The notes under the pieces: model-generated
Seen by the model: the letters and a program-made list of their open reading frames with translations, nothing else
Told to the model about the DNA's origin: nothing
Database searches by the model: none
Program-made: the position numbers and the translations under genes
Assembly: GCA_944321765.1 (NCBI GenBank)
Contig: CALUMQ010000006.1
Span: 1-35,910 of the forward strand
Origin: an uncultured Alistipes sp.
GTDB lineage: Bacteria; Bacteroidota; Bacteroidia; Bacteroidales; Rikenellaceae
Direction of reading: 5' to 3'
DNA: 35,910 nt
Shown here: positions 1 to 35,910 of the stretch, in pieces
Numbering within the stretch: the stretch's first letter is position 1
Layout of the letters: the number at the start of each line of letters is the position of its first letter

Positions 1-911
1 GGTATTACATCGCGGACCATCTGGGAAGCGTGCGTGTCATTGTCGATGACAACGGGGAGGTGATCGAACGGAACGACTTCTATCCCTTCGGGCTCAGATG
101 GAACAACGACGCAGCTCCCATCGCTGATAACCGATACCGTTACAACGCCAAGGAGGAGCAGGCGTTTCTCGCGCTGCCATACATCGACTACGGTGCACGG
201 ATGTACGACCCGAAGTACAACATCCGATGGAACAGCGTCGACCCCCTGGCTGAGAAATACCTCTATCTCTCGCCCTTTGCGTTCTGCGGAAATAATCCTA
301 TCGAGAATACTGATTCAAACGGATTACAATATGACAAATATTATAATTCATTAGGATACCTGATATATGATACCGGCCAAGGAGATAAAACCTATGTAAT
401 CAAGGCTATTGACTATAATAAACATGTTAGTTCAATCTCGGAACAAGAGGCAATCAATACAGAACGTGCAATAAGTCAAGGAAATCTATCTGGACCGCAC
501 ATGCAGAATATCATAGAGATTGAGTCCGTTCCCACTCTTCAAAAGATGAGAAACACCATAAAAGATGATGGTACAGGAGGAGATTCCGAAGATAACAACC
601 GAGAATACGGAGGAATAGTAAATAAAAGAGGACAAATCGCCAATGTATCTCAAGGCACAGTCAGAGAGTCGGAGGAGGCTTCGATATCAATTAATACGCA
701 AGGAGCAAGAAGCGTTTATCACAGTCATCCAAGCGGGTCGAAAAATTTACCATCCTACCATGGATCTGGCAGATTACCAAGCCAAAAAGATTATGAATCA
801 ATAGGAACTGCAACCGGATATATATTTCAGATGAGGACAAAAGAAATAATCGTATTCGACAACAAGAAAGTAACAGCCATTATATCTTTTAAGATTTTAG
901 ACGACCTATGA
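1..911 (+). CDS. RHS/YD-repeat protein, C-terminal part with JAB/JAMM metalloprotease toxin tip (5' end outside window)
   Basis: The reading frame is open from base 3, so the gene begins before the window. The first ~95 codons match the conserved RHS-associated core: YYIADHLGSVR near base 3, then YDYGARMYDP-like and DPLAEKY...FAFCGNNPIE segments around 180-300. RHS proteins carry variable C-terminal toxins behind this core. Just after the core, base composition shifts from GC-rich to AT-rich. The tip holds a full JAMM zinc-protease signature: Glu in EYGG (603-605), His-Ser-His-Pro-Ser-Gly (720-737), then Ser (780-782) and Asp (789-791) in an SxxD motif. JAB-type toxin tips are known among polymorphic toxins, so a deubiquitinase-like or peptidase toxin is the best guess. 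The substrate is unknown. The stop overlaps the next gene as ATGA, which suggests a toxin-immunity pair. Confidence 0.88.
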   Translation, partial: YYIADHLGSVRVIVDDNGEVIERNDFYPFGLRWNNDAAPIADNRYRYNAKEEQAFLALPYIDYGARMYDPKYNIRWNSVDPLAEKYLYLSPFAFCGNNPIENTDSNGLQYDKYYNSLGYLIYDTGQGDKTYVIKAIDYNKHVSSISEQEAINTERAISQGNLSGPHMQNIIEIESVPTLQKMRNTIKDDGTGGDSEDNNREYGGIVNKRGQIANVSQGTVRESEEASISINTQGARSVYHSHPSGSKNLPSYHGSGRLPSQKDYESIGTATGYIFQMRTKEIIVFDNKKVTAIISFKILDDL

Positions 912-1450
912 AACATTTATTATTTTGGAGTATCGCGCTATTGACCGGGTTGAGAGCCATGGATGGAATAGCCCAGGAAGACTCCTCGTTTTTTCCTCTT
1001 TCGACTACGGAAGTAATAGCCATATACAACAAGGAGGATATGTATTATGTTGTAAAAGAATGTGAAGATTTACGGACCTTACACAGCTATTTCAGAAAAA
1101 ACAAGCATTGGGCAAAAAAGCTCCTAAAAAAAGGAACGCGAAATAAAAATGGGTTAGTGGATATATTTGTTTTGGTTGATGTTATAGAGGAGCCACCCTA
1201 TTTATTGTATTATTACGGGACACACGCTTCAACGATTTATGACGAAACTTCAGATAACTATGTTCCAGAGGCTAAAAGGCACCATTTAGAAATTGAATTA
1301 CCCCATGAATTGTTTACCCGCGAAAATATTTGGAAATTATACGAATACGTAATATCTCACATCCAAATTTCTGAGGAGCTGCCCTATTTTATAGACTTGG
1401 GAGAGAATGAGATTATGAAGATACTAAAACAGCAATCACTACAAAAATAA
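908..1450 (+). CDS. Hypothetical exported protein, candidate immunity protein for the JAB-type RHS tip
   Basis: The 180-residue product is not a family I recognise. Residues 1-22 (MKHLLFWSIALLTGLRAMDG...) look like a signal peptide cleaved near AQ, so the protein probably acts in the periplasm or on the outer membrane. The rest is acidic, rich in Tyr, Leu and Glu, with no membrane segment and no obvious catalytic motif. Its ATG overlaps the RHS stop by four bases, the classic spacing of translationally coupled toxin and immunity genes. Its AT-rich composition matches the toxin tip rather than the RHS core, which suggests that tip and immunity gene moved in together. The immunity role is inferred from position only. 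An exported immunity protein would imply that the toxin is met outside the cytoplasm. Confidence 0.7.
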   Translation: MKHLLFWSIALLTGLRAMDGIAQEDSSFFPLSTTEVIAIYNKEDMYYVVKECEDLRTLHSYFRKNKHWAKKLLKKGTRNKNGLVDIFVLVDVIEEPPYLLYYYGTHASTIYDETSDNYVPEAKRHHLEIELPHELFTRENIWKLYEYVISHIQISEELPYFIDLGENEIMKILKQQSLQK

Positions 1451-1488
1451 TTTTCGGATTATACGATTGAGACTAAAATGACACAAAG

Positions 1489-1527
1489 AATAAGAGGAAG
1501 AGAAACATTTTTCTTTCTCTTATTTTA
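1489..1527 (+). terminator. Probable terminator after the RHS/immunity pair
   Basis: The arms AATAAGAG (1489-1496) and CTCTTATT (1517-1524) pair perfectly and are followed by TT. The loop is A/T-rich and can form extra pairs. It lies 38 bases after the stop of the candidate immunity gene. Confidence 0.5.
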
Positions 1528-1533
1528 ACATAA

Positions 1534-1602
1534 ATTTCCTATCTTGCAGATGGCACAAAACTCTCGGTTACCGATGCCGACGGGAACAGTCTCTCGTTGT
1601 AA
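1534..1602 (+). pseudogene. Remnant of a YD-repeat/RHS core sequence
   Basis: Between the stop codon at 1531-1533 and the stop at 1600-1602, the frame reads ISYLADGTKLSVTDADGN followed by SLSL. This resembles the YxADGTKL...D..GN repeat typical of Bacteroidetes YD-repeat proteins. It has no start codon and no continuation, so it looks like a relic of a second RHS gene or of an exchanged tip module. The match is from memory of the repeat consensus, and only about 20 codons remain. Confidence 0.55.
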
Positions 1603-1620
1603 AGAATATCTGTATCATGC

Positions 1621-2349
1621 ATGAGAATCACTTATTATATAAGAAATTATATGAGAAGGAATAAATTACATCGGAGATCATGGTATACAGCCGGAGCACT
1701 GTTGCTTATTCTGCTAGCGCCCTGCATCTGTCGAGCAGGGGACACAGACTCTCTGACTGTTACCATACAGGGTATCGGATTTGAGTGCTGTCCTCCGCAA
1801 ATATCTCAAGATATGAAACGACTCCAACCCATTATTATGTATATTGACATAAGTATATACAACAATACGGATCATGAGGAGCCAATAGGCTCGTACTGGA
1901 ATCGTTTCGCTCCAGAAGACCACAAATACGGCCGATTTGAATTGATATATAATCAAGAAGATACGATCGGATTATATTCCAATCATTCATCATTATGCCA
2001 ACTGTTGCCGAATCAGTCCATTCAGATGCATTTATATTATGAAGGAGACGATCTGTTTAAGCCAGATAAAATCCTAGAAACGATGGCTATTACATGGCAA
2101 AACAACTGTAAATCAGAGAGTATTAGCTCTGATGCAATCAAATTTGTACAGAAGATTATTGATGATCTGAAGATAGGATTCATTCCGCTCGATGAAGCCA
2201 GAATCGAAAAGATCGATATCCGCACAGAAATCTCTCCGGATATTTTTGTCTACTATGTCGTCGGAGATCACAAAGTTTATGGAGATCACAAAAGAGCAAT
2301 CGTGATGCGTAAGAATGGTTCAAGCTGGTATAGTTATCTCAAGGATTAA
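1621..2349 (+). CDS. Hypothetical secreted protein, possible orphan immunity or toxin-associated protein
   Basis: The product is 242 residues from the ATG at 1621. A second in-frame ATG (residue 11, base 1651) is an equally good start, because it directly precedes an Arg-rich segment and then the hydrophobic core YTAGALLLILLAPCICRA of a signal peptide. The mature part has two Cys (FECCPP) shortly after the signal and further Cys downstream, so disulfides are possible. It also has a small tandem repeat near the C-terminus (GDHKVYGDHK). I recognise no domain. It sits 18 bases after a YD-repeat remnant, which is where orphan immunity genes are left when an RHS tip is replaced. Its composition is AT-rich like its neighbours. 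Function is not assigned. Confidence 0.65.
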   Translation: MRITYYIRNYMRRNKLHRRSWYTAGALLLILLAPCICRAGDTDSLTVTIQGIGFECCPPQISQDMKRLQPIIMYIDISIYNNTDHEEPIGSYWNRFAPEDHKYGRFELIYNQEDTIGLYSNHSSLCQLLPNQSIQMHLYYEGDDLFKPDKILETMAITWQNNCKSESISSDAIKFVQKIIDDLKIGFIPLDEARIEKIDIRTEISPDIFVYYVVGDHKVYGDHKRAIVMRKNGSSWYSYLKD

Positions 2350-2417
2350 TAAGATTTGAGGTTGTCGATGCAGATAGATGGAGTGTGTTAATCACCCAAA
2401 TCGCGGAATGTGGTTGA

Positions 2418-2525
2418 ATCAAAAAAGCGCAAAAGGAAATCGTCGAGATTGAAAAGGATAATATGATTACAAAGAGAACGAAAACGCTTATCAAGGAAAT
2501 GCTCGAATTGGGTGTATATAGTTGA
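2418..2525 (+). pseudogene. Possible toxin-tail remnant: short open frame without an upstream start
   Basis: The stretch is open from just after a TGA (2415-2417) to the TGA at 2523-2525. It reads as a lysine-rich helical segment ending EMLELGVYS. The only ATGs are internal (2463 onward, giving about 20 residues). It lies 17 bases before a lipoprotein gene, as a toxin tail would lie before its immunity gene. It may be the stub of a lost RHS tip, but the evidence is weak. Confidence 0.25.
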
Positions 2526-2542
2526 TTAAAAATTAAAAAACA

Positions 2543-3091
2543 ATGAAAAAGGCAGTCAATCTAGCCATCCTGGTCATCGTAGCCGTCTTGACCGGATGCT
2601 CCGGAAAACCCCGAATTAGAGTCGGGTTCAACTATCCCGAAATGCTCTCTCCGATCTACTATCTGGATACGTTTCAGATTCAAAAGCCGCTTGTCGTCTA
2701 TATCGATTCCATACCCTACATAACCTCCGAAGAGGTTTTCGACAATGTGGAGAACAAAACAGACCTGCCCAAAACCCGTGGCGTCGTAAGATACCTTACA
2801 GGAGAGCTTGACGCTTATAGATCGTTTAAGTATTCCTTGATCTATAAAGAACCCAGGAGCTGGAAATTTAGCGATCACCCTTTCGATTTTGTTGAAGAAA
2901 ACATTAAATTGCTTGACAGCATACAAGGTGTGGCAGTATATCATTTCGACCGTAAACCGCAAACATTCCTCCTGGCCCTAATTGCTACAGAATGGCACAA
3001 TGATCCGAATAGTGAGATTATATTTGGGGCGGAGTTCTCAAATGATTATATGCTTGCGATAGCACCTTTATTCCCCCCGGAGGCGCAATAA
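2543..3091 (+). CDS. Hypothetical lipoprotein, paralogue 1 of a tandem pair
   Basis: The product is 182 residues with a clear lipoprotein signal: MKK, a hydrophobic stretch, then the lipobox LTGC with the lipidated Cys at residue 19. I do not recognise the mature domain. Its best-conserved segment, shared with the next gene, is SPIYYLDTFQIQKPLVVYI. A second shared block near the C-terminus is GVAVYxFDRKPxTFLL. The start is supported by the A-rich leader before the ATG and by the signal peptide. Because it lies in an RHS accessory patch and is duplicated, a membrane-anchored immunity role is possible but unproven. Confidence 0.75.
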   Translation: MKKAVNLAILVIVAVLTGCSGKPRIRVGFNYPEMLSPIYYLDTFQIQKPLVVYIDSIPYITSEEVFDNVENKTDLPKTRGVVRYLTGELDAYRSFKYSLIYKEPRSWKFSDHPFDFVEENIKLLDSIQGVAVYHFDRKPQTFLLALIATEWHNDPNSEIIFGAEFSNDYMLAIAPLFPPEAQ

Positions 3092-3247
3092 CATATTGAA
3101 TTACGGCCATAATGGCGGGACCAGGCTATCCGGTCTGACATTTCAGACCCCGAACATGCAGAGTTCCCGGCATCAACGAAGATCGCCGCCATGACATGAA
3201 AAGCATTCGCAGACCGGTAAATAATGTCAATTTAAATAAACATCAAA

Positions 3248-3847
3248 ATGAGAATAATTGTCAATATAGCCATCCTGGGCATCATAGCAGCCTTGACAGG
3301 ATGCTCCGGAAGACCCCAAATTAAAAAGGGGGTTAACTATCCAGATATGATCTCTCCAATCTACTATCTGGATACGTTTCAAATTCAAAAGCCGCTTGTC
3401 GTCTATATCAATTCAATTCCATACATAACCTCCGAAGAGGTTTTCAACAGAGTAACGGACAAAACGAATTTACCCAAAACTCGAGGTGTTATAAGATACC
3501 TTACATCAGTCCATACATCAAATAGGGCATATACTTATCTATGTATCTATAAAGTGCCCAATAGGTTTTTCAACCAACCATTTGAGATCCTCCAATCTCA
3601 AAACAATTATGCTTTTTTTGGAAGAAATCTCAAACTGATCGACAGCGTGCAAGGGGTGGCGGTATATCGCTTTGACCGTAAACCGCGGACATTTCTCCTG
3701 ACTCTAATTACCACTGAAGAATACGAAGATAGACTTGGCGATATCATCGAAAAAGTCGAATACTCAAACGATTACATGTTCGCAATAGCTCCTTTATTTT
3801 CAAAAAAAGATCGACGGGCCTTACATTTTAAATGCTTACACACCTGA
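3248..3847 (+). CDS. Hypothetical lipoprotein, paralogue 2 of a tandem pair
   Basis: The product is 199 residues with lipobox LTGC (Cys19). It is collinear with the upstream lipoprotein. The N-terminal ~85 residues and the block around GVAVYRFDRKPRTFLL are closely similar. The middle (about residues 90-125) and the C-terminus have diverged and carry length changes. The pattern fits a tandem duplication followed by divergence of one surface, as seen in immunity or adaptor families exposed to changing partners. No enzyme motif is visible. The two genes are separated by 156 bases with no clear terminator, so they may be co-transcribed. Confidence 0.75.
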   Translation: MRIIVNIAILGIIAALTGCSGRPQIKKGVNYPDMISPIYYLDTFQIQKPLVVYINSIPYITSEEVFNRVTDKTNLPKTRGVIRYLTSVHTSNRAYTYLCIYKVPNRFFNQPFEILQSQNNYAFFGRNLKLIDSVQGVAVYRFDRKPRTFLLTLITTEEYEDRLGDIIEKVEYSNDYMFAIAPLFSKKDRRALHFKCLHT

Positions 3848-3907
3848 TGGCAGGAATCGGCTGAATAGGCCCCTTCAGATTACGACGTTTGATGTTCTGT
3901 CCAACAA

Positions 3908-3941
3908 CAGAAGGCAAAAATGGGTCCATTTTTGCCTTCTG
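3908..3941 (+). terminator. Palindromic hairpin, probable terminator
   Basis: A 16-base arm CAGAAGGCAAAAATGG is followed by two bases and its exact reverse complement. The RNA hairpin would end 60 bases after the last lipoprotein stop. A T-rich stretch (CCTTTTTG) follows about ten bases later, so termination is likely but not textbook. Confidence 0.5.
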
Positions 3942-4025
3942 TGTAATGCCTTTTTGAATAAATCAAGTGTCTCCTGCACCGGAATGTTGCAGAGTAAAAC
4001 AATGAAATTCAACGAAATATAGCTA

Positions 4026-4067
4026 AATCGTGACCTGTTTCCGGTCCGGGCAAAAAAGGTCACGATT
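4026..4067. repeat. Inverted repeat AATCGTGACC / GGTCACGATT
   Basis: The ten-base arms at 4026-4035 and 4058-4067 are exact reverse complements around a 22-base spacer. There is no T-run. It could be a protein-binding site or a boundary scar. Its function is unknown. Confidence 0.5.
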
Positions 4068-4121
4068 AAGGCCTGAAATACTTGCTGCCTTTTGCGTCAA
4101 CAGGAGTGGGGGGGGGTAAGA

Positions 4122-4156
4122 GAAAGCCTTGCATATCGCTGATATACAAGGCTTTC
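4122..4156. repeat. Strong hairpin downstream of tRNA-Gly
   Basis: The arms GAAAGCCTTG (4122-4131) and CAAGGCTTTC (4147-4156) pair, with an inner ATATC/GATAT stem around a GCT loop. It lies 46 bases beyond the tRNA 3' end on the minus strand and may help end that transcript, though no T-run follows it on either strand. Confidence 0.5.
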
Positions 4157-4201
4157 CATAATTTGGTCAGATTTCTGTTCACCCCCTCTTCTGACCCGGA
4201 G

Positions 4202-4274
4202 AGCGGAAAGCGGGATTCGAACCCGTGACCCTCAGCTTGGGAAGCTGATGCTCTACCGACTGAGCTATTTCCGC
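4202..4274 (-). tRNA. tRNA-Gly (anticodon CCC)
   Basis: On the minus strand the acceptor arm GCGGAAA pairs with TTTCCGC. The D arm is GCTC...GAGC. The anticodon arm TCAGC-TTCCCAA-GCTGA gives anticodon CCC, and the T loop is TTCGAAT. The discriminator is T, as expected for bacterial tRNA-Gly. CCA is not encoded. The first T-stem pair is an A-C mismatch. A consensus promoter lies just upstream. The 3' end faces the AT-rich RHS patch, so this tRNA may mark an island boundary. Confidence 0.95.
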
Positions 4275-4284
4275 ATTCGGAGGA

Positions 4285-4315
4285 CAAAGTTACTCCGATT
4301 TTTCAATAATCCAAA
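4285..4315 (-). promoter_or_regulatory. Promoter of tRNA-Gly
   Basis: Read on the minus strand, TTTG (4312-4315) and TAACTTTG (4285-4292) are 19 bases apart, an exact match to the Bacteroidetes sigma-ABfr pattern. Transcription would start a few bases before the tRNA 5' end. Confidence 0.75.
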
Positions 4316-4337
4316 AACTCAACGGCCGATTTTTATC

Positions 4338-6245
4338 TCAACCGACCAGTTTTTTCAGCGAGGCAAGATTCTTCGGATTCTTCAGCACCTTGCCTTCGGG
4401 TGTGTACAGATAATCGAGACGTTCGCGGAAATGGCTCTCGACCTTGCTGCGGACAACCTTCATCGTACTGTTGACCAGTCCGTTCTGCTCGGTAAAGGCT
4501 TCGTCGACAATGGCAAGGCCCGCCGGGAGCCACCGCTCCGGGAACTCCCCGGCAAAATCCCCGCCCGCACGGTAACGGTCGATCTCTCCGCCCACAAGTT
4601 CCGCAGCAACGGACGTGCGCATCTCCGCAGGAACCTTCCGGGCATCCAGCTCGCGCCGCAGGGCATCGGTCGCCGGCACGACGATCGCCCCGGTAAAGGG
4701 ACTCTGGTTGTTATAGATGATGATCTGGTCGATATAGGGCGATTTGTCGACAATAGCCTCCTCCATCCCTTCAGGGCTGTATTTCTCACCGTCCGAGGCT
4801 ATCAGCAGGCTCTTGAAGCGTCCCAGAACATAGAGAAACTCATCCTCCGAGACGTAGCCCATATCGCCCGTGTGAAGCCATCCGTCGCGTATGGTCTCCG
4901 CCGTCGCTTCGGGGTTTTTCCAGTAACCGGCCATGACATTCTCACCACGGATGATGATCTCACCCTTTTCGCCCCGGGGCACTTCACGTCCCTCTTCGTC
5001 GACAATCTTCAGATCGAGCGGGATCAGGATCTTGCCCGATGACCCGAAGCGATGCCAGTGCGGTTTGGGCGAGTTGGTCGAGATTACCGGTGTGGCCTCC
5101 GAGAGTCCGTATCCCTGGAACATCGGAATGCCGATGGCGAAGAAGAAGCGCTGCAGTTCGATATCGAGCAGTGCTCCGCCGCCGATGAAGAACTTCAGAC
5201 ATCCGCCGAACGCCGCACGGACCTTGCGGAACAGCAGTGCATCGAACAGCCCCACGACCGGGCGCAGCACGCAGCGCCAGCCATGGCCCGGATCATAGCC
5301 ATCCTGATTGTAGGCGTAGGCCGTACGCAGCGCCAGGTGGAACAGGCGCTCGGTGAAGCGGCCTTTGGCACGGATCGAACTCTCGATATTCTTGCGGAAG
5401 TTCTTGGCCAGCGCCGGAACCGACAGCAGAAAATGCGGCTGTACCTCGCGAATATTCACCGGGATGTTGCGCAGCGTCTCGGCGGGCGTAGCACCCACCT
5501 GCACCGTGGCGACCGATGCCCCGCAGGCGATCATGATATAGAAGCCCACGACATGGGCAAAGCAGTGATCCAGCGGCAGGATGATGAGCGTACGGTAACT
5601 CGACGGAATGTCGACGCGCGACAACGACTGCTCGACATTGGCCGTATAGTTGCGGTGCGTCAGCACCACTCCCTTCGGATCGGAGGTTGTCCCCGAGGTG
5701 TAGGTGATCGTCGCATAGTCGTCGTTCTGGATGGCCCGACCGATCTCCAGGAACTCCGCACGGTGCTTCGACAGGTAGTCGCGGCCCAGCCGCTTGAGTG
5801 TTCCGAAGGCCGTCTCCCCGGACTCCAGAGGTATGTGCCCGAAGACGATCAGGCGTTCGATCTGCGGCAGCTCCGCGCGGATGCGGCGGATCTTCGGCAG
5901 CTGGTGCTTCGAGACGAACAGCGTCGTCACCTCGGCATGCCGCAGGCGGAAGAGCAGGTCGTTCGATTCCTCGAGCTTCACCGACAGCGGCACGCTGATC
6001 GCTCCGGCGTAGAAGAGCCCCAACTCGGAGATGATCCACGCGTTGCTCCCCTCGGCAAGGATTGCCACCTTGTCCTTCGGGCGAACGCCCAGCGACACAA
6101 GGCCCGCACCCACCTCGAGCGCCTGCTCTCGCGTCTCGGCGTAGGTCGTGGGCTCGAACTTGTGGTGTCGCTTCTCGAGCAGGAAGGTCTTGCCGCCGAA
6201 CTTCTCGACGGACGTTTCGAAGAGGTCGATGATGGTCTTTTTCAT
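4338..6245 (-). CDS. Long-chain fatty acid--CoA ligase (AMP-forming)
   Basis: The 635-residue protein is a complete ANL-superfamily adenylating enzyme, and it activates a fatty acid to acyl-AMP and then acyl-CoA. Visible motifs are the P-loop-like YTSGTTSDPKG (182-192), GYGLSEATP (378-386), GWLHTGDMG (455-463) with the ribose-binding Asp, the hinge region LGRFKSLLIASDGEKYSP (474-491) and a C-terminal Lys in NSTMKVVR (near 596). Length and motif spacing fit the FadD15/FACS group that acts on long chains at the inner membrane face. Exact chain preference cannot be read. The ATG at 6245 begins MKKTIIDLFE, a normal N-terminus. It follows lepA by 45 bases on the same strand and is probably co-transcribed. 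No terminator was found after it. Confidence 0.92.
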   Translation of the reverse strand: MKKTIIDLFETSVEKFGGKTFLLEKRHHKFEPTTYAETREQALEVGAGLVSLGVRPKDKVAILAEGSNAWIISELGLFYAGAISVPLSVKLEESNDLLFRLRHAEVTTLFVSKHQLPKIRRIRAELPQIERLIVFGHIPLESGETAFGTLKRLGRDYLSKHRAEFLEIGRAIQNDDYATITYTSGTTSDPKGVVLTHRNYTANVEQSLSRVDIPSSYRTLIILPLDHCFAHVVGFYIMIACGASVATVQVGATPAETLRNIPVNIREVQPHFLLSVPALAKNFRKNIESSIRAKGRFTERLFHLALRTAYAYNQDGYDPGHGWRCVLRPVVGLFDALLFRKVRAAFGGCLKFFIGGGALLDIELQRFFFAIGIPMFQGYGLSEATPVISTNSPKPHWHRFGSSGKILIPLDLKIVDEEGREVPRGEKGEIIIRGENVMAGYWKNPEATAETIRDGWLHTGDMGYVSEDEFLYVLGRFKSLLIASDGEKYSPEGMEEAIVDKSPYIDQIIIYNNQSPFTGAIVVPATDALRRELDARKVPAEMRTSVAAELVGGEIDRYRAGGDFAGEFPERWLPAGLAIVDEAFTEQNGLVNSTMKVVRSKVESHFRERLDYLYTPEGKVLKNPKNLASLKKLVG

Positions 6246-6290
6246 GGGTCAGTATGATGGGTCGGTTGAGTCGAATGAGTTCGGAAGGGA

Positions 6291-8081
6291 TCAGTCCATT
6301 TTCAACACGGCAAGGAAGGCCGACTGCGGCACCTCGACGTTGCCGATCTGCCGCATGCGCTTCTTGCCCTTCTTCTGCTTCTCGAGCAGCTTCCGCTTGC
6401 GTGAGATGTCGCCTCCGTAGCACTTCGCCGTCACGTCCTTGCGCACGGCCTTCACCGTCTCGCGGGCAATGATCTTCGCACCGATGGCCGCCTGAATCGC
6501 TATGTCGAACTGCTGGCGCGGAATCAGCTCCTTGAGCTTCTCGCACATCCGGCGGCCGAAATCATAGGCATGATCGGTATAGGTGAGCGACGAAAGGGCA
6601 TCGACCGGTTCGCCGTTGAGCAGAATGTCGAGTTTGACAAGCTTCGAGGGCTGAAAACCCGTACGGTGGTAGTCGAACGAGGCGTAGCCCTTCGAAATGC
6701 TCTTGAGCTTGTCGTAGAAGTCGAAGACAATCTCCGAAAGCGGCATGTCGAAATTCACCTCCACACGATCCTGCGTGATGAAGGTCTGGTTCTTCATCAC
6801 TCCGCGCTTGTCGATGCACAGTTTGATGACGTTGCCCAGGAACTCCGTCTTGGTGATGATCTGCGCCAGGATGTAGGGCTCCTCGATCTTTGCGATCTTC
6901 GTCACCTCGGGAAGTCCCGACGGATTGTGGACTTCAAGCACCGTGCCCTGGGTCGTGGTGATACGGTATGAGACGTTGGGGACCGTCGTGATGACATCCA
7001 TGTCGAATTCGCGGTACAAACGCTCCTGGATGATCTCCATATGCAGCAGTCCGAGGAATCCGCAGCGGAAGCCGAAGCCCAGGGCCAGCGAGCTCTCGGG
7101 CTCGAAGGTCAGCGAGGCATCATTCAGCTGCAGTTTCTCGAGCGACGCGCGGAGGTCTTCGTACTGATCGGCCTCCACGGGGTAGACACCGGCGAAGACC
7201 ATCGGCTTCACATCCTCGAAGCCCGCGATGGCCTCCTGCGCGGGATTGGCCACCGAGGTGATCGTATCGCCGACCTTCACGTCGGAGGAGGTCTTGATAC
7301 CCGAGCAGATGTAGCCCACATCACCGGCGCGGATCTCGTCGCGCGGCTGCAGGCGGAGCTTCAGCACCCCCACTTCGTCGGCGTCGTACTCGCTGCCCGT
7401 ATTGAAGAACTTCACGTGCTCGCCCTTGCGCAGCGTGCCGTTGAATACGCGGTAATAGGCGATGATACCCCGGAAGGGATTGAATACCGAGTCGAAAATC
7501 AGCGCCTGAAGCGGTGCCGCATCGTCGCCCTTCGGTGCGGGAATACGCTGCACGATGGCTTCGAGCAGTTCGTCAATCCCCTGCCCCGTCTTGCCCGAGG
7601 CCAGCAGAATCTCCTCCTCCTTGCAACCGATCAGGTCGATCACCTGGTCCTTCACCTCGTCGATCATCGCCGAATCCATGTCGATCTTGTTCAGCACCGG
7701 CACGATCGTAAGGTCGTGGGCAACGGCCAGGTAGAGGTTCGAGATCGTCTGCGCCTGGATGCCCTGCGTGGCGTCGACAACCAGCAGCGCCCCCTCGCAC
7801 GAGGCGATGGCGCGCGATACTTCATACGAAAAGTCGACGTGGCCCGGCGTGTCGATCAGGTTGAGCGTGTAGCGCTCCCCGTCGCCGGCCGTATACTCCA
7901 TCTGTATGGCGTGGCTCTTGATGGTGATTCCCTTTTCACGTTCGAGGTCCATATCGTCGAGTACCTGCGACTGCATTTCTCGCTGGTTCAGCGTGTTGGT
8001 CTTCTCCAGAAGACGGTCGGCAAGCGTCGATTTCCCGTGGTCAATATGGGCTATGATGCAGAAATTGCGGATGTTTTTCAT
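6291..8081 (-). CDS. lepA: Elongation factor 4 (LepA), translational GTPase
   Basis: The 596-residue protein contains the GTPase motifs AHIDHGKST (11-19), DTPGH (77-81) and NKID (131-134). It then has the EF-G-like domains and the LepA-specific C-terminal domain ending in the basic segment [19 protein letters not shown]. LepA/EF4 binds ribosomes and is implicated in initiation and back-translocation, especially under ionic stress. I chose the ATG at 8081 ([16 protein letters not shown]), which gives the usual family length. The frame stays open for another 30 codons upstream, but that extension crosses a promoter box. The acyl-CoA ligase follows by 45 bases. Confidence 0.97.
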
Positions 8082-8102
8082 ACGTAAGGGTGAAAATACG
8101 TG

Positions 8103-8110
8103 CAAATATA
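8103..8110 (-). promoter_or_regulatory. -7 promoter box for lepA
   Basis: TATATTTG reads on the minus strand 21 bases before the lepA ATG and matches TAnnTTTG exactly. No good -33 TTTG is seen at the expected distance, so the promoter call is partial. Confidence 0.5.
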
Positions 8111-8187
8111 CGCATTTATTTTGAATTTCCCGCAGCCGCGGACCCCGCCTCAGATGTCGCTTTTTTCGCATTTTATGCCCTCCACGT

Positions 8188-8219
8188 ATTGCCTTTTTGC
8201 CGCGAAAAAGCTATATTTG
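8188..8219 (+). promoter_or_regulatory. Promoter of lysA
   Basis: ATTG (8188-8191), 20 bases, then TATATTTG (8212-8219), about 40 bases before the lysA ATG. It is divergent from the lepA promoter. I saw no lysine riboswitch-like structure in the short leader. Confidence 0.6.
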
Positions 8220-8259
8220 CTGCTTCAATCATCATTTAGGTTAGTAATAGGTTAGCAAG

Positions 8260-9423
8260 ATGTTAAGCAGACAAATCGCATCCAAACTCCGGGGCTTCGA
8301 AACCCCCTTCTATCTCTACGACACGGGCCTGCTGCGACAGACCCTCGAAAGCGTCGTCTACGAATCGAACAAGTACGGCTACAAGGTCCACTATGCGATC
8401 AAGGCCAACTACGACGACCACCTGCTGGCCATCATCCGCCAGTACGGTCTCGGCATCGACTGCGCCTCGGGCAACGAACTGCGAAAGGCCGTCGAGGCGG
8501 GATTCGACCCCAAGGGGATCGTATACGCCGGAGTCGGGAAGCGCGACAAGGAGCTGCGGTATGCCATCGAGCAGGGTATCATGGCCATCAACTGCGAGTC
8601 GATCCAGGAGCTGGAGCTCATCGACAGCCTCTCGGCCGAGGCCGGCAAGGTGACCGACATTGCCCTGCGCATCAACCCCGACATCGACCCCAAGACCAAC
8701 CACTGCATCGATACGGGACAGGCCGACTCGAAATTCGGAATTTCCTACGAGGAGGTCCTCGCCCACACCGACGAGATCAAGAACCTCAAACACCTGAATA
8801 TCGTCGGCATACACCTCCACATCGGATCGCAGATCCGCGAGCTGCACGTCTTCGAGAACATGTGCAACAAGGTCAACGTCATCGTCGCAAACCTCGAAAA
8901 ACTCGGATTCTCGTTCCGCTTTGTCGACGTCGGCGGCGGACTGGGCGTCAACTACGACGTCCCGGAGAACGAGCCCATTCCGAACTTCGCCTCCCTCTTC
9001 TCGATCGTCCACAACCACCTCTCGGTCGGCGACAAGGAGGTACACTTCGAATTCGGCCGCTCGATCGTCGCCGAGTGCGGCGAGCTGATCACCACGGTGC
9101 TCTTCAACAAGACCACCGCCACGGGCCGCAAGCTGGTGATCGTCGACGCCTCGATGACCGAGCTCATCCGCCCCGCCCTCTACGGCTCGTACCACAACAT
9201 CGAAAACATCACCGCCGACGAGGATGCCCCGCGCGACAAATACACCATCGTCGGAACGGCCTGCGAGTCGACGGACGTCTTCGACGAAAACGTCACCCTG
9301 CGCAAGACACATCGCGGGGATCTGCTCTCGATCAAGTCGGCCGGAGCCTACGGCATGTCGATGGCCTCGCGCTACAACCTCCACGACCTGCCCGGAGCCG
9401 TCTACAGCGACGAGATAAAGTAA
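8260..9423 (+). CDS. lysA: Diaminopimelate decarboxylase
   Basis: The 387-residue fold-type III PLP enzyme removes CO2 from meso-diaminopimelate to give L-lysine, the last step of lysine synthesis in the cytoplasm. The PLP lysine is Lys48 in HYAIKAN. HIGSQ (187-191), the glycine loop GGGLGVNYD (225-233), EFGRSIV (264-270) and CESTD (335-339), whose Cys comes from the partner subunit, all follow in the family order. Length is a little under the typical 400-420. The ATG at 8260 lies 40 bases after a promoter box. Ornithine or carboxynorspermidine decarboxylases share the fold, but CESTD and the overall pattern favour LysA. The gene appears monocistronic, with a terminator right after it. Confidence 0.93.
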   Translation: MLSRQIASKLRGFETPFYLYDTGLLRQTLESVVYESNKYGYKVHYAIKANYDDHLLAIIRQYGLGIDCASGNELRKAVEAGFDPKGIVYAGVGKRDKELRYAIEQGIMAINCESIQELELIDSLSAEAGKVTDIALRINPDIDPKTNHCIDTGQADSKFGISYEEVLAHTDEIKNLKHLNIVGIHLHIGSQIRELHVFENMCNKVNVIVANLEKLGFSFRFVDVGGGLGVNYDVPENEPIPNFASLFSIVHNHLSVGDKEVHFEFGRSIVAECGELITTVLFNKTTATGRKLVIVDASMTELIRPALYGSYHNIENITADEDAPRDKYTIVGTACESTDVFDENVTLRKTHRGDLLSIKSAGAYGMSMASRYNLHDLPGAVYSDEIK

Positions 9424-9450
9424 TCCTCACAAAACCGAACCCATACGTGC

Positions 9451-9479
9451 GAAGGCGGCCCCCGGCCGCCTTCCTCTTT
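9451..9479 (+). terminator. Rho-independent terminator of lysA
   Basis: The nine-base arms AAGGCGGCC (9452-9460) and GGCCGCCTT (9464-9472) are separated by CCC and followed by CCTCTTT. It ends where a TTG could start the next frame, which argues for the later ATG start of the transporter. Confidence 0.8.
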
Positions 9480-9504
9480 GAAAAAGAAAAACACGCAGAA
9501 CGCC

Positions 9505-10404
9505 ATGTGGCTCACTCTCGCATTTACCTCGGCAGCCCTGCTGGGGCTCTACGACGCGGCCAAGAAGAAGGCCCTCACCCAAAACGCCGTGCTGCCCGTG
9601 CTGCTGCTCAACACCCTCTTCTGCTCGCTCATCTTCCTTCCGGCGATCCTCTCCGCGGAGTGCGGTCTGGGATGGTTCGACGGAACGGTCCTCGAAGCAT
9701 CACGCGGCACGCTCCAGGCACACGGGCTCGTCATCCTCAAGTCGGTGATCGTCCTCACGTCGTGGATCTTCGGATACTTCGCCATGAAGCACCTGCCGAT
9801 CACCATCGTCGGACCCATCAATGCCACACGCCCCGTCATGGTGCTCGTCGGCGCCATGCTCATCTTCGGAGAACGGTTGAACGCATATCAGTGGATCGGC
9901 GTCGTGCTGGCCGTCGTCTCGCTGCTGCTGCTCAGCCGTTCGAGCCGCCGCGAAGGGGTCGACTTCACGCACAACCGATGGATCCTCTGCATCGCGCTGG
10001 CCGCCCTGACGGGAGCCGTCAGCGGGCTCTATGACAAATACATCATGACGCGTCTCGACGCCGTCTTCGTACAGAGCTGGTACAACCTCTATCAGTTTCT
10101 GATGATGGCCGTCGTGGTGGGGGTGCTCTGGTGGCCCCGGCGCCGGCACACCACACCGTTTCACTGGAGCTGGGCCATCCCGCTGATCTCCATCTTCCTC
10201 TCGGCAGCCGACTTCGCCTACCTCTTCGCCCTGCGCGACCCTGAGGCGATGATATCGGTGGTCTCGATGATCCGCCGCGGATCGGTGGTCGTATCGTTCC
10301 TCTGCGGCGCGGCACTCTTCCACGAACGCAACCTCCGTTCGAAAGCCATCGATCTGGCATTTGTCCTCGCGGGAATGTTCTTCCTCTGGCTGGGATCCCG
10401 GTAG
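9505..10404 (+). CDS. DMT-superfamily (EamA-type) transporter
   Basis: The 299-residue integral membrane protein has about ten hydrophobic helices in two EamA-like halves. The first half begins MWLTLAFTSAALLGLYDAAKKKAL, and the second begins near ILCIALAALTGAVSGLYDKY. Drug/metabolite transporters of this kind export amino acids, nucleotides or other small molecules across the inner membrane. The substrate cannot be read. I take the ATG at 9505. A TTG nine codons upstream (9478) also keeps the frame open but lies in the tail of the lysA terminator. It converges on the leucine-rich-repeat gene and shares a two-way terminator with it. Confidence 0.88.
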   Translation: MWLTLAFTSAALLGLYDAAKKKALTQNAVLPVLLLNTLFCSLIFLPAILSAECGLGWFDGTVLEASRGTLQAHGLVILKSVIVLTSWIFGYFAMKHLPITIVGPINATRPVMVLVGAMLIFGERLNAYQWIGVVLAVVSLLLLSRSSRREGVDFTHNRWILCIALAALTGAVSGLYDKYIMTRLDAVFVQSWYNLYQFLMMAVVVGVLWWPRRRHTTPFHWSWAIPLISIFLSAADFAYLFALRDPEAMISVVSMIRRGSVVVSFLCGAALFHERNLRSKAIDLAFVLAGMFFLWLGSR

Positions 10405-10425
10405 AAGGCCGGAAATGCCCAAGAC

Positions 10426-10462
10426 AAAACAGGCCTGTTCCTCAAGGGAACAGGCCTGTTTT
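10426..10462. terminator. Bidirectional terminator between convergent genes
   Basis: The perfect 16-base stem AAAACAGGCCTGTTCC (10426-10441) with a TCAAG loop and its complement (10447-10462) provides a T-run on both strands. It serves the transporter gene (+) and the leucine-rich-repeat gene (-). Confidence 0.9.
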
Positions 10463-10479
10463 ACGTTATGCCGGACGAA

Positions 10480-11736
10480 CTACTCCGCCTTTTGAAAATC
10501 GACATGGATGGTTTTATCTTCGTAGACCCACTCCTCGGAAACATTCAAACCGGTCGGTTTTGTGTCGTTGTCGAACCAGGCCGTTATCGGGAAGGTCGAA
10601 ACTCCGTCTCCGGGATTGGAGTCGCAGGACAAAAACATCAGTTTCGTACAGATGCTTACATCCAGCGTCGTCAGCTGATTGGAGGAACAGAACAAATAGG
10701 TCAGTTCCGGGTTTTGACTCACATCCAGCGACGCCAACTGATTGTCGTCGCAGGTCAAATACATCAGTTTCATACAACCGCTTACGTCCAGCGTCGTCAA
10801 CGGATTGGAACTGCAGGACAAATTCATCAACTCCAGGTTTTGGCTCACATCCAGCGTTGCCAACTGATTGGAATAGCAGGACAGATCCGCCAGTTTCGAA
10901 TTTCGGCTTACGTCCAGCGTTGTCAATTGATTGGAACTGCAGGACAAATTCATCAGTTCCGGATTTTGGCTCACATCCAAGGTCCTCAACTGATTGGAAT
11001 AACAGGACAAATCATCCAGTATCGGATTTCGGCTCACATCCAGCGACGTCAACTGATTGGAGTGGCAGATCAAAATCATCAAACCCGGGTTTTGACTCAC
11101 ATCCAGCGCCGTCAACTGATTGGAATAGCAGGACAAATAGTACAGTTCCGGATTGTGGCTTACATCCAGCGTCGTCAACCGATTGTCGTCACAATCCAGG
11201 TCGGTCAATTTCGAGTTCCGGCTCACATCCAGCGACGTCAACTGATTGGAGCTGCAGGCCAAACTCGCCAACTCCGGGTTGTGGCTTACATCCAGCGACG
11301 TCAACTGATTGGAATAGCAGGACAAATAGGTCAGCTCCGGGTTGTGGCTCACATCCAACGTCGTCAACCGATTGTCGTCACAATCCAAATCGGTCAATTT
11401 CGAGTTCCGGCTCACATCCAGCGATGTCAATTGATTGAAACTGCAGAACAGCGCCGTCAGCGACTCGAAATGCTCGATGCCTCGCAGGGAGGTCAGGGCG
11501 CCCGGATTGGAATAACTTCCCGAAACATCCAGTTCGGTTATTGCCGCAATATGCTCCATATCATCCGGCGTGATATTTTCCGCATCGGAGACGTAACCTT
11601 TCTCCTGCAATATCCGGGCAAATGCAGGATCGAACATGGATGTAAGCTTATCGCTTTCCGTCGAAGAGGATTCATCCTTATCGCATCCGGAAAAGACAAG
11701 GGCGGCAAGCAAGGTCAGCAGATAAAAACGTTTCAT
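10480..11736 (-). CDS. Leucine-rich-repeat lipoprotein
   Basis: The 418-residue protein starts MKRFYLLTLLAALVFSGC, with the lipobox Cys at residue 18, so it is an exported lipoprotein, probably surface-exposed. After a ~70-residue spacer come 13 consecutive 21-residue leucine-rich repeats of consensus LTxLDVSxNPxLxxLxCxxNQ (residues 103-375), preceded by one divergent unit and followed by a 43-residue cap. This Bacteroidetes-type repeat resembles those of surface adhesins and binding proteins. The ligand is unknown. Residues 103-144 and 166-207 are near copies of each other, a sign of recent internal duplication. The ATG at 11736 is chosen for the signal peptide and the promoter upstream. A longer open frame to 11820 would run through the promoter. 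Confidence 0.9.
   Translation of the reverse strand: MKRFYLLTLLAALVFSGCDKDESSSTESDKLTSMFDPAFARILQEKGYVSDAENITPDDMEHIAAITELDVSGSYSNPGALTSLRGIEHFESLTALFCSFNQLTSLDVSRNSKLTDLDCDDNRLTTLDVSHNPELTYLSCYSNQLTSLDVSHNPELASLACSSNQLTSLDVSRNSKLTDLDCDDNRLTTLDVSHNPELYYLSCYSNQLTALDVSQNPGLMILICHSNQLTSLDVSRNPILDDLSCYSNQLRTLDVSQNPELMNLSCSSNQLTTLDVSRNSKLADLSCYSNQLATLDVSQNLELMNLSCSSNPLTTLDVSGCMKLMYLTCDDNQLASLDVSQNPELTYLFCSSNQLTTLDVSICTKLMFLSCDSNPGDGVSTFPITAWFDNDTKPTGLNVSEEWVYEDKTIHVDFQKAE
10612..11430 (-). repeat. Tandem 63-bp repeat array encoding LRR units
   Basis: Thirteen in-frame 63-bp units encode the 21-residue repeats. Because 63 is divisible by three, every frame on both strands is repetitive, which creates long false open frames on the plus strand. 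Confidence 0.9.
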
Positions 11737-11775
11737 AGTCTTGCTCGTTTGAATTCGTAAATAATCGATCTCTTT

Positions 11776-11807
11776 CAAAGGTACGTGTTTTTTTCGACCG
11801 CGCCAAA
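11776..11807 (-). promoter_or_regulatory. Promoter of the LRR lipoprotein
   Basis: TTTG (11804-11807) and TACCTTTG (11776-11783) on the minus strand are exactly 20 bases apart, a full consensus match. The start codon lies 39 bases further on. Confidence 0.8.
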
Positions 11808-11830
11808 CGATTCCGTCCAAAAGGCATGAA

Positions 11831-11860
11831 AAAGAGCGGCCTGCATGCAGGCCGCTCTTT
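11831..11860 (-). terminator. Terminator of trpB2 (perfect 30-bp palindrome)
   Basis: AAAGAGCGGCCTGCA is followed directly by its exact reverse complement. On the minus strand the stem runs into CTTTTTC, 18 bases after the trpB2 stop. Confidence 0.85.
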
Positions 11861-11878
11861 CCTCACCGACAACTCCCG

Positions 11879-13240
11879 TTAAATCAGTTTCTCCAGCTCG
11901 TTGACCGTCTTCGCAATCTCGGCATCCGTCGGCGTATAGTCCTTCAGTGCCCCGGCCAGGTACTGCTCGTAGGCATAAAGGTCGATGACGCCGTTGCCCG
12001 AAAGGTTGAAGAGAATCGTCTTTTCGCGCCCCTCCTCCTTGGCCTTGAGGGCCTCGCGGATCGTTGCGGCGATGGCATGGGTCGATTCGGGGGCGGGAAT
12101 AATCCCTTCGGTCCGGGCAAAGAGAATTCCCGCGGCAAGCGTCTCGTTCTGCGGAATGGACTGCGCCTCGATGAAGCCGTCCTTGAGCAGCTGGCTGACG
12201 ATCGACCCCGCGCCGTGGTAGCGCAAGCCGCCGGCGTGGATATCCGAGGGCTGGAAGTTGTGCCCCAGCGTGTACATCGGGAGCAGCGGCGTGTAGCCGG
12301 CCACATCGCCGAAATCATACTGGAACTGTCCGCGGGTGAGTTTCGGGCAGCTCTCCGGCTCGACGGCAATCATACGGATCTTCTTGCCCTCGACGAAGTT
12401 CTTGCGCAGGAACGGGAAACTGATGCCCGCGAAGTTGCTGCCTCCGCCGAAGCAGCCGATCACCATGTCGGGTTCGGCATCGGCCATCTCCATCTGCAGA
12501 ACGGCCTCCTGACCGATGATTGTCTGGTGCAGAAGCACGTGGTTCAGCACGCTGCCCAGGCAGTAGCGCGTATCTCCAGGGTGCTGGAGCGCCACCTCGA
12601 CGGCCTCCGAAATGGCCAGTCCGAGGCTGCCCGAACAATGGGGATCGCGCTCAAGAGCCGCACGGCCCGACGCGGTGAGCGTCGAAGGCGAAGCCACACA
12701 TTCGGCACCCCAGGTATTCATCATCAACCGGCGGTAGGGCTTCTGGTCGTAGCTTACCTTGACCATGAAGACCTGCAGATCGATGCCGAAGTGTTTCGCC
12801 GCAAAGGCAATCGAGGCACCCCACTGTCCGGCTCCCGTCTCGGTGGTCAGGTGTTTGATACCCTGCTTGTAGTTGTAGTAGGCTTGCGGAACGGCCGTAT
12901 TGGGTTTGTGCGACCCGGCGGGCGACACGCTCTCGTTCTTGAAGTAGATCTTCGCCGGAGTGTCCAGCGCCTTCTCAAGGCCCGTGGCACGCACCAGCGG
13001 CGTCGGACGCCATATCTTGTAGATCTCCTGCACCTCTTCGGGAATGTCGATAAAGCGTTCGGTCGACATCTCCTGATCGATGAGCTCCTCGGCAAAGATC
13101 GCCGACATCTGCTCCTTGGTGACGGGTTGTTTGGTGGCGGGATTCAGCGGCGGCAGCGGCTTCGTAGGCATGTCGGCCACGATGTTGTACCATTGGGTGG
13201 GCATCTGGGATTCGCTCAGACAGAATTTTTTCGTTTTCAT
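11879..13240 (-). CDS. trpB: Tryptophan synthase beta-like protein, TrpB2 type
   Basis: The 453-residue PLP enzyme makes L-tryptophan from indole and serine. The PLP lysine is Lys112 in [11 protein letters not shown], the catalytic Glu134 is in ETGAGQWG, and the phosphate-binding loop is GGGSN (265-269). The long N-terminal extension (first ~75 residues, [11 protein letters not shown]...) and the overall length distinguish TrpB2 from the ~400-residue TrpB1 that pairs with TrpA. No trpA or other trp gene is adjacent, so it may salvage free indole. The ATG at 13240 is the first good start. The gene stands alone, with its own promoter, a tryptophan-codon leader and a terminator in front, and a terminator behind. 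That arrangement strongly supports a tryptophan-related role. Confidence 0.93.
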
Positions 13241-13276
13241 GGCGTTTGAGTATTTGAGGTTTTTACGGATGACAAA

Positions 13277-13312
13277 GAAAAAGCCCGTTGCTTACTTCGT
13301 AAACAACGGGCT
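13277..13312 (-). terminator. Intrinsic terminator in the trpB2 leader (attenuator)
   Basis: On the minus strand AGCCCGTTG (13304-13312) pairs with CAACGGGCT (13282-13290). Five more inner pairs, one a G-U, close on a GAA loop. The stem is followed by TTTTCTTTG. It lies 41 bases before the trpB2 ATG and 20 bases after the leader-peptide stop. Confidence 0.88.
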
Positions 13313-13379
13313 GTGGCGTAAATCTGTTCGCTTTACCATGCACGCACGCAAAGGCACTCATTGTTCACGAGAGACAATG
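13301..13379 (-). promoter_or_regulatory. Competing leader RNA pairings (antiterminator candidate)
   Basis: Reading the minus-strand RNA, segment 1 is CAUUGU (13379-13374) and can pair with segment 2, ACAAUG (13364-13359). Segment 2 extended, GAACAAUG (13366-13359), can instead pair over eight bases (two G-U) with segment 3, CGUUGUUU (13308-13301), which is the 5' arm of the terminator. Segment 1 begins a few bases after the three Trp codons, so a ribosome stalled there would cover it and free segment 2. Confidence 0.6.
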
Positions 13380-13416
13380 GGCGCCACCACCAGCTATGCA
13401 TGTTCAGCGTATACAT
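13333..13416 (-). CDS. trpL: Tryptophan leader peptide (attenuator peptide) upstream of trpB2
   Basis: This small frame encodes 27 residues from ATG 13416 (MYTLNMHSWWWRPLSLV...), or 22 from the in-frame ATG at 13401. It contains three consecutive Trp codons (13392-13384), and a fourth Trp is the last residue before TAA (13333-13335). Trp is rare, so three in a row in a tiny frame placed between a promoter and a terminator in front of trpB2 is the hallmark of transcription attenuation. When charged tRNA-Trp is scarce the ribosome would stall at WWW and favour the antiterminator. I prefer the 13416 start because A-rich sequence (GAAAAACG) precedes it, as is common for Bacteroidetes starts. The peptide itself probably has no other role. 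Confidence 0.85.
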   Translation of the reverse strand: MYTLNMHSWWWRPLSLVNNECLCVRAW

Positions 13417-13454
13417 CGTTTTTCGAATTTCGGTCGATTTCCGTTTCGTTTCTG

Positions 13455-13486
13455 CAAATATAAAACTTCGGAATCAGTTTTGCAAA
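13455..13486 (-). promoter_or_regulatory. Promoter of the trpL-trpB2 unit
   Basis: On the minus strand TTTG (13483-13486) and TATATTTG (13455-13462) are separated by exactly 20 bases. The transcript would begin about 30 bases before the leader ATG. Confidence 0.8.
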
Positions 13487-13531
13487 TTTTTTACTATGAA
13501 AAATTCGCACCTATTTTTTATAGAGCCAAAA

Positions 13532-13563
13532 TTTCGACGTTTGAGGGAAAATCCCTATCTTTG
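13532..13563 (+). promoter_or_regulatory. Promoter of pheT
   Basis: TTTC (13532-13535), 20 bases, then TATCTTTG (13556-13563). The -7 box is a perfect match and the -33 box has one mismatch. The start codon is 30 bases further on. Confidence 0.6.
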
Positions 13564-13593
13564 TTCGATTTTAGCTAACAATCACTCTTTACC

Positions 13594-16062
13594 ATGAATA
13601 TCTCGTACAACTGGCTCAAACGATACCTCGACACCGATCTTTCGGCCGAGAAAATCGCCGACATACTGACCGACATCGGTCTCGAAGTCGAAGGTTTTGA
13701 AAAAATCGAAACCATAAAGGGCGGTTTGCAGGGTGTCGTGGTGGGTCGCGTCGTGACCTGCACGGACCACCCCGACTCGGACCACCTCCACGTGACGACC
13801 GTCGACGTCGGCTCGGGCGATCCCCTTCAGATCGTCTGCGGGGCCCCCAACTGCCGGGCAGGACTCAAGGTCCTCTGCGCCACCATCGGCTCGGTGCTCT
13901 ACCCCAACGGCGGCGACGAGGAGTTCAAGATCAAGCGCTCGAAAATCCGTGGCGTGGAGTCGCTCGGAATGCTCTGCGCGGAGGATGAACTCGGCATCGG
14001 AGCCTCGCACGACGGCATCGTGGAACTTCCGGAGGATGCCCCCGTGGGCATGACCGCCAAGGAGTTCCTGCACATCCAGGACGACTACCTCATCGCAATA
14101 GGACTTACGCCCAACCGTATCGACGCCGCATCACACATCGGCGTGGCCCGCGACCTGGCCGCCTACCTTACCAGCCACGGACACCCCGTGAAGGTGAAGT
14201 GGCCTGATGTGGAGGGCTTTGCCGTGGACAACCACAACCTGGAGGTGAAGATCCGCGTCGAGAATCCCGAGGCGGCACCCCGCTATACGGGCGTCACCGT
14301 CACGGGATGCAAGATCGGCCCCTCGCCCGAGTGGATGCAGAACTGTCTGCGCGCCGCGGGCATCAATCCCAAGAACAACCTCGTCGACATCACGAATTTC
14401 GTGCTCTTCGAACTCGGACAGCCCCTGCACGCCTTCGACGCCGACAAGATCGAAGGTCGTGAGGTCGTTGTGCGCACGTGCGCCGAAGGCACACCCTTCG
14501 TGACGCTCGACGGCGTGGAGCGGAAACTCTCCGACAAGGATCTGATGATCTGTTCGGCCGTGCGTCCGATGTGCATCGCAGGCGTCTTCGGAGGCCTCGA
14601 CTCGGGAATCAGCGATTCGACGGTCAACGTCTTCATCGAAAGCGCCTACTTCAACCCCGTATGGGTGCGCAAGACCGCCAAAAGATTCGGTCTCAACACC
14701 GATTCGTCGTTCCGCTTCGAGCGCGGCGTGGACCCCAACATCCAGGTATATGCCGCCAAGCGTGCCGCCCTGCTGATGAAGGAACTGGCCGGAGGAACCA
14801 TTTCGAGCGATATCACGGATGTCTGCGCCCGGCCGGCCGAGGACTTCGTCTTCGACGCCTCGCTGCCGCGCATCAATGCCCTGATCGGCAAGGAGATTCC
14901 CGAGTCGGTCATTCGCACGATCCTCGGAGCCCTCGAGGTAAAGATCCTCGGGGAGAAGGACGGCGGCGTATGGACCGTGGCCGTACCGCCCTACCGGGTC
15001 GACGTACAGCGGGAGGCCGATCTCGCGGAGGATATTCTCCGCATCTACGGATACAACAACGTCGAGATTCCCGCGCGGGTGCGGTCAACGCTCTCCTACG
15101 CACCGAAACCCGACCGCAACAAACTGGTGAACCTCGCCGCGGATTTCCTCACGGCCAACGGATTCACCGAGATCATGTCGAACTCGCTCACCCGGGCAGC
15201 CTACTACGAAGGGCTGACCTCCTACCCCGCCGAACACTGCGTGCGGATCATCAATCCGCTGAGCGCCGACCTCAACGTCATGCGTCAGACGCTGCTCTTC
15301 AACATGCTCGAAGCCGTGGCGCTGAACGCCAACCGCAAGAACGGGGATCTGAAGCTCTATGAATTCGGCAACTGCTACTTCTACGACGAAGCGAAGCGTC
15401 TGGAGGAGAACCATCTGGCCGCCTACTCCGAGGAGTACCGTCTGGCCATTGCCGTGACGGGCGTCGCCGTGCCGCAGTCGTGGAACGAAAAGCCCCTCAA
15501 GGCATCGTTCTTCACCCTGCGGGCCATTGCCGAGAAACTCCTGCGCCGATTCGGAATCGACATTTATGCCCTCAAGACCGAGACACTGCAGAGTGATCTC
15601 TTCAGCGAGGGGCTCTCGATGGAGCTCAACGGAAAGCAGTTGCTTCAGATCGGCTCCGTGGCAGCGAAGATCCGCCGGGAGCTTGATGTCAAGCAGGAGG
15701 TCTACTTCCTGGAGATGAACTTCGACGCGCTGATGAAGTCGACGAAGAAGCACCGGATCACCGCCGAGGAGCTGTCGAAGTTCCCCGAGGTGAAACGTGA
15801 CCTCGCGCTGCTCGTCGACAAGCAGGTGACCTTCTCCGCGCTGCGGGACGTGGCCTTTGCCGCGGAACGCAAACTGCTGAAGAGTGTCTCGCTCTTCGAC
15901 GTCTACGAGGGCGACAAGCTTCCCGCAGGCAAGAAATCCTATGCCCTGAGTTTCATTCTCGAGGACAAGAGCCGCACGCTCGACGAAAAGAGCATCGAAC
16001 GTGTGATGTCGAACCTCACCCGGCAGTTCGAACAGCATTGCGGGGCCCAGGTGCGCAGTTGA
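13594..16062 (+). CDS. pheT: Phenylalanine--tRNA ligase beta subunit
   Basis: The 822-residue protein is a full-length bacterial PheT. It forms the alpha2-beta2 enzyme with PheS and charges tRNA-Phe. PheS is not in this window. Domains in order are an N-terminal region starting MNISYNWLKRYL; a tRNA-binding OB fold (about 40-150; HPDSDHLHVTTVDVG...QIVCGAPNCR); the B3/B4 editing domain (about 210-375, with PKNNLVDITNFVL and GQPLHAFD); the B5 domain; the catalytic-like core; and the C-terminal ferredoxin-like anticodon-binding domain (about 725-820, FPEVKRDLALLVDK, SYALSFILED). Start and length agree with the family. A promoter precedes it, a terminator follows, and pheS is not adjacent. Confidence 0.97.
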   Translation: MNISYNWLKRYLDTDLSAEKIADILTDIGLEVEGFEKIETIKGGLQGVVVGRVVTCTDHPDSDHLHVTTVDVGSGDPLQIVCGAPNCRAGLKVLCATIGSVLYPNGGDEEFKIKRSKIRGVESLGMLCAEDELGIGASHDGIVELPEDAPVGMTAKEFLHIQDDYLIAIGLTPNRIDAASHIGVARDLAAYLTSHGHPVKVKWPDVEGFAVDNHNLEVKIRVENPEAAPRYTGVTVTGCKIGPSPEWMQNCLRAAGINPKNNLVDITNFVLFELGQPLHAFDADKIEGREVVVRTCAEGTPFVTLDGVERKLSDKDLMICSAVRPMCIAGVFGGLDSGISDSTVNVFIESAYFNPVWVRKTAKRFGLNTDSSFRFERGVDPNIQVYAAKRAALLMKELAGGTISSDITDVCARPAEDFVFDASLPRINALIGKEIPESVIRTILGALEVKILGEKDGGVWTVAVPPYRVDVQREADLAEDILRIYGYNNVEIPARVRSTLSYAPKPDRNKLVNLAADFLTANGFTEIMSNSLTRAAYYEGLTSYPAEHCVRIINPLSADLNVMRQTLLFNMLEAVALNANRKNGDLKLYEFGNCYFYDEAKRLEENHLAAYSEEYRLAIAVTGVAVPQSWNEKPLKASFFTLRAIAEKLLRRFGIDIYALKTETLQSDLFSEGLSMELNGKQLLQIGSVAAKIRRELDVKQEVYFLEMNFDALMKSTKKHRITAEELSKFPEVKRDLALLVDKQVTFSALRDVAFAAERKLLKSVSLFDVYEGDKLPAGKKSYALSFILEDKSRTLDEKSIERVMSNLTRQFEQHCGAQVRS

Positions 16063-16085
16063 TACCTTATTGAAAAAACCTCCGG

Positions 16086-16109
16086 AGGGCGGTCTTCGGG
16101 CCGCCTTTC
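16086..16109 (+). terminator. Terminator of pheT
   Basis: GGCGG (16088-16092) and CCGCC (16101-16105) form a stem around TCTTCGGG, followed by TTTCGGCTTTA. It lies 25 bases after the pheT stop. Confidence 0.6.
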
Positions 16110-16207
16110 GGCTTTACGAATCCCTCTACCGAAACGGTCGATGAACTCCATTCGACGCACGACCTCAGCCCGCTCGCCACGGGCGTGGATTCCGGCTCCA
16201 CTGTGCC

Positions 16208-16789
16208 ATGCGGCTGCCATCCGTGGTGCTCATGGTCTTGGCCGTGGTGTTCAAGGATCTCGGAGTCGACAACGGACGGATCGTCTTCTGGTCCTCGCTG
16301 ATCATGTGGTCCTGGACCATCAAGGTCCGTTGGAGTCCCTGTCGGGAGATCTATCTCACGAAGGAGTTGTTCGTCGTGGCAACGCAGCTGCTCAGCGGCG
16401 TGCTCCTCGGCGCCGCAGCCTTCCTCCCCGGATCCCTGCCGGCCGGCTATTACATCGCCCGCCGGGGGTTCCGACGCACACTCTTCGTGCTGTGCGGCAT
16501 CTTCAACATTCCGTTCGCCGTGCACACTCTGCTCATCTGATTCCAGCCCCCCAAATGTGGATGATCGGCAGCAGCAGGTGGTGTCCGGACGGCAGCAGAT
16601 GGCCCACTACACTACGCCTTCGCATCGGCGTAGCTCAGCGACCGGCCCGGTTACGCGCAGGTCTTCCTGCGGGTGCTGCTCTTCATCCTTCAGGCCTTTG
16701 TGATCACCTGTTCGTGCCTCTCGTCCCGACAGAAAAGAGGCCGAACGAGGACAATAAAACGGCAAAAAACACGCTTTAATTTCATATAA
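16208..16789 (+). pseudogene. Decayed integral-membrane protein gene
   Basis: One frame reads as membrane protein but is broken. From ATG 16208, 110 codons encode hydrophobic segments (PSVVLMVLAVVF, LFVVATQLLSGVLLGAAAF, TLFVLCGIFNIPFAVHTLLI) before TGA at 16538-16540. The same frame resumes after further stops, the last being TAG 16631-16633, with HYAFASA, stop, LSDRPGY, then the helix AQVFLRVLLFILQAFVIT and a basic tail ending at TAA 16787-16789. Another frame in the gap reads DDRQQQVVSGRQQMAHY, so a frameshift may also exist. I do not recognise the family. The first part alone could be a short real gene, but the resumed hydrophobic frame favours decay. Confidence 0.4.
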
Positions 16790-16815
16790 CACAACAAACC
16801 AAAACCAATCAAGAG

Positions 16816-17091
16816 ATGATCCGAATCAATGTATTTATCCGTACGACGGAAAGCAACCGCGAAGCAGCCATTGCGGCCGGCAAGGAGCTGGTCGCCGCAT
16901 CGCTCAAGGACGAGGGATGTGTCGCCTACGACCTCTTCGAAAGCACGACGCGCCGTGACGTGCTGATGATCTGCGAAACATGGTCCGACGCCAAGGCTCT
17001 GGCAGCCCACCAGCAGGCTCCGCACTACACGACTCTCGTACCGAAGATCGAGCAGCTGGGCGAAATGAAGGCCGAACAGTTCGTATTCTGA
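16816..17091 (+). CDS. Antibiotic biosynthesis monooxygenase (ABM/YgiN-like) family protein
   Basis: The 91-residue protein starts MIRINVFIRTTESNREAAIAAGKEL. It has the ferredoxin-like ABM pattern: a first beta strand, a helix of Ala/Glu-rich sequence, EGCVAYDLFES, then VLMICETWSDAKALAAHQQAPHY, where the W..xxAxxxHxxxxH motif is typical of the family. Members dimerise and act on quinols or haem without a metal cofactor, and many are only putative monooxygenases. The ATG has an AAGAG sequence just upstream. It is a single gene with a strong terminator behind it. Function beyond the fold is uncertain. Confidence 0.85.
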   Translation: MIRINVFIRTTESNREAAIAAGKELVAASLKDEGCVAYDLFESTTRRDVLMICETWSDAKALAAHQQAPHYTTLVPKIEQLGEMKAEQFVF

Positions 17092-17158
17092 TGTCCCGAC
17101 GCTGCAGTCGGGAACGCTTCAGCCGCAGCAGCACCTGCAACGAAGTGTCGCTACACGG

Positions 17159-17198
17159 CAGCGCCTCCGGAACCGCAGTTCCGGAGGCGCTGTTTTTT
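17159..17198 (+). terminator. Terminator after the ABM gene
   Basis: A perfect 15-base stem, CAGCGCCTCCGGAAC with its complement around a CGCA loop, is followed by six T. It also lies 20 bases beyond the stop of the convergent superoxide dismutase gene. Confidence 0.9.
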
Positions 17199-17218
17199 CA
17201 TGGTGCAGGAGCTGGGCT

Positions 17219-17956
17219 CTACTCGTCCAGCGGTACGAACTCCGACTTGTAAAGTCCGCAGATCGGGCAGGTCCACGTCTCGGGAATATCCTCGAAGAAG
17301 GTTCCCGGAGCGATACCCGTTTCGGGATCACCCTTCGCAGGATCGTAGACATAGTCGCACGACTTGCAGCGCCAACGCTTCGGAATGCAGCGGTCGGCAA
17401 CCTTGCGCCAGTCGACCAGATTCCACCAGGCAGCAATGAAGTCGGCCCGACGGTTGCGGTAGTCAATATAATAGGCGTGCTCCCAGACGTCGATCGTCAG
17501 CACAGGGCGCAGGCCGTCGGTCAGCGGATTGCCGGCATTGGACTTCGCAACGATCGAGAGATGTCCCTGACGGTCGGCAACCAGCCAGACCCATCCCGAG
17601 CCGAAAAGCCCCGCGGCAGCCTGCGTAAACTGCGTTTTGAAGGCCTCTACGGAACCAAAATCCCGTATGAGGCACTCCGCCAGCTTCTTGGGTATGGGCG
17701 TCTGTTCGGGGGTCAGCATCCGGAAGAAGAAGGTGTGATTCCACGTCTGTGCGGCATTGTTGAAAATGGCTCCGTCGGCCTGTCGCACAATGTCGTCGAG
17801 AGGCATCGCCTCGTAGGGCGTCCCGACGATCAGTTTATTGAGGTTATCCACGTAGGTCTGGAGGTGTTTGCCGTAGTGGTATTCGAGCGTCTCGCGGCTC
17901 ATCTTCGGAGCAAGGGCTTCCATGGCATAGGGAAGCTCGGGCATCATGTGTTTCAT
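17219..17956 (-). CDS. Fe superoxide dismutase fused to a C-terminal rubredoxin domain
   Basis: The 245-residue protein has two domains. Residues 1-~185 are an Fe/Mn superoxide dismutase with all four metal ligands: His31 (YHYGKH), His74 (WNHTF), Asp156 and His160 (DVWEHAYY). Gln70 in AAQTWNH points to the Fe type. Residues ~190-245 form a rubredoxin-like domain with CxxC at 197/200 (CKSC) and CPxC at 230/233 (CPIC), plus [25 protein letters not shown], typical of rubredoxins. Dismutases need no electron donor, so the fused one-electron carrier is unusual. It may repair the iron centre, or give the enzyme superoxide-reductase-like activity. Both are inferences. The ATG at 17956 gives the natural N-terminus. 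The frame continues upstream through a terminator. Confidence 0.92.
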
Positions 17957-17994
17957 CGGTTTGCGGTTTATAAGGTTCAACGTTACGCCAAGGT

Positions 17995-18031
17995 AGAAAA
18001 AATTTCGGCAGGATATTCCATCCTGCCGAAA
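17995..18031 (-). terminator. Terminator of the TPR/barrel operon
   Basis: The twelve-base arms TTTCGGCAGGAT (18003-18014) and ATCCTGCCGAAA (18020-18031) form a perfect stem. On the minus strand it runs into ATTTTTTCT. It separates this operon from the dismutase gene. Confidence 0.88.
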
Positions 18032-18068
18032 ATAACGATTCTTGGGCCTTTGCCGGCTGCGGCCGTCG

Positions 18069-19796
18069 TCAGAAGTTGGCCTTGATGCCCGTGACGAAAT
18101 GGATGCCCGGCTCGCGATAACGGGCAAATTCGTAGAGCCGCTGGTTGGCGAGATTGCGTCCCTCGACAAAGAAGGTCACGCGATGCGAGATCCGCCAGTC
18201 GAAGTGCGCCCGCAGGTCGACAGCCAGGGGTGCCACGAAGGCTGGAAGAGTCTGATCTCCGCCATACGCATTGACTAACGTCGTCCAACTCCGCTCACCC
18301 TCCAGCAACGCCTCGGCACCGAACGACACCTTGCGTCCCGAGTAGTTCACCCCGAAGTTGCCCACGAACGACGCCTCGCCGTTGGCCCAGTCGGTCTCCT
18401 TGTTGTAGAAGTAACCGTGGACTCCGAGGTCAAACTTCAGCGAGCTGATCGGGCGGTACTCGATCTCGCCGTTGAACGAGGTCACGGTCTGCCGCGCCTG
18501 CTGCACGGGGAAGTCCGAATCAAACGTCTCATACTCCCCGTTCTCGCCCGACGTGCTGACGCGTGTCGCCCAGAAGAGGTGGTTGTCCTGGATCGCAATT
18601 CCGGCATAGACGCGGTAGCTGAAGCGGTTGCGCCACAGGCTGCCGCCCAGACCGACGCGGAAGTTGTAGTCGACGGAGCTCTTCTCCAGCCAATGGCCGG
18701 ATGCGTAAGGGTGATATTGGGACATGGAACGGGAGTCGTTCGGAGCAACCGATCCGTCGGCCTCGATGAAGGGTTTCAGTCCCGGCGTGCCGAGGTTGAA
18801 ATCGACACGTGCGAACGGGATGATGTAGTCGCCTGTTCCGGCATATCCGTAAGGTTCGCCCTCCATTTCAATCTTGTCGTGGTAATAGTCGGCGCCGACC
18901 TCCAGATCGACAACGCCCCCGGCATAACGGTAACGGAGCGAGGCTCGGATAAACTGCTGCCAGGTACTTTTGAGCTTCAGGTCATCCGAAAGGTAGTCAT
19001 AACCCAGTCCCAACGAGAAACTGCTCCGCCCGAAACCCTTGGCAATGCGGGCGTCGGCCCCGAGATAGGGCAGGCAATCGCCGGAGATGGGATGCTCGAA
19101 GAAGAGATCCCCGCGCAGGGCCACCTCGAAGTTCACACGCGAAAGATCCTGGAAATCATCACCCACACGCAGTTTCAGCGAGGCATTGCCGTAATCAAGC
19201 ATCTTCCCGGCATTGAGCGATTGCAGAATAGCCTCCGTAGGATTGGGAATGGTCGTATAGCTTCCGTAGCGGTGGTACATGCGATTGTCGTAGGAGACCT
19301 CTCCCTCGAAAACATGCCGCCCGAAGTATTTGCCCGCAGCGATGCCCGCACGGTTGTACATCCGTGTGGAGTTGTTCTTCACGCCGGCTTCGTTGGCGAT
19401 CTTCGCGTAATAGCCCTCATGGTTGATGTAGGCAATGGCATATCCCGTCGAGGGGTTTTGCGTCGAGGCGTAGAAGTCCAGCACCGAGTTGAGCGGATAG
19501 CCCGCCCCCACCTTCAGGTAGAAGGGCAACGGCCGGTTGAACTCCCAATAGGTCACCGTCGCCGGGCGGATCGGGCGCGTCGTGAGCGTCGTCTGCAACG
19601 ACAACGGCGTGACCGTATAGTCAATCTCGGGACGCATGTGCGTCGTATCGGTCATGTCGGGTTCGATGGTCAGCTTCAAGGCACTCTCCACCTTCGGGAC
19701 GTAGGCCTTCGTCACCTCGACCTGTTTCTCGACCTGGGCCGCGGCCATCCGCGGCAGCATTGCCGCCAACGCGGCTATCATCAACAACTTTTTCAT
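18069..19796 (-). CDS. Outer-membrane beta-barrel protein, TonB-receptor-like without a plug
   Basis: The 575-residue protein begins [21 protein letters not shown], a signal peptide. A conserved-looking N-terminal segment ([15 protein letters not shown]...[12 protein letters not shown]) is followed by alternating aromatic and Gly-rich strands typical of a barrel. It ends [29 protein letters not shown], with the C-terminal Phe that outer-membrane insertion machinery recognises and the last strand pattern of TonB-dependent receptors. No plug domain or TonB box is seen, and 575 residues is short for a receptor. The ATG at 19796 lies two bases after the stop of the upstream TPR gene, so the two are tightly coupled and likely cooperate. 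The cargo is unknown. Confidence 0.82.
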
Positions 19797-19798
19797 GA

Positions 19799-22786
19799 TC
19801 AATCGAGTTTAGCGATTCGCGCCCTGGCTTCGTCCACAATGCCGTCATCGGCCGGCGTATAGCCGTCGACCACGCTCTGCCACGTGGCCCGGGCCTGGAA
19901 CGTGTCGCCCTTCGAAACATAGACATCGCCCAGCAGGATAAACGCCTTGGCCAGCCAGTAGGCCTGCGGCTCCTTCTCGGAGAAGGCGAAGACCTCCTTT
20001 TCGGTCTTGTCCATGTTGCCCGATGCATAGGTCGACTCGATCAGGCGGTAGGCGGCCTCGGAGCCCTCGCGGGTCTTTACCTCGGTGGCAAGTTCGCGGT
20101 AGAGCTTGTCGGCTCCCGCACGGTCGCCGGCGGCAAGCAGCTGGCTCGCCCACGCATAGCGCGCCTCGCGCAAGGCCGTGCGTCCGGCATCGTCGTGGGC
20201 GCAGACATCGGCAGCCATCGCCGAGATCTTCTCCCCGTCGCCGCCCGAAACCGTGGCACGGACATACCCCGTCATGGCTGCTTCGCGGCCCGAAGCCGTC
20301 GGAGCAACGTCGTACAGACGGCGGTAAGCGGCAGCAGACTCGTCCCAACGCTGCTCCTCGAAGGTGATCTCCGAAAGTTTCTCCAGCACGGGAACCGTAT
20401 AGCGAGTCGTGCCGCGGTCGGCAAGAGCCGTCAGCGTCCCGATGGCCGCATTGCGGTCGCCTGCCAACAGGTAGCAGTCGCTCAGGTAGTAGAGTGCATC
20501 GGTCAGGTAATATCCCTTGGGATAGGTATCGACATAGTTGCGCAGCGACTTCGTGGCAGCCTCGCGGTTGCCCGCCAGATAGAGTTTCTGCGCCGAGACG
20601 AACGTCAGCGAATCACGCGAAAGAGCCGTCAGATCGCTCTCCATACCCGTCTTGGCGGCATAATCGAAATAGCCGTCGACGTTGCCCTCCGAAACGTAGA
20701 TCTCCCGGATGCCCTGCATGGCCTCCTTCGCTTCGGAGGATTGCGGCGAGGTGGCAACCACCTGGTCGTAGTAGTAAAGCGACTTCTCCCGGTTGCCGAG
20801 GTTCAGGTAGGCAAGGCCCAGGTCGGAAAAAGCCTGTGCACGGCGCGGCGAAGAGGGGAAATCGGAAACAAAGCGTTCGAGCTGCGCAGCCCCTTCGGCA
20901 TACTTCTCCTGTGCGATGAAACTGCGGCCCAGCTCGTAGGAGGCCTCACCGGCATAGTCGCCTCCGGCGGCGGCAATCTGCCGCAACGCCTGCTGCTTCT
21001 GCTCCGTGCGGCCCAGGATGCCGAGCGTAATGGCGCGTTTGTAGGCCGCATATTCGTTTTCCGGGATGCCGAACAGCCCCAGGGCCAGCGTGCGGTCGTA
21101 GGCCCCGACGGCCTCCTCGAAGCGTCGGTCGGCATAGGCTACGTCGCCCAGGCGATTCGAGGCGTCAGCCCGGTAACGGTCACGCGGCGCATAGGCGGAG
21201 AGGAACTTCGTGAACGACTGCTGCGCCTGGTCGAGGTCATCACGGTCGAAGGCGCAGTAGCCGAGGTTGTACCATGCCATGGCATATTCGCGCTCCGACT
21301 GCGGAGCCCGCTTCAGGTAGGCGTTGTATTTGGCGGCCGCCACGGCGTAGTCGCCCCGCGCAAAGGCGATCTCGCCCTGCCAGAAGGAGGCCAGCGCCGT
21401 ATATTTGGGGCTCACGTTCACTGCAGCCGACTCGTCGAGGTAACGTTGCGCAGCGGCCGTGTCGCCCGCCCGGAAGGCCTCCAGCCCCCGGAAGTAGGCG
21501 ATCTTCTGCAGCGCCGCACGAACGTCGGCGTCGCCCGAAGGCATCGACTTGATGGCCTGGTATGCCGCATCGTAGTTCCGCGAATTGTAGTAGGCGGCGA
21601 TCAGCAGCGTGCGGGCCTCGGAGGCACGCGGCGACGAAGGATAGCGTTCGATATAGCGTGTGAGCATGTTGATGGCGCCGTTGAAGGCTCCGCCGCCCAG
21701 CTCGTACTGCAGCTTGGCGTAGTTGAAAAGCGCATCCTCGGCAATCGCCGCGTCGAGCGTATCGTCCGACGCCATGGCGAAGGCCTGCATCGCCGCCTCC
21801 TTGTCACCCTCGCGCAGGTAACAGTCCGCCAGGTGGTAGGAGGCGTTCTGCGTCAGGGCATCCTCGGCTCCGCACGCCTTGCGCAGCCATTCGGCGGCTT
21901 CGGCATAGCGCGCCGTACGGTAGAGCGAAAAACCCTCCAGGTAGCTGGCGTCACGATCCATCTCGCCGCCGCTGTCGCGGAATGCCGCGAGGTGTTCGAG
22001 CGTGCGGTTGTAATCCTCCAGATGGAACCACGACTCGGCAATCACGCGTTCGATCTCCGCACGCCGCTCGGGAACAGCCTTGCGCGCCAGCTCCTCGCCA
22101 TGCTCCACGACGTAGCGGTAGTTGCCCTCGCGGAACTCGATCTGAAGCAGGTAATACGGAATGACATCTCCGTAGGCGTCGCTGCGCCGCAGGGCGGTAA
22201 ACTCCTCCTTGGCACGGTCATAACGCCCCTCGGCGTAGTCGATATAGGCCTTGTAGTAGCGGGCGTGGTCAATGTATTCGCTGCGCGAAGGAATGCGGTC
22301 AAAGAGTTCATAGGCCTCGGCATAGCGGCCGTCGGTAAACTCCACATAGCCCATGCGGATATCGTAGCGTTCACGGCGCGGAGCATCCAACGCCTTGTAT
22401 TCGGTGCGCTCGAATGCCTCGCGGGCACGCTTCATGTCGCCGGCAGCGCAATAGTACGAACCCAGCGAGAAGCGTACGTCGTTGGCATAGACCGATTCGG
22501 GATAGCGCGATTCGAAATCGAGCAGTGCGCCGGCAGCGTCGGCACTGCCCAGCTCCACGGCACAGGCAGCCAGGTAGTAGTCGATCTCCTGCGCCGTACG
22601 GCGGTCGGAGGGGGCCACAACGTCGCGGGCCCGCAGAAATTCGTGCCGGGCATCGCTCCAACGTCCGTAGTCGTAGAGGCTGCGCGCACGATTCAGCAGA
22701 GTCTCGATCCGGGGCTCGGAGGCCTGCAGGGTCGGGATTCCGGCCGCAAGCGCCACGAGCAACATCAGCATTCGGGATTTTCGCAT
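19799..22786 (-). CDS. Large periplasmic TPR-repeat protein
   Basis: The 995-residue protein carries a signal peptide (MRKSRMLMLLVALAAGIPTLQA) and then an almost continuous array of tetratricopeptide-type helical hairpins. Recurring motifs include ALxxYxxGRYxEA, ASYxLGxxY and FxSDFPSSPRRAQAFSDLGLAYLNLG. Such arrays bind other proteins, here probably in the periplasm or at the inner face of the outer membrane. It is immediately upstream of, and translationally coupled to, a plug-less barrel. The pairing suggests an envelope complex, for example transport, assembly or stability. I chose the ATG at 22786 because it begins the signal peptide. The open frame reaches 22909 but has no export signal there. 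A -7 promoter box lies upstream. Confidence 0.85.
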   Translation of the reverse strand: MRKSRMLMLLVALAAGIPTLQASEPRIETLLNRARSLYDYGRWSDARHEFLRARDVVAPSDRRTAQEIDYYLAACAVELGSADAAGALLDFESRYPESVYANDVRFSLGSYYCAAGDMKRAREAFERTEYKALDAPRRERYDIRMGYVEFTDGRYAEAYELFDRIPSRSEYIDHARYYKAYIDYAEGRYDRAKEEFTALRRSDAYGDVIPYYLLQIEFREGNYRYVVEHGEELARKAVPERRAEIERVIAESWFHLEDYNRTLEHLAAFRDSGGEMDRDASYLEGFSLYRTARYAEAAEWLRKACGAEDALTQNASYHLADCYLREGDKEAAMQAFAMASDDTLDAAIAEDALFNYAKLQYELGGGAFNGAINMLTRYIERYPSSPRASEARTLLIAAYYNSRNYDAAYQAIKSMPSGDADVRAALQKIAYFRGLEAFRAGDTAAAQRYLDESAAVNVSPKYTALASFWQGEIAFARGDYAVAAAKYNAYLKRAPQSEREYAMAWYNLGYCAFDRDDLDQAQQSFTKFLSAYAPRDRYRADASNRLGDVAYADRRFEEAVGAYDRTLALGLFGIPENEYAAYKRAITLGILGRTEQKQQALRQIAAAGGDYAGEASYELGRSFIAQEKYAEGAAQLERFVSDFPSSPRRAQAFSDLGLAYLNLGNREKSLYYYDQVVATSPQSSEAKEAMQGIREIYVSEGNVDGYFDYAAKTGMESDLTALSRDSLTFVSAQKLYLAGNREAATKSLRNYVDTYPKGYYLTDALYYLSDCYLLAGDRNAAIGTLTALADRGTTRYTVPVLEKLSEITFEEQRWDESAAAYRRLYDVAPTASGREAAMTGYVRATVSGGDGEKISAMAADVCAHDDAGRTALREARYAWASQLLAAGDRAGADKLYRELATEVKTREGSEAAYRLIESTYASGNMDKTEKEVFAFSEKEPQAYWLAKAFILLGDVYVSKGDTFQARATWQSVVDGYTPADDGIVDEARARIAKLD

Positions 22787-22906
22787 AAGTTCAAACTTTC
22801 TAAGTTGGCGTCCTAATATGGCGTCCGGGAACGGCCCCCGGCGGCAAAACAGCGCAGCGCAGGCAGGCAGCCAAAACACGGTTCGCCGGACAAGCAAACA
22901 ATCGGA

Positions 22907-22914
22907 CAAATATA
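22907..22914 (-). promoter_or_regulatory. -7 promoter box for the TPR/barrel operon
   Basis: TATATTTG on the minus strand, a perfect -7 match. The -33 region is weak. It leaves a leader of about 115 bases before the TPR gene. Confidence 0.45.
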
Positions 22915-22994
22915 ATCAATTTATTTGACTGCACACCCTTTAAGGAACGGAATTTGCCCGCTCGGAGGTGTTCAAACCAAAAACAAAAAACGTT

Positions 22995-23402
22995 ATGACC
23001 GAAAAAGTGAATCTGCAAATGACCCCCTCGGGGAGGTTCGAAACCCGCGGAAGCATCGAGTGCGGGGCGATGAATCCCAAAGAGCTGCTGCTCTACGCCG
23101 CAGCACGGTGCGCCGGGCACACGGCGCTGGCCATCATGAAGCGGGAGCGGATGACGCCCAAAAGCTTTGAAATCAGCTTTTCAGGAAAATTATCTACCGA
23201 AACGCTCGAAGCCGAGAGCGTATTCACCTGTTTCCATGTGATCTACAACGTCGCATGCTGCGACGAGAGCGACTGCGCGAAGGCCAGTCACGCCCTCGAA
23301 CTCACACACGACAAATACTGCGGACTGATCCAGATGCTCAGCCGCATCGCTCCCGTCACGCGGGAGATCGCCGTGGTGAACATCGAGCCCGTGAAGGCCT
23401 GA
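22995..23402 (+). CDS. OsmC/Ohr family protein
   Basis: The 135-residue protein has the OsmC arrangement: an N-terminal strand region, then a helix with the first reactive Cys (Cys39 in YAAARCAGHTAL) and a second in Cys109 (HDKYCGLIQML). These are the two peroxidatic and resolving positions of thiol-dependent hydroperoxide reductases. Four extra Cys (79, 88, 89, 94) cluster in the middle, more than usual. The role is probably reduction of organic peroxides in the cytoplasm. The start is the ATG at 22995 (MTEKVNLQ). A frame nine codons longer begins with GTG and is less likely. It is divergent from the TPR operon. A weak -33/-7-like pair (TTTG 22924, GGAATTTG 22949) may drive it. Confidence 0.88.
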   Translation: MTEKVNLQMTPSGRFETRGSIECGAMNPKELLLYAAARCAGHTALAIMKRERMTPKSFEISFSGKLSTETLEAESVFTCFHVIYNVACCDESDCAKASHALELTHDKYCGLIQMLSRIAPVTREIAVVNIEPVKA

Positions 23403-23423
23403 AGCAATCGGCCGTATTCGAGA

Positions 23424-23464
23424 AGGGGCGGAACCCGTTATGAAGGTTTCGCCCCTCTCTTTTC
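23424..23464. terminator. Terminator between osmC-like gene and efflux operon
   Basis: The stem AGGGGCGGAACC (23424-23435) pairs with GGTTTCGCCCCT (23445-23456), with one G-T wobble, and is followed by CTCTTTT on the plus strand. It lies between two convergent units. Confidence 0.75.
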
Positions 23465-23474
23465 CATTGCGGGA

Positions 23475-24725
23475 TCACTGGGCTGTAATACGCTGATAAT
23501 CGGAGATTGCCACGGCGTAGTTGAAGTATGCCTTGATGGCATTGGTGTAGATCTGGATCCAGCTCAGCTGCGCCTGCAGCACGTCGAGTATGGTCGCCTG
23601 TCCCTCACCGTAGGAGTAGGTGCTGAGCGCCAGGTTCTCGCCCGCAATACGCAGGCTCTCCTCCGAGGCCGCGACCTGCGCATGGCTCTGCACAAGGGCC
23701 GTCCAGCCGTTCATCTCCTCACGCACGATCTCGTCGTACTGTGCAGCTGCCGTCCACTCCTGTTGCAGCTGCTGCGCCCGGGCCGCACCCGTCGCCCGGC
23801 GGCGTTCGCCCCAATGGAAGATCGGAACCGTGAGTTTGACAAATACCGAACCGTCGACCGTCGTGGCACCCGTCCGGTTGGGGGTATAGGGCTGCCACGA
23901 CCCGCCCACTCCGACACTCACCTGCGGATTGTAGGGCGCACGGACCTGGCGAACGGCTGCCGCAGCCTGATCCACACGCATCCGGGAGGCCGCATAGTCG
24001 GGTCGTCGCGCCACGGCATCCCCGGCCCCTACGCGTTCGGGCATAGGCAGCGAATCGCGGATGCTTCGCGCAAGAACAACCTTGCGGAGCGGGTCCTCGC
24101 CACAGAGAATGTTGAAGTTGTGCTGTGCCACCTCGTAGTTCTGCTCGACGCTCACCAGCGCATACTCCGCTTCGCTCAGACGCGAATCGATCATCAACAC
24201 GTCGCCCTTCGAGGTGTAACCCTCAGCAAAGCGCTGGTCTACAACCCTTTTGAGCGAGCGGATGATCGAAACGTATTCGCGCATCGACGCGGCGTAGAGA
24301 TCCACGGCCGAAAGGTTCCAGTAGGCGTAGTCGGCGGCATAACGCACGTCGAGGCGCGTAAAGGCCTCCTCGCAGAGCGCAATGTCGTAGCCCAGCGAGG
24401 CCTGTTGGACCGCCGCGCGCACCGCGCCTCCGCCGTAGAGAGTCTGCACGAGTTGCGGAAGCACGGAGAAACTCCACGTCTCGGTATCTTCCTGGCGGCG
24501 GAAGGCATTCGTGAAGCTGCCGTCGAGCGACAGACGCGGAAGGTAGCCCGTACGGGCCTGACCGAGGGTTTCACGAGCCGCCTCGCTTCCCGAAGCGGCG
24601 ATTTTGAGTTGACGGCTGTATGCGGCGACATCGGCCCGGTACTCCTCCAGGCCGATCTGTGCCCCGGCCGGGAGCGTCACGGCAAGTGCGGCCGCAAGCA
24701 GGCTCCATGTGAGAAGACGTTTCAT
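23475..24725 (-). CDS. TolC-family outer-membrane efflux channel
   Basis: The 416-residue protein has a signal peptide (MKRLLTWSLLAAALAVTLPAGAQ) and two homologous halves of long helices and strands, as in outer membrane efflux proteins. Typical pieces are GYLPRLSLDGSFT, TLYGGGAVRAAV, FAEGYTSKGDVLMIDSRLSEAE and, at the end, YSYGEGQATILDVLQAQLSW. It would form the trimeric exit duct for the RND pump encoded upstream. The ATG overlaps the pump's stop codon (ATGA), so the two are translationally coupled. The longer open frame upstream lies inside the pump gene and is a shadow. Confidence 0.93.
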   Translation of the reverse strand: MKRLLTWSLLAAALAVTLPAGAQIGLEEYRADVAAYSRQLKIAASGSEAARETLGQARTGYLPRLSLDGSFTNAFRRQEDTETWSFSVLPQLVQTLYGGGAVRAAVQQASLGYDIALCEEAFTRLDVRYAADYAYWNLSAVDLYAASMREYVSIIRSLKRVVDQRFAEGYTSKGDVLMIDSRLSEAEYALVSVEQNYEVAQHNFNILCGEDPLRKVVLARSIRDSLPMPERVGAGDAVARRPDYAASRMRVDQAAAAVRQVRAPYNPQVSVGVGGSWQPYTPNRTGATTVDGSVFVKLTVPIFHWGERRRATGAARAQQLQQEWTAAAQYDEIVREEMNGWTALVQSHAQVAASEESLRIAGENLALSTYSYGEGQATILDVLQAQLSWIQIYTNAIKAYFNYAVAISDYQRITAQ

Positions 24726-27700
24726 GAGCGGCGAATGTTGTAAAAAAGGGCGTAGGTCACCGGCAGAACCAGGATCGTGAGCAGCGTGGCAACGAGCAGT
24801 CCGCCCATGATCGTGGCGGCCATGGCCCCGAACATGGCGTCGAACAGCAGCGGAAGCATGCCCAGGATCGTCGTGCCCGAAGCCATCGTCACCGGGATAA
24901 GGCGGCTGCGCGTCGCTTCGGTGAGGGCCTCGTAGGGCGTGCGGCCCGCAGCTCGCAGCGTGCCGATATGTTCGACGAGCACCACGGCATTCTTGATGTT
25001 CATGCCCACGAGCCCCAGCAGGCCCAGCAGCGAGAAGAAGTTGAAGACCTTGCCCGTGGCGGCCAGGCCCAGCACCACGCCGATGAAGATCAGCGGAATC
25101 ATCAGCAGAATGACAATCGGATCGCGGTAGTTGCGCAACAGCAGCAACAGCACGGTGAAGATCAGCAGCAGGGTCAGCGGGAGGTAGCGTGCCAGTGCCG
25201 CGTTCGACTCCCGGCTGCTCTCCTGTTCGCCGAAAATCTGCATCGTATAGCCCTCGGGAAGCGTCACGCAGCGTTCGATCGAGTCGCGCAGCGTGGCGAA
25301 AAGCTGCATGGTGTTGACCCCGCGAACCGGGTCGCACTGCGCCTTCATCACCCGCTGGCGGTTATAGCGTTTGATGACGCCCTGCCGGAAGTCGAAACGG
25401 AACCCGTCGGTAGCCTGTTCGATCGAGAAGACACGTCCCGAAGGGTTGAAGACCGGAAGCGATTGCAGGTTTGTCAGGTTGTAGGAGCCGATGTTTTCAT
25501 CCTTGAGCAGGATCGGAAGCAGCTGGTCGCCCTCGCGGTACTCTCCGAGGCGGTATCCCTGTGTGGCGATGGTGATGCCCCGGGCCAGCTGGCTCCGCGT
25601 GATGCCGATCCGCTGTCCCTTCATCTGCGAGTAGACCGGCAGCCACGTAGGGATGCGGTTGCCCCAGCTGTTGCGGATGTTCGTCGCCCCGGGCGTCTGC
25701 CACATGATCCGCTCGGCTGCGGCCGTCAGTCGGCACAGTGTATCGGCGTCGGGTCCGATGAATCCGAACTCGATGGCCGCATCGGGAACCGGCGAGAGCT
25801 TGAAAAGCGACGAACGAAGCCATACGTCGGGAAAGTTCGCGTTGACCCACGTCTCGAAGCGGGCCTCGACAGCGGCCGTCGTGCGTTTGTCGTGAAGCTC
25901 GACGAGCAGGTTGCCGAAGTTCGGCCGCTGCGACGTGCTGCCGCTCGCCAGGTAGTAGCGCGGAGGTGTCGATCCGGCAGTCAGCGAGACGGTCTTCACC
26001 TCGGGCTGCGCGCGCAGCCACTCCTCCATGCGCAGCAGGCTCTCCTCCGTCGTGCGGATGTCGTACCCCTCGGGAAGCAGCACGTCGGCCCGGAAGTAGG
26101 GCTTGTCGAGCGACGGGAAGAAGTTCTGCGGCATGCGCCCCATGGCGTAGAGCGATGCGGCGAAAAGGAGGACAACGCATGTGACAGTCAGCCAGCGGCG
26201 GCGCAGCAGCGCGGCAAGCAGGCGGTCGAAGGCGCGGTAGAAGGGGGTGTCGTAAGGATCGTGGGGTGTGGCCGCGACCCGCAACAGGCGGTCGCCGAAC
26301 AGCGGTGTCTGTGTCAGCGCCAGCACCCAGCTCAGCAGCAGCGAAAGCGCCACGACGACGAACAGCGGCTTGACGATCTCGGCAACCGACGAAGGCGCCA
26401 GGTACAACGGCAGGAACGAAAAGATGGCAATCAGCGTGGCACCCAGCAATCCCCAGCGCGGGGCATTGGCCCCGTCGATGAGCGCCCGGCGCTGCGGCGT
26501 GCCGCGCAGCATGGCCTGTCGTGCGTTGTCCGTCACGACGATGGCGTTGTCGACCAGCATCCCCATGGCGATAATGAAGCCCGCCAGCGACGTGCGGTTC
26601 AGGCCTTCGCCCAGAAGCTGCATGAGCAGCAGCGTGCCGCCGATCGAGAAGAGCAGCGAGCTCCCGATGAGCACTCCCGAGCGGAATCCCATCACGAGCA
26701 TGATCATCACCACGACGATGGCCACCGACTCGGCAAGGTTCTGCACGAAGGTGAGGTTCGCCTCGCGCGCAATGCGGTTCTCGGGGTAAAGCACCGTGAG
26801 CTCCAGGCCCACGGGCATACGGGCCGACATCGCCGCAAGCACGGCGTCGATCCTCGCCCCGGCCTTCACCACATCGACACCCTCCTCGGTCGAGATGCCG
26901 AGGCCCACGGCACGGCGTCCGTCGACACGCATCAGCGTCTGCGGAGGTTCGCTGTAGCCCCGCTCGATACGCGCGATATCGCCCAGGCGGTACTGTTTGC
27001 CCGAAGAGGAGATCAGCAGTTGGTCCGAAAGATCGTCGAGCGTGCGGTAAGTGCCGTCCTCAAGGATCCGCACGCGGAGTTTCCCGGCCTGCTTCTCCCC
27101 ACTGTTGACGATCGTATTCTGCTGGCCGATGGTCGCAACGATCGTCTCGGGACGGATCGAGAAGTTGGCAAGCGTCGAAAGGCTCACGAAAACATCGACG
27201 ACCGGTGTCTGCTCCCCGTAAAGGGTCACCTTCTGCACCCCGTCGACCGTGACCAGCGCCACCTTCAGCCGCTCGGCCCAGTCGCGCAGCTCCGACCACG
27301 CGAACCCTTCGTCGGCCGAAAGTCCGTAGTAGATGCCGTAGACATCGCCGAAGTCGTCGGCAACCGTGATCGGCGATGTCCCCTCGGGCAGTTGCGGTTG
27401 GATATTCAGCACCTTGCGCCGCAGTTCGTCCCACAGTTGGGGGATTTGGGAGGCCGGCGTCGCAGGATCCAGCTCAACCTGGATCTTCGAGCGTCCATAG
27501 TAGGACTCCGAGGTGATCTTGTGCACACGGCGCATCGACTGCACCTCACGTTCGATCGGCTCCGTGACGAGCGACTCCACCTCGGCGGGCGTCGCCCCGG
27601 GATAGGAGCAGAGCAGCGTGGCACTCTTGATGACAAACGTCGAGTCCTCCTTCTTGCCCAGCGTGGAGAAGCCCACGGCTCCGCCCACGAGCAGCACCAG

Positions 27701-27754
27701 CAGGAAGAATACGATCACACGGGGATTGCGCAGGGAATATTCGGGAAGGTTCAT
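24722..27754 (-). CDS. RND-family efflux permease (AcrB-like)
   Basis: The 1010-residue inner-membrane proton antiporter starts MNLPEYSLRNPRVIVFFLLVLLVGG (first helix). It has the two large periplasmic loops and twelve helices in the RND layout. The fourth helix shows MGMLVDNAIVVTDN. In AcrB this site is Asp-Asp, but here it is Asp402-Asn403, a variant found in some RND subgroups. The GLLGLVGMNIKNAVVLVEH segment near the end is also family-typical. It pumps small molecules outward, and the substrate (drug, bile acid, metal or other) is not evident. The neighbouring gene order adaptor-pump-channel is the standard tripartite operon. Confidence 0.95.
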   Translation of the reverse strand: MNLPEYSLRNPRVIVFFLLVLLVGGAVGFSTLGKKEDSTFVIKSATLLCSYPGATPAEVESLVTEPIEREVQSMRRVHKITSESYYGRSKIQVELDPATPASQIPQLWDELRRKVLNIQPQLPEGTSPITVADDFGDVYGIYYGLSADEGFAWSELRDWAERLKVALVTVDGVQKVTLYGEQTPVVDVFVSLSTLANFSIRPETIVATIGQQNTIVNSGEKQAGKLRVRILEDGTYRTLDDLSDQLLISSSGKQYRLGDIARIERGYSEPPQTLMRVDGRRAVGLGISTEEGVDVVKAGARIDAVLAAMSARMPVGLELTVLYPENRIAREANLTFVQNLAESVAIVVVMIMLVMGFRSGVLIGSSLLFSIGGTLLLMQLLGEGLNRTSLAGFIIAMGMLVDNAIVVTDNARQAMLRGTPQRRALIDGANAPRWGLLGATLIAIFSFLPLYLAPSSVAEIVKPLFVVVALSLLLSWVLALTQTPLFGDRLLRVAATPHDPYDTPFYRAFDRLLAALLRRRWLTVTCVVLLFAASLYAMGRMPQNFFPSLDKPYFRADVLLPEGYDIRTTEESLLRMEEWLRAQPEVKTVSLTAGSTPPRYYLASGSTSQRPNFGNLLVELHDKRTTAAVEARFETWVNANFPDVWLRSSLFKLSPVPDAAIEFGFIGPDADTLCRLTAAAERIMWQTPGATNIRNSWGNRIPTWLPVYSQMKGQRIGITRSQLARGITIATQGYRLGEYREGDQLLPILLKDENIGSYNLTNLQSLPVFNPSGRVFSIEQATDGFRFDFRQGVIKRYNRQRVMKAQCDPVRGVNTMQLFATLRDSIERCVTLPEGYTMQIFGEQESSRESNAALARYLPLTLLLIFTVLLLLLRNYRDPIVILLMIPLIFIGVVLGLAATGKVFNFFSLLGLLGLVGMNIKNAVVLVEHIGTLRAAGRTPYEALTEATRSRLIPVTMASGTTILGMLPLLFDAMFGAMAATIMGGLLVATLLTILVLPVTYALFYNIRRS

Positions 27755-27761
27755 CGTCGTG

Positions 27762-28796
27762 TCATTTCAGAATACGTACCTGCTCCCCTTCGCGCAGGCG
27801 GTAGACGCCCGCCGTAACCACCCGTTCACCCGGAGTGACACCCCGGAGCACCGACACGCGGTCCGTGCCGAAGAGCTCGCCCAGCTCGACGCCGCGCAAC
27901 GAGACCCGATCGTCAGCATCCACAATCCAGACCCATGTGCCGCCCTCGGTCGGAGCGTAGATGGCCGACACGGGCAGCGACACGGCATCATCGGCTGCGG
28001 CGGGGCGTTGCAGGGTGATTGTACATGACATGCCCGGGGAGATGCGGTATCGCGTCGGGGCGGAATTGTCGACGGTCAGCGACACGGGGAAACCCGAAGC
28101 ATCGGACGAGGTCTTCGCGTAATCCTTCAGGCGCGCGGCGAACGTCACGCCCCGGTAGTTGTCGAACGTCACGTGGAAGCGGGTCGCCGTATCACCCAAC
28201 AGCGCCAGGCCGCTTTCAGGAAGCGTGAACTCGACGGTCGTGGTCTCGGGAGCGACCAGACGCAGCACCGACTGTCCCGCCTGCACGCGTTCGAAATTCG
28301 ACACGTACTTGCGTTCGATCACTCCGGCGAACGGGGCACGCAGGCGGGTGTCGTTGAGCAGGTCGAGCGTGTTTTCGTAGGTCGAACGCGCCTGTGCATA
28401 ACGTGTAGCGGCAGCCTCGGCCTCCTGACGCGACACGGCCTGATGTTCGAGCAGCCGCTGCATGCGCTGTTGCTGCGAACGAGCCTCCTCGTAGGCCGAA
28501 CGCGTCGCCGAAACCTGCAGCTCCACGTCGCGCGGATCCAGTTCGGCAAGCAGCGCTCCCTTTTTGACGCTCTCGCCCTGCGAAACAGGAATGTCCCGCA
28601 CCTGTCCCGAAAGTTTGAAGGCCAGCGTCACGGCATCGTCGGGCGTTGCCATGCCCGCAAAGTTCTTGTCGATAGCGGCAGCACCGGCGACCACCGTCGT
28701 CTTCACGGGACGGATCGCCGCAGGCTCCGGCTCACGCGGTACGCAGCCCGCAACGGCAAGAAGCGTCACGGCCGCAAGGCAGTTTGTTGCATGCAT
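27762..28796 (-). CDS. RND efflux membrane-fusion (adaptor) lipoprotein
   Basis: The 344-residue lipoprotein (lipobox LAVAGC, Cys18) has the adaptor architecture: a lipoyl-like domain (GQVRDIPVSQGESVKKGALLAELDP), a coiled-coil hairpin rich in Arg, Gln and Ala (YEEARSQQQRMQRLLEHQAVS...), the second lipoyl half (DTRLRAPFAGVIERKYV) and a C-terminal barrel. It links the pump to the TolC channel and is first in the operon, seven bases upstream of the pump gene. The ATG at 28796 lies only six bases after the base of a strong terminator hairpin, and I find no consensus promoter between the hairpin and the upstream gene. Expression may therefore depend on read-through. Confidence 0.93.
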   Translation of the reverse strand: MHATNCLAAVTLLAVAGCVPREPEPAAIRPVKTTVVAGAAAIDKNFAGMATPDDAVTLAFKLSGQVRDIPVSQGESVKKGALLAELDPRDVELQVSATRSAYEEARSQQQRMQRLLEHQAVSRQEAEAAATRYAQARSTYENTLDLLNDTRLRAPFAGVIERKYVSNFERVQAGQSVLRLVAPETTTVEFTLPESGLALLGDTATRFHVTFDNYRGVTFAARLKDYAKTSSDASGFPVSLTVDNSAPTRYRISPGMSCTITLQRPAAADDAVSLPVSAIYAPTEGGTWVWIVDADDRVSLRGVELGELFGTDRVSVLRGVTPGERVVTAGVYRLREGEQVRILK

Positions 28797-28802
28797 AAGA
28801 AA

Positions 28803-28837
28803 AAAGTTGACTCCGATCCTCGTTCGGAGTCAACTTT
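28803..28837 (-). terminator. Terminator or attenuator hairpin directly before the efflux operon
   Basis: The perfect 14-base stem AAAGTTGACTCCGA / TCGGAGTCAACTTT has a 7-base loop. On the minus strand it is followed by a T-rich stretch that runs straight into the adaptor ATG. It ends the suf-tmk-DoxX operon and may gate the efflux operon. Confidence 0.88.
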
Positions 28838-28862
28838 CATACCACTCGCCGCCGCAGGGTCC

Positions 28863-29972
28863 CTACGGACGAATATCGCGACAATTCTTTTTAGCGGTGA
28901 TCGTCCCGTCGTCCAGAACAACCATCCCGTTGCGGGCCCGGAGCATGGTCTTCATCGTCGAAGCATCGATGTTGTAGCACGGAACCGATCCCGTGCCGAA
29001 GTCGTGGCCCGTCGCATCGTACAGCGGATCGGGCGTCAGGCAGACCACATGCGAACCCTCGCGCTGCGCTCGGGCTACGAGTTGCGCCATGCGTTCCCGG
29101 CAGCGTGTCGACAACTTGTCAAACGACGTCACGCAGAGCATATACAACCGCCCGGGGGTGGTGAGCACCTCCTCCGTAGCATCGCCCGCAGCGTTGTGAA
29201 GGGCAAACTCGCTGATCAAGGGTCGGACATTCGGAACTTCGCTCGTCGTGCGCGTGTCGACCCACTCCCACGTCGTGGCATCCTGCCACGTGGGATCATC
29301 CAGGGCAAATTCGCGCTCCTCGCCCGTGTGGAGATTGCGGTAGATGAGCACCGTCTCCGTCTCGCCCGGAGCCACCGACGGAGCCTGCATCGCTTCGTGG
29401 ATATTCACGCCCACCTTATAGGGCAGAAAGTCGATGAGCGGCAGGTGGATGTAGCAATAGTAGCCCAGGTACATCGACAGGAAGAAAAACGTACAGGTGA
29501 GAAGAATCTCTACGGGTTTGAAGGCGAAGACCTTGTCGGGGCGGTAGCGCCACCACACCACGATGGACAGGGGCAGCAGAATGAGATTCTTGAGAAAGGT
29601 CTCCCACGGCGTGAGCTTCAACGCCTCCCCGAAGCAGCCGCAATCCTCGACGGGAATGACCGTGGCACTGAGAAAGGTCAGCACCGTGAAGAAGATCATC
29701 GACAGCATGGCGAAGATCGAAACCAGCCGGATGCGCACCTTGCACAGCAGCATGCAGCCCATCATCAGCTCCGCGCCGCACAGCCAGATCGAAAAGGTCA
29801 TGGCCGCAGGCTGCAGCTTCTCCATGCCGTAGATCGAAAGGTACTCGCTCACCTTGAGCGCCGTGCCCCACGGGTCAATGACCTTCGTGAAGCCCGAAAA
29901 TATGAACGTGCAGGCCAGAATCAGCCGGCAGATATGGGAGAGGATCCGTATCGGTCGGGTGCGTTTCATCAT
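28863..29972 (-). CDS. DoxX/MauE-like membrane protein with C-terminal soluble domain (BT_3928-type)
   Basis: The 369-residue protein begins with four helices of a DoxX/MauE-like fold (to about residue 145). MauE-type proteins take part in disulfide chemistry or redox electron transfer in the membrane. The motif DCGCFG (110-115) between helices 3 and 4 is shared with that group. A fifth helix (157-175) is followed by a soluble domain of ~190 residues whose later part (LYMLCVTSFDKLSTRCRERM...GSHVVCLTPD) reads like a thioredoxin-fold remnant. It overlaps the tmk stop by four bases and is last in the suf operon. Two adjacent ATGs (29972, 29969) are possible starts. The exact role is unknown. A link to thiol or iron-sulfur redox is inference from context. 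Confidence 0.75.
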   Translation of the reverse strand: MMKRTRPIRILSHICRLILACTFIFSGFTKVIDPWGTALKVSEYLSIYGMEKLQPAAMTFSIWLCGAELMMGCMLLCKVRIRLVSIFAMLSMIFFTVLTFLSATVIPVEDCGCFGEALKLTPWETFLKNLILLPLSIVVWWRYRPDKVFAFKPVEILLTCTFFFLSMYLGYYCYIHLPLIDFLPYKVGVNIHEAMQAPSVAPGETETVLIYRNLHTGEEREFALDDPTWQDATTWEWVDTRTTSEVPNVRPLISEFALHNAAGDATEEVLTTPGRLYMLCVTSFDKLSTRCRERMAQLVARAQREGSHVVCLTPDPLYDATGHDFGTGSVPCYNIDASTMKTMLRARNGMVVLDDGTITAKKNCRDIRP

Positions 29973-30655
29973 TGTGCGTCGAGTATCGGGGTCAGTATCA
30001 TGCGGAGTTTGTCGAAAATTTGTTCGGGAGCGGCCATTCCTCCCCTGCTGTCGCTACAGTCGACCACGCGAAGCGAGGCGTCGCGCGAAGCCATCGAAAG
30101 GTAGACCTCACGTACGGCGCGCTGCAGGTCGAGGGCATCCTCATGGATGTCGTGTGCCCCCTGCAGGTAACGGCGGTCATCACCCTCGCGCTGCTCCGAG
30201 AGCTTGCGCTCGGTGAAAGCGAAAGGCACGTCGAGAAAGAGCGAAACATCGGGACGCGGCAGGGCATTGTGGCCGAACTCCAGGTCGAGAATCCATTGTG
30301 CCAGTCGCTCGCGCGACTCTCCGGCGGGAAGTTTCGCACACTGGTAGCCGACATTCGACCAGACGTAACGATCCAGAACGACCGCCCGACCCTCCGACAG
30401 CCATTGCCGGATCTGCGGTGCGGCCTCGGCCCGGTCACCGGCATAAAGCAGCGCCACAAGGTAGGGATTCACCTCGTCCACTCCGCCGAACTCGCCCCGC
30501 AGAAAACGGGCGATCAGATCGCCATAGACCGGGGCGTCGAAGCGCGGAAAGTGAATGTATTCGCTCCGCACCCCCCGATCGGCCAGCAGACGCCGCAGAA
30601 GCTGCACCTGGGTCGATTTCCCCGCGCCGTCCAAACCTTCGAGTACGATGAACAT
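29969..30655 (-). CDS. tmk: Thymidylate kinase
   Basis: The 228-residue P-loop kinase phosphorylates dTMP to dTDP using ATP. It shows Walker A GLDGAGKST (7-15), the substrate motif DRYVWSN (95-101), and a lid segment with KLSEQREGDDRRY. The length is a bit above the family average of about 210. It follows sufS by 28 bases and overlaps the downstream DoxX-like gene, so it rides in the suf operon. Confidence 0.95.
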   Translation of the reverse strand: MFIVLEGLDGAGKSTQVQLLRRLLADRGVRSEYIHFPRFDAPVYGDLIARFLRGEFGGVDEVNPYLVALLYAGDRAEAAPQIRQWLSEGRAVVLDRYVWSNVGYQCAKLPAGESRERLAQWILDLEFGHNALPRPDVSLFLDVPFAFTERKLSEQREGDDRRYLQGAHDIHEDALDLQRAVREVYLSMASRDASLRVVDCSDSRGGMAAPEQIFDKLRMILTPILDAQ

Positions 30656-30683
30656 AACAGTCTCAAGTATTGGGTATAGCAGT

Positions 30684-31901
30684 TTATTTCAGCATCCGGA
30701 CCGCCCGCTCAACACCCGCAACCAACGCATCGACCTCCGACTCGGTATTGTAGAGGGCAAACGACGCCCGGCACATGCCTTTCGTTCCGTAGTGATCCAT
30801 CACCGGCTCGGCGCAATGCTGCCCCGTGCGCACGGCAATGCCCAGTTTGTCGAGAATCATCCCCAGATCGTAGGGATGCACCCCCTCGACGTTGAACGAC
30901 ACGATGGCGCACTTGTCATCCGTCGTGCCGTAGATCCGCAGCCCCCCGATGGCCGAAAGGCGTTCGGTAGCGCGCTCCAGCAGCCTTCGTTCGTGAGCCT
31001 CGACCTCCGCGGCGTCAAGCCCCTGGAGGAACCGCACCGCCTCGCCCAGCCCGATGGCTCCGACAAAATTGGCCGTGCCCGCCTCGAACTTCAGGGGTAC
31101 GGGGGCGTAGGTCGTGCGCGCGAACGTAACCCGGTCGACCATGTCGCCGCCCCCCATGAAGGGAGGCATGCGGTCGAGCAGCTCGCGCTTGCCGTACAGT
31201 ACGCCGATCCCCGTCGGGCCGTAGAGCTTGTGGCCCGAGAAGGCATAGAAGTCGCAGTCCAGCGTCTGCACATCAACTCCGCCGTGCACGACCCCCTGGC
31301 AGCCGTCGATCACGGCTATGGCTCCGACGGCATGCGCCGCCTCGATAATCGGCCGCAGGTCGGGACGTGTGCCGAGCGTATTCGACGCCTGCGTTACGGC
31401 AACCACGCGCGTGCGTTCGTCAATCAATGTCGGAAGCAGATCCGTTCGCAGGGCTCCGCTGTCGTCGAACGGCAGCATGCGGATCCCGGCACCGCGTCGC
31501 TGGGCCACCAACTGCCACGGAACGAGGTTCGAATGGTGTTCCATCTCGCTCACCACGATGTTGTCGCCCGCACCGATGAAGGCATCGCCCCAGGCGTAGG
31601 CCACCGTATTGAGCGACGCCGTGGCACCGGCCGTGAAGACAACCTCCTCCCGCGCGGCGGCTCCGATGTAGTCGGCAATCCGCTGCCGCGCCGCCTCGTA
31701 CTGCTCGGTAGCCTCCTCCGAAAGCAGGTGCACTCCCCGATGGATGTTGGCATTCCCCTCCCGGTGCAGCCGGTCGACCGCCTCGATGACCGCCAGCGGC
31801 TTCTGGGCCGTGGCCCCGCTGTCGAGATAGACCAGCGGCCGTCCATAGACCGTGCGTTTCAGAATCGGAAACTCCTCGCGGATCTTTTCGACATCGAACA
31901 T
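30684..31901 (-). CDS. sufS: Cysteine desulfurase SufS
   Basis: The 405-residue PLP enzyme takes sulfur from cysteine for iron-sulfur cluster assembly. The PLP lysine is Lys225 (FSGHKLYGPTGIG). The persulfide-forming cysteine is Cys363 in RTGQHCAEPVM. HHSN (122-125) is the His that stacks on PLP. It is the group II desulfurase form. No sufE or sufU is next to it. The 24-base gap to sufD contains a tandem copy of a ten-base unit (TCGTTTTAAA twice at 31911-31930), and one copy includes the sufD stop. Confidence 0.96.
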   Translation of the reverse strand: MFDVEKIREEFPILKRTVYGRPLVYLDSGATAQKPLAVIEAVDRLHREGNANIHRGVHLLSEEATEQYEAARQRIADYIGAAAREEVVFTAGATASLNTVAYAWGDAFIGAGDNIVVSEMEHHSNLVPWQLVAQRRGAGIRMLPFDDSGALRTDLLPTLIDERTRVVAVTQASNTLGTRPDLRPIIEAAHAVGAIAVIDGCQGVVHGGVDVQTLDCDFYAFSGHKLYGPTGIGVLYGKRELLDRMPPFMGGGDMVDRVTFARTTYAPVPLKFEAGTANFVGAIGLGEAVRFLQGLDAAEVEAHERRLLERATERLSAIGGLRIYGTTDDKCAIVSFNVEGVHPYDLGMILDKLGIAVRTGQHCAEPVMDHYGTKGMCRASFALYNTESEVDALVAGVERAVRMLK

Positions 31902-31925
31902 TGCGCTGTATCGTTTTAAATCGTT

Positions 31926-32747
31926 TTAAATTCGTTCCAGTTTCTCCGCGGCAAGCGCCAGGACGGCTTCGCCCAGCGGCTCCGCTCCGCAACGCCGCAC
32001 AACGTCGCCCACGAATCCCTCGATCTGCAGGCGGCGCGCCTGCGCTTCGCTCAATCCCCGCTGGCGCATGTAGAGGATGGCATCGGCATCCATCTGCCCC
32101 ACCGTCGCGCCGTGCGAACACTTCACGTCGTCGGCATAGATCTCCAGCTGCGGCATCGTCTCGATACGCGCCCGTTCGCTCAGCAGCACGTTGCGACTCT
32201 GCTGTCGGGCATCGGTGCGCTGGGCATCCTGCGCCACGTAGACCAGTCCCGAAAACTCGCCCGTAGCTTCGCCGCCCGCAACCCCCTTGACCGTGGAGTC
32301 GCTGCGGCAGTCGGCAACCAAGTGGTTTGTGTGAAGTTTCACAACGCCGTGCTCCTGGCCGCCCAGCAGGAATACCCCGCCGAGGTTGTTCTCGGCAGCG
32401 GCCCCCGCCAGATCGATCCGGTACGAGGCGTTGGCTCCGGAGAGCAGCACCGTCGTCATCCGGCAGCAGCTCCTCGCCGCCTGGTGCACGGTCATCTCGC
32501 TGAACGTTCCGGCAGTGAAGAGCTCCGTAAGCTCCAGCTGTGCGCCTTCGGCCAGTTCGACGGTAAGTTCCGACGTCCCCTCCGTCGTGTGAAGGACCAC
32601 CAGATGCGCCGCGGCTCCGGCCGTCAGCGTCACATGCAGGTGTTCGGGATCCACAGCCGCATAGGGAGTCGGCACCGGCGCATCGACCCGCAACTGTTCC
32701 GGGCCGGCCTTGCGGAAAGTCCCGAGTATCTCGTATATGCGCTCCAT
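31926..32747 (-). CDS. sufD: Fe-S cluster assembly protein SufD (short form)
   Basis: The 273-residue protein has the SufB/SufD parallel-beta core: YRIDLAGAAAENNLGGVF, GLVYVAQDAQRTDARQQSRNVLLSE, then the near-universal end PQLEIYADDVKCSHGATVGQMDADAILYMRQRGLSEAQAR. SufD partners SufB and SufC in the scaffold complex. It is clearly shorter than typical SufD (over 400 residues) because the N-terminal domain is missing. The C-terminal half is intact. The ATG at 32747 overlaps the sufC stop. A GTG one codon earlier is possible. Confidence 0.9.
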   Translation of the reverse strand: MERIYEILGTFRKAGPEQLRVDAPVPTPYAAVDPEHLHVTLTAGAAAHLVVLHTTEGTSELTVELAEGAQLELTELFTAGTFSEMTVHQAARSCCRMTTVLLSGANASYRIDLAGAAAENNLGGVFLLGGQEHGVVKLHTNHLVADCRSDSTVKGVAGGEATGEFSGLVYVAQDAQRTDARQQSRNVLLSERARIETMPQLEIYADDVKCSHGATVGQMDADAILYMRQRGLSEAQARRLQIEGFVGDVVRRCGAEPLGEAVLALAAEKLERI

Positions 32748-33499
32748 CACTTGTCGTATTCGTTGATCAACCAGTCGTAGCCCTCCTTTTCGAGCTTCAG
32801 CGCCAGTGTCTTGTCGCCCGTATAGATGATCCGTCCCTTATAGAGTACGTGCACCACGTCGGGAACGATGTAGTCAAGCAGCCGCTGGTAGTGCGTGATG
32901 ACCACCGTGGCATTCTCCGACGTGTGGAGCTTCGTCACTCCCGTGGCGACGATCCGCAGAGCGTCGATGTCGAGACCCGAATCGGTTTCGTCCAGGATCG
33001 CCAGTTTCGGGTCCAGCATCGCCATCTGGAAGATCTCGTTCTTCTTCTTCTCGCCGCCCGAGAAGCCTTCGTTCACGGCCCGGGCGGTGAGTTTCGACGA
33101 AAGCTCCACCACGGCACTCTTCTCCTTCATCAGGCGAAGGAACTCCGCAGCCGAGAGCGGCTCCTCACCGCGGTATTTACGGTGTTCGTTGACCGCCAGC
33201 TTCATGAAGTTGGCCATCGTGACGCCCGGGATCTCCACCGGATACTGGAAGCCCAGAAACAATCCCAGGCGCGCCCGATCCTCGATCGACATCGAGAGCA
33301 GGTCGTGCCCCAGAAATTCCACGGAGCCTTCGGTGACGGTAAACTTCTCGTTGCCGGCCAGCACCGACGCAAGAGTCGACTTGCCCGATCCGTTGGGGCC
33401 CATGATGGCGTGGACCTCGCCGGCCTTGACCTCGAGGTTGATGCCCCGGAGGATCTCCTTGCCCTCGACCGTGGCGTGTAAATTCTTTACGCTTAACAT
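32747..33499 (-). CDS. sufC: Fe-S cluster assembly ATPase SufC
   Basis: The 250-residue ABC-type ATPase supplies energy to the SufBCD scaffold. Walker A is GPNGSGKS (34-41), the signature is FSGGEKKKNE (146-155), Walker B is LAILDETD (167-174), and the switch His is in ITHYQ (His203). It has no transmembrane partner. It shares one base with the sufD start and follows sufB by 74 bases. That gap holds a GCGCCG/CGGCGC hairpin with no T-run and a purine-rich AAAAAAGGATAGG before the ATG. Confidence 0.97.
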   Translation of the reverse strand: MLSVKNLHATVEGKEILRGINLEVKAGEVHAIMGPNGSGKSTLASVLAGNEKFTVTEGSVEFLGHDLLSMSIEDRARLGLFLGFQYPVEIPGVTMANFMKLAVNEHRKYRGEEPLSAAEFLRLMKEKSAVVELSSKLTARAVNEGFSGGEKKKNEIFQMAMLDPKLAILDETDSGLDIDALRIVATGVTKLHTSENATVVITHYQRLLDYIVPDVVHVLYKGRIIYTGDKTLALKLEKEGYDWLINEYDK

Positions 33500-33573
33500 A
33501 TCCTATCCTTTTTTCTCATTTTTCATACTTCGGGCGCCGTCTCCCGGCGCACACTCCGGACCGGCAGCTTTCG

Positions 33574-35019
33574 CTAACCGACCGTACCCTCCAACTGCAG
33601 GGCCAAAAGTTTCTGTGCCTCCACGGCAAACTCCATCGGCAGCTTGGCCAGCACCTCCCGGGCATAGCCGTTGACGATCAGTCCCACGGCATCCTCGGTC
33701 GACAAGCCCCGCTGGTTGCAGTAGAAGAGCTGGTCGTCGGAGATCTTCGACGTCGTGGCCTCGTGTTCCACGACGGCCGTGCGGTTGCGGCAGTCGATCA
33801 CGGGGAAGGTGTGGGCGCCGCACCGGTCACCGATCAGCAGCGAATCGCACTGCGAATAGTTGCGGGCGTTCTCAGCCCCCTTGGCCACGCGCACCAGGCC
33901 CCGGTAGGAGTTCTCGCTGCGGCCCGCCGAGATGCCTTTGGAGACGATCCGGCTGCGCGTGTTGCGTCCCACGTGGATCATCTTCGTACCCGTATCGGCC
34001 TGCTGGAAGTTGTTGGTCATGGCCACCGAGTAGAACTCCCCGACCGAATTGTCGCCCGCAAGGACGCAGCTCGGGTATTTCCACGTAATGGCCGAGCCGG
34101 TCTCGACCTGCGTCCACGACAGGCGGGCATTCTCCCGGCACAAGCCTCGTTTGGTCACGAAGTTGTAGATACCGCCCCGGCCCTCCTTGTCGCCCGGGTA
34201 CCAGTTCTGGACCGTGGAGTACTTCACCTCGGCATCGCGCTCGACGACGATCTCCACCACGGCGGCGTGCAGCTGGTTCTCGTCGCGCTGCGGCGCCGTA
34301 CACCCTTCGAGGTAGCTTACGTAGGCCCCCTCGTCGGCAACGATCAGCGTGCGTTCGAACTGTCCCGTTCCCGCGGCATTGATGCGGAAGTAGGTCGACA
34401 GCTCCATCGGGCACCGCACCCCCTTGGGAATGTAGCAGAACGACCCGTCGGAGAAGACCGCGGCGTTCAGTGCGGCGTAGAAGTTGTCCGTATAGGGCAC
34501 GACGCTCCCGAGGTACTTCCGCACCAGATCGGGATGGTCGCGCAGCGCCTCGGAGATCGAGCAGAAGATGATCCCCTTTTCGGCAAGCGTCTCCTTGAAG
34601 GTGGTCTTCACCGACACGGAATCCATCACCGCATCGACTGCAACGCCCGCCAGGGCCATCTGCTCCTCCAAAGGAATGCCCAGTTTGTCGAACGTGCGTT
34701 TCAATTCGGGATCGACCTCGTCCATCGAATCCAGCTTCTTGCGCCCCTTCGGAGCCGCATAGTAGATGATATCCTGGAAATTGATCTCCGGGATGTGCAG
34801 GTGCGCCCACGTCGGGGGCTCCAGCGTCAGCCAGTGGCGGTAGGCCGCCACGCGGCGCTCGGTCATCCACGACGGCTCGCCCTTCTTGGCCGATATCAGC
34901 CGCACGACCTCCTCCGAGAGCCCCTTGCCGATGGTCTCAGTCTCGATCGCCGACGTGAAGCCGTATTTATACTCCCTCTCGCCGAGGGTTTCCAATATCT
35001 CTTTTTCGTTCTCTGCCAT
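33574..35019 (-). CDS. sufB: Fe-S cluster assembly scaffold SufB
   Basis: The 481-residue protein is the main scaffold of the Suf system. It starts [21 protein letters not shown] and carries the SufB hallmarks [30 protein letters not shown]-like [72 protein letters not shown] and the C-terminal [27 protein letters not shown]. The start at 35019 gives the normal length. The frame stays open to 35154 but crosses the promoter region. It is first in sufB-sufC-sufD-sufS-tmk-DoxX. Confidence 0.97.
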
Positions 35020-35037
35020 TGTCTGCAAAATATCGTA

Positions 35038-35045
35038 CAAAGGTA
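35038..35045 (-). promoter_or_regulatory. -7 promoter box for the suf operon
   Basis: TACCTTTG on the minus strand, 18 bases before the sufB ATG, matches TAnnTTTG. No consensus -33 box is at the expected distance. No obvious iron-regulator palindrome was recognised. Confidence 0.5.
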
Positions 35046-35279
35046 CAAAATCTATCCGAATTTCATAGCGCCTGCCGACAAATCGAATGCCGGATTCGCG
35101 CGTCCGCGCAATCGAAGAGCCGGAAAATACTCCTCGAAGGTTCGAAAACAACACGTTTCGAAAGCCGGAAGCTTCGCGCTGCGGTCTTCCGAGTATCGTA
35201 TCCGGGGTGCGTGGAAAGGATCCGGAAGCCGGCAGGAGGGCGTTTTACGGATCATTGCGGAATTTTTAGCCTGCATTTT
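35046..35279. other. Intergenic stretch with no gene seen
   Basis: Between the suf promoter and the tRNA-Ser promoter I see no supported gene. A short inverted repeat TTCGAAA...TTTCGAA lies near 35140-35160. Open frames here on both strands lack family features. Confidence 0.5.
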
Positions 35280-35310
35280 TTTGTAGTTACGCAAAAAGAT
35301 TCTATATTTG
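35280..35310 (+). promoter_or_regulatory. Promoter of tRNA-Ser
   Basis: TTTG (35280-35283), 19 bases, TATATTTG (35303-35310), a full consensus match ending 34 bases before the tRNA. Confidence 0.8.
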
Positions 35311-35344
35311 CACACCCTTTCGGAGATTTTCGCCGAAAGTGCCC

Positions 35345-35436
35345 GGAGAGGTGGGTGAGTGGCTGAAACCACCGGTTTGCTAAACCGACGTACGGGGTAA
35401 CCCGTACCACGAGTTCGAATCTCGTCCTCTCCGCCA
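35345..35436 (+). tRNA. tRNA-Ser (anticodon GCT)
   Basis: The acceptor GGAGAGG pairs with CCTCTCC. The anticodon loop TTGCTAA gives GCT. A long variable arm (GTACGGG/CCCGTAC) marks it as a class II serine tRNA, and the T arm is ACGAG-TTCGAAT-CTCGT. The discriminator G and CCA are encoded (35433-35436). The first anticodon-stem pair is a C-A mismatch. Its 3' end faces an integrase gene, making it the likely attachment site. Confidence 0.95.
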
Positions 35437-35457
35437 AGAAAAAACGCAAAAGATTAC

Positions 35458-35497
35458 AAATCCCTGTAAATCACGAATTTGCAGGGATTTTTGTTTT
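35458..35497 (+). terminator. Terminator after tRNA-Ser
   Basis: AAATCCCTG (35458-35466) and CAGGGATTT (35482-35490) form a perfect stem and are followed by TTGTTTT. If the tRNA is an integration site, this hairpin is inside the element. Confidence 0.75.
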
Positions 35498-35544
35498 GGC
35501 AGAAATGCAGAAAAAGGCATCGAAAAGCGGGTTACCTGTGGCCT

Positions 35545-35585
35545 ATTCGGTGTACTTTTTTCCGGGTCGAAAAAGTACACCGAAT
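35545..35585. repeat. 16-bp inverted repeat upstream of the integrase
   Basis: ATTCGGTGTACTTTTT (35545-35560) and its exact reverse complement (35570-35585) are separated by nine bases. The same sequence recurs as a 14-bp copy at the integrase start. As RNA it would make a strong hairpin. Confidence 0.85.
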
Positions 35586-35629
35586 TGCTCGTAACAGATT
35601 GGTTTGCACCTGTTTGCAGCGGTCTTCCT

Positions 35630-35661
35630 CTTGACTTGAGACACTTGGGAAACTAAATTTG
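35630..35661 (+). promoter_or_regulatory. Promoter of the integrase gene
   Basis: CTTG (35630-35633), 20 bases, TAAATTTG (35654-35661). The -7 box is a perfect match. Transcription would start about 35667, just before the repeat at 35670-35683. Confidence 0.65.
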
Positions 35662-35669
35662 TAACCCTT

Positions 35670-35683
35670 AATTCGGTGTACTT
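35670..35683 (+). repeat. Third copy of the repeat, abutting the integrase start codon
   Basis: AATTCGGTGTACTT ends one base before the ATG. It is the exact reverse complement of 35573-35586. It occupies the position of an operator or of the ribosome-landing region. Confidence 0.85.
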
Positions 35684-35910
35684 ATGGAAAGGACAACATT
35701 CGGACTGTTGTTTTACATTCGGCGGGACAAGACCAACAAAAAAGGCGAAGCTCCCGTGTTTATGCGTCTGACAATCAACGGAGCACGCGCTGACGCCTCA
35801 ATCAAACGCTTCATCGAGCCGCACGCCTGGAACTCGGCGAAAGGAAAAGCCAACGAAAAAAGCCGCGGCGGAAAGGATTTGAACCTATACCTGGACGCCA
35901 TTTCCGCCAA
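35684..35910 (+). CDS. Tyrosine recombinase/integrase, N-terminal part (3' end outside window)
   Basis: The ATG at 35684 opens a frame that runs to the window edge (75 codons): MERTTFGLLFYIRRDKTNKKG, then PVFMRLTINGARADASIKRFI and HAWNSAKGKA. This is the N-terminal arm-type DNA-binding domain typical of Bacteroidetes integrases found on conjugative transposons and genomic islands. The catalytic Arg-His-Arg-Tyr part lies beyond the window. It is preceded by a good promoter and by repeats, and it is placed 247 bases after tRNA-Ser. An integrative element is therefore likely to start at the tRNA 3' end. The element type cannot be told from this fragment. Confidence 0.88.
   Translation, partial: MERTTFGLLFYIRRDKTNKKGEAPVFMRLTINGARADASIKRFIEPHAWNSAKGKANEKSRGGKDLNLYLDAISA

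What the first reader, a model, noticed from the sequence alone, without database searches (positions are those of the whole stretch)
13282..13486. Tryptophan attenuator controlling trpB2
Seen directly: a consensus promoter, a 22-27 codon peptide with three consecutive Trp codons and a fourth Trp just before the stop, then a strong terminator with a T-run, all directly upstream of trpB2. An eight-base alternative pairing could break the terminator stem. Ribosome-stalling attenuation is well established for proteobacterial trp operons. Here it appears to regulate a lone TrpB2 in a Bacteroidetes-like genome, which I have not seen described. It also supports the view that TrpB2 works in tryptophan supply or indole salvage.
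Basis: partly seen in the sequence, partly recalled or inferred. Interest (0 to 1): 0.88.

Follow-up and report, generated by a model that had tools for sequence, protein, structure and literature searches.

The report
Tryptophan attenuator on lone trpB2
In a gut bacterium of the Alistipes group, a single gene for making tryptophan from indole and serine sits behind a conserved RNA switch that appears to let it be expressed only when tryptophan runs short.

Summary
Upstream of trpB2 (11879-13240, minus strand) lie a Bacteroidetes-type promoter, a 27-codon leader peptide with Trp-Trp-Trp, and a terminator whose 5' arm can instead pair over 10 bp with the leader. Of the best 80 trpB2 loci in one scan, 77 have upstream DNA and 52 of these carry the leader. 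The antiterminator helix covaries. A model built without the window's clade finds the window's leader and no other full-length match in its genome. It is very likely a ribosome-stalling tryptophan attenuator, predicted but not shown by experiment. Two corrections: the fourth Trp is not conserved (10 of 52), and tryptophan attenuators were already known in Bacteroidetes (Rfam Bacteroid-trp), a model this one does not match. New here: the target is a probably monocistronic trpB2 in a genome without detectable TrpA or IGP synthase. Across 76 genomes, 45 of 51 with the leader lack that pathway, while 21 of 25 without the leader have a pathway gene; shared ancestry weakens this association. It supports TrpB2 as an indole-salvage enzyme under tryptophan feedback.

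The parts
13455..13486 (-). Bacteroidetes-type promoter TTTG-N20-TATATTTG; transcription start expected near 13450
   Evidence: Sequence. TAnnTTTG present upstream in 49 of 52 leaders against 168 of 2600 shuffles; full TTTG-N17-23-TAnnTTTG in 25 of 52 against 6 of 2600. The consensus is recalled, not taken from a call.
13333..13416 (-). leader peptide ORF, 27 codons, MYTLNMHSWWWRPLSLVNNECLCVRAW
   Evidence: ORF list; Trp run preceded by an in-frame ATG in 52 of 52 leaders
13384..13392 (-). three consecutive Trp codons, the proposed stalling (sensor) site
   Evidence: of 52 leaders (window included) 44 have WWW, 4 have WWWW and 4 have WW; TGGTGG invariant in alignment A1, whose rows were chosen for it
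13375..13379 (-). segment 1, pairs with segment 2 at 13363-13359 (protector helix)
   Evidence: Predicted within the minimum-energy fold; weak comparative support, 81.0% of cells paired, 18 of 500 shuffles as high
13359..13368 (-). segment 2 GUGAACAAUG, the antiterminator's 5' strand
   Evidence: Pairs with 13308-13299; 95.8% of cells paired, 23 double-change cells, 0 of 500 shuffles as high on these two measures
13299..13308 (-). segment 3 CGUUGUUUAC, shared between antiterminator and terminator
13277..13312 (-). intrinsic terminator (segments 3:4) with T-run
   Evidence: 96.5% of cells paired, 87 double-change cells, 0 of 500 shuffles as high
11879..13240 (-). trpB2, stand-alone tryptophan synthase beta chain of the TrpB2 class (453 aa)
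   Evidence: TIGR01415 616.7 bits (cut-off 518.85) and NF009057 724.3 bits (cut-off 366); best solved relatives 6hul, 4qys, 6hte
11829..11862 (-). strong terminator just after trpB2, so the gene is probably monocistronic
   Evidence: 15 pairs, 8 G-C, found by the scan; a crude comparison of downstream neighbours found no conserved partner, largest cluster 6 of 74 loci

Best explanation
The region is a ribosome-mediated tryptophan attenuator in front of a probably monocistronic trpB2. RNA polymerase starts near 13450 and a ribosome translates the leader. When charged tRNA-Trp is scarce, the ribosome stalls on the Trp codons and covers segment 1. Segment 2 then pairs with segment 3, the terminator cannot form, and trpB2 is transcribed. 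When tryptophan is plentiful, the ribosome runs on to the stop codon, segment 2 is re-sequestered (or covered, in relatives whose stop codon lies inside it), the terminator forms and transcription ends before trpB2. The enzyme most likely makes tryptophan from serine and indole taken from the gut community, since the genome has no detectable TrpA or IGP synthase. Shown here: the parts, their conservation, the covariation and the genome context. Inferred: stalling, termination, the response to tryptophan, and the enzyme's substrates.
For: Leader in 52 of 77 trpB2 loci. In the genus set, 22 of 23 trpB2 genes have it; the 23rd lies 32 bases from its contig end (several of these assemblies also fed the model). 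Antiterminator covaries against shuffles and slides, as does the terminator. With segment 1 covered and the terminator's 3' arm not yet made, an uninterrupted antiterminator helix of 8 bp or more is the predicted fold in 50 of 52 leaders, against 188 of 2080 with segment 2 shuffled. A model built without the window's clade finds only this place at full length in the window's genome, E up to 1. TrpA and IGPS: none in the own genome. Both in the same 6 of 50 leader genomes; each in 20 of 25 leaderless genomes, at least one in 21 of 25.
Against: No expression data. At equilibrium the finished terminator beats the antiterminator even with the ribosome stalled, so the switch must work kinetically. 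With no ribosome and the 3' arm not yet made, the window's predicted fold pairs segment 3 with the leader's start-codon region, which the simple model does not use. The 1:2 helix has weak comparative support. 25 of 77 trpB2 loci have no leader. The association with pathway loss rests on few independent changes: at least 9 for the leader, 7 for the pathway; the independent-pairs test cannot reach significance, and my own Pagel-type test gives p = 0.004. The own genome is 88.63% complete and no completeness is told for the 75 others, so single absences are weak. No tryptophanase was found in the own genome, so indole would have to come from outside.
Confidence: 0.86

Rival explanations
1. It is an ordinary, far-diverged member of the known Bacteroid-trp leader family (RF01692) that happens to sit before trpB2, so only the target gene differs.
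For: Model R1, built from trpB2 leaders, also finds the four RF01692 loci L082-L085 (39.5 to 50.4 bits), all upstream of trpB1. One trpB2 leader (L079) looks by eye like that type.
Against: No RF01692 match in the window up to E = 10, nor up to E = 1 in seven other trpB2 loci, L005, L010, L031, L034, L053, L079 and L182. That includes L079, so its likeness by eye is not borne out by score. By eye, in L082-L085 the segment after the Trp codons complements the loop and 3' arm of the terminator, whereas here it complements the 5' arm.
Confidence: 0.35
2. The attenuator is real, but TrpB2 here serves a different reaction or substrate (for example O-phosphoserine, or an indole derivative) rather than indole salvage for tryptophan.
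For: NCBI's models call the family a TrpB-like PLP enzyme. O-phosphoserine-dependent TrpB2 enzymes have been described (recalled).
Against: Control by Trp codons implies that tryptophan is the end product. The stretches [16 protein letters not shown] and GGGSNF are shared with 6hul (their catalytic roles are recalled).
Confidence: 0.2
3. The hairpin is a constitutive terminator and the Trp-rich ORF is a chance feature.
For: The terminator is very strong by itself.
Against: Tandem Trp codons kept in frame in 51 of 77 loci, covariation of the alternative helix, and held-out detection.
Confidence: 0.02

Closest known systems
Bacteroid-trp RNA, Rfam RF01692 (Weinberg et al. 2010, PMC2864571; only its table row seen, in passages)
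   Same: Bacteroidetes leader with tandem Trp codons and a terminator, predicted cis-regulator of tryptophan genes; R1 also detects its loci
   Different: The four hits in 101 relatives all precede trpB1; its model does not match the window; the competing pairing uses another part of the terminator (by eye)
Enterobacterial trp attenuator, Rfam RF00513 Trp_leader
   Same: Leader peptide with tandem Trp codons, antiterminator 2:3, terminator 3:4; weak alignment to the window at 20.4 bits and to L010's leader at 25.9 bits
   Different: Below the gathering score of 41; controls a whole trp operon (recalled); here a lone trpB2
Predicted attenuator before trpB2A in Corynebacterium diphtheriae (PMC1262725, passages seen)
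   Same: A second trpB copy behind a candidate tryptophan attenuator
   Different: That gene lies with trpA in a biosynthetic operon of an actinobacterium; here trpB2 stands alone and trpA is missing
Chlamydia trachomatis trpRBA salvage operon (PMC7755916, passages seen)
   Same: Tryptophan synthase used to salvage indole from neighbours, with tryptophan-dependent control involving a WWW motif
   Different: There the WWW motif lies in a precursor of the repressor YtgR; a cis leader was only proposed, 59 aa with non-consecutive Trp codons, not validated
Bifidobacterium indole salvage (PMC11085991, passages seen)
   Same: A gut bacterium turning exogenous indole into tryptophan through TrpB
   Different: TrpB fused to TrpC; the word attenuat- does not occur in its main text

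Membership tests
Ribosome-mediated (trpL-type) tryptophan attenuator | Short leader ORF with tandem Trp codons | tested here: met
   Window ORF; 51 of 77 loci, plus one interrupted run
Ribosome-mediated (trpL-type) tryptophan attenuator | Intrinsic terminator between leader and gene | tested here: met
Ribosome-mediated (trpL-type) tryptophan attenuator | Mutually exclusive antiterminator (2:3) | tested here: met
   Covariation and nascent folds
Ribosome-mediated (trpL-type) tryptophan attenuator | Protector helix (1:2) | tested here: inconclusive
   Predicted in the window; 81.0% of cells paired, weak against shuffles
Ribosome-mediated (trpL-type) tryptophan attenuator | Read-through rises when charged tRNA-Trp falls | not testable with these tools
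   Needs expression data
Bacteroid-trp (Rfam RF01692) | Covariance-model score at or above 49 bits | tested here: not met
   No match in 13241-13560 up to E = 10
Trp_leader (Rfam RF00513) | Covariance-model score at or above 41 bits | tested here: not met
   20.4 bits, E = 0.076
T-box or any other Rfam leader or riboswitch | Match at gathering score in the leader | tested here: not met
   Only two tRNAs in the whole window
TrpB2 (TIGR01415 trpB_rel) | Score above the curated cut-off 518.85 bits | tested here: met
   616.7 bits
TrpB2 (TIGR01415 trpB_rel) | Makes tryptophan from indole and (phospho)serine | not testable with these tools
   Needs an enzyme assay

The most novel reading that the evidence does not exclude
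In Alistipes, Odoribacter, Butyricimonas and relatives that have lost de novo tryptophan synthesis, a distinct branch of tryptophan attenuator was kept or gained on the one remaining enzyme, TrpB2. These gut bacteria would then switch on scavenging of community indole only when their own tRNA-Trp is uncharged, and avoid a futile cycle with tryptophanase in the strains that carry both.
Probability: 0.5. Interest if true: 0.72.

Novelty: new variant of a known kind. Interest (0 to 1): 0.62.

Why it matters
The role of stand-alone TrpB2 in gut Bacteroidales seems open (I found no paper on it in the searches named below). A switch that reads Trp codons says what the cell uses the gene for: tryptophan supply. 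The genome context suggests from what: imported indole. That would make indole, a gut signal and precursor of a uremic toxin (PMC11085991), a nutrient that these bacteria may remove under tryptophan control, and this is testable in cultured Alistipes. A working ribosome-stalling attenuator would also imply that a ribosome follows RNA polymerase closely, on an AUG with no evident Shine-Dalgarno sequence, in this phylum (inference). Practically, no Rfam model reaches its gathering score on the window's leader or in the twelve loci tested with it.

Tried and rejected
Rejected: chance ORF plus constitutive terminator. Rejected: membership in RF01692, RF00513 or any other Rfam family by score. Rejected: a conserved role for the fourth Trp codon (10 of 52). 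Thought unlikely: trpB2 as part of an operon (terminator at 11862-11829; no conserved neighbour in a crude comparison).

Led nowhere: comparing each leader's own segment-2/arm pairing with crossed pairs from other leaders did not discriminate (own better in 1542 of 2636), because the core is nearly invariant; the column-wise count replaced it. In the same call, 1003 of 10400 simple shuffles of a fixed 30-nt piece paired as well as the real one. Independent-pairs test for leader against pathway loss: too few pairs. Of the 27 R1 hits read, I took 14 (in L158-L163 and L165-L172: no Trp run, or a TGG run that looks like coding sequence) to be chance terminators or coding sequence, by eye. In one search, two of five measures were not unusual (pairs with a double change 29 of 500, further pair types 168 of 500).

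Literature: ten searches listed no paper that, by title and abstract start, describes an attenuator on a lone trpB2. Five papers were opened for passages only. The library holds only open-licence papers.

Rows dropped: one search confirmed 374 loci and kept the best 80. L007, L047 and L073 have no usable upstream DNA. L006 was left out of A1 as nearly identical to L004; L034, L064, L065, L069, L075 and L079 were left out of A1 as divergent, and L058 for lack of a Trp run. L006 and L079 were not searched for TrpA/IGPS.

Full report
What is there. On the minus strand upstream of trpB2 (11879-13240) the sequence holds, in order: a Bacteroidetes-type promoter TTTG-N20-TATATTTG (13486-13455; consensus recalled), a 27-codon ORF MYTLNMHSWWWRPLSLVNNECLCVRAW (13416-13333), a 14-pair hairpin with a T-run (13312-13282) and the trpB2 start at 13240. 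The leader folds with z = -4.04 against dinucleotide shuffles. The gene is a TrpB2-class enzyme (TIGR01415, 616.7 bits against a cut-off of 518.85) close to solved chains 6hul, 4qys and 6hte. A second strong terminator follows the gene at 11862-11829, so it is probably transcribed alone.

Conservation. One scan of GTDB species genomes confirmed 374 trpB2 relatives and returned the best 80. Three have almost no upstream DNA (L007, L047, L073). Of the remaining 77, 51 have two or more consecutive Trp codons in a short ORF followed by a terminator, and one more (L058) has an interrupted Trp-Ser-Trp and matches the leader model: 52 of 77. The other 25 have none; they include all Prevotellaceae and Parabacteroides rows among the 80. 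One of the 25 (L027) keeps a terminator but has Trp-Arg-Arg-Arg where the Trp run should be (by eye). Counting the window, 44 of 52 leaders with a Trp run have WWW, 4 WWWW and 4 WW; all 52 have an in-frame ATG upstream; the fourth Trp before the stop is in 10 of 52. In many relatives the stop codon falls inside segment 2 (CAA UGA), while in the window's clade the frame runs through the same nucleotides as Asn-Asn-Glu. The nucleotides are kept while the peptide changes, as expected of an RNA element.

Structure. Alignment A1 has 45 rows (window plus 44 of the 51 loci). The 10-pair antiterminator (segment 2 with the terminator's 5' arm) pairs in 95.8% of cells, with 23 cells changed on both sides. 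No shuffle of 500 reached the percentage paired, the double-change cells or the covariation score, and sliding the partner gives 34-54% paired. The number of further pair types was not unusual (168 of 500), and the number of pairs with a double change was only mildly so (29 of 500). The terminator: 96.5% and 87 cells, 0 of 500 on both. The protector helix 1:2: 81.0%, 18 of 500 shuffles as high, and 62.5% when slid by +3, so weak. When the RNA between the stalled ribosome and the terminator loop is folded, an uninterrupted antiterminator of at least 8 bp is predicted in 50 of 52 leaders, against 188 of 2080 with segment 2 shuffled. Once the 3' arm exists the terminator wins at equilibrium, so the switch must be kinetic. 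With no ribosome and no 3' arm, the window's predicted fold keeps the 1:2 stem but pairs segment 3 with the start-codon region; the simple model has no use for that pairing. TAnnTTTG lies upstream in 49 of 52 leaders, against 168 of 2600 shuffles.

Held-out test. Model R2 was built from 27 leaders outside the window's 22-row TrpB2 clade. It finds the window leader at 78.6 bits (E 4.9e-15), all 18 other held-out leaders and, at E up to 0.01, none of the 25 leaderless loci. In the whole own genome, at E up to 1, the only other match is the reverse strand of the same terminator. E-values from these models are rough.

What else carries such leaders. R1 (which includes the window) also finds WWW leaders upstream of trpE (L157, L176-L180; TIGR00564 trpE_most is the best family of all six proteins, at 390-436 bits, below its cut-off of 517.7) and of trpB1 (L164, L173, L174, L175, L181, L082-L085) in other Bacteroidales. 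RF01692 itself hits 4 of 101 relatives, all upstream of trpB1. It does not match the window even at E = 10, nor seven other trpB2 loci at E = 1; among trpB1 leaders it also missed L175 and L181 and scored L173 below threshold. Tryptophan attenuators are thus common in the order, and the trpB2 leader is a branch of its own or a far-diverged sister. By eye, RF01692 loci use the loop and 3' arm of the terminator for the competing pairing, this one the 5' arm.

Why on trpB2. In the genus set (61 genomes, own included), TrpA and IGP synthase each occur in one genome only, G054. TrpB2 occurs in 23, and 22 of these have the leader directly upstream; the 23rd lies at a contig end. Across the named loci, TrpA is over the cut-off in 6 of 50 leader genomes (a seventh match was below it) and IGPS in the same six. 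Of 25 leaderless genomes, TrpA is found in 20, IGPS in 20 and at least one in 21. With the window: 45 of 51 leader genomes lack both, 21 of 25 leaderless genomes have at least one (Fisher p = 8e-10). Ancestry inflates this: the leader changes at least 9 times and the pathway 7 times on the TrpB2 tree. The independent-pairs test cannot reach significance, and a Pagel-type likelihood test written here gives LR 15.2, p = 0.004, to be taken as rough. Many of these genomes are metagenome assemblies of untold completeness. A tryptophanase-family gene (NF009709) is in 16 of the 23 trpB2-bearing genus genomes but not in the own genome, which is 88.63% complete.

Reading. The best explanation is classical ribosome-mediated attenuation that senses charged tRNA-Trp and controls a salvage enzyme. 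If the ribosome stalls at the third Trp codon, its footprint (taken as about 15 nt beyond the P-site, recalled) ends near 13374, covering segment 1 (13379-13375) and leaving segment 2 (13368-13359) free. Steps shown: parts, conservation, covariation, context. Steps inferred: stalling, termination, response, substrates. In strains with both tryptophanase and TrpB2, the switch would also prevent a futile cycle (inference).

Literature. Bacteroid-trp is listed in PMC2864571 (table row seen). PMC1262725 predicts attenuators before trpB1EDGC and trpB2A in C. diphtheriae (passages). PMC7755916 describes tryptophan-dependent control of indole salvage in Chlamydia through another route (passages). PMC11085991 reports indole salvage in Bifidobacterium (passages). 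PMC9026213 lists incomplete tryptophan pathway variants in gut genomes and, in the passages and table row I saw, no TrpB-only variant. None of ten searches listed a paper that by title or abstract start concerns an attenuator of a lone trpB2; most subscription papers are not held.

Verdict. Mechanistically it is a known kind; its target, its sequence family and its link to pathway loss are new as far as I could see.

Noticed in passing
L157 (G066:C131:3148-3433, minus strand): Two WWW leaders, each with its own terminator, in tandem directly upstream of one trpE-like gene: a possible double attenuator in series.
   Followed up: partly
L176-L180, upstream of trpE-like genes in other Bacteroidales genomes: WWW leaders with terminators; RF01692 reported no match at E up to 0.001 in these genomes (stricter filters), so Rfam's model may undercount Bacteroidales tryptophan attenuators.
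   Followed up: partly
L079:2405-2548: A trpB2 gene in a Bacteroidaceae genome whose leader looks by eye like the Bacteroid-trp type (UCGUGAG) rather than the window's AACAAUG type, although RF01692 gave no match up to E = 1.
   Followed up: partly
L027, about 150 nt upstream of trpB2: Terminator kept, but the leader ORF reads Trp-Arg-Arg-Arg instead of a Trp run; a decayed or altered sensor in a genome that has TrpA and IGPS.
   Followed up: no
L040 and L041, sister TrpB2 rows: Close relatives, one with the leader (WW) and one without, neither with TrpA or IGPS; a natural pair for studying leader loss.
   Followed up: no
window 13594-16062 (+): The gene divergent from the attenuator is pheT, phenylalanyl-tRNA synthetase beta chain (TIGR00472, 821.5 bits, cut-off 402.65).
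   Followed up: partly
window 10480-11820 (-): A probable lipoprotein made largely of leucine-rich repeats (LTSLDVS-type units) downstream of trpB2; by eye only.
   Followed up: no
window 3-911 (+): End of an RHS-repeat-like protein cut by the window edge; by eye only.
   Followed up: no
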